NCBI GenBank assembly: GCA_020847435.1
Contig: JADLBX010000057.1
Coordinates: forward strand, 1-32,638
Source of the DNA: Anaerolineales bacterium
Lineage (GTDB): Bacteria > Chloroflexota > Anaerolineae > Anaerolineales > Villigracilaceae
Direction: 5' to 3'
Length of the DNA: 32,638 bases
Positions 1-32,638 of the stretch are shown one piece after another (position 1 is the stretch's first letter; every line of letters starts with the position of its first letter). The notes under the pieces were generated by a model, which did not search any database, had not been told where the DNA came from, and was given only the letters and a program-made list of their open reading frames with translations. A program made the translations under genes and the position numbers.

Positions 1-261
1 GAACCTGCTTTCGCAGGTGGGTCCCTACCCAGAAACGCCGCCTTGGCTCAGGCCTATCGCGTTATTTCTTTAGGAGTTAAAGACCCTTTTAAAAAGTGTT
101 GGCTCAAAACGGAAGGGCAACATCACGCGCACAGCAGGGATGAAGTTTTTATACCATAATCATGGATACGGGGGGAGGGGTATATTAATTGCGAAATTTT
201 TAGGAGGGTATTTATTACTTGACAAGAGATTGAATTGCGTGCATGGGTTGAAGAAGTCGCG
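1..261. other. Non-coding stretch with small hairpins; possible end of a structured RNA
   Basis: No convincing ORF is present. At the window edge a perfect stem (ACCTGC 3-8 with GCAGGT 13-18, TTTC loop) is followed by GGGT/ACCC (19-22 with 27-30) and GCCT/AGGC around position 40-53. Such compact GC-rich stems beside AT-rich sequence could be the truncated end of a structured RNA (a 6S-like RNA crossed my mind), but I cannot assign a family or strand. The remainder (about 60-261) is AT-rich and lies downstream of the PiT gene on the minus strand. Confidence 0.25.
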
Positions 262-1242
262 TCATATCGAAATCAATACCCAATAAAATCCTGCCGACAA
301 TAACGCACTGGCAGGGATCGTGATGATCCAGGATGTGACGATGTCGCCGGCGACGCCCCAACGGACTTTGCTGATGCGTTCCGAAGCGCCCACGCCAATA
401 ATGGCTGAGCTTACCACTTGCGAGGTGCTGATGGGCGCGCCAAATAACGACGCGCCGACGATCAAGAGCGCCGCGGTTAATTGAGTCGCGAAACTGTGCA
501 ATGGGCGAATTTTGTATAACTTGCCGCCCAATGTGCGGATGACGCGCCAGCCTCCAAAACTTGCGCCGAGCGCGATGCTCCCCGCGCTGACGACGATCAC
601 CCACAACGGGATTTGGAAGTTTGGCAGGAAACCTCCCACCACCAAGCTGAGCGCGATCATGCCCACCGTTTTTTGCGCGTCGTTGGTCCCGTGTCCGAGC
701 GCCAGAGTGGTGGCGGTTAGAAGTTGGGAGTGTTTGAAAAAATCGTTGATCCGCAGGCTGGCGTTCTGGATCAGGAAATAGATCAGGCGCGTCATGATAA
801 ACCCGAAAAGAAAACCCAATAAAGGATATGCCAGGAGGGCGGTGAGCACCAGAGTTAATTCGTGCCAGCGGATCGCGCTGCTGCCGGCGCCCACCCACAC
901 CGCGCCGATCAACCCGCCGATCAGTGTGTGCGAGGAACTCCCAGGCAAACCCAAATACCAGGTGATCAGGCTCCAGGCAATGGCTCCTAATAAGGAAGCC
1001 GCGATGATCGTCAGCGTCAGGACTTTGGATTGCACGACCTCGTCGCCGATCGTTGTGGCGACCATCACGCCGAAGATGAAGGGCCCGATGAATTGAGCGA
1101 CGGAAGCGATTCCCAGCGCGACCTGAGGCTCGAACGCGCGCGACGAGATCATGGTGGCAACGATGTTGCTCACATTGCGCATACCGGTCAGGAAGCCCAG
1201 CGACAACGCGAGCGCGATCACGATGATAAGTTCTTGAGACAT
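262..1242 (-). CDS. PiT-family inorganic phosphate transporter
   Basis: This 326-residue polytopic membrane protein is predicted to be a low-affinity phosphate permease driven by cation symport. It shows the two-fold PiT architecture: an N-terminal signature region GMRNVSN (20-26), the Gly/Ser-rich GLPGSSSH segment near 98-105, and the C-terminal signature GHGTNDAQKT (183-192). The N-terminal signature is unusual because the canonical Asn-Asp pair reads Arg-Asn, whereas the C-terminal copy keeps Asn-Asp. It lies 9 nt downstream of the DUF47 gene on the same strand, the common arrangement in which a PhoU-like DUF47 protein accompanies a PiT permease. The Shine-Dalgarno is weak, so coupling to the upstream gene is likely. 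The family is confident; the transported ion is inferred from the family. Confidence 0.9.
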   Translation of the reverse strand: MSQELIIVIALALSLGFLTGMRNVSNIVATMISSRAFEPQVALGIASVAQFIGPFIFGVMVATTIGDEVVQSKVLTLTIIAASLLGAIAWSLITWYLGLPGSSSHTLIGGLIGAVWVGAGSSAIRWHELTLVLTALLAYPLLGFLFGFIMTRLIYFLIQNASLRINDFFKHSQLLTATTLALGHGTNDAQKTVGMIALSLVVGGFLPNFQIPLWVIVVSAGSIALGASFGGWRVIRTLGGKLYKIRPLHSFATQLTAALLIVGASLFGAPISTSQVVSSAIIGVGASERISKVRWGVAGDIVTSWIITIPASALLSAGFYWVLISI

Positions 1243-1251
1243 CGGCGCTGG

Positions 1252-1872
1252 TTAGGTCTTCTTGACCACCACGTCCGCGATGATGTTGGCGGCTTCGTCC
1301 CCGCGGTCGGCGGCGTTGGAAAGGTGACGGTACACTTCGCGCAGTTTCAGCATCTCCACCACGTGATGGACGTCTTCGGGTCCGCTAAAGAGGGCGGCGA
1401 GCGCTTCCCGATAGACCGCTTCGACTCGATTCTCCAGCGCTTTGGCGCGTTGGGCGTGGTCAATGGCGACGCTGGGATGTTTGTTCAAGCGCAGGACTGC
1501 CTGATGGATCTCGTAGGCGGCGTCTTTGAGGAGCGAGGCGATGCGCGCCATGTATGGCGTGGGATGGACTTTGAGGATCGCCATCTCGCTGACGGTGCTG
1601 TCGGCGTAGTCAATCACATCGTCAATCGAGCGCGAAAGGGCGAAGATGTCCTCGCGGTCGAACGGCGTGACGAAGGTGCGGTTCAACTCGTCAATCAGGA
1701 TGCGGCGGATTTCATCCGCTTCTTTCTCTTTCAGCGCCAACTGTTCGGCGATCTCTGGCGCGGGCGATTTCAAGTATTCGACCAGTAGTTTCAGTCCTTC
1801 ATACGTGATGGAAGCCTGCTCCTGAATGAGTTTATGGAAGACGTCTTCGCGCTTCTTGAAAAAACGGAACAT
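1252..1872 (-). CDS. DUF47 family PhoU-like protein, putative PiT accessory factor
   Basis: This 206-residue helical, charged, soluble protein begins MFRFFKKRED, typical of DUF47 (TIGR00153/YkaA-like) proteins related to PhoU. Helical heptad-like stretches run through the whole length, with conserved acidic motifs such as EKEADEIRR and FDREDIFALSRSIDDVIDYAD, matching the metal-binding PhoU-like fold. I chose the ATG at 1872 over the upstream in-frame ATG at 1911 because AGGAG sits about 10 nt before it and homologues begin with this Phe/Lys-rich motif. It is the first gene of a two-gene unit with the PiT permease and probably modulates that transporter. A TATGAT-like -10 lies on the minus strand at 1907-1912, but its -35 is poor. 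Confidence 0.9.
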   Translation of the reverse strand: MFRFFKKREDVFHKLIQEQASITYEGLKLLVEYLKSPAPEIAEQLALKEKEADEIRRILIDELNRTFVTPFDREDIFALSRSIDDVIDYADSTVSEMAILKVHPTPYMARIASLLKDAAYEIHQAVLRLNKHPSVAIDHAQRAKALENRVEAVYREALAALFSGPEDVHHVVEMLKLREVYRHLSNAADRGDEAANIIADVVVKKT

Positions 1873-1958
1873 ACAATGCGCACTCCTATTTATGAGGTGG
1901 ACGCTAATCATACCATTAGCCGAATGGAAAAAAGCCCGGGCGGGGCGAAGTTGTCGCT

Positions 1959-1999
1959 TTCACAAAAATGACCAATGCCAGTAGAATGGAGTGGTCATT
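1959..1999 (+). promoter_or_regulatory. Predicted tnaA promoter with overlapping inverted repeat
   Basis: TTCACA (1959-1964) and TAGAAT (1982-1987) are separated by 17 nt, each one mismatch from the sigma70 consensus. A perfect 8-bp inverted repeat, AATGACCA (1967-1974) and TGGTCATT (1992-1999), straddles the spacer and expected start point, as an operator would. No Trp-containing leader ORF of tnaC type is visible between this point and the tryptophanase start. The regulator is unknown. Confidence 0.5.
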
Positions 2000-2077
2000 G
2001 GAGACCGAATGGCATGAGGGGGAAGCGCGCCAGGCTCGCTACCCAAAATTTGACGCAAATTCAAATTAGGAGAAAAA

Positions 2078-3460
2078 ATGACTACCCAACAGTATCCCCC
2101 TGAGCCGTTTCGTATCAAGGTGATGGAGCCGATTCGGATCGTCTCACGCGAAGAACGCGAAGAGAAATTGAAAACGGCAGGCTACAACCTCTTCGCGCTG
2201 AACGCCGAAGATATCTACATTGACCTGCTGACCGACTCAGGCACAGGCGCGATGAGTCAGGAGCAATGGGCGGCGCTCATGCGCGGCGACGAGTCGTATG
2301 CGGGCGCGCGTTCCTATCATCGCCTCAAAGCCGCAGTGGAGGACATCTTCGGCTTCAAGTATTTCATTCCCACGCATCAGGGACGCGCCGCTGAAAATAT
2401 TTTGTCGGCGTGTTTGGTCGAACGCGACCAGTGGATTCCGAGCAACATGCACTTCGACACCACCGACGCCAACATCCGCGCGCGCGGCGGTCAGCCTGTG
2501 AACCTGGTCATTGACGAAGCCGCCGACCCCGCGAACCCGCATCCCTTCAAAGGCAACATGGACATCGCCAAGCTCAAAGCGTTCGTCGCGAAGCATGGGC
2601 GCGATCAAATCCCGTTTGGAATGATCACGGTGACGAACAACGCGGGAGGCGGGCAACCCGTCTCGATGGAGAATCTCAAGATGGTATCCGCTGTCTATCG
2701 CGAGGCAGGCATCCCCTTTGTCATTGACGCGGCGCGTTACGCGGAGAATTGTTATTTCATCCAACAGCGTGAGGCGGGCTATCGAAATAAATCCGTCAAA
2801 GCGATCGCGCGCGAGATGTTTGCGCTCGCCGACGGTATGACCATGTCCGCGAAAAAAGACGCCATCGTCAACATCGGCGGTTTGTTGTGCGTGAACGATG
2901 AGACGTTATTCCAAAGAATCAAGAACGAATTGATTCTGCGCGAAGGATTTCCCACCTACGGCGGACTCGCGGGGCGCGATCTCGACGCCATGGCGGTTGG
3001 ACTCTACGAAGGTTTGGACGAATCCTACCTTGCCTATCGCATCGGTCAGACGTTATACCTGTCCGCCCGTCTCAACGACGCGGGCATCCCCACCATCCAA
3101 CCTGCTGGCGGGCACGCCGTATACGTGGTGGCGAATCAATTCCTGCCGCACATCCCCAATTACGAATTTCCCGCGCAAGCGCTCGGCGTGGAGTTGTATC
3201 GCGAGGGCGGCATCCGCGGCGTTGAAATTGGCTCGGTGATGTTCGCCTCGTTCGATCCCAAAGACAACGCCTGGCATTACCCCGCGCTGGAACTGTTGCG
3301 GCTGACCATTCCGCGCCGCGTGTACACGCAAAGTCATTTTGATTATGTGGCGAATGCGCTGATTCGGATCAAATCGCGCGCCAACGAATTGCGCGGGTTC
3401 AAGTTAACCTACGCGCCCGAACTACTGAGACACTTCACTGCGCGGTTCGAGCCTTTGTAA
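2078..3460 (+). CDS. tnaA: Tryptophanase (tryptophan indole-lyase)
   Basis: This 460-residue PLP enzyme of the beta-eliminating lyase family cleaves L-tryptophan to indole, pyruvate and ammonia. The PLP-lysine motif MSAKKD ends at Lys259-Lys260, and QPVSMENLK and [11 protein letters not shown] are family blocks. Tryptophanase and tyrosine phenol-lyase are close relatives, so I used discriminating positions. The C-terminal LLRHFTARF has His452, where E. coli tryptophanase has His463 and tyrosine phenol-lyase has Phe. The segment IRGVEIGS lacks the Arg that binds phenol in tyrosine phenol-lyase. Some neighbouring residues (NIGG after the lysine, AGRDLDAMA) resemble tyrosine phenol-lyase instead, so substrate range deserves a test. 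The start ATG follows TTAGGAGAAAAA. The gene is monocistronic, with no adjacent tryptophan permease or tnaC-like leader. Confidence 0.93.
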
Positions 3461-3477
3461 ACGAAAATCTGTATGTC

Positions 3478-3514
3478 AAACATCCTTGACATGTCGTCAA
3501 GGATGTTTTATACT
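3478..3514 (+). promoter_or_regulatory. Sigma70 promoter embedded in a perfect 13-bp palindromic operator
   Basis: Two perfect 13-nt arms (3478-3490 and 3496-3508) are separated by ATGTC. The left arm carries the -35 hexamer TTGACA (3486-3491). A 17-nt spacer covers the right arm, and the -10 hexamer TATACT follows at 3509-3514. Both hexamers are at or near consensus. A repressor bound here would occlude RNA polymerase, and the Xre-type protein encoded at the end of the unit is the obvious candidate. The hairpin followed by TTTTA could also serve as the tnaA terminator, so the element may be dual-purpose. Confidence 0.75.
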
Positions 3515-3548
3515 CCTGCTAGTCAAGCTTGCTTTACAGGAGAAAATC

Positions 3549-3719
3549 ATGAAAAACAAGAATAGTATGTCGGGCTTCGCGATAGGAATCGCCATCGGCG
3601 TGGGGATCGGCGTCGCGATGAACAATTTTGGAATTGGCGTTGCCATTGGCGTGGCGCTAGGCTTTGCCTTTTCAGCCGCGCAAAATAAGAATGAAAACGA
3701 CGAAAGCGGTAAAAAATGA
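3549..3719 (+). CDS. Small glycine-zipper membrane peptide
   Basis: This 56-residue peptide starts at the ATG preceded by CAGGAG; an upstream in-frame ATG at 3486 lies inside the promoter and is rejected. Residues 8-42 form a long hydrophobic stretch with Gly every two or four residues (GIAIGVGIGV, then GIGVAIGVALG), a glycine-zipper pattern that packs helices tightly in membranes. A charged tail rich in Asn, Glu and Lys follows. The stop codon overlaps the start of the next gene (ATGA), so translation is coupled. No named family is recognised. Similar peptides oligomerise or form pores, but no such activity can be claimed from sequence. Confidence 0.8.
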   Translation: MKNKNSMSGFAIGIAIGVGIGVAMNNFGIGVAIGVALGFAFSAAQNKNENDESGKK

Positions 3720-4105
3720 ATCAAAACCAAATCTTGAAGCGTTACTACAAAGAATTTGTAACTGGGATGACGGCGTACGTCGTCGCGCTGATCGTCAGCT
3801 TGCTGGTCTTGAACAATACCGAACTTCCGCAAATGACAAAAATTGTGATTGTTCTGATTCCCATTGTGCCTGTGGTCTTTGTCCTCCTTGCTATCTTGCG
3901 CGCCTTGCGCGATAGCGATGAGCTCGTTCAGCGGATTCAATTGCAGGCGGTGACATTTTCTTCGATCGCCACAGGCTTGGTCACGTTCAGTTACGGATTT
4001 CTAGAGGGGATTGGTTTTCCCAAACTCCCCACGCTTTGGATCCTGCCGATGATGTTCCTGTTTTGGGGAATCAGCCTGAGTTATTTCAACAGAAAATATC
4101 AATGA
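3716..4105 (+). CDS. Four-helix membrane protein of unknown function
   Basis: This 129-residue protein has four predicted membrane helices (about 16-34, 40-62, 79-98 and 103-121). A conserved-looking cytoplasmic loop, LRDSDELVQRIQLQAVTFS, lies between helices 2 and 3. The ATG overlaps the previous stop (ATGA), and its own stop overlaps the start of the Xre regulator in the same way, making a strictly coupled three-gene unit. The pairing of a roughly 130-residue membrane protein carrying an ELVQRIQLQA-type loop with a very small Xre regulator is a recurring bacterial arrangement. Its function is unknown to me. Confidence 0.85.
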   Translation: MNQNQILKRYYKEFVTGMTAYVVALIVSLLVLNNTELPQMTKIVIVLIPIVPVVFVLLAILRALRDSDELVQRIQLQAVTFSSIATGLVTFSYGFLEGIGFPKLPTLWILPMMFLFWGISLSYFNRKYQ

Positions 4106-4290
4106 AAAACAACCTCAAAGTTTTACGCGCCGACAAGAACTGGTCGCAAGCCGAGTTGGCGGATAAATTACAAGTCTCGCGGCAAACGGTCAATGCCATT
4201 GAGACGGGGAAATACGATCCCAGCCTGCCGCTGGCATTCAAGATCGCCAAGTTGTTCGGGATGAGGATCGAAGATATTTTCTCCCCGTAG
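4102..4290 (+). CDS. Small Xre/Cro-type HTH transcriptional regulator
   Basis: This 62-residue protein consists almost entirely of one HTH_3 domain: RADKNWSQAELADKL (helices 1-2), QVSRQTVNAIETGKYDPS (recognition helix and turn), then the closing LFGMRIEDIF segment. This compact class lacks an effector domain. The start is fixed by the ATGA overlap with the preceding membrane gene. It probably represses its own operon through the palindrome overlapping the promoter at 3478-3514; this is inferred from layout. How the signal reaches it is unknown, and a direct link with the co-encoded membrane protein is possible. Confidence 0.9.
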   Translation: MKNNLKVLRADKNWSQAELADKLQVSRQTVNAIETGKYDPSLPLAFKIAKLFGMRIEDIFSP

Positions 4291-4362
4291 CGCGACATTC
4301 ATGTCGCTTTGCTAAGCGATATAAATCTCGCGACATTGTATAAAGCAACGATAAGGTAAACC

Positions 4363-4403
4363 GACGGAGCAATCTACTGCTGGAGATTGCTCCGTCTCGT
4401 TTT
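4363..4403. terminator. Terminator-like hairpin between convergent genes
   Basis: Perfect 13-bp arms GACGGAGCAATCT (4363-4375) and AGATTGCTCCGTC (4384-4396) enclose an 8-nt loop and are followed by TCGTTTT. It lies between the convergent Xre and cytochrome genes. The core GCAATCT/AGATTGC is shared with the dispersed repeat at 26949-27015, so this is probably a repeat copy serving as a terminator. A second small palindrome, GCGACAT/ATGTCGC, lies at about 4292-4307. Confidence 0.7.
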
Positions 4404-4409
4404 GCGGCT

Positions 4410-5309
4410 TTATTCTGTATACTGCGGCAAACTTGGAAGCGATTGCAAATACAGCCAGATCGCCTGCAATTCATAATCGTAGAAATTGCGATAGGCTTGC
4501 CAGGGCATGTTCTCGTTTAATTCGTGCCCGCTCGGCGTAATCCCTGTTTGGATAGTAGTAATAAATTGCTCCTCGGTCCAAAAACCAAGTTCGCCGCCTG
4601 GGGTGAGGTTTGGCGAGATCCAAGATGTGGTCGGGTCGGGAGATTTCGCGCCGTTGAGTTGTTGTCCGTGACAGACGCGGCAATCATTTGTGTTGACAAG
4701 ATACTCGCCATATTCAACCGTCGCAGCGCGTTCAGGCGCGGCGACGTGCGCGTCGTGACTCACCACCGCGGCAGGCAAGTCGCCAAGCGCTCCTGCTCCC
4801 GCCATAATGTATCCCAGCGGCGTGAAATGTTTCGCTTGAAGAGTATGATCCACAGGCGGGATTGTTTTGAGGTACGCGATGATCGCCGCCAAATCTTCGT
4901 CGCTGAGTAGCGCCGTGGAAGGAACCGCGACCATAAAAATTGGCTTGCCCTCTTTGTTTATGCCATGTCGAATCGCGCGGACATAATCTTCCGTCGTGAA
5001 ATCATCTCCGAGCCCGCCCTCGCCCGAAGTCAGGTTCGCCGAATCGATTCTTCCGATGGGCGGCGCGTCGAACCAATTTTCGATCCCGCTCAAATCGGCT
5101 CCGTGACATCCCGCGCACAGCGTCTCTGCCCGATGCTTACCATACTCGATATTTTCCGCGTCGGTGGGCAGCGTGAGATTGGACGGCTCGACGGTGTAAA
5201 CTTTGTTCGCATTGGAAGTTCCTCTGAGATACATCACAACCCCCGCGACGAGAATCAAACCGATCAACGCCCCCAAAACGATACCGATCCATTTGAACGC
5301 TTTTTTCAT
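4410..5309 (-). CDS. Membrane-anchored di-heme cytochrome c
   Basis: The predicted product is 299 residues: one N-terminal membrane helix (about residues 5-28, acting as anchor or uncleaved signal) and two cytochrome c domains on the extracytoplasmic side. Heme-binding motifs are CAGCH (65-69) and CRVCH (210-214). Met126 and Met268 are plausible axial ligands. I chose the ATG at 5309 because AAGGAG sits six nt upstream and MKKAFKWIG begins a typical signal; the upstream ATG at 5369 falls inside a REP repeat. It is the last gene of the minus-strand run. A role as a small electron-transfer protein is inferred from the fold; the partner is unknown. Confidence 0.9.
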   Translation of the reverse strand: MKKAFKWIGIVLGALIGLILVAGVVMYLRGTSNANKVYTVEPSNLTLPTDAENIEYGKHRAETLCAGCHGADLSGIENWFDAPPIGRIDSANLTSGEGGLGDDFTTEDYVRAIRHGINKEGKPIFMVAVPSTALLSDEDLAAIIAYLKTIPPVDHTLQAKHFTPLGYIMAGAGALGDLPAAVVSHDAHVAAPERAATVEYGEYLVNTNDCRVCHGQQLNGAKSPDPTTSWISPNLTPGGELGFWTEEQFITTIQTGITPSGHELNENMPWQAYRNFYDYELQAIWLYLQSLPSLPQYTE

Positions 5310-5336
5310 TTTTTCTCCTTTGGCGAATTTTCGTAC

Positions 5337-5386
5337 CGCAAGATTTATCTTGCGATACCCTGAACGCAAAATAAATTTTGCCGTAC
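5337..5386. repeat. REP-type palindrome pair between two minus-strand genes
   Basis: Two perfect palindromes lie side by side: CGCAAGAT-TT-ATCTTGCG (5337-5354) and GCAAAAT-AA-ATTTTGC (5366-5381). They are flanked by GTAC at 5333-5336 and 5383-5386. The scheme GTAC-GCAA(N)3-NN-(N)3TTGC-GTAC matches the repeats bracketing the RAYT transposase at 8436-9077. Confidence 0.8.
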
Positions 5387-5815
5387 TTATTCCTCCAGCG
5401 CCTTCTTCAAGGCTTGCATGGCGTCGTCCATCTGCTTGTCCATCTGGCTTTTCATCATGCCTTCGGCAATTTTGAAGAAGCCGCCCAGTTCGCCTTCGCC
5501 CGTCATCGTGGCAAGCGTTCCCCCGTTCTGAGCGCGGAAGTTAAAACTGCCCTGCACGGATATGGACGAGTCGACGGATTTGTACGCGTAATGCGTGGGC
5601 GGCTCCCAGGCGGTGACTTCGGACTTCATCTCCATCTTTTGACCGAAGAGTTTGGAGACGAAGATATATTGCGTGCCGACCCGCGTCTCGCCCTCGGTCA
5701 GGATTTTGGATTCGATGAAACCAGTCATCCATTTCGAGGCGTTGGCAAAGTCGGTGGCGAAGGCGAACGCCTTCTCGGGAGCGCACTTGATGTGAATGGA
5801 TTTTTCGATTTTCAT
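5387..5815 (-). CDS. SRPBCC-fold protein (polyketide cyclase / CoxG-like)
   Basis: This 142-residue soluble protein of the START/SRPBCC superfamily begins KIEKSIHIKCAPEKAFAFATDFANASKWM, the usual first strand plus helix of this helix-grip fold. The rest alternates strands (VSKLFGQKMEMKSEV, GSFNFRAQNGGTLATMTGEGE) and ends in a long C-terminal helix from about 110. The fold binds hydrophobic ligands; the ligand here is unknown. The start is supported by AAGGAGAAACCTC. The stop codon directly abuts a REP repeat (5337-5386) that separates it from the cytochrome gene. Confidence 0.85.
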   Translation of the reverse strand: MKIEKSIHIKCAPEKAFAFATDFANASKWMTGFIESKILTEGETRVGTQYIFVSKLFGQKMEMKSEVTAWEPPTHYAYKSVDSSISVQGSFNFRAQNGGTLATMTGEGELGGFFKIAEGMMKSQMDKQMDDAMQALKKALEE

Positions 5816-5862
5816 GAGGTTTCTCCTTTGGTTTCAAATCCGACGCTACACCTGCCCTGGTA

Positions 5863-5989
5863 CGGCTTAAGCCGCAGGGCGCCAGGGGAGAGCATCTCTT
5901 ACGCGGGTGCGTCGCGTCGGTTACGCGTTAGGGTTGCGTAGCGGACGTTCTCTAACGTCCGCATGGGGGTTGGCGTTAGAGAACGCCAA
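5863..5989. repeat. Cluster of REP-like hairpins
   Basis: Three palindromes lie between the stop of the methyltransferase-like gene and the SRPBCC gene: CGGCTTAAGCCG (5863-5874), GCGGACGTT-CTCT-AACGTCCGC (5941-5962) and TTGGCGTT-AGAG-AACGCCAA (5970-5989). The cores of the last two, GTTCTCTAAC and GTTAGAGAAC, are reverse complements of each other, as in bacterial interspersed mosaic elements. The last hairpin ends at the methyltransferase stop codon and could also act in mRNA 3'-end protection. Confidence 0.65.
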
Positions 5990-6589
5990 TTACGCACGAA
6001 ATTTCGGTATCAAAAACGGGACAGTCTTCTTGTATTCCAGGTACGATTCGCCGAAGCGCAACTCCAGTTCGAGTTCCTCAAAGTATTTTAGGAAAAAGGC
6101 ATGGGCGGGGATCAAGCCCAACGAAGCGGCGACCAGCACAAACGTCGAGGAGGAAGCGAAGGCGAAGGCAAGGGCGCAGAGATAGAATCCGAGCGACATC
6201 GGGTTGCGAGTCCGTTTGTAGATATCGTCGTCCACGATGCGCTTGGTCAGGATGAAGGCATTGGTTCCACTGCCGAGGGAACGGAGAAGTTTGTTGGTCA
6301 CGCCGAGAAAGTACAGACCTGGGATCGTAAGGATGATTCCGAGCGCGAGCATGAACGGCTTGAATGGAAGCGAGGGCAAACCGAGGAGCGCGTCGAAGTG
6401 TGCCAGACCTGGATAGAAGATGGCGACGAGCGGCGGCGCGACCAAACCCGCGAAAAAGAAGAAGTGCATGACGCGGCTGGAGCGTTCGGCATTTTCTTTG
6501 GAGCGATGCGCGCGCAGCCAGATGCCGAGGACGAGCGCGGCGATGAAGAACGCGGCAATGCCGATGAGGACGTAATAGACGGTGAACAT
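5990..6589 (-). CDS. Isoprenylcysteine methyltransferase/PEMT-like integral membrane protein
   Basis: This 199-residue protein has about five membrane helices. The C-terminal half carries the pattern of the ICMT/phospholipid methyltransferase superfamily: IYKRTRNPMSLGFYL (about 124-138), then the amphipathic EELELELRFGESYLEYKK near the end. These correspond to the RHPxY...EE..L segments that bind S-adenosylmethionine, although here the usual His is Asn. The acceptor substrate cannot be predicted. The start ATG follows TTGAGG. It belongs to the co-directional membrane gene run at 4410-8206. Confidence 0.75.
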   Translation of the reverse strand: MFTVYYVLIGIAAFFIAALVLGIWLRAHRSKENAERSSRVMHFFFFAGLVAPPLVAIFYPGLAHFDALLGLPSLPFKPFMLALGIILTIPGLYFLGVTNKLLRSLGSGTNAFILTKRIVDDDIYKRTRNPMSLGFYLCALAFAFASSSTFVLVAASLGLIPAHAFFLKYFEELELELRFGESYLEYKKTVPFLIPKFRA

Positions 6590-6621
6590 GGTTGCCTCAA
6601 TGCGAAGTTGGAGAACGCCCG

Positions 6622-7113
6622 CTAAAACGGCTTGGCGGTCATCAGCCAGGTGATGACGGCGAATCCGCCGTAGCCGATGACGGTGAGCAGGGTCGGATTC
6701 GCCTTCGCCAAAATCGCAAACACCTCTTCATCGCTTTTGGCGGGTTCGGGCGCAAACCATTTGCCTTTGAAGTTATAGCGAATGCCCGCCGCTTTGCGCG
6801 CTTCGCCGTAGATACCCGCCCCGAAAATCGCCATCAAAACGACGATGACGACGCCAAGAACGAGTGAAATCCACACCCAGCCGTGACCCCACCATCCGCC
6901 TTGAAACGCGGCGATGACTCCGAAGAGAAGGAAGGCATACATCGAGTAGGTCATGGCGGGATATGAAGCCGCCGAAAGGTCGAGCATGGCGCGGACGCGG
7001 TTGACGTCGCGTTCCTTTTTGAGCGCGAATGAAACCGCCGCCGAAACCCCGTGCGCGAGCAGGTATCCGAGAACGCAGAGGACGTGCAGGAAGACAACGA
7101 GATGGTAAAGCAT
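6622..7113 (-). CDS. Four-helix membrane protein, possibly DUF2269
   Basis: This 163-residue hydrophobic protein begins MLYHLVVFLHVLCVLGYLLAHG, with His residues in helix 1, and has helices at about 53-72, 79-103 and 140-160. The arrangement (HxxxxLG-type first helix, Arg-rich cytoplasmic loop ALKKERDVNRVRAML) suggests the DUF2269 group of predicted membrane proteins, but I am not certain. AAGGAG lies upstream of the ATG. Function is unknown. Neighbours on both sides are small membrane proteins in the same orientation. Confidence 0.75.
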   Translation of the reverse strand: MLYHLVVFLHVLCVLGYLLAHGVSAAVSFALKKERDVNRVRAMLDLSAASYPAMTYSMYAFLLFGVIAAFQGGWWGHGWVWISLVLGVVIVVLMAIFGAGIYGEARKAAGIRYNFKGKWFAPEPAKSDEEVFAILAKANPTLLTVIGYGGFAVITWLMTAKPF

Positions 7114-7140
7114 TGGAGTTCTCCTTGGGTGAAAAAATCT

Positions 7141-7515
7141 CTACACACCGCGCTTGAAAAACACAAAAAAACCGAACGCAAGCGCGAAAAATCCGTGAAC
7201 GGTTAGCAATGAGTTTGCCATTGCCGAACCGTTCATCGCGCCGACCGCGAAAATGGCGGCTTGCAGTGTGTTTTGAAGGAAGAAAGCGAGAACGATAGTG
7301 CGGCGGGTAGGGCTGTCTTCCATGCGGGCGGCAATCCAACTGACCAAGCCGATCAGCAGGGCGTAACCGCCGTTGTTTTGAAACAGCAGCAGAAATTCGG
7401 AACTGAAATCCGTGATGCCGTACTGCGCCGCCATCAGCGCTGGGGCAAAGACAAGAAAGGGAAGTCCGATAGCCATATTGAAGACTTGAAGATACAGCAG
7501 GTATTTGACTTTCAT
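7141..7515 (-). CDS. Small four-helix membrane protein of unknown family
   Basis: This 124-residue protein has predicted helices at about 5-28, 48-65, 73-92 and 101-120. A polar loop, AARMEDSPTRRT, lies between helices 2 and 3, and the protein ends in FFKRGV. The ATG is preceded by AAGGAGAAAACCT. I recognise no named family. Size, topology and position suggest a paralogous relationship in style with the other small membrane proteins of this run, but no sequence identity is evident by eye. Confidence 0.75.
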   Translation of the reverse strand: MKVKYLLYLQVFNMAIGLPFLVFAPALMAAQYGITDFSSEFLLLFQNNGGYALLIGLVSWIAARMEDSPTRRTIVLAFFLQNTLQAAIFAVGAMNGSAMANSLLTVHGFFALAFGFFVFFKRGV

Positions 7516-7586
7516 TAGGTTTTCTCCTTTGGCGAAAAAATTTCACAACCCGCAGGTTTTACATAACTACGGGTTGAATTCTTTCC

Positions 7587-7988
7587 TTACTCCGATTTCG
7601 CCTGCCGCAGGAACACGAATCCCGTCGCGCCGAAGAGCAGATGCAGGATCAGGATGGGAAGCGTTCCCTCCCATCCGCGAAAAGCCCAGATCACGTTTAC
7701 GACAGCATAGGCAAAGAACTCCAGGCAGACCATTGCTCCAATGAAGAATCGGGCGCGGGCGGGGTCGCGACTGGCAACTTCCATTAACGCGCCGAGAACG
7801 ATGAAGACCAGCATTACCACGAAGTTCATGTCCATGGATGCCGCCACGGCAAGTTCATCCCCCGCCTGCGCGGACGGAAGACCTCCCGCGTACATTTCGG
7901 GGTTGAAGAGCGGAATCAGAAGCCCAGCCAACCCAAGGAGCAGGTACCACCCGCCCACAATCCGCAACCACCATTTCAGCTTATTCAT
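7587..7988 (-). CDS. Small four-helix membrane protein
   Basis: This 133-residue protein starts at the ATG at 7988 (MNKLKWWLRIVGGWYLLLG), not the longer reading frame from 8159, because GGAGATGACAAA precedes it and the ATG overlaps the upstream stop (ATGA). Helices are predicted at about 6-26, 52-70, 78-97 and 107-128. A polar Ala/Gly-rich loop (30-50) faces outward. An Arg pair in DPARARFF marks the cytoplasmic turn. Function is unknown; translational coupling links it to the 73-residue protein upstream. Confidence 0.8.
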   Translation of the reverse strand: MNKLKWWLRIVGGWYLLLGLAGLLIPLFNPEMYAGGLPSAQAGDELAVAASMDMNFVVMLVFIVLGALMEVASRDPARARFFIGAMVCLEFFAYAVVNVIWAFRGWEGTLPILILHLLFGATGFVFLRQAKSE

Positions 7989-8206
7989 TTTGTCATCTCC
8001 TTTTTTGACGAATCGGTTTCGGATGAATCCTTCATCCACGTTTCGAGAAACGACACAAGTTCTTCCAAATTTTTGAAGCCAATACGCGCCTCCTTCTGAG
8101 AATCCTGCAAACTGAACCGCCACGCCTGACGGTGTCCATCCGCATCGCGCTCCTCCCACAGAAGCAGGACAAAGTGGTGATAACGCGGCGGTCTCAAATC
8201 AGGCAT
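7985..8206 (-). CDS. Small conserved-looking soluble protein, first gene of the membrane run
   Basis: This 73-residue protein begins MPDLRPPRYHHFVLLLWEERD, followed by a second block WRFSLQD..ARIGFKNLEELVSFLETWM and a charged tail. The beta-strand/turn/helix pattern suggests a compact alpha-beta domain; I know no name for it. The stop overlaps the start of the next gene (ATGA), so the two are translationally coupled, which supports it being real. No strong promoter was seen upstream; the region beyond 8283 is filled by REP repeats. Confidence 0.75.
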   Translation of the reverse strand: MPDLRPPRYHHFVLLLWEERDADGHRQAWRFSLQDSQKEARIGFKNLEELVSFLETWMKDSSETDSSKKEMTK

Positions 8207-8283
8207 GGAAAATCGTTTCCTTTTGTGCTATTCTTGTCGTAATTGTAGGAGTTCATCGTTTAGAAATCGTTTATTTTTCCCTC

Positions 8284-8421
8284 GTACCGCAAACTTTAGT
8301 TTGCGCCTGCCGCCAAAAGGACGAACTGAAGTTCGTCGTACCACCGTACTGCAAACTTCAGTTTGCACTTGCCGCTAAAAGGACGAACTGAAGTTCGTCG
8401 TACTGCAAACTTCAGTTTGCA
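8284..8421. repeat. Array of five palindromic REP units upstream of the RAYT gene
   Basis: Five perfect palindromes of two alternating types occur. Type 1, GCAAACT-TY-AGTTTGC with one extra matching base on each side, lies at 8288-8305, 8350-8367 and 8404-8421. Type 2, GACGAACT-GA-AGTTCGTC, lies at 8320-8337 and 8382-8399. Spacers between type 1 and type 2 are near identical (a TGCCGCYAAAAG core), and GTAC flanks most units, giving about two and a half tandem copies of a composite unit. The last unit ends 14 nt before the RAYT start codon. Confidence 0.92.
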
Positions 8422-8435
8422 AAAAGAGAACCGCC

Positions 8436-9077
8436 ATGCCAGAGACCATCTATTACCGCCGCAAACTGCCGCACATCCACCCGCAGAACAACCCGCTATT
8501 CATCACCTTCAACCTCGTGGATTCAATTCCGCCTGCCGTTGTAGCCGAATTAAAAGAAAAACGCGAGAAAGAACTGCAAGCCGCCAAAACGTCCGCCGAG
8601 CGCTACGACATTCAGAAAAAATATTTTGGACATTACGACAAATGGCTCGACCGTTGCGAGCACGGACACGACTGGCTCAAACACGCAAACATCGCCCAAA
8701 TCGTCGCGGATGAAATTCATCAGTCAGCCAGCCGTCATTACGAACTCTACGCCTATTGCATCATGCCCAATCATGTTCACCTGCTCATCCAATCGCTCAT
8801 TGAAAAGTTTCCACCCTCCAGTATGCCGAGCGCCATCTCTCCCGTCGCTGAAATCATGCGCCTGCTCAAAGGACGCGCCGCCCGTTATTGCAACCTCGCG
8901 CTCAACCGCACGGGCAAATTTTGGCATCACGAATCCTACGATCACTACGTCCGCGATGAAGGAGAGATGGAACGAATCATTCTCTATATCTTGAACAACC
9001 CCATCAAAGCGGGGCTGGCGCAGGAATGGAAGGATTGGAAGTTCACCTATGTCAATCCCGACCTCGGCGAGTGGTAG
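8436..9077 (+). CDS. REP-associated tyrosine transposase (RAYT, IS200-like Y1 family)
   Basis: This 213-residue protein has the Y1 (HUH) transposase core: CIMPNHVHLLIQ with the HxH pair His113 and His115, and the downstream segment KFWHHESYDHYVRDEGEMERI, whose Tyr168 (or Tyr171) is the likely nucleophile. The end, LYILNNPIKAGLA, is the conserved closing motif. The N-terminal LFITFNLVDSIP strand is also typical. RAYTs are single-copy domesticated relatives of IS200 that cleave REP hairpins. This one is bracketed by REP palindromes: five upstream, and one overlapping its stop codon. The coding region is intact, so it may be active. A Shine-Dalgarno (AAGAG) lies between the last REP and the ATG. 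Confidence 0.93.
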   Translation: MPETIYYRRKLPHIHPQNNPLFITFNLVDSIPPAVVAELKEKREKELQAAKTSAERYDIQKKYFGHYDKWLDRCEHGHDWLKHANIAQIVADEIHQSASRHYELYAYCIMPNHVHLLIQSLIEKFPPSSMPSAISPVAEIMRLLKGRAARYCNLALNRTGKFWHHESYDHYVRDEGEMERIILYILNNPIKAGLAQEWKDWKFTYVNPDLGEW

Positions 9078-12021
9078 TACGACAAACTTAAGTTTGTCGT
9101 ACCTCGGCGCTCAACAAATCACACGCGACAACGCCCCCATCACCAGCTTCATCTCCAACAAAGTCCCCGCTTTGCTGGCGTACCTCGCCGTTACGCGCCG
9201 CGCGCACAGCCGCGACAAACTCGCCGCCCTGCTCTGGGGCGAAATGTCCGACGCGGACGCGAAAAATAATTTGCGCCAGGCGCTAGCCAACCTGAAAAAA
9301 TTTTTCGACGACAAGCTGACCATCGCCCGCGACTCGGTTGAATTTACGGGAAATGGATTTGTCGACTCGGTGGAGTTTGACTCTGCCCTCCGCTCCGCTT
9401 CTTCTCTCGACCCTCAGCCTGCCTCTGTTATTCTGACAGATTCCCTGCGCCTCTACCGCGGCGACTTCCTCGAAGGCTTCCACGTCCGCGACGCGCCCGA
9501 CTTTGAAGATTGGATGTTGAGCGAACGCGCCCGCCTGCGCGAACTCGCATTGCAAGCGCTCCACACGCTGACACAATTCCACACATCGCGCGGCGGCTTC
9601 ACCGAAGCGATGACCTTCGCCTCCCGCCTGCTTTCTTTCGACCCCTGGCGTGAAGAGGCGCACCGTCAATTCATGCTCCTGCAAGCGCGGACGGGACAGG
9701 TCAGCGCGGCGCTGGCGCAATATGAAACCTGCAAAAAAATTCTGGAAAAAGAACTCGGCGTCGAGCCTTCGATTGAAACCGCCGCGCTTTACGAAAGAAT
9801 CCGCTCGGCAAGGCAGACGACGAGACACAACATTCCTGCGTCATCCACCGATTTTGTCGGGAGAGATAAAGAATTAAAGATTTTGCGCCAGCAGTTCGCA
9901 GCCCCTGCCTGCCGCCTCATCACGTTGACGGGACTCGGCGGTGCGGGCAAGACTCGTCTCGCGCAGGAGGTTGCGCGTTCGTGCGCGGACATGTTCATCA
10001 ACGGCGCGTGGATAATTCCGCTCGCGGCGGTGGATTCGCAGGGATTGATTCCCGCCATCGGGGACGTTTTCGATTTCCCATTCACCAAAGGCGACGCGAA
10101 GAAGCAGTTGTTGAATTATCTTCGCCAGAAAGAATTGCTGCTTGTGCTGGACAATTTCGAACATCTGCTGGAGTCGTCTGCGCTCGTCGCAGAAATTTTG
10201 GAAGCCGCGCCTGATGCAAAGATTCTTGTCACATCACGCGAGAGGCTGGACGTGAACGGCGAGTGGGTGGTGGAACTGCCTGGGCTGGCTGCCAACTCAA
10301 TGGAGGCTGACCAGCTTTTCGTCCAGAGTGCGAAGCGTGCGCGGGCGGAGATTCAGTTTGGGGAGCAGGATAAAGTCACAGTGTCCGAAATCTGCCGTTT
10401 GGTCGGGGGTCTCCCGTTGGGAATTGAAATTGCGGCGGCGTGGATTCGTTCGATGACGGTAGAGTCGATTCGGGATGAAATTCAAAAGAGTTTGGATTTT
10501 CTCGCGTCGTCGCGCAGGGATGTTCCCGAACGACAACGAAGTTTGCGGGCGGTGTTTGAGTCGTCGTGGGCGCGGTTGAATGAAGCCGAGCAAAAATCGT
10601 TCGCGGCGTTATCGGTCTTTCGCGGCGGGTTCACGCGTGAGGCGGCGGAGCAGGCGGCGGGAATGTTTGATTCGCTTTTGGATAAGTCGCTCGTGCAACG
10701 AAGCGACTCTCGTTTTGAACTGCATGAAGTGACGCGCCAATTTGCGGAAGAAAAATTAACCGCGAAGAAAAAAGCGCGAAACGCTCACGCCGCGTATTTT
10801 GCAAAGTGGGCAGGCGCGCGGGCGCAGTGGAATGAACGCGCGGCGTTCGCAATGATGCGGGATGATTTTGAAAACGTCCGCGCGGCGTGGATGTGGGCGG
10901 GTGAGCAAAAGGATTTTGCGTCGCTTGCGGGCTTGGTGCATTTCACGAAACGCTATCTCGATATTCAGGGACGTTACCGCGAGGGACACGATTTGATGGA
11001 GCGCGCCTTGTCGCAATTTGGCGAAGTTCCCGATGTGAAGGATTTGCCGCTCGACGAACAGGGACAAACGATTGCGAAACTGGTTTTGTATCGGGCGTTG
11101 TTTTTGGCGGACATGGGCAAGCCCGATGAAACCGTCCCGACGCTGGAGGCGTGTCACGAATATTTCGAACGCGCAGGCGATAAGAAACAGGTTATGGCGT
11201 GTTTGAACGCGCTGGGAATCGCGTCGCGCTTTTTGGGTCATGAAGACAAGGGCGAAAAATATTTTCGCGGGCAGTTGGAACTGGCGCGCGAGTTGGGCAG
11301 CCGCCACGAAGAGGCGACGGCGTTGAACAATATTTCCACGGCATTGACCACGCTGGGAAAATTTCAAGAGTCTGAGCAGGTATTGAAAGAGTCGCTTCTA
11401 TTGCGGCGCGACTTGAGCGACGAGGCGGGAGTCTCGTCCACGCTCATCAATTTGTCGGTGACGCTTTTCAACCAGGGACGTTACGAAGAGGAGAAGCCGC
11501 TTCTGCGGGAAGCCATCGAAATTGCGCGCCGAATCAACCAGCCGCGCAACCTGGCGGGCGCGTTGGGGAATCTCGGCACGATATTGTTGAAGGAAAAAAA
11601 TTACGCAGGCGCGTTGGAGCTATTTTTACAGGGACTTGAAACGCATCGCAACACAGGCTATCGTTATGGCATCGCCATCGCGCTGGATAACGTCGGCACG
11701 GCGAATTATCATTTGGGAAACGAGGGCGAGGCGTTGTATTATCTCAAACAATCCATCCGCGAGGCGCGCGATATAAAAGCGGATTTCATCGCGCTGGATG
11801 CGCTGGTTTGGGTGGGCGGAATCCATGCAAGACGCGGGGAGTTGGAGCAGGCGTTCGAGTTGTGGGGGTTGATCCGTCATCATCCGAAGACTGATCCTGA
11901 GACGATTCAGAGTCTGGAGGGGGTGATGAATGGGTTTACGAAAGAAACGGCGAAGTTCCGCGCGGCGGAAGCGAGAGGCAAAGGATTGGAGTTGGGGCAG
12001 GTTGTTGACGGAATAGCGTAG
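9049..12021 (+). CDS. BTAD / NB-ARC ATPase / TPR transcriptional regulator (AfsR-like)
   Basis: This 990-residue multidomain regulator has four parts. Residues 14-105 form an OmpR-type winged helix (LSLSYLG, then the SRDKLAALLWG and NLRQALANLKK helices). Residues 115-255 form a bacterial transcriptional activation domain ending LEKELGVEPSIETAALYERI. An NB-ARC/STAND ATPase follows, with Walker A GLGGAGKT (295-302) and Walker B LLLVLDNFEH (from 363). The TPR-rich C-terminus lies at about 640-980 (repeated ALNNISTALTTLGK-like units). Such proteins sense a ligand through TPRs and switch on nucleotide binding. The start is uncertain: the in-frame ATG at 9049 lies inside the RAYT gene, and a TTG at 9094 falls in the REP palindrome. 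The original start was probably replaced by the RAYT/REP insertion. Confidence 0.88.
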   Translation: MSIPTSASGSTTNLSLSYLGAQQITRDNAPITSFISNKVPALLAYLAVTRRAHSRDKLAALLWGEMSDADAKNNLRQALANLKKFFDDKLTIARDSVEFTGNGFVDSVEFDSALRSASSLDPQPASVILTDSLRLYRGDFLEGFHVRDAPDFEDWMLSERARLRELALQALHTLTQFHTSRGGFTEAMTFASRLLSFDPWREEAHRQFMLLQARTGQVSAALAQYETCKKILEKELGVEPSIETAALYERIRSARQTTRHNIPASSTDFVGRDKELKILRQQFAAPACRLITLTGLGGAGKTRLAQEVARSCADMFINGAWIIPLAAVDSQGLIPAIGDVFDFPFTKGDAKKQLLNYLRQKELLLVLDNFEHLLESSALVAEILEAAPDAKILVTSRERLDVNGEWVVELPGLAANSMEADQLFVQSAKRARAEIQFGEQDKVTVSEICRLVGGLPLGIEIAAAWIRSMTVESIRDEIQKSLDFLASSRRDVPERQRSLRAVFESSWARLNEAEQKSFAALSVFRGGFTREAAEQAAGMFDSLLDKSLVQRSDSRFELHEVTRQFAEEKLTAKKKARNAHAAYFAKWAGARAQWNERAAFAMMRDDFENVRAAWMWAGEQKDFASLAGLVHFTKRYLDIQGRYREGHDLMERALSQFGEVPDVKDLPLDEQGQTIAKLVLYRALFLADMGKPDETVPTLEACHEYFERAGDKKQVMACLNALGIASRFLGHEDKGEKYFRGQLELARELGSRHEEATALNNISTALTTLGKFQESEQVLKESLLLRRDLSDEAGVSSTLINLSVTLFNQGRYEEEKPLLREAIEIARRINQPRNLAGALGNLGTILLKEKNYAGALELFLQGLETHRNTGYRYGIAIALDNVGTANYHLGNEGEALYYLKQSIREARDIKADFIALDALVWVGGIHARRGELEQAFELWGLIRHHPKTDPETIQSLEGVMNGFTKETAKFRAAEARGKGLELGQVVDGIA
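9077..9102. repeat. Perfect 26-nt REP palindrome at the RAYT stop codon
   Basis: The right flank of the RAYT gene is a perfect palindrome with 13-nt arms (9077-9089 and 9090-9102), starting and ending in GTAC, with core CAAACTTAAGTTTG. It begins at the last base of the RAYT stop codon and is read through in frame by the following regulator gene, where it encodes residues of the first beta-strand. Confidence 0.9.
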
Positions 12022-12091
12022 TTGGCGCTCTTGTTTTTGCAGGACTTCAACAGCGCGGTACGCGCCAGACACCATACCTCAGGAGTCAAAC

Positions 12092-13123
12092 ATGAGAACA
12101 ATTTCTGAAATCCGTTTGCAGGGCTTTCGAGCGCTTTTGGCGTTCGTCATTGCCGCGAGCCTGGCGTTCGCGGTGACGCCCGCTCAAGCCTGCGGCTGTG
12201 GCATTTACGTTCCGCTAGACGGCGAGGCAAGCGTCAGCGAAGAACTCGTCCTGATCCGCTGGGACGGTCAGACCGAAGACATCGTCATGACTCTGGGCGT
12301 GCTGGGGAGTTCCAGCGAGGCGGCGGTCGTCTTCCCCGTCCCCGCGCGGGCGGATGTCAAACTTGCGGACGCCGAAATCTTTGACGCGCTGCAGGAATTG
12401 ACGAAGCCTGTCGTCAAGAAACGAATTGCGTTTTTTCAAATGGCAGGCAGCGCCGAGGGCGCGGCTCCTGGCTCCGCTGTGACTCTGCTCGAACGTCAGA
12501 CGCTGGGACCCTTCGACGTTTCCACGCTCGCCGCCACCGACGCGGACGCGCTGGGCAACTGGCTCGCCGAGAACGGTTACCATCTCGCGCCCGAAGTCGC
12601 CGCCGCGCTCGAACCGTATGTGCAGATGAATTGGTACTACGTCGCTGTGCGTCTCTCCCCTGGGACTGACTCGAACGAATTGACGGGCGAACTCGACCCG
12701 CTGTGGATCACTTTCGATCACGATCAAATCGTCTATCCGATGCGGCTTTCAGCGCTGGCGCGCGACTCGCTCACGGTCTTCATGTACGTCCTGGCGGATC
12801 ACCGCGTCCAGAAGCCGATGTCGTTCGGATATGAAGACGTTCAATTCGCCGACTGGGTGGAGCCTGCTTCGCTGGAATCCGATTCGCCGCTCGCGCCCTT
12901 CGTCACGAAGAAATGGTTCCTGACCAAAATCGTCGAGCAGATCTATCAGCCCGAAACCATCACGGACGATTATGTCTTCGAGTTCGCCGCCGCGGACGAA
13001 ACCTATCGCATGGTTCGCTACGAATCCGTCTATATCCCCGTCTCGTTTCTGATTCTTGTTGGGCTTTTTCTGGCTCTCGCCATCGGCGGGGTTTGGATTG
13101 TCAAAAAACTCAAAAGAAAATAG
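12092..13123 (+). CDS. DUF2330 family exported, C-terminally anchored protein
   Basis: This 343-residue protein has an N-terminal signal peptide ending around PAQA-CGCG (residue 33), then the characteristic DUF2330 block CGCGIYVPLDGEASVSEELVLIRWDG and a long beta-rich extracellular region with KLADAEIFDALQEL. A C-terminal membrane helix (about 319-338) is followed by KKLKRK. The Cys pair after the signal (ACGCG) is a hallmark of the family and could be a disulfide, or possibly a lipidation site. The start is supported by CAGGAG eight nt upstream. Function is unknown. It sits 16 nt before recJ, perhaps co-transcribed. Confidence 0.88.
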   Translation: MRTISEIRLQGFRALLAFVIAASLAFAVTPAQACGCGIYVPLDGEASVSEELVLIRWDGQTEDIVMTLGVLGSSSEAAVVFPVPARADVKLADAEIFDALQELTKPVVKKRIAFFQMAGSAEGAAPGSAVTLLERQTLGPFDVSTLAATDADALGNWLAENGYHLAPEVAAALEPYVQMNWYYVAVRLSPGTDSNELTGELDPLWITFDHDQIVYPMRLSALARDSLTVFMYVLADHRVQKPMSFGYEDVQFADWVEPASLESDSPLAPFVTKKWFLTKIVEQIYQPETITDDYVFEFAAADETYRMVRYESVYIPVSFLILVGLFLALAIGGVWIVKKLKRK

Positions 13124-13139
13124 ACTTGATCCTTAACCA

Positions 13140-15434
13140 ATGACTCGCTGGCTTGATCCTCCTCTCGTAGACATTCCCGCTTCATTCTCGGACCTCGACC
13201 TGCCTCTGCTCATTCAGCAGACTCTCATCCGACGCGGCATCGCCACGCCCGAATCCGCTCGCGCCTTCCTTCACCCCGAAGAGACTCCCTCCACGCCGTT
13301 TCCAAACACTGAAACAGCCGTTGAAATAATCCAACATCATCTTGAACGCAAAAATAAAATTTGCGTCTGGGGCGACTTCGACGTGGACGGGCAAACCTCC
13401 ACTGCTTTGCTTGTGCAAACGCTTCAATCCCTCGGCGCGGACGTGGTGTACTACATTCCAATCCGCGGCAAGGAGAGTCACGGCGTTCACATCGAGTCGT
13501 TGACTCCAATCCTCGATAGCGGAGTCAAACTCCTCGTCACCTGCGACACGGGCATCACCGCCCACGAAGCCGTTGATTACGCCAACTCACGCGGCGTGGA
13601 TGTCGTCGTCACCGACCACCATGACCTTGGCGAAACGCTCCCAAATGCCAAAGCGATCATCAATCCCAAATTATTACCCGAGGGTCATGTGCTCAAGAAT
13701 CTCGCGGGCGTGGGTGTAGCGTTTAAACTCGCCGAAGCATTAATTACCAATTACCAATTACTTTTCTCTCAGTCTCCAATCTCTAATCTCGATTTACTTG
13801 ACCTCGTCGCCCTCGGACTCATCGCCGACGTTGCCCTGCTTCAAGGCGAGACGCGCTCGCTCGCGCAAAAAGGGATTCGCCAACTTCGCCAAACAAACCG
13901 CCTTGGCTTGAAAGTGTTGGCAGAACTCTCAAACACGAATCTCGAATCGCTCACCGAAGAAACCATCGGCTTCACTTTTGCGCCGCGCTTGAACGCGCTC
14001 GGCAGGTTGAGCGACGCGAACCCCGCCGTCGAATTACTCATTACGGATAACCCATCCCGCGCCCGCGTCCTCGCCGCGCAGATCGAAGGACTCAACGCGC
14101 AGCGCCGCTTGCTCACGAGTCAAGTCACCGAGGCGGCGGAGGCGCAACTGCGCGAACATCCCGAACTATTGAATGAACCCGCGATTGTCCTGTCGCATCC
14201 CAACTGGCCCGGAGGCGTGGTGGGGATTGTGGCAAATCGCCTCGTTGACCGCTACCACAAACCCGCGCTGCTCCTCACCGAATCAGACGATGGCATCTTG
14301 CGCGGCTCGGCGCGTTCGGTTGAGGGACTTCACATCACCGAAGCGATCGCGTCGCAGAAGGAATCGCTTTTGAATTTCGGCGGTCATCCCATGGCGGCGG
14401 GATTGTCGCTTCAAAAAGAGAATCTTTCCGCGTTCCGTCGCGGACTTGGCAAAGCCATCGAAAAACAACTCGGCGAGATCATCCGCGAAGAGCCGACGCT
14501 GCAAATCGACGCGTGGCTCGGCTTGAATGAAATCAATCTTGAATTGGCTGACGCCCTCGAAGCGCTCGCTCCGTTCGGCGCGGGGAATCCCAAACTCACG
14601 TTTGCGACGCGCGGCGTGACGTTGAAATCCGTTGCGGAGATCGGCAAAACGAAGGAACATCTACGTTTAACTGTTGCCGATGAAGATGATAATGTGCAAA
14701 GCGTTTTATGGTGGGGAGGCGCGGGCGAGGAGTTGCCAGAAACGGGAAGCCGAATTGACATCGCATATTCCGTCCGCGCGTCCACGTTTCGCGGCGCAAA
14801 GCAGGCGGCGGCGACGTTCGATGAGTTTCGCGTGGTGGAGGAGAGGGCGGTTGAAGTAAAGGAAAAGAAATTTGAGATTAGAGACTGGAGATTGGAGACT
14901 GGTCGGATTGATTCTTTGCAGGCGGATGTTCTAATTTGGGCGGAGGGCGCGGAGAAGGCGAAGGGTAAGTCGCGTTTTGAGTTGCATCCCGCCGATGAGT
15001 TGGTGATTTACACAACGCCCGCGTCCCCGGCGGAACTCCGAGCCGCGCTAGACGTTGTCAAACCAAAGATCGTGTATGTGGTTGCTGTTTCCCCCGCAAA
15101 AGAAAAAACGGATCAATTCCTCGCGCGGTTGGCGGGGATGGCGAAATATGCGATCGGCAACACCGGCGGAAGAGTTTCGTTTAACGATTTGGCGGTCGCG
15201 ACCGCGCAACGCGTTGGCGCGGCGCGAATCGGCTTGGAGTGGCTGTCGGCTGGGGGTCACGTAACAGCTGTCCCCGCTGAGGGCGAAGCGGTTCTTTTAT
15301 CCGCTGGGAATGGCGAAAAGAATCAGTATCTGCAAAAAGAGTTGTACGTCGCCGTGCGAGGAATCCTTGAAGAGACGGCGGCATACCGCGAGTATGGCGC
15401 GCGCGCGCAGATCGAGAGTTTGTTCGCCGAGTAA
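13140..15434 (+). CDS. recJ: Single-stranded-DNA-specific exonuclease RecJ
   Basis: This 764-residue DHH-family 5'-3' ssDNA exonuclease is used in recombination and mismatch or base-excision repair. Motifs: DFDVDG (79-84), CDTG (135-138), VTDHHD with the DHH triad at 159-161, the DHHA1 motif GGHPMAAG (about 413-420), then an OB-fold containing APFGAGNP. A C-terminal extension of about 190 residues follows. Two stretches are encoded by low-complexity repeats that also occur between genes (residues about 201-217 and 577-590). Both keep the frame and fall in apparent loops or linkers, so the enzyme is probably functional. The Shine-Dalgarno before the ATG is weak. Confidence 0.92.
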   Translation: MTRWLDPPLVDIPASFSDLDLPLLIQQTLIRRGIATPESARAFLHPEETPSTPFPNTETAVEIIQHHLERKNKICVWGDFDVDGQTSTALLVQTLQSLGADVVYYIPIRGKESHGVHIESLTPILDSGVKLLVTCDTGITAHEAVDYANSRGVDVVVTDHHDLGETLPNAKAIINPKLLPEGHVLKNLAGVGVAFKLAEALITNYQLLFSQSPISNLDLLDLVALGLIADVALLQGETRSLAQKGIRQLRQTNRLGLKVLAELSNTNLESLTEETIGFTFAPRLNALGRLSDANPAVELLITDNPSRARVLAAQIEGLNAQRRLLTSQVTEAAEAQLREHPELLNEPAIVLSHPNWPGGVVGIVANRLVDRYHKPALLLTESDDGILRGSARSVEGLHITEAIASQKESLLNFGGHPMAAGLSLQKENLSAFRRGLGKAIEKQLGEIIREEPTLQIDAWLGLNEINLELADALEALAPFGAGNPKLTFATRGVTLKSVAEIGKTKEHLRLTVADEDDNVQSVLWWGGAGEELPETGSRIDIAYSVRASTFRGAKQAAATFDEFRVVEERAVEVKEKKFEIRDWRLETGRIDSLQADVLIWAEGAEKAKGKSRFELHPADELVIYTTPASPAELRAALDVVKPKIVYVVAVSPAKEKTDQFLARLAGMAKYAIGNTGGRVSFNDLAVATAQRVGAARIGLEWLSAGGHVTAVPAEGEAVLLSAGNGEKNQYLQKELYVAVRGILEETAAYREYGARAQIESLFAE
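13740..13790. repeat. Low-complexity dispersed repeat inside recJ (copy 1)
   Basis: AATTACCAATTACC-type tandem units run into AGTCTCCAATCTCTAATCTC (13771-13790). This 20-mer is closely similar to the reverse complement of the repeats at 14874-14902 and 24182-24226, and the AATTACC units recur at 20508-20560. It encodes the in-frame RecJ segment ALITNYQLLFSQSPISNLD. Confidence 0.8.
14872..14902. repeat. Low-complexity dispersed repeat inside recJ (copy 2)
   Basis: The run contains GAGATTAGAGACTGGAGA (14874-14891), identical over 18 nt to 24207-24224 in the smc-rnc intergenic region, and continues with GATTGGAGACTGG. It encodes the RecJ linker EIRDWRLETG without breaking the frame. Confidence 0.8.
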
Positions 15435-15440
15435 GCGCTT

Positions 15441-15463
15441 GGCAAAATGAACTTCGCGGTACG
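15441..15463. repeat. Degenerate REP copy after recJ
   Basis: GGCAAAATGAACTTCGCGGTAC (read in two parts, 15441-15450 and 15451-15462) is a decayed version of the palindrome at 18152-18174. It keeps the TGAACTT centre and the GGTAC flank, but its arms no longer pair perfectly. It lies 6 nt after the recJ stop. Confidence 0.5.
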
Positions 15464-15474
15464 GTTCGCAGAAG

Positions 15475-16275
15475 TTAGGGGGTGGGCGTGGGGGTTTTCA
15501 AAATATCGGGGATGACGACCATGTCGAGATTCACCGAACCGCCCGAAAGATGGCTGATCGTCAAAATATGAGTGCCGTTGAGTAACATGGGTGAGACCCA
15601 TTCGCTTTGCTTGACCACGCCTGCCGATTCGTCGAGGTCGTATTCAAGCCCGTCGAGGTTGATGCGGATGATTCCCAAACTCGAACCCGATTGGTAAAAA
15701 ATGCGCACTTGTTCGCCAATGAAACGAAACAGCGCCGAGTTGTCCAACGTGGTCGAAACGTGCAATGTGCCTTTTTCTACGCCGCTGACGTTGGTCTGCG
15801 AAACCCAATTGCCGATGTAGTCAATGCGTTGATCGGTGTCGTCGTATGTGCCGGGATTCAACGGCGCGTTCGAGGCTGTGGTCGGCGTCGGCGTAGACGG
15901 GCTGGCAGGGGTGCGCGTCGGCGAGGCGATTGAGATGATGTCGTCCTCCGCAGTTGGCGAGGCGGTGCGCGTCGGCGGGCGACCGGGGCGCTCGGTGGGC
16001 GTGGTTTTTTTAGTCGCTGTTTCTTCTGCTGGTTCGCCTTCGCCGGCAGTTTCGGTTTCGAGCGTCGGCGTATCTGTGGGGGTTAGCGTTGTGAATCCCG
16101 GCTCGGTCCCCAATAACACAAATTGGAAAGGTGTGTTGGTGGTTTCAACCGGCGTGACGCTGCGGAACGCGCTGAGTCGCGCCAGCAAAAGCACGAGACA
16201 GATGCCGAAGATTGAAAATGCGCCGAAGACGAGCGGGGGAATCAACGAACGATCGAAGGGCGGTTTGTTATCCAT
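15475..16275 (-). CDS. Membrane-anchored Thr/Pro-rich protein with C-terminal beta domain
   Basis: This 266-residue protein has a short cytoplasmic tail, one membrane helix (about 17-34) and a long Thr/Pro/Glu-rich linker (about 45-140) with repeated TPT motifs. A beta-rich domain of about 125 residues follows (YIGNWVSQ..., SALFRFIGEQVRIFYQSG, GIIRINLDG, HILTISHLSGGSVNLDMVVI) with the look of a carbohydrate-binding or galactose-binding-like sandwich. It ends in TPTPTP. I chose the ATG at 16275, which lies one nt after the aminotransferase stop, so translation is probably coupled. An extracellular binding role is inferred from architecture only. Confidence 0.75.
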   Translation of the reverse strand: MDNKPPFDRSLIPPLVFGAFSIFGICLVLLLARLSAFRSVTPVETTNTPFQFVLLGTEPGFTTLTPTDTPTLETETAGEGEPAEETATKKTTPTERPGRPPTRTASPTAEDDIISIASPTRTPASPSTPTPTTASNAPLNPGTYDDTDQRIDYIGNWVSQTNVSGVEKGTLHVSTTLDNSALFRFIGEQVRIFYQSGSSLGIIRINLDGLEYDLDESAGVVKQSEWVSPMLLNGTHILTISHLSGGSVNLDMVVIPDILKTPTPTP

Positions 16276-16276
16276 C

Positions 16277-17626
16277 TCACGCAGTCTCTTTGTCTGTGAT
16301 CTCCAGCGCCTTGTCCAAAACTTCAAACCCCTCGCGCAATTGCTCCTCGGTTACGATCAACGGCGGGATGATCAACGCCGTATGCCAATGTGTGTATAAA
16401 AATAATCCGTGATCGAGGCAATATTTTTTCAACGCGTTCATCGCGGGCGAAGATTGATTCCAGGGCGCCATCGGCTCTTTCGTTTTACGGTCTTTGACCA
16501 ATTCAAGGATGCCGAACAAGCCGATCGCGCGGACTTCGCCAACGGAGGGATGCGCCTCGCCGAGATCGTTCAACATCCGCTTCAACACCGGACCCATGCC
16601 TGCCGCGCGTTGGGGAATCTGATCGTCCTTCATCGCGCGGATGTTCGCCACCGCCGCCGCCAGCGAAATGGGATGGGAGGTGTATGTGAGTCCGCTCTCG
16701 AACGGCGTATTGTTGAACGCGGCGGCGATCTCCGGTTTCATTGCCACCGCGCCCAGCGGCGCGTAGGCGGAGGTGAGTCCTTTTGCCATGGTGATGATGT
16801 CCGGCACAACGTCCCAGTGTTCGATCGCAAACCACTTTCCGGTGCGGCCGAAGCCGCTCATCACTTCGTCGGCGATCATCACGATGCCGTATTTGTCGCA
16901 CAATGCGCGCACGCCTTGCATGTATCCATCTGGCGGAATGATGATGCCGTTCGTGCCGGTGACCGACTCCATCAGAATCGCGGCGATGGATTCGGGTCCC
17001 TCGTAGAGGATGATCTCCTCGAGGTGATTCAAATAGTCGCGCGTGAACTCCTCCTCGGAAATCTCCGCGTTCGTGCGGTGGAAGGTGGAGCGATAACGAT
17101 ACGGGTCGAGGAAGTGGACGACGCCGGTCATCAAGTTCGGCTCCCACGCGACGCGGCGGGGGTCGCCGGTCGCCGCCATCGCGCCGGCAGTCGCCCCGTG
17201 GTAAGACCGGTAGCGCGTCAAAATTTTGTGCCGCCGCGTGTAGCCGCGCGCCAGTTTGATCGCGTTCTCGTTGGCATCCGCGCCGCCGAGGGTGAAGAGA
17301 ATCTTCGTCAGGGCTTGATGCGGGGTGATATCCGCCACTGTTTTGGCGGCGAGCGCGCGGATTTTTGTGGTCATGCCGGGCGCGGCGTAGGGGAGTTCCG
17401 CCGCCTGCTCTTGCATGGCTTTGATGATGCGCTCGTCGCCGTGACCGATGTTGACGCACATCGTCATCGAGTTGAAGTCGAGGTAGCGTTTGTCGTCCAT
17501 GTCCCAAAAATAGACGCCTTTGGCGCGCTTCACCGCAATGGGGTTAACTTTCGCCTGCGCCGACCAAGTGTAAAACACATGCTCTTTTGATAACTCTATA
17601 ATTTCATCGTCGGGGAGTTCAAACAT
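16277..17626 (-). CDS. Class-III pyridoxal-phosphate aminotransferase
   Basis: This 449-residue fold-type I class-III aminotransferase has the pocket ADEVMSGFGRTG with the PLP N1-binding Asp253 and the Schiff-base Lys282 in ITMAKGLTSAYAPLG. It resembles omega-aminotransferases such as taurine-pyruvate or putrescine/beta-alanine types (FYTWSAQ near the start, TGTNGIIIPPDGYM). The exact amino donor cannot be told by eye. The ATG at 17626 has GAGG upstream; an alternative ATG lies at 17638 (453 residues). It is followed by the anchored Thr/Pro-rich protein with a one-nt gap. No pathway partners are adjacent. Confidence 0.88.
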   Translation of the reverse strand: MFELPDDEIIELSKEHVFYTWSAQAKVNPIAVKRAKGVYFWDMDDKRYLDFNSMTMCVNIGHGDERIIKAMQEQAAELPYAAPGMTTKIRALAAKTVADITPHQALTKILFTLGGADANENAIKLARGYTRRHKILTRYRSYHGATAGAMAATGDPRRVAWEPNLMTGVVHFLDPYRYRSTFHRTNAEISEEEFTRDYLNHLEEIILYEGPESIAAILMESVTGTNGIIIPPDGYMQGVRALCDKYGIVMIADEVMSGFGRTGKWFAIEHWDVVPDIITMAKGLTSAYAPLGAVAMKPEIAAAFNNTPFESGLTYTSHPISLAAAVANIRAMKDDQIPQRAAGMGPVLKRMLNDLGEAHPSVGEVRAIGLFGILELVKDRKTKEPMAPWNQSSPAMNALKKYCLDHGLFLYTHWHTALIIPPLIVTEEQLREGFEVLDKALEITDKETA

Positions 17627-17705
17627 TCCATGCCTCATTACGCGTTTACCTGTCTCCGTGTTTACGTATTTCCCTTCGGATTATACCCTCCACATTTTCC
17701 GGCGC

Positions 17706-17734
17706 TTGTGATAAACTCCGCCCGCTTTAATAAT
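17706..17734 (+). promoter_or_regulatory. Predicted promoter of the rpsF-ssb-rpsR block
   Basis: TTGTGA (17706-17711) and AATAAT (17729-17734) are separated by exactly 17 nt, about 80 nt before the rpsF start. The region just upstream (17643-17670) is a TTTACCTGTCTCCGTG-type low-complexity repeat. Confidence 0.5.
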
Positions 17735-17757
17735 AGGCGCCTAAAACGTGCCTTTCC

Positions 17758-17789
17758 GCTCCCGGCGGACCGACGGTTTGAACGGGAGC
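17758..17789 (+). promoter_or_regulatory. Candidate S6:S18 autoregulatory leader hairpin
   Basis: GCTCCCG (17758-17764) pairs perfectly with CGGGAGC (17783-17789), enclosing an 18-nt loop region containing GGACCGACGG. rpsF leaders in many bacteria contain a stem with an exposed CCG that binds the S6:S18 heterodimer. Position and the CCG (17770-17772 region) fit, but I could not test the consensus. The Shine-Dalgarno AAGGAGG begins at about 17801. Confidence 0.45.
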
Positions 17790-17816
17790 AATCCCATGGA
17801 AAGGAGGAATTCCCTC

Positions 17817-18101
17817 ATGCGAAACTATGAATTGGTCTGTATCATCCAGCCCGAACTGGATGAAGCCGCTTTCAAAGGCGCGGTCGAACGCGTTCAAGGC
17901 TGGGTCACCGAATCCGGCGGGACGGTGGACAAAGTGGATGTTTGGGGACGCCGCAGGCTGGCGTATCACATCCGCAAACAGCGCGAAGGACAGTATGTCC
18001 TGCTTAATTTGACGCTGGAACCGAAAGCCACCGCCGACCTGGAACGCAATATCCGCTACCTTGAACCGGTCATGCGTCACATGCTTGTGGCGGCGGGATA
18101 A
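17817..18101 (+). CDS. rpsF: 30S ribosomal protein S6
   Basis: This 94-residue S6 begins MRNYELVCIIQPELDEAAF, with the expected GGTVDKVDVWGRRRLAYHIRKQ block in the middle and a RNIRYLEPVMRHML helix at the end. S6 binds S18 on the 30S platform. I chose the ATG at 17817 because a full AAGGAGG lies 10 nt upstream; the frame is open further upstream (ATG at 17748), but that part overlaps the leader hairpin. The neighbours ssb and rpsR form the widely conserved rpsF-ssb-rpsR order. Confidence 0.97.
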   Translation: MRNYELVCIIQPELDEAAFKGAVERVQGWVTESGGTVDKVDVWGRRRLAYHIRKQREGQYVLLNLTLEPKATADLERNIRYLEPVMRHMLVAAG

Positions 18102-18112
18102 CTTGAAGCGCG

Positions 18113-18174
18113 GCAAGATTCATCTTGCTTTTTCAGGTTTTGTAGAGTGCGGCGCAAAGTGAACTTTGCGGTAC
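18113..18174. repeat. REP palindrome pair between rpsF and ssb
   Basis: GCAAGAT-TC-ATCTTGC (18113-18128), followed by TTTTT, and CGCAAAGT-GA-ACTTTGCG (18153-18170), followed by GTAC, are two members of the REP family around the RAYT gene. The first, with its T-run, could attenuate read-through from rpsF into ssb. Confidence 0.8.
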
Positions 18175-18230
18175 GCGTAATTGCAGGAAATTTAATCGAA
18201 CGGTTGTAAGAATCACACAAGGAGGATGAT

Positions 18231-18656
18231 ATGAGCCGAGGTTTGAATAAGGTTCAAATTATTGGTCACCTCGGGCGCGAACCGGAGATGCGTTATACGC
18301 CCTCCGGCAAGCCGGTGACCACGTTCACGGTGGCGGTCAGCCGCTCGTGGAGTTCCACCGACGGTGAGCGTCATAGCGAAACCGAATGGTTTAACATCGT
18401 CGCCTTCGGCAACCTTGCCGAAACGTGCAAGCAATATCTGGTGAAGGGCAAGCAGGTTTACATTGACGGACGCCTGCAAACCCGTCGCTGGGACGACAAG
18501 GAAGGCGGCAAACATTCGATCGTCGAGATCGTCGCGGGCGAGATGATCATGCTCGGTGACCGCCGCGACCAAAACAACCAGCAGGCGCACGCGCCGTCCG
18601 AGGCTGAAGCCCAGGCAGGCGAAGCGTCTCCGTTCGAGGATGAATTTCCTTTTTAA
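18231..18656 (+). CDS. ssb: Single-stranded DNA-binding protein
   Basis: This 141-residue bacterial SSB has an OB-fold over residues 1-108 (LNKVQIIGHLGREPEMRYTPSG, TEWFNIVAFGNLAE, VYIDGRLQTRRW). A short Gln/Ala/Glu-rich linker leads to the acidic interaction tip FEDEFPF, matching the DDIPF-type tail that recruits repair and replication proteins. A strong AAGGAGG precedes the ATG. It sits between rpsF and rpsR as in many genomes. Confidence 0.97.
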   Translation: MSRGLNKVQIIGHLGREPEMRYTPSGKPVTTFTVAVSRSWSSTDGERHSETEWFNIVAFGNLAETCKQYLVKGKQVYIDGRLQTRRWDDKEGGKHSIVEIVAGEMIMLGDRRDQNNQQAHAPSEAEAQAGEASPFEDEFPF

Positions 18657-18705
18657 CTAGTCACGGGAGCGTAGGCTTCCGCGAATCAATTCTGGAGTAT
18701 TACCA

Positions 18706-18999
18706 ATGGCTGAAGAAAGAGAACAACGCAGGTCGTCGGAGGGCGGCGAAGGCGGCGGCGAACGCCGTTTCTTTGCAAAACCCAAGTTCTGTCAATTTTG
18801 CGCGGACAAAACCCTGACGATTGATTACAAGAAAATTGACTTGCTCCGCAAATATGTCGGCGAGGATGGGCGCATCCGCCCGCGTCGGCAAACCGGCGCG
18901 TGCGCGCGGCATCAGCGTGTGGTGGCGGTGGCGGTGAAGCAAGCGCGGCAGATCGCGCTCTTGCCCTTCTCGGGGTCGCACGCGGACGACGGTCGCTGA
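18706..18999 (+). CDS. rpsR: 30S ribosomal protein S18
   Basis: This 97-residue S18 core reads FCQFCADK...IDYKKIDLLRKYV...RIRPRRQTGACARHQRVVAVAVKQARQIALLPF. Cys29, Cys32 and Cys66 with His69 suggest the zinc-binding (C+) form. A Glu/Gly/Arg-rich N-terminal extension of about 20 residues precedes the core. It forms the S6-S18 pair on the platform. The gene that often follows, rplI, is absent here; a foldase takes its place. Confidence 0.96.
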   Translation: MAEEREQRRSSEGGEGGGERRFFAKPKFCQFCADKTLTIDYKKIDLLRKYVGEDGRIRPRRQTGACARHQRVVAVAVKQARQIALLPFSGSHADDGR

Positions 19000-19000
19000 G

Positions 19001-19047
19001 CCAGACTGCACGTCTGGTATGAAGCGTTTTTTTTCGAGGCGCTTCAT
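19001..19047 (+). terminator. Two hairpins after rpsR
   Basis: CCAGAC/GTCTGG (19001-19006 with 19012-19017) is followed directly by ATGAAGCG/CGCTTCAT (19019-19026 with 19040-19047), whose loop contains eight T. Together they may act as a terminator or processing site at the end of the ribosomal block. There is no T-run after the second stem. Confidence 0.4.
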
Positions 19048-19076
19048 ATTATTAAAGCGTGCCGTGGAATCCATCT

Positions 19077-20366
19077 ATGTCCAATCAAAATCCATCCCCC
19101 AAGCCCGCCACCAAGAAGCACATCGCGCGGCTCGAACGCGAACGGCGTCAGGCGAATTTACTGCGCTGGATCGTGTTCGGCGCCATCGCGCTGGTTGCGG
19201 GCGTGATCGGCTACGGCTATCTCGATTTGAATTATCTGCAACTCAGGAAGCCTGTTGCGGAAGTGAACGGCGAGATCATTACGATCAAGCAATGGCAGGA
19301 GCGCGTGCAGGTCCAGCGGCTGATCCTGCTCAGTCAATACAAGCAGGCGGCTTTCCAGCAAAATTTCGGCATTGACACCTCCCAGCAACAACAGAGCATC
19401 CTGCTGACCCTACAGCAGCCGGTGTTGCTCGGACAGCAAGCGCTGGATGTGCTCGTCGAAGAAACGCTCATCCGCCAGCAGGCGAAAAAACTCGGCATCA
19501 CGGTCAGCGAGGAGGAGTTGGACCAGACGATCCAAGCCGCGTACGGTTTTTTCCCAAACGGCACTGAAACGCCGGAGGCTACCGCGACTGCATTCGCCTT
19601 TCCGACTTTGTCGTCCCAACAATTGACGTTGTACCCCTCCACCGCCACGCCGACGGAATTCCTCACACCGACGCCCACGCAGACCAGCGTTCCGAATCCT
19701 GCCGTGACTTCGACTGCCACAGCCACTCCAGCGCCTGCAACCCCAACGTTTGTCCCGCTCCCGGCAACGGCCACCTCCACGCCTTACACGCTCGACGGGT
19801 TTAACAACACCTACGCCACCGCCGTCGCAGAATTCGATACCGACGGTATCAGCGAGGCGACGATCCGTGAGGTCTATGAAGCGGGCTTACTGCGCAAGAA
19901 AGTCATGGACGCGGTCACCGCAGACACATCGCATACCGAGGAGCAAGTCTGGGCGCGTCATATCCTGTTGGAGGACGCGCAGACCACCGGTATTGTCCGC
20001 GCGTTGTTGCTCGGCGGCAGGGATTTTGCCGAGACCGCCAAAGAATTTTCGAAAGATACCGGCTCCGGCATGAACGGCGGCGACCTCGGTTGGTTCGGCA
20101 AAGGCCAAATGGTTACCGAATTTGAAAACGCCGCGTTCAGCCAGAAGATCGGCGAGATCGGTGAACCGATCCAGACCCAGTTCGGCTTCCACATCATTCA
20201 AGTGTTGGGCCGCACAGACATTCCATTGGATGAAAGCCAATACGCACAAAAACGCCAGACTGAGTTCACCGCGTGGGTTGAAAAGATCAAGAGCGAATCT
20301 GCCATCCTGATCCATGAGGAATGGCGCAATCTCGTCCCCCCCGCGCCGGAAGGCTTCGGTCAATAA
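19077..20366 (+). CDS. Membrane-anchored parvulin-type peptidyl-prolyl isomerase (foldase)
   Basis: This 429-residue protein has a basic cytoplasmic N-terminus, a membrane helix (about 28-46) and a SurA/PrsA-like N domain (VAEVNGEIITIKQWQERV). An inserted Thr/Pro-rich segment lies at about 165-237. A PPIC rotamase domain follows at about 290-378 (VWARHILLED, GGDLGWFGKGQMVTEFENAAF, TQFGFHIIQVLGR). It would help fold secreted proteins outside the membrane. The ATG at 19077 is chosen (an alternative is 19059); the Shine-Dalgarno is weak for both. The low-complexity insert splits the chaperone part from the rotamase and resembles the linkers of other exported proteins in this window. Confidence 0.88.
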   Translation: MSNQNPSPKPATKKHIARLERERRQANLLRWIVFGAIALVAGVIGYGYLDLNYLQLRKPVAEVNGEIITIKQWQERVQVQRLILLSQYKQAAFQQNFGIDTSQQQQSILLTLQQPVLLGQQALDVLVEETLIRQQAKKLGITVSEEELDQTIQAAYGFFPNGTETPEATATAFAFPTLSSQQLTLYPSTATPTEFLTPTPTQTSVPNPAVTSTATATPAPATPTFVPLPATATSTPYTLDGFNNTYATAVAEFDTDGISEATIREVYEAGLLRKKVMDAVTADTSHTEEQVWARHILLEDAQTTGIVRALLLGGRDFAETAKEFSKDTGSGMNGGDLGWFGKGQMVTEFENAAFSQKIGEIGEPIQTQFGFHIIQVLGRTDIPLDESQYAQKRQTEFTAWVEKIKSESAILIHEEWRNLVPPAPEGFGQ

Positions 20367-20437
20367 CAACTCCGCGCGCTCTGCGACTGGAACCGCGTTC
20401 TTGAATCAAGCGCGCCAAAACCATCCGTAGTGAGATA

Positions 20438-20476
20438 AACAAAAATCGCCCGCCTCATTTCGAGTCGGGCGATTTT
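20438..20476. terminator. Bidirectional intrinsic terminator between convergent foldase and smc genes
   Basis: AAAATCGCCCG and CGGGCGATTTT form an 11-bp perfect stem around a 13-nt loop (about 20442-20476). There are A-rich sequences before it and T-rich sequences after it, so both strands have a U-run. Confidence 0.85.
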
Positions 20477-20560
20477 CAATTCTCCAATTCTCCAATTCTC
20501 CAATCCCCAATTACCATTTACCAATTACCATTTACCAATTACCATTTACCAATTACTTTT
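20477..20560. repeat. Low-complexity tandem repeats downstream of smc
   Basis: Three CAATTCTC units are followed by three and a half copies of AATTACCATTTACC (14-nt period). The same sequence vocabulary appears inside recJ (13740-13790). No spacers, so not a CRISPR. Confidence 0.85.
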
Positions 20561-23500
20561 ACCCCCTCTTCATCATCTCGTCCGTCACCTGATCCAACCT
20601 CAAACTCACGATCTGACTCGCCGAATCGCGTCCCATCGTGATGCCATAGATCACATCCGCCGCTTGGACAGTGTTGCGGTTATGCGTGATGACGATGAAC
20701 TGCGTCTCCTTGCTCAACTCCAACAGCAGATCGCGGAAGCGACCGACATTCGCCTCGTCGAGCATCGCGTCTACCTCATCCATCACGCAGACAGGCGTCG
20801 GCGAAACTTTGAGCAAGGCAAACACCAACGCGACGGCGGTCAGACTCCGCTCGCCACCTGAGAGCAGAGCCAGTCCCTGCTCACGCCGACCTGGCAAGCG
20901 CGCTTCGATCTCGATTCCCGTTTCGACCAAATTATCGGGGTCGGTCAATGCCAGCCGCGCCGAGCCGCCGCCGAACAAACGTGTGAACATCGCGCGGAAT
21001 TGTTTATCCACCGCGTCGAATGTTTTCGAGAACGATTGCTTCGTCAATTCATCAAGCTCGGCGATGACTTGTCGCAAATCCGCTTCGGCTTTGCGGAGAT
21101 CGTCCACTTGCGAGCGCATGAACGAATACCGTTCCGACTCGGCGTCGAACTCCTGTTTCGCTTCGGGGTTAATCGGACCCATCCGCCTCATGCGAGCGCG
21201 GTTTTGAGTCAACTGCGTTTCGAGTTCGGGCGAAATTTCCGTCACAACGGGCAAATCTTCCACCATGCCTTCAAACGGAAGCGGCACAGGTCCCGCCACA
21301 TCCGCCGCGTACTCGAACATCACTAAACCGAAATCGTCGGTAATTTTTTGCTGCAAATTTTCCAACGACTCTTGCTTGCGCATCAATTCCAATTGCGCTT
21401 GCCCTTGCAAACGTTCGCTCGCCGCCAGTCCACGCTGGGCGTTCGCCTCGCCGTCCTGCAAGCGCGCTTCTTCTTGCTCGGCGGTTTCCAATTCTTTTTC
21501 AGCGGGGTCAATGTTCACGCGCAAACCTTGAATCTGCGACTGCAATCCGCCTTCGCGTTCGCGCAACGAGGTCTTTTCATTTTCCAATCCGTTCAATGAA
21601 GACTCAACTTCACTTAAACGCGTTGCGATCTCTGCGCGCCGCGCATCGAATCGCTCGACCTCTTTTCCTCGTTCCTCTTTCCTCGAGCGCGCATCGTCCA
21701 GCGCGCGCTCAGCCACCGCCACACGCGTCCCCCAATACGTCGCCTGATTTTGCGTCTCCGCCAAATCCGTTTCAGACAACTGCAACGTCAACACGCGCAC
21801 ATCTTCCTGCGCGCTAGACGAACCCGTTTCGATCTCAACCAACGCTTGATTCAAATTCGTTTGGATGGACGCCGCCTCGTCCATTTCCGATTTCAATTGG
21901 ATGTGCTGACTCCTCTGCCACTCCAACTGACGACGAGCCGCTTCAGACTCCAATTCAGCCTGCCTCTCCAACTCTTGAGCCTTTTCCACGCCGACGCGCG
22001 CCTCACGCGCCGCTCCCTCGGCTTGACTCAATTCCACGTGCGCGCCCGAGATTTTTTCGGCAAGCGAATCAACCTCTCGATTCAACGACTCGATCTGTGC
22101 CTCCAACGCGGACAGGGATTCGGTCAACTCGCGCTTTTGGCGCGGACGACTCAACGCGGAGGATGAAGCGGTCTTCCCAGCGACGATCAAGCCGTCGCCG
22201 CGGAAAACTTCGCCGCGCAACGTCACTACACGCGCGTGTGTCGGCAAATCCCGAATCAACCGCCGCGCGCTGACGCGGTCGCGCACGATCAATGTTTGCC
22301 CGAGCAAGGCGCGCGCCGCCGCGCGAAATTCGTCGTTGACGTTCAACAATTCCGATGCGACGCCCAAACACGATTCGTCGTTCGGCTTTGCAAGCGGTTC
22401 GCGCGCGTGATTTTCAAGCGGAAGCAAAACCGCTCGCCCCGCATTGTCCGCTTCGAGCAGTTGCAACGCGTCTTCGATCTCGTCGGCATCGAGCATGATC
22501 GCATCGAGCGCGTCGCCCAGCGCGGCGGAGATCGCAGTTTCGAGTTCGGCGGGCACGTCGAGCGCCGCGCTCAACGCGCCGCGCGCTCGTTTGAGTTTGA
22601 ATTGCTGGGCGGCTTCGAGCAAAAAGCGCGCGCCTTCGGCATATCCCGCCAGCGACTGTTCTGCCTGCTCGATCACCTCAAGCTGCGTTTTGACGCGGGT
22701 ATGTTCGGCGAGTTTGTTCGCGCGTTCTTCATTCATCGCGCGGCGTTCTTCCTCGAGTGAAGCGACATCTCTCTTTCCACTTTCCACTTTCTCTTGCGCC
22801 AATCGCGTTTTATCTTCCGCCTCTTCCAGCGCCTTCCGCGCCTCGCCATATTTTTCACCGACTGTCCGTGAATTCGTTTCAGCCGCTTCAATCGTCTTTT
22901 CCGCCGCGCTCAATCGAGTCTGCAAATTTTCAAGCCGCGACTTCAACTCGCCCAACCGCGCCTGCGATTCGGCGCGTTGCATCGTCCATTGTTCGATCTG
23001 CGAGCGGGCAAAAGTTAGTTTTTCTTCGAGAGCCGCGCGATCCGATTGTCCGCTTTGCAATTTCAGTTGCGCGTCGCCCAGTTGACGTTGCGCTTCGTCG
23101 AATTCGTTTTGCAAACGCGTTCGTTCTTGCTCGGCTTCTTCGATGCGGGCGCGGATCGTCTTTTCTTCGTCGGCGACGCGTTCATTTTCGGCTTGCGCGG
23201 AAGTCTGCGCGGCGAGCAGGGAGCGGCGTCTTTCCTCCAGCACCGCGAGTTCGCGGCTGACCTCCTCGCGCTGACTGTGCAATTCCGCCGAAGTTCGATG
23301 CCACGCGTTGAGTTGCGAACGTAATTCTATGAATTTTTCACGGAAAGCGTTGTACTCCGCTTGCGCTTTTTGATGCGTCTCACGCGCCTCGTTTACACGC
23401 GCTTCCTGCGCCTTGACGGATTCCTTGGCGGTCGTTAATTCTTGTTGCGCGTGATGCCAGTGATAGCCATACCATTCGCGCAGAATTACTTTCAAATCCG

Positions 23501-24164
23501 CTTGGGCGCGGGAATATTCGATGGCGCGCTTCGCCTGTCGTTCGAGGCTTCGCAAGCGCGGCTCCAACTCGGACATGATGTCGAGCACACGTTCGAGGTT
23601 GCGCGTCGAGTTCTCGAGTCGCTTCAACGCTTCTTCGCGGCGGACGCGGTACAGCCCCACGCCTGCCGCCTCTTCAAACAAGCGACGACGCTCGTCGGCT
23701 TTCAACGCCAGCGAGGCGTCCACAAGTCCCTGACCGAGAATCGTGTAGGTCCGCTCCGACAAACCCGACGCGGCGAGCAGTTCGTTGAGGTCGCGCAAAC
23801 GCACGTGCTGGTCGTTCAGCAAATAATCGTTGTGACCGTCGCGGTAGGCGCGGCGCGTCATGCCGACTTCGGTGAAGTCAATGGGGAGCCAGCCGTTGGT
23901 GTTGTCGAAAACGATGTGGGCAGACGCCATCCCTGCGCGGGCGCGATGTTCCGAGCCGTTGAAGATCATGTCTTCGGTCTTTTTGCCGCGCAAGAGTGTG
24001 TACGATTGCTCGCCCAACACCCAGCGCAGCGCGTCCGCGATGTTTGATTTGCCCGAACCGTTCGGTCCGACAATGGCGGTGATGCCGCCCGCGAATTCGA
24101 AGACGCTCTTCGAGGCGAATGTTTTGTATCCTTGCAGTTCGAGGGATTTGAGTCTGAGGGGCAT
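20559..24164 (-). CDS. smc: Chromosome segregation protein SMC
   Basis: This 1201-residue protein of full SMC length compacts and segregates the chromosome as an ATP-driven homodimer with ScpA/ScpB. The N-terminal head has Walker A GPNGSGKS (33-40) and KSNIADALRWVLGEQ. Long coiled coils (about 170-500 and 680-1000) flank a hinge at about 510-670 (YAEGARFLLEA... to the LRGEVFRGDG region). The C-terminal head has the ABC signature LLSGGE (1100-1105) and Walker B VCVMDEVD (from 1125). The coding region is intact. The rnc gene lies just upstream, a common smc-rnc pairing, here separated by a repeat-filled gap of 138 nt. Confidence 0.97.
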   Translation of the reverse strand: MPLRLKSLELQGYKTFASKSVFEFAGGITAIVGPNGSGKSNIADALRWVLGEQSYTLLRGKKTEDMIFNGSEHRARAGMASAHIVFDNTNGWLPIDFTEVGMTRRAYRDGHNDYLLNDQHVRLRDLNELLAASGLSERTYTILGQGLVDASLALKADERRRLFEEAAGVGLYRVRREEALKRLENSTRNLERVLDIMSELEPRLRSLERQAKRAIEYSRAQADLKVILREWYGYHWHHAQQELTTAKESVKAQEARVNEARETHQKAQAEYNAFREKFIELRSQLNAWHRTSAELHSQREEVSRELAVLEERRRSLLAAQTSAQAENERVADEEKTIRARIEEAEQERTRLQNEFDEAQRQLGDAQLKLQSGQSDRAALEEKLTFARSQIEQWTMQRAESQARLGELKSRLENLQTRLSAAEKTIEAAETNSRTVGEKYGEARKALEEAEDKTRLAQEKVESGKRDVASLEEERRAMNEERANKLAEHTRVKTQLEVIEQAEQSLAGYAEGARFLLEAAQQFKLKRARGALSAALDVPAELETAISAALGDALDAIMLDADEIEDALQLLEADNAGRAVLLPLENHAREPLAKPNDESCLGVASELLNVNDEFRAAARALLGQTLIVRDRVSARRLIRDLPTHARVVTLRGEVFRGDGLIVAGKTASSSALSRPRQKRELTESLSALEAQIESLNREVDSLAEKISGAHVELSQAEGAAREARVGVEKAQELERQAELESEAARRQLEWQRSQHIQLKSEMDEAASIQTNLNQALVEIETGSSSAQEDVRVLTLQLSETDLAETQNQATYWGTRVAVAERALDDARSRKEERGKEVERFDARRAEIATRLSEVESSLNGLENEKTSLREREGGLQSQIQGLRVNIDPAEKELETAEQEEARLQDGEANAQRGLAASERLQGQAQLELMRKQESLENLQQKITDDFGLVMFEYAADVAGPVPLPFEGMVEDLPVVTEISPELETQLTQNRARMRRMGPINPEAKQEFDAESERYSFMRSQVDDLRKAEADLRQVIAELDELTKQSFSKTFDAVDKQFRAMFTRLFGGGSARLALTDPDNLVETGIEIEARLPGRREQGLALLSGGERSLTAVALVFALLKVSPTPVCVMDEVDAMLDEANVGRFRDLLLELSKETQFIVITHNRNTVQAADVIYGITMGRDSASQIVSLRLDQVTDEMMKRG

Positions 24165-24181
24165 GGTGAGGTTTGGGAATA

Positions 24182-24295
24182 AGAGAATTGGAGGATTAGA
24201 GAATTGGAGATTAGAGACTGGAGACTATTGTGAGAAACCCACAAACATCCTTGTTTACTTGTCTCCGTGTCTACGTGTTTACCTGTCTACCTGTT
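24182..24295. repeat. Two low-complexity repeat families in the smc-rnc gap
   Basis: 24182-24226 consists of GAATTGGAG/GATTAGAGACTGGAG units; 18 nt (24207-24224) are identical to a stretch inside recJ. 24252-24295 consists of GTTTACYTGTCTCCGTG and GTTTACCTGTCTAC units, also seen at 17643-17670 upstream of rpsF. Confidence 0.8.
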
Positions 24296-24302
24296 TACTT
24301 CA

Positions 24303-25013
24303 TCACCCAATCTCAAGATTTTTCATCGCGTCTGCCGCGGCGGCTTGTTGCGCGGCGTGCGTGCTGGTGCCGTGACCGTGACCCACAACCCGCCCGCCGA
24401 CTTCCACATCCACTTCGAATTCTTTCGCGTGGTCGGGTCCCGCAGTTGCGACGGTGCGATAGCGCGGCGCGTTCATCTTTTGCGCCTGCGCCCACTCCTG
24501 CAATTGACTCTTCGGGTCGTGGATTTTCGTAAGGATGGATTCACGCGCACTCTCAAGCAGGGGATTGACAAACGCTTCCACCGCTTTCAAGCCCGCGTCC
24601 AGATAGACCGCGCCAACCACCGCCTCGAACAACGAACCGAGCAACGCGTCGCGCAGATGTCCACCGGAGAGGTATTCCCCGCGTCCCAGTCGCAGGGCAG
24701 AGCCAAGCTCCAGTTTACGCGCGAATTTCGCCAGTTGTTCGTTACGCACCAGCGCCGAACGGATCTTCGTCAGGTCTCCCTCGCGCAATTCGGGGAAGCG
24801 GTTGTACGCCCACGCGCCCACGATGAAATCGAGCACGGCATCCCCAAGGAACTCAAGGCGTTCGTTATCCTGTGAAGCGCTCGGATTCTCGTTGACGTAC
24901 GATCGGTGGGTGAGGGCGCGCGTCAGCAGGGATAAATTTGAAAAGGACAGACCCAGCCTGACGCTGAGGTCAGAAACGGATTCGAAATCCCGCGCAGGGG
25001 TATTTGTGGACAC
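24303..25013 (-). CDS. rnc: Ribonuclease III
   Basis: This 236-residue dsRNA endonuclease processes rRNA precursors and structured mRNAs. The signature NERLEFLGDAV (50-60) provides Glu54 and Asp58. RDALLGSLFEAVVGAVYLDAG provides Asp122 and Glu130, so the metal-binding set is complete. A C-terminal dsRNA-binding domain (about 168-234) reads PKSQLQEWAQ... to GHGTSTHAAQQAAAADAM. The start is the ATG at 25013, matching the usual length. It is oriented towards smc. Confidence 0.97.
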   Translation of the reverse strand: MSTNTPARDFESVSDLSVRLGLSFSNLSLLTRALTHRSYVNENPSASQDNERLEFLGDAVLDFIVGAWAYNRFPELREGDLTKIRSALVRNEQLAKFARKLELGSALRLGRGEYLSGGHLRDALLGSLFEAVVGAVYLDAGLKAVEAFVNPLLESARESILTKIHDPKSQLQEWAQAQKMNAPRYRTVATAGPDHAKEFEVDVEVGGRVVGHGHGTSTHAAQQAAAADAMKNLEIG

Positions 25014-25028
25014 GGTCAGCTCCCGGGA

Positions 25029-25090
25029 ACTCAGGGAGCATCAACCCCCCTCTCCTTGGCAGAGAGGGGCTACGGGAGAGGTTGACGTTC
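25029..25090. repeat. Dispersed hairpin repeat between divergent rnc and reductase genes
   Basis: GCTCCC/GGGAGC (near 25019-25050) and CCCCTCTC-CTTGGCA-GAGAGGGG (about 25055-25078), followed by GGGAGAGG, form a CCCCTCTCC-type element that occurs dispersed in many bacterial genomes. Promoters of both genes must lie in or beside it; only a TACAAT -10 candidate at 25170-25175 is visible for the reductase. Confidence 0.55.
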
Positions 25091-25198
25091 CATTAGTTCC
25101 AAATTTGATTTGCGGCTGAATTTTATCCCGGATTGCGCGGGCTGGCTATGAGGCGTTCATATTTTAAGATACAATCTCTTCGTCCCCGCGGAGGAACA

Positions 25199-26149
25199 TT
25201 GACCGATATTAGCAATGAAACCAGATTTTTGCACGCCCTCGAAATGGGGCTGGGCGCGATGCAATGGGGCGACCGCGCGATGTGGCAATACGGGCGCGAC
25301 TACGGCTTGGACGAAGTGAGACAGGCATTCGAGGTGTCGCTCGCCGCCGGCATCCGTTTTGTGGACACGGCTGAACTGTACGGCAACGGCTTATCCGAAC
25401 GTTCGCTGGGGAAATTCCTGAAGGAGACCGACCAGCCTGCCTTGGTCGCGACGAAATTTTTTCCGTGGCCCTGGCGGTTCACCAAAGGCGCGTTGCCGCG
25501 CGCGCTAAAGGGGAGTCTTACACGCCTCGGCGTCGAAAGCGTTGATCTCTATCAAATCCACTGGCCCAGCCCGGTATTGAGCGCCGACGCGCTCATGGGC
25601 GGGTTGAGCGAATGTATCCATTCCGGAATGACGCGCACGGTTGGCGTATCGAATTTCGGACACGCGCGCATGGTCGCCGCCTACTCCGCGCTCGCGCGGA
25701 ACGGGATTCCCCTGGCGGCGAATCAAGTCCACTACAGTTTATTGAACCGGACTGCAGAGAAAGGCAGTATCCTCGCGCGCTGTAAAGAACTGGGCATCCG
25801 CCTGATCGCCTACTGCCCGCTCGAGCGCGGTCTGCTCACCGGGAAATATACGCCGGAAAACCCTCCGCCGGGCAGGCGCGCGTCAAAGTACGCGAAAATA
25901 CTTGCAAAGATCCAGCCGCTGCTCAAATACATGATCCAGATCGGACAAGATCACGGCGGCAAATCCTGCGCGCAAGTCGCGCTCAACTGGGTGATCTGCA
26001 AAGGCGCGCTCCCGATCCCTGGCGCAAAAAACGCCGCACAAGCGGAACAAAATGCCGGCGCCCTCGGTTGGCGTTTGACCGATGAAGAAGTGGCGCGACT
26101 CGATTTTGCCAGCGATGCGCTGATGGAACCGACAATGACCGCGCACTAA
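25199..26149 (+). CDS. Aldo/keto reductase
   Basis: This 316-residue NAD(P)H-dependent TIM-barrel oxidoreductase has a complete catalytic tetrad: Asp56 and Tyr61 in FVDTAELYGNG, Lys86 in VATKFF, and His121 in YQIHWP. The cofactor-loop motif PIPGAKNAAQAEQN lies near the C-terminus. I chose a TTG start at 25199 because GGAGGA sits four nt upstream and the domain begins shortly after; the upstream ATGs (25133, 25148) would add 17-22 residues across the promoter region. It is monocistronic. The substrate is unknown. Confidence 0.9.
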   Translation: MTDISNETRFLHALEMGLGAMQWGDRAMWQYGRDYGLDEVRQAFEVSLAAGIRFVDTAELYGNGLSERSLGKFLKETDQPALVATKFFPWPWRFTKGALPRALKGSLTRLGVESVDLYQIHWPSPVLSADALMGGLSECIHSGMTRTVGVSNFGHARMVAAYSALARNGIPLAANQVHYSLLNRTAEKGSILARCKELGIRLIAYCPLERGLLTGKYTPENPPPGRRASKYAKILAKIQPLLKYMIQIGQDHGGKSCAQVALNWVICKGALPIPGAKNAAQAEQNAGALGWRLTDEEVARLDFASDALMEPTMTAH

Positions 26150-26170
26150 GGCGAGGCTGCGCCTCGCCTT
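26148..26170 (+). terminator. Terminator hairpin after the aldo/keto reductase
   Basis: AAGGCGAGGC-TGC-GCCTCGCCTT has ten perfect base pairs with a three-nt loop and starts within the stop codon. The tail GATCTTT is only weakly U-rich. The following stretch up to 26353 contains no gene or recognisable element. Confidence 0.65.
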
Positions 26171-26353
26171 GATCTTTCAGCGCGGCGTTTCTTCCGCCGA
26201 TTCAGTTTTTGGATTTCCCCTCATACGCTTTCGACGGGGCGGCGCCGCTTCTTATCCGACGTTCAGCCTGCCTCAGCCTGCGGAAGCGCTTTCGCGTCGG
26301 GCGGCGATTCGGCGGCCGCTTGCATTACAATTCACCCGTCGAAGGAGAACCGC

Positions 26354-26770
26354 ATGGAAATTTTCGCCCTGGTTTCGCTTCTGTTCAGCCTCATCCTCCC
26401 GATCTGCGCCGCCGTCCTGCCCATCCTGATCTTGGTCGGCTTGGGAATCTTTATCTACCGCCGCAGTAAAATGCGCGACGCGAGCAAACAAGCCGCGCAG
26501 AATTGGTCCAGCGCTATGGGCGTGGTGGTCACGTCCACAATTCAGGTCAAACGCACCAGCCGCAGTCGTTCCGAAATCCCGGTGGTGGTCTATCAATATC
26601 AAGTGAATGGAACGCCCTACGTGGGCAAGGTCATCAAAGCGGGCGAACAATACTTCAGCGTCCGCATCTACGGCGACGCGCAAAAGACGGTGGCGCGTTA
26701 CCCCGTCGGCGCGCAGGTGATGGTGTACTACAACCCCGCCAACCCATCCGAATCCGCGCTGGAGCGCTAA
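26354..26770 (+). CDS. DUF3592-type membrane protein
   Basis: This 138-residue protein has an N-terminal membrane helix or hairpin (about 5-36) and a positive cytoplasmic stretch RRSKMRDASKQ. A beta-rich domain follows, with VYQYQVNGTPYVGKVI and the hallmark ending RYPVGAQVMVYYNPANPSESALER of DUF3592. GAAGGAG precedes the ATG. Function is unknown. Its 3' end is close to the promoter of the aspS leader, with 9 nt between its stop and the -10 element. Confidence 0.85.
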   Translation: MEIFALVSLLFSLILPICAAVLPILILVGLGIFIYRRSKMRDASKQAAQNWSSAMGVVVTSTIQVKRTSRSRSEIPVVVYQYQVNGTPYVGKVIKAGEQYFSVRIYGDAQKTVARYPVGAQVMVYYNPANPSESALER

Positions 26771-26775
26771 GTCTG

Positions 26776-26784
26776 TGCTATAAT
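26776..26784 (+). promoter_or_regulatory. Extended -10 promoter of the aspS leader
   Basis: TGCTATAAT is a perfect TATAAT (26779-26784) with the TGn extension. No recognisable -35 is found at the expected distance, as is usual for extended -10 promoters. Transcription should begin around 26791, only about three nt before the leader-peptide ATG, implying an almost leaderless start. Confidence 0.75.
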
Positions 26785-26793
26785 GCCGCCATC

Positions 26794-26877
26794 ATGAAAT
26801 ATCCATTTTGCTTCGCCAATAATAACAATAACGACGACAATGACGATCGGTTGTATCGTTGGGCGAAGCCTTGCTAG
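26794..26877 (+). CDS. Asn/Asp-rich attenuator leader peptide of aspS
   Basis: The product is 27 residues. After MKYPFCFA come ten consecutive regulatory codons, NNNNNDDNDD (26818-26847), then RLYRWAKPC and a TAG stop. The peptide contains six Asn and four Asp, an extreme bias that fits a sensor for charged tRNA(Asn) and tRNA(Asp). No Shine-Dalgarno is present; the ATG lies about three nt from the predicted transcription start. The frame is also the tail of a longer out-of-frame ORF through the DUF3592 gene, which is not real. Hairpins 26810-26869 and 26857-26936 are placed as in trp and his attenuators. The function is inferred; the codon run and hairpins are directly visible. Confidence 0.85.
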   Translation: MKYPFCFANNNNNDDNDDRLYRWAKPC

Positions 26878-26936
26878 TTGACGGATCGAGTTAAGTCAAA
26901 CCAATCGCCCGACGCATCTGCGGAGGGCGATTTTTT
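26810..26936 (+). promoter_or_regulatory. Ribosome-mediated transcription attenuator upstream of aspS
   Basis: Four segments can be traced. Segment 1 GCTTCGCC (26810-26817) pairs with segment 2 GGCGAAGC (26862-26869), eight bp. Segment 2' CGTTGGGCGA (26857-26866) pairs with segment 3 TCGCCCGACG (26905-26914), ten bp with one GU, as antiterminator. Segment 3 AATCGCCC (26903-26910) pairs with segment 4 GGGCGATT (26925-26932) as terminator. Segment 1 immediately precedes the Asn/Asp codons, and segment 2 overlaps the end of the leader ORF. A ribosome stalled on Asn/Asp codons would mask segment 1 and favour 2:3 (read-through). A ribosome at the stop codon would mask segment 2 and permit 3:4 (termination). 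Confidence 0.85.
26903..26936 (+). terminator. Intrinsic terminator of the attenuator
   Basis: An eight-bp stem (AATCGCCC with GGGCGATT) is followed by a symmetrical GA/GA internal loop and an upper CGC/GCG stem. It continues into a run of six T (26931-26936). It lies between the leader stop and aspS and is mutually exclusive with the 26857-26866/26905-26914 helix. Confidence 0.92.
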
Positions 26937-26948
26937 ATACCATCTTCA

Positions 26949-27015
26949 TGTCGTTGCGACGAAGCAATCTCCTGATCATATGAGATTGCTTCGGGCTAGC
27001 GCCCTCGCAATGACA
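26949..27015. repeat. Dispersed palindromic repeat between attenuator and aspS
   Basis: The outer arms TGTCGTTGCGA (26949-26959) and TCGCAATGACA (27005-27015) pair with one mismatch. The inner arms CGAAGCAATCTC and GAGATTGCTTCG pair perfectly around CTGATCATAT. This is the GTCATTGCGA...GAAGCAATCTC element found dispersed in many bacterial genomes, related in core to the hairpin at 4363-4396. Confidence 0.85.
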
Positions 27016-27029
27016 ATAGGAGTCATACC

Positions 27030-28793
27030 ATGTACAGAACACACACTTGCGGAGAATTACGCGCCAGCCATGCGGGTCAGACCGTGACGCTGGCGGGCTG
27101 GGTCAACCGTCGCCGCGACCACGGCGGGGTGGCATTCCTCGATTTGCGCGACCGCGCGGGTATCGTTCAAGTCACGATTAACCCAGACCTGCCGAAAGAA
27201 GCGCTGGACGAGGTTGCCAATATTCGCAACGAGTGGGTGTTGCAAATCGAAGGCGCGGTCCAGAAACGCCCCGAAGGGATGGCGAATCCCAAAATGGCGA
27301 CAGGCGAAGTGGAAGTTATCGCTAAACGCGTGACCGTGCTCAATCCATCCAAGACGCCGCCGTTCCTCGTCAACACCGACGCCGACCTGCCCGATGAAAA
27401 CATGCGCCTCAAATATCGCTACGTTGACTTGCGCCGCGAACGCCTGACTCGCAATCTCGTCCTGCGGCATAAGATGATCAAGTTCATGCGCGATTATCTC
27501 GATAAGCAAGGCTTTATCGAAATCGAAACGCCGATCATGTTCAAAGCCACGCCCGAAGGGGCGCGGGATTATCTCGTGCCGTCGCGATTATTTCCTGGAC
27601 AGTTCTATGCCCTGCCGCAATCACCGCAACAGTTGAAGCAATTGCTGATGGTGGCAGGCATGGACAGATACTTCCAGATCGCACGCTGTTTCCGCGATGA
27701 AGATTTGCGCGGCGACCGTCAACCTGAGTTTACGCAACTCGACCTTGAAATGTCGTTCGTGCAACGTGACGATGTGCTGAGCATGGTCGAAGGGTTGTTC
27801 ACTGAGATGCTCCCTGCGGTTGCGCCGCATAAAAAGTTATTTTCTTCGCCGTGGCCCAAGTTCTCTTACAAGGAAGTGTTGGAACGCTTCGGCACAGACA
27901 AACCCGACCTGCGCTTCGGCATGGAACTGGTTGATGTCAGCGACGTGTTTGCCAAGAGTGAGTTCAAAGTTTTTCAGTCCGCTTTGGAGGCGGGCGGTGT
28001 GATCAAGTGTATCGTCGCCTCGAAATCGGCGGAGATGTCGCGCAAGGAGTTGGACGCGCTCACGGAGGTGGCGAAGTCGCTGGGGGCGAAGGGAATGCCT
28101 TACTTGGCGGTGACAGCCGAAGGGGTGAAAGGAAGCGTGTCGAAGTTTGTCACAGAGGCTGAGGCGGCGGAGTTAAAATCTAAAACGGGAGCGGGAGTCG
28201 GCGACCTGATCGTCTTCGCTTCAGATGCCCGCGCAGTTGCGAACAAGACTCTCGGCGGACTGCGTTTGTGGTTCCGCGATAAATTGGACTTGGCGGACAA
28301 AACGATGATGGCGTTTGCGTGGGTGGTGGACTTTCCGTTTTTTGCCTTCAACGCAGAGACGCAGGTGTGGGAGTCGGAGCACCATCCGTTTACGATGCCG
28401 AAGTTGGAAGACCTGCCGAAGTTTGAAACCAACCCTGGCGAGGTGATGTCGGACGCGTACGATATGGTTTGCAACGGTTACGAGACCGCTTCGGGTTCGA
28501 TCCGAATCCATCGCCGCGATATTCAAATGAAGATGTTCCAGATGCTCGGCTTGAGCGACGAAGAAATTAAAACGAAGTTCGGTCACATGCTCGAAGCGTT
28601 TGAATACGGCGCGCCTCCGCACGGCGGCATGGCGCCTGGCATTGACCGACTCGTGATGTTGCTGGCGGACGAACCCAATATCCGCGAGGTGATCGCCTTC
28701 CCGAAGAATCAAAATGGGCGCGACGTGATGGCGGATGCGCCGTCGGAAGTTGAGCCGAAGCAGTTGAAAGAGTTGCATATTAAGTTTTCGTAA
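27030..28793 (+). CDS. aspS: Aspartyl-tRNA synthetase, probably non-discriminating
   Basis: This 587-residue bacterial-type class-IIb synthetase has an N-terminal OB anticodon-binding domain, the catalytic core with motif 2 [19 protein letters not shown], an inserted GAD domain (about 280-420) and motif 3 [13 protein letters not shown] near the end. Residue 31 in [16 protein letters not shown] is His, as in non-discriminating AspRSs that also charge tRNA(Asn); discriminating enzymes of the E. coli type have Leu there. The presence of gatC, gatA and gatB just downstream supports this. GGAG lies seven nt before the ATG. Expression is predicted to be controlled by the Asn/Asp leader attenuator, with a repeat element between it and the gene. 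Confidence 0.95.
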
Positions 28794-28802
28794 GTTAATC
28801 AC

Positions 28803-28851
28803 CACAAAGGGTCACGAAGGTTTAATAACTTCTCCTTCGTGTTCCTTTGTG
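28803..28851. repeat. Dispersed palindromic repeat between aspS and the dapB-like gene
   Basis: CACAAAGG-GT-CACGAAGG (28803-28820) pairs with CCTTCGTG-TT-CCTTTGTG (28834-28851): two perfect eight-bp helices separated by a 2x2 internal loop, with a 13-nt AT-rich loop. It is a dispersed-type element (CACCACAAAGG/CACGAAGG vocabulary) and would form a strong mRNA hairpin. Confidence 0.85.
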
Positions 28852-28874
28852 AGACTTGGCGTTAAAGAGGCGTT

Positions 28875-29681
28875 ATGAAAATTCGTGTTTGTCTTGCGGG
28901 TGCAACAGGCTGGGCTGGTTCAGCGCTTGCTCGCGGCATTGTTAACACAAACGATATGGAAGTTGTATCTGCTGTTTCCAGAAAACATGCAGGTCGAATT
29001 TTAGGAGATGCCTTAGCAGAACCAAAGTTAACTTGTCAAATTTATGGGACTGCGCAAGAAGCATTAAAAGCGCAAGCCTGCGACGTATTTTTTGAATTCA
29101 CAAAACCTGATGCGGCCAAATCAAATGTATTAACTGCTTTGGAAAATAAAGCGCATGTTGTGGTTGGAACATCGGGTTTAACAGATGAGGAGTATGCAGA
29201 GATTGCATCTGTCGCTGAAAAAAATCAACGCGGCGTTTTGGCTGTTGGAAATTTTGCATTGACCGTTGTCCTCCTACAAAAGTTTTCTGAAATTGCGGCA
29301 AAGTTTATTCCTCAGTGGGAAATTATTGATTATGCCAGCGACGCAAAGAAAGATTCGCCAAGTGGAACGGTCCGTGAATTGGCGCATCGCTTATCTCAAA
29401 TTCGAGAATCAGAATTAACAGTTCCTTTAGATAAAACTTTAGGCGTAAAAGAAACTCGCGGCGCAAGAATGACGGGTTCGCAGGTACATTCAGTTCGTTT
29501 ACCCAGTTACACTATTTCAGCAGAAGTCATTTTCGGCATGCCTGACCAAAAGTTGACCTTACGTCACGATTCAGGCACGAGCGCTGAACCTTATGTAGAA
29601 GGTTCTTTATTAGCGATTCGTAAAGTAAGTACGTTTGTTGGTCTGCGCCGCGGGCTTGATAGTGTGCTTGATCTACGTTGA
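28875..29681 (+). CDS. DapB-family (dihydrodipicolinate reductase-like) oxidoreductase with atypical active site
   Basis: This 268-residue protein starts with a Rossmann motif, GATGWAGSALARG, then FFEFTKPDA, VVVGTSGLTDEE and GNFALTVVLL as in DapB. The catalytic region reads DYASDAKKDSPSGT. Against the E. coli EAHHRHKVDAPSGT pattern, both His are replaced (Ala, Ser) while the Lys and the DxPSGT segment are kept. The C-terminus (RLPSYTISAEVIFGMPDQKLTLRHDSG) belongs to a recurrent DapB-like subgroup. It may make lysine precursors by a modified mechanism or act on another substrate. Codon use is visibly more AT-rich than in aspS, suggesting different ancestry. The Shine-Dalgarno is weak. Confidence 0.8.
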   Translation: MKIRVCLAGATGWAGSALARGIVNTNDMEVVSAVSRKHAGRILGDALAEPKLTCQIYGTAQEALKAQACDVFFEFTKPDAAKSNVLTALENKAHVVVGTSGLTDEEYAEIASVAEKNQRGVLAVGNFALTVVLLQKFSEIAAKFIPQWEIIDYASDAKKDSPSGTVRELAHRLSQIRESELTVPLDKTLGVKETRGARMTGSQVHSVRLPSYTISAEVIFGMPDQKLTLRHDSGTSAEPYVEGSLLAIRKVSTFVGLRRGLDSVLDLR

Positions 29682-29810
29682 TACTCGGTGGTCGAGTAGC
29701 CCGAATGTTCTTTGAGGGCGTATCGAGACCATCAATTTCAAATAGTTTTTTATTTATTGTTGGTCTCGATACGGGCGAACAATCACCGCCCTACTCGACC
29801 AACGGAGTAT
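29682..29810. repeat. Long imperfect inverted repeat between the dapB-like gene and gatC
   Basis: Nearly the whole gap is one imperfect palindrome of about 130 nt. ATACTC..GGTCGAGTAG (from about 29681) faces CTACTCGACC..GAGTAT (ending about 29810). CGTATCGAGACCA (29719-29731) faces TGGTCTCGATACG (29761-29773). An AT-rich centre with a T-run lies between. It belongs to the GGTCGAGTAG...GTATCGAGACC type of dispersed, MITE-like elements. It could act as a partial terminator inside the cluster. Confidence 0.85.
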
Positions 29811-29817
29811 TTATAAA

Positions 29818-30117
29818 ATGACAAACACAATTGATACCAAAACCGTCAAGCACGTTGCCAATCTCGTCCGCCTTGGAATCTCCGAAGAGGAAGCTCAAAA
29901 ATTCAGCGGACAATTCTCTTCCATCATTGACTACTTCAACATGCTCAATGAAGTGGACACAGAGAACGTCATCCCCGCCTCGGATATCGCCAATGCAGAA
30001 AATGTTTTGCGTGAAGATGTGGTCAAGCCTTCGATGGACAGGGAAGAATTTTTGAAGAACGCGCCGCAATCTGAACGCGGCTATGTCAAAGTGCCGACAG
30101 TTTTAGGCGATGAATAA
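29818..30117 (+). CDS. gatC: Aspartyl/glutamyl-tRNA amidotransferase subunit C
   Basis: This 99-residue GatC has the typical start VKHVANLVRLGISEEEAQKFSGQFSSIIDYFNMLNEVDT and the extended C-terminal segment LREDVVKPSMDREEFLKNAP ending VKVPTVL. It is the scaffold strap joining GatA and GatB in the enzyme that amidates Asp-tRNA(Asn) and Glu-tRNA(Gln). The ATG directly follows the inverted repeat; the Shine-Dalgarno (GGAG in CGGAGTATTTATAA) is contributed partly by the repeat itself. Confidence 0.95.
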   Translation: MTNTIDTKTVKHVANLVRLGISEEEAQKFSGQFSSIIDYFNMLNEVDTENVIPASDIANAENVLREDVVKPSMDREEFLKNAPQSERGYVKVPTVLGDE

Positions 30118-30120
30118 TTC

Positions 30121-30190
30121 ACCACAGATGAACACAGATAAAAAGGATTTGTTTATCAAGAATCAAGGTTCATCCGCGTTCATCTGCGGT
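30121..30190. repeat. Dispersed inverted repeat between gatC and gatA
   Basis: ACCACAGATGAACACAGAT (30121-30139) faces ATCCGCGTTCATCTGCGGT (30172-30190); the arms match at 16 of 19 positions, with purine differences only. The ACCRCAGATGAACRC vocabulary is a widely dispersed bacterial intergenic repeat. It fills the 84-nt gap, leaving little room for a Shine-Dalgarno before gatA. Confidence 0.85.
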
Positions 30191-30201
30191 TAAACAAAGA
30201 T

Positions 30202-31662
30202 ATGCAGCTGACCAACCTAACCCTCCGAGAAGCCCACGAACTTCTCAAAACTAAGAAACTCTCCAGCGTGGAACTGACCCAAGCCACACTTCAACGCATC
30301 CATGACGTGGACTCAAAAGTCAAATCCTACGTCACCGTCACGGACGATCTCGCATTGGAGCAAGCCAAACGCGCCGATGAGCGCATTGCCAAAAACGGAA
30401 ACGTGACTCCCTTAACAGGCATTCCCTTTGCGATGAAGGATTGCATTTCAACGCGCGGAGTCAAAACAACTTGCTCGTCTAAAATTTTGGAGAATTACAT
30501 TCCGCAATACAACGCCACAGTCACAAACAAATTATCCGATGCGGGCGCGGTGCTAGTCGGCAAAACAAACATGGACGAGTTCGGCATGGGTTCATCGTGT
30601 GAAAATTCCGCTTTCTTCAACACGCACAATCCATGGAATCTCGATCACGTCCCTGGCGGTTCGAGCGGAGGTTCTGCCGCGGCGATGTCTGCAAGTTTGG
30701 CGACATTCACCATCGGCGAAGACACGGGCGGTTCAGTCCGTATGCCTGCTGGATTTTGCAACGTCACAGGTATCAAACCAACTTATGGGCGCGTCTCACG
30801 TTATGGATTAATTTCTTTAGTCTCTTCATTTGACTGCATTGGTCCAATGACTCGTGATGTTTATGATTGCGCCACAGTTCTTGAACACATCGCGGGTCAC
30901 GATGAAAAAGATAGCACCACATATCAATCGCCAGTTCCCAATTACACACAACACATCAACAAGCCCATCAACAAATTAAAACTTGGTATTCCAAAAGAAT
31001 ATTTTGTAGCGGGCATGGAAGCGGGCGTTGAGTCCGCGCTGCAAGAATCGATTCGTCAATTTGAAAAACTCGGCATGGAGATTCACGAGGTCTCGCTCCC
31101 TCACACCAAATATGGCTTGCCCGTTTATTATCTTTTGTTGTTCGCCGAAGCCAGTTCCAACCTCGCGCGTTTCGATGGCGCTCGTTTCGGTCTTTCAAAA
31201 TCCGACAATGCAAAAGATGTGATCGATATTTATTTGCAAACTCGCCGCGAAGGATTCGGCGATGAAGTCAAACGCAGGATTATGCTTGGCGCGTACGCTC
31301 TCTCTGCGGGATATTACGATGCGTATTATTTGAAGGCTCAAAAAGTCCGCACGCTTCTTCGTCGGGACTTTGAAACTGCTCTTGCTTCCTGCGACCTTCT
31401 CCTCGCCCCGACCTGTCCCACCACCGCATTCAAACTCGGCGAGAAGACAAACGATCCGCTCGCAATGTATTTATCGGATATTTACGTCGTTGCCACGAAT
31501 CCCGCAGGCGTCCCTGCTATGGCATTGCCTTGCGGATTTTCAAATAACATGCCTGTCGGAATGCAATTGATTGGAAAACATTTAGACGAGCAAACGTTAT
31601 TCCAGGTTGGTCATGCCTATCAACAAGTCACCGATTGGCATAAGAAATTGCCACACCTTTAA
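30202..31662 (+). CDS. gatA: Aspartyl/glutamyl-tRNA amidotransferase subunit A
   Basis: This 486-residue amidase-signature enzyme releases ammonia from glutamine for transamidation of misacylated tRNA. The Ser-cisSer-Lys triad is complete at canonical positions: Lys79 (FAMKDCIS), Ser154 (PGGSSGGSAAA) and Ser178 (EDTGGSVRMPA). The block GIKPTYGRVSRYGLI follows. Length matches the family. The Shine-Dalgarno is poor. The stop is followed two nt later by the GIY-YIG gene, implying co-transcription. Confidence 0.96.
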   Translation: MQLTNLTLREAHELLKTKKLSSVELTQATLQRIHDVDSKVKSYVTVTDDLALEQAKRADERIAKNGNVTPLTGIPFAMKDCISTRGVKTTCSSKILENYIPQYNATVTNKLSDAGAVLVGKTNMDEFGMGSSCENSAFFNTHNPWNLDHVPGGSSGGSAAAMSASLATFTIGEDTGGSVRMPAGFCNVTGIKPTYGRVSRYGLISLVSSFDCIGPMTRDVYDCATVLEHIAGHDEKDSTTYQSPVPNYTQHINKPINKLKLGIPKEYFVAGMEAGVESALQESIRQFEKLGMEIHEVSLPHTKYGLPVYYLLLFAEASSNLARFDGARFGLSKSDNAKDVIDIYLQTRREGFGDEVKRRIMLGAYALSAGYYDAYYLKAQKVRTLLRRDFETALASCDLLLAPTCPTTAFKLGEKTNDPLAMYLSDIYVVATNPAGVPAMALPCGFSNNMPVGMQLIGKHLDEQTLFQVGHAYQQVTDWHKKLPHL

Positions 31663-31664
31663 TT

Positions 31665-32393
31665 ATGAAACAGATCAATAAATTCCCAAAGTCAGTAATT
31701 GAAAAGATTGGCTATTATGTTTATGTATTGATTGATCCTAAAACCGACCAAGTTTTTTATGTTGGCAAAGGTAAAGGGAATCGAATCTTCTCCCACATAA
31801 ATGGAGCGATATCCTCGCCACTTGAAAGTGACAAACTTAACAAAATTCGCTCGATTCAGTCGAAAGGGTTGCAAATCAAACACAAGATTGTCAGGCATGG
31901 ATTAACTGAAAAAGAATCTCTTGAAGTGGAAGCCTCTTTAATAGATTTTATTGGCGTTCAACAATTAACAAATCTTGTACATGGTCACCATTCAGATAAT
32001 CGTGGTCTTATGAATATCACGGAGGTTATTGCTCAATATAATGCCCCTAAAATAGCCATCAAAGTACCTGCAATTCTTATCGTTGTAAATAAGTTATTCA
32101 AGCATGGAATGAGTGATGAAGAACTTTATGAAATAACCTGTGGAAATTGGGTTTTGGGTGAAAGAAGAAATAAGGCAAAGTTTGCATTTGCAGTTTACAA
32201 CGGCGTTATTAGGCAAGTTTATGAAATTCAAAAGTGGAAGCCTGTTTTTGCACGCAGGAAAGAGCAGAAAACACAACAACGCTGGAAATTTGAAGGATTT
32301 ATAGCAAAAGATTTACAACATTATGTAGGAAGTAGCGCTGAAAAATATATTACTTTTGGAGCGCAGAATCCAATCAAATATGTTAATTGTTAG
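31665..32393 (+). CDS. GIY-YIG (LEM-3/COG3680-like) domain protein inserted in the gat cluster
   Basis: This 242-residue protein has a GIY-YIG fold at about 16-110: YYVYVLIDPKTDQVFYVGKGKG carries the YVY...YVG hallmark, followed by NRIFSHI and an EASLIDF segment with the likely metal-binding Glu. This resembles the LEM-3-like branch of the GIY-YIG nuclease fold. The C-terminal half (about 135-242) is a separate domain (ILIVVNKLFKHGMSDEELYEITCGNWVLG, AVYNGVIRQVYEI, YITFGAQNPIKYVN) that might be a PUA/EVE-like nucleic-acid reader, but this is uncertain. The gene is markedly AT-rich and starts two nt after gatA, separating gatA from gatB. Probably acquired; function unknown. Confidence 0.8.
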   Translation: MKQINKFPKSVIEKIGYYVYVLIDPKTDQVFYVGKGKGNRIFSHINGAISSPLESDKLNKIRSIQSKGLQIKHKIVRHGLTEKESLEVEASLIDFIGVQQLTNLVHGHHSDNRGLMNITEVIAQYNAPKIAIKVPAILIVVNKLFKHGMSDEELYEITCGNWVLGERRNKAKFAFAVYNGVIRQVYEIQKWKPVFARRKEQKTQQRWKFEGFIAKDLQHYVGSSAEKYITFGAQNPIKYVNC

Positions 32394-32418
32394 CAGTTTT
32401 TACGAGATTAGATAAATT

Positions 32419-32638
32419 ATGACAAAATACGAACCCATTATCGGACTTGAAATTCACGGCGAATTGCTGACAAACTCAAAAATGTTTTGCAGTTGTTCTG
32501 CCGATTATGCCTCCGCGCCTGAGCCGAATATAAACATCTGCCCCACTTGCACAGGTTTACCTGGGGCAATGCCCACCGTCAACAAAAAAGCGACAGAACT
32601 TGCGGCGTTGGTTGGGCTGGCATTAAATTGTTCCATCA
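32419..32638 (+). CDS. gatB: Aspartyl/glutamyl-tRNA amidotransferase subunit B (5' part)
   Basis: The first 73 codons of GatB are present; the gene runs off the window. The signature [20 protein letters not shown], close to the usual GLEIHVQL...FC pattern, is followed by [16 protein letters not shown]. Cys24, Cys26, Cys41 and Cys44 fit the zinc site. GatB is the kinase and tRNA-binding subunit that activates the aspartyl or glutamyl carboxylate. It completes gatCAB, with the GIY-YIG gene between gatA and gatB (gap of 25 nt). Confidence 0.95.

Follow-up and report, generated by a model that had tools for sequence, protein, structure and literature searches.

The aspS gene of this Anaerolineales bacterium is preceded by a short open reading frame (ORF) with ten consecutive Asn and Asp codons, and by an intrinsic terminator. 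We read this arrangement, with a probability of roughly 0.87, as a ribosome-mediated transcription attenuator that would act through translation of the Asn/Asp run ahead of aspS, and it seems likely that both amino acids matter. Attenuation of this type is known; the combination of two amino acids in one run, of aspS with gatCAB or asnS, of a near-leaderless leader and of a host in the Chloroflexota appears to be new. The stretch analysed, hereafter "the window", is 32,638 nucleotides long. Relatives at 90% AspRS identity are Anaerolineales of the Villigracilaceae, in agreement with the Chloroflexota-like host proposed in an earlier note on this DNA.

All parts of the leader lie on the forward strand. 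An extended -10 promoter element, TGC-TATAAT, read from the sequence and conserved across leaders, occupies positions 26776-26784. It is followed by the leader ORF of 27 codons and a TAG stop (MKYPFCFANNNNNDDNDDRLYRWAKPC*, 26794-26877), whose arrangement is conserved in relatives and which contains the ten candidate regulatory codons (NNNNNDDNDD, 26818-26847). Immediately 5' of this run is segment 1 (GCTTCGCC, 26810-26817). Segment 2 (CGTTGGGCGAAGC...GTTGAC, 26857-26882) spans the ORF end and stop codon, and its partner could be either segment 1 or segment 3 (GTCAA...TCGCCCGACG, 26895-26914); both segments were delimited by alignment and duplex calculation, and segment 3 also by folding. The terminator 3:4 (AATCGCCC / GGGCGATT), with an inner CGC/GCG stem and a U-run, extends over 26903-26936, the hairpin occupying 26903-26932 and the six T 26931-26936; it was recovered by folding, by alignment and in the inverted-repeat search. 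The extended -10, the 27-codon ORF, its ten Asn/Asp codons, the helices and the terminator are base for base as first described. In an unbiased inverted-repeat search, the proposed helix 1:2 (26810-26817 with 26862-26869) came out as a perfect repeat of 8 nt, and the two terminator arms (26903-26916/26919-26932) as 86% complementary. The proposed helix 2:3 (26857-26866 with 26905-26914) has its 10 bp, including one U-G, but the antiterminator is larger than had been thought, as the GTTGAC behind segment 2 also pairs with the GTCAA before segment 3 (TTGAC 26878-26882 with GTCAA 26895-26899, in duplex calculation and folding). A simple promoter and terminator scan listed neither the leader promoter nor the 3:4 terminator, because it requires a -35 hexamer and limits loops to 8 nt, the loop here being 14 nt; it thus lends these two elements no support.

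Between the terminator and aspS lies a palindromic repeat (26950-27014, without assigned strand), found by repeat and inverted-repeat searches, with 12-bp perfect inner arms and the ends GTCRTTGCGA.../...CTCGCAATGAC. In 56 named loci (686,233 bp in total), the end motif GTCATTGCGAG has 46 copies, where even base composition would give 0.3, and it is present in 26 of the 56; the longer repeat core has one further copy in the window's genome, with 2 mismatches. It looks like a REP/MITE-type element and is probably an inserted repeat that forms no part of the switch.

An exact TATAAT is present in 78 of 86 leaders, and a TGn precedes the hexamer in 74. The first in-frame ATG follows the -10-like hexamer by 6-10 nt in 70 of the 86 leaders. 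Because the usual spacing between a -10 element and the transcription start is 5-9 nt, the 5' UTR would be only 0 to about 5 nt long. In the window we place the transcription start near 26791, as judged from the sequence, and the leader RNA is probably almost leaderless, with the ORF translated from such an RNA.

Counting both strands, the 3,045,765-base assembly has two runs of at least seven consecutive Asn/Asp codons, that of the aspS leader and one other; the same pattern read backwards gave no match in the assembly. The other run (G000:C46:23995-24018, L291) belongs to an acidic ORF ending DNDDNNDNKE, and the ORF directly 3' of it reads, by eye, like carbamate kinase. In aspS upstream regions we counted as a leader any stop-free stretch of 10 codons with at least six Asn/Asp, and among 257 distinct regions such stretches were found on the sense strand in 86 and on the antisense strand in 3. 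One leader (L154/G064), which has no promoter or start and was judged a chance occurrence, was counted in the -10/ATG, arm-picking and distribution sets and left out of the codon tally, duplex energies and partner-swap test. The 744 codons of 85 runs are AAT 323 times, AAC 140, GAT 135 and GAC 104 (702 of 744 AAY/GAY), with T and C both used in third position and with AAA and GAG occurring once each. Selection for A-rich RNA alone would leave AAR and GAR codons allowed, so that their near-absence speaks for coding selection. The tally thus indicates that the amino acids of the run are under selection, and this coding constraint suggests that the leader ORF is translated. The ATG sits 7-9 codons ahead of the run in 75 of 85 leaders, and the stop codon ends 27-39 nt past it in 80 of 85.

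Behind the run, the conserved motif GTTGGGCGAAGC (with its listed variants) was found in 66 of 86 leaders. It is in frame with the run in 54 of the 66 and one base off in 12, being read as VGRSFAG* or RWAKPC*, and each frame stops just behind segment 2. Because the same motif is read in two frames, what is conserved in this part of the leader would be the RNA rather than the peptide.

For the helices we aligned the 65 leaders of the family type from a reference set of 83 that leaves out L154, L290 and L071. Two of the 65 are shortened at the 3' end, and the 18 outside the alignment are the divergent leaders, including one family member (L025/G020). The cells of the alignment are paired in 83.7% of cases for 1:2, 98.9% for 2:3 and 99.0% for 3:4, compared with 40-51%, 21-43% and 26-49%, respectively, in controls with slid partners. 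The earlier note had held that homologous upstream regions lacking the run or the alternative helices would speak against its proposal; the family, with these pairing values and the run in 28 of 28 genomes (at least 6 of 10, each genome counted once), is not of that kind. Its suggestion that compensatory changes be sought in relatives had a divided outcome: the run and the 2:3 and 3:4 pairing are conserved, but compensations are nearly absent within the family. Double-sided changes amount to two cells in 1:2, none in 2:3 and one in 3:4 among the 65 leaders, and those in 1:2 fall within the range of shuffles (137/500). Six of the eight terminator pairs are invariant, and one 2:3 pair varies (U-G 41, U-A 21, C-G 2); the clearest compensation is a change from C-G to U-A in 7 sequences in the inner terminator stem. 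Compensatory changes are few, as there is hardly any variation in segments 2, 3 and 4, and we rejected the weak covariation within the family as proof of the helices. The single consensus of RNAalifold, with the terminator and a small hairpin within segment 2, contains neither 1:2 nor 2:3 and gives these two no support, although one consensus cannot show all of a set of alternative helices.

Helices 1:2 and 3:4 coexist in the minimum-free-energy fold (z = -2.56, 3/200 shuffles as good). In 84 leaders (without L154 and L071, the latter at a contig end), the 2:3 duplex energy averages -24.3, compared with -17.4 for shuffled segment 2 (50/84 at p < 0.05), and the 1:2 duplex energy averages -17.6, compared with -13.3 for shuffled segment 1 (31/84 at p < 0.05). 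The 2:3 figures are lowered by the script having picked a wrong terminator arm in L020 and L021 and one that is off in about seven others (L010, L015, L017, L061, L079, L086, L096). Among 16 representatives of divergent lineages, cognate 2:3 partners average -31.5 kcal/mol and swapped ones -23.9 kcal/mol; the cognate partner has a mean rank of 3.6 of 16 (worst 12) for 2:3 and of 5.4 of 16 for 1:2, with three at 11, 13 and 16. These swaps are supportive and not proof, because base composition differs among the lineages. Helix 1:2 is the least certain of the three. The exact antiterminator pattern has one match each in 20 of 41 genomes (that of the window included), always 48-227 nt before aspS.

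The geometry fits an attenuator, in that the run adjoins segment 1 and a terminating ribosome of the assumed footprint covers segment 2. For folding, the modelled ribosome was assumed to have its front edge 12 nt past the A-site codon. With nascent RNA extending to 26916 and the ribosome at any of four positions in the run, the antiterminator was predicted every time; moving the ribosome to the stop codon gave the terminator instead. The complete transcript at equilibrium favours the terminator in all modelled states, including that with a stalled ribosome (antiterminator -19.2 vs terminator -20.3 kcal/mol), so that the switch would have to act kinetically. The Asp codons lie at least 16 nt behind segment 1. 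A ribosome of usual footprint may not mask segment 1 completely when it stalls at the first Asp codon, and at the last one it touches the 5' end of segment 2. Because of the distance of the Asp codons from segment 1, and because the 1:2 covariation is within shuffles, we have slightly lowered our confidence in attenuation, in a role for both amino acids, and in the two-output reading discussed below.

In the mechanism that we propose, RNA polymerase would initiate a few bases 5' of the leader ATG, and a ribosome would load at the RNA 5' end and translate into the Asn/Asp run. With both Asn-tRNA and Asp-tRNA charged, the ribosome would reach the stop codon and cover segment 2, leaving 3:4 to pair and transcription to end in the U-run before aspS. 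Were either charged tRNA short, the ribosome would stall in the run and block 1:2; 2:3 would then form once segment 3 emerges, and polymerase would read on into aspS. This read-through would probably reach the genes behind aspS (gatCAB and, in some relatives, asnS) and restore charged tRNA. When the leader is not translated at all, 1:2 and 3:4 would form and transcription would stop. The parts themselves, with their order, spacing and conservation, the selection acting on the codons and the genes nearby are observed, and stalling and read-through are what we infer.

The distribution of the leader was followed in samples drawn by AspRS searches according to kinship (41 relatives, 120 class, 121 phylum and 91 order genomes). 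These comprised 30 loci from the 41 relatives; 100 regions of 109 matching class genomes, the rest being already sampled, partial, at a contig edge, or two that were left out; 40 regions chosen across families from 109 matching phylum genomes; and, from 79 matching genomes of the order, 19 further loci (three from genomes already sampled) plus 20 regions. Three regions (L135, L191 and L224, of 67, 225 and 216 nt) are too short for good judgement. Within the order but outside the family, 13 of 41 genomes have the leader. It is present in 4 of 97 genomes of other orders of the class, one of them (G064) probably by chance, and in none of 40 genomes in the rest of the phylum. The 28 of 41 genomes of other families in the order that fall below the cut-off include some with shorter runs (5 of 10 in G034 and G287, 4 of 10 in G030). 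Of the 66 named loci all except L099 contain the gene start, and among these 65 the leader occurs in 54 of 56 from Chloroflexota and in 0 of 9 from other phyla; some named loci are from the same genomes as other sampled loci, so that the sets overlap. The leader's occurrence is patchy beyond the family and rare outside the order. Some distant Anaerolineae (L097, L098, L155, L146, L116) have Asn/Asp leaders with other helix sequences, which possibly reflect an older origin or independent gain.

The gene that would be regulated, aspS (27030-28793, forward strand), encodes a bacterial-type aspartate--tRNA ligase (TIGR00459, 743.8 bits, cut-off 373.85). It is followed on the same strand by dapB (28875-29681; TIGR00036, 150.2 bits, cut-off 122), which is in the cluster of some relatives too, by gatC (29818-30117; TIGR00135, 103.5 bits, cut-off 47.1) and by gatA (30202-31662; TIGR00132, 609.7 bits, cut-off 481.1). 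The contig ends about 1 kb 3' of gatA; directly behind gatA is an ORF of 242 amino acids (window 31665-32393) that had no NCBIfam match in the family search of the window proteins and whose start resembles, by eye, a GIY-YIG nuclease, and relatives carry gatB further on. In a gene-neighbour survey with seven query proteins, the next recognised gene set 3' of aspS on the same strand was gatC in 44 of 57 named Chloroflexota loci, asnS in 4 and neither in 9, gatC being counted if it followed aspS directly, with dapB in between or, in L100, with another synthetase-like gene in between. For seven of the nine loci with neither, no more than about 0.5 kb of contig is left; L098 is a genuine exception. 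Judging from this arrangement, the genes behind aspS are probably co-transcribed with it. The asnS of the window's genome is on a separate contig and is without an Asn/Asp leader. No such leader was found upstream of asnS or an asnS-like gene in 11 regions (in six of which asnS is apart from aspS and gatB), and the sole run of three among them (DDN) lies within gatB. We rejected the idea that leader composition tracks gene order, with Asp only where asnS is elsewhere, as both codons are present with either gene, asnS or gatC, behind aspS.

The Asn codons ahead of aspS would be sensible if AspRS contributes to Asn-tRNA as well, or in gene sets that include asnS. Residue 31 of the window's AspRS is His, which we take to be the state in the non-discriminating Pseudomonas aeruginosa enzyme; as to a non-discriminating AspRS here, this is only a lead. 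There is a precedent for AsnRS, GatCAB and a non-discriminating AspRS in one cell in Bdellovibrio, according to an extract of one report (PMC4206432). A pattern for the U1-A72 of tRNA-Asn (GatCAB recognition) had no match in the genome, the pattern being narrow and the assembly 88.57% complete. A GlnRS match above cut-off is present, covering positions 164-524 of 524 only, which leaves room for a role of GatCAB in Gln-tRNA formation. Among the relatives, L019, L020 and L021 (G005, G015 and G008; L089 is the G005 contig again) have asnS directly behind aspS, with no gatCAB found beside it, and their AspRS has VRTFGG in place of RRRDHGG around residue 31, which may mean that tRNA specificity has changed; RRRDHGG is nevertheless kept in other relatives where asnS follows aspS (e.g. 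G021). In G004, an extra synthetase-like gene of 441 amino acids lies between aspS and gatC (L034 5988-7313 / L100 8773-10095) and, by its place and size, is possibly an archaeal-type non-discriminating AspRS or AsnRS. The fullest reading, which we offer tentatively and at somewhat under even odds, is that one leader on a near-leaderless RNA reads both Asp-tRNA(Asp) and, via amidation of Asp-tRNA(Asn), Asn-tRNA(Asn), the two products that one non-discriminating AspRS, together with GatCAB, would supply, and as a two-amino-acid attenuator controls aspS-gatCAB(-asnS).

The same attenuator could also respond to a single amino acid, Asn or Asp, the other codon being a tolerated neutral spacer (AAY and GAY are one transition apart). 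Asn does dominate the runs (463 Asn vs 239 Asp) and is nearest to segment 1, being the first codon in 79 of 85, where a stall would mask that segment best. Both residues are nevertheless present in 84 of 85 runs, Asp is the last codon in 69 of 85, a conserved order unexpected for neutral filler, and aspS itself serves Asp-tRNA; we consider a single signal unlikely. Consecutive acidic residues destabilise the ribosome in Mg2+-sensing leaders. Since a short ORF with Asp-containing runs close to its start resembles these, the run might act as a nascent peptide, and the switch would then respond to Mg2+ or to the stability of the ribosome instead of to tRNA charging. With two thirds of the run being Asn, Glu occurring once in 744 codons, and the neighbours being aspS, gatCAB and asnS, we find this most improbable.

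A uORF and terminator would by themselves suffice to lower aspS transcription constitutively, without amino-acid sensing, or the uORF might help translation by reinitiation, as proposed in a report seen in extract (PMC4833913) for leader ORFs 10-11 bp from the gene. Here the leader stop is 66-261 nt from the aspS start (in leaders with a measured stop), far beyond that distance, and neither the strictness of the Asn/Asp coding nor the conservation of helix 2:3 as an alternative would be accounted for; non-sensing explanations of this sort are very unlikely. The last alternative is that the leader RNA itself binds tRNA, as a T-box or otherwise. T-box matches (L297, L298, L299, L300 and L301) do occur elsewhere in the window's genome, above gathering at ileS and pheS, and below gathering (E 1e-11 or better) at thrS, valS and trpE, where T-boxes are also probable. 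At the aspS leader the likelihood of such an RNA is close to negligible: an Rfam search of window 26000-30200 gave no family at gathering and two weak matches far below it, both inside gatC, and the T-box covariance model (RF00230) had no match there at E up to 5.

We thus return to attenuation by translation of the Asn/Asp run, which has relatives among known systems. Ribosome-mediated attenuators of the trp/his/leu/phe type are known from Proteobacteria, pheST being a synthetase case. Like them, the aspS leader has a run of cognate codons in its peptide, segment 1 before or at these codons, segment 2 at the ORF end, alternative helices 2:3 and 3:4, and a U-run terminator; unlike them, it has two amino acids per run, gatCAB or asnS behind aspS, a probably near-leaderless start and a host in the Chloroflexota. 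Canestrari et al. reportedly described, in 2020, polycysteine leaderless short ORFs in mycobacteria, which by their title are similar in being leaderless leader ORFs with a regulatory codon run, but use Cys and not Asn/Asp. T-box riboswitches likewise read tRNA charging and control synthetase genes by antitermination, as is proposed for the aspS switch, but involve no ribosome and no leader peptide. The earlier note's contrast with Firmicutes, which use T-boxes for this purpose, needs amending, as T-boxes are not confined to Firmicutes and this genome combines them with what is probably a ribosome-based attenuator.

Chloroflexi T-boxes were described at ileS, trpE and a trpB-like gene from two Dehalococcoides genomes (PMC2494555). 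Leader-peptide systems had, as of 2010, been shown only in Proteobacteria and Actinobacteria, plus his in bacilli (PMC2965389). Classical attenuators before tRNA synthetase genes, trpS and leuS, were predicted in Streptomyces by comparative genomics (PMC1262725); these resemble the aspS leader but have Trp or Leu codons only and are from Actinobacteria. The mycobacterial cys operon has no conserved terminator hairpin upstream, according to the same source (PMC1262725), unlike the aspS leader with its conserved intrinsic terminator. In the extracts concerned, a Shewanella aspS 5' UTR is listed merely as a "tRNA synthetase leader" (PMC2659441) and Chloroflexi are mentioned just as a noisy group (PMC4833913). 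The opinion that this is not a standard described case was borne out among the open-access titles and abstract starts listed, which included no aspS or Asn/Asp leader attenuator and no Chloroflexota leader-peptide attenuator, most subscription papers being outside their scope.

If the proposal is true, leader-peptide attenuation would be extended to a phylum and a synthetase gene, aspS, that had no such report among the titles listed, and to the sensing of two amino acids by a single run, under a readable and conserved rule of an AAY/GAY run followed by an RNA switch. It would make testable the question of whether one attenuator can monitor the direct and the tRNA-dependent formation of Asn-tRNA together. 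With T-boxes and a probable ribosome-based switch, this genome may be of use in studying why one synthetase has the former and another the latter.
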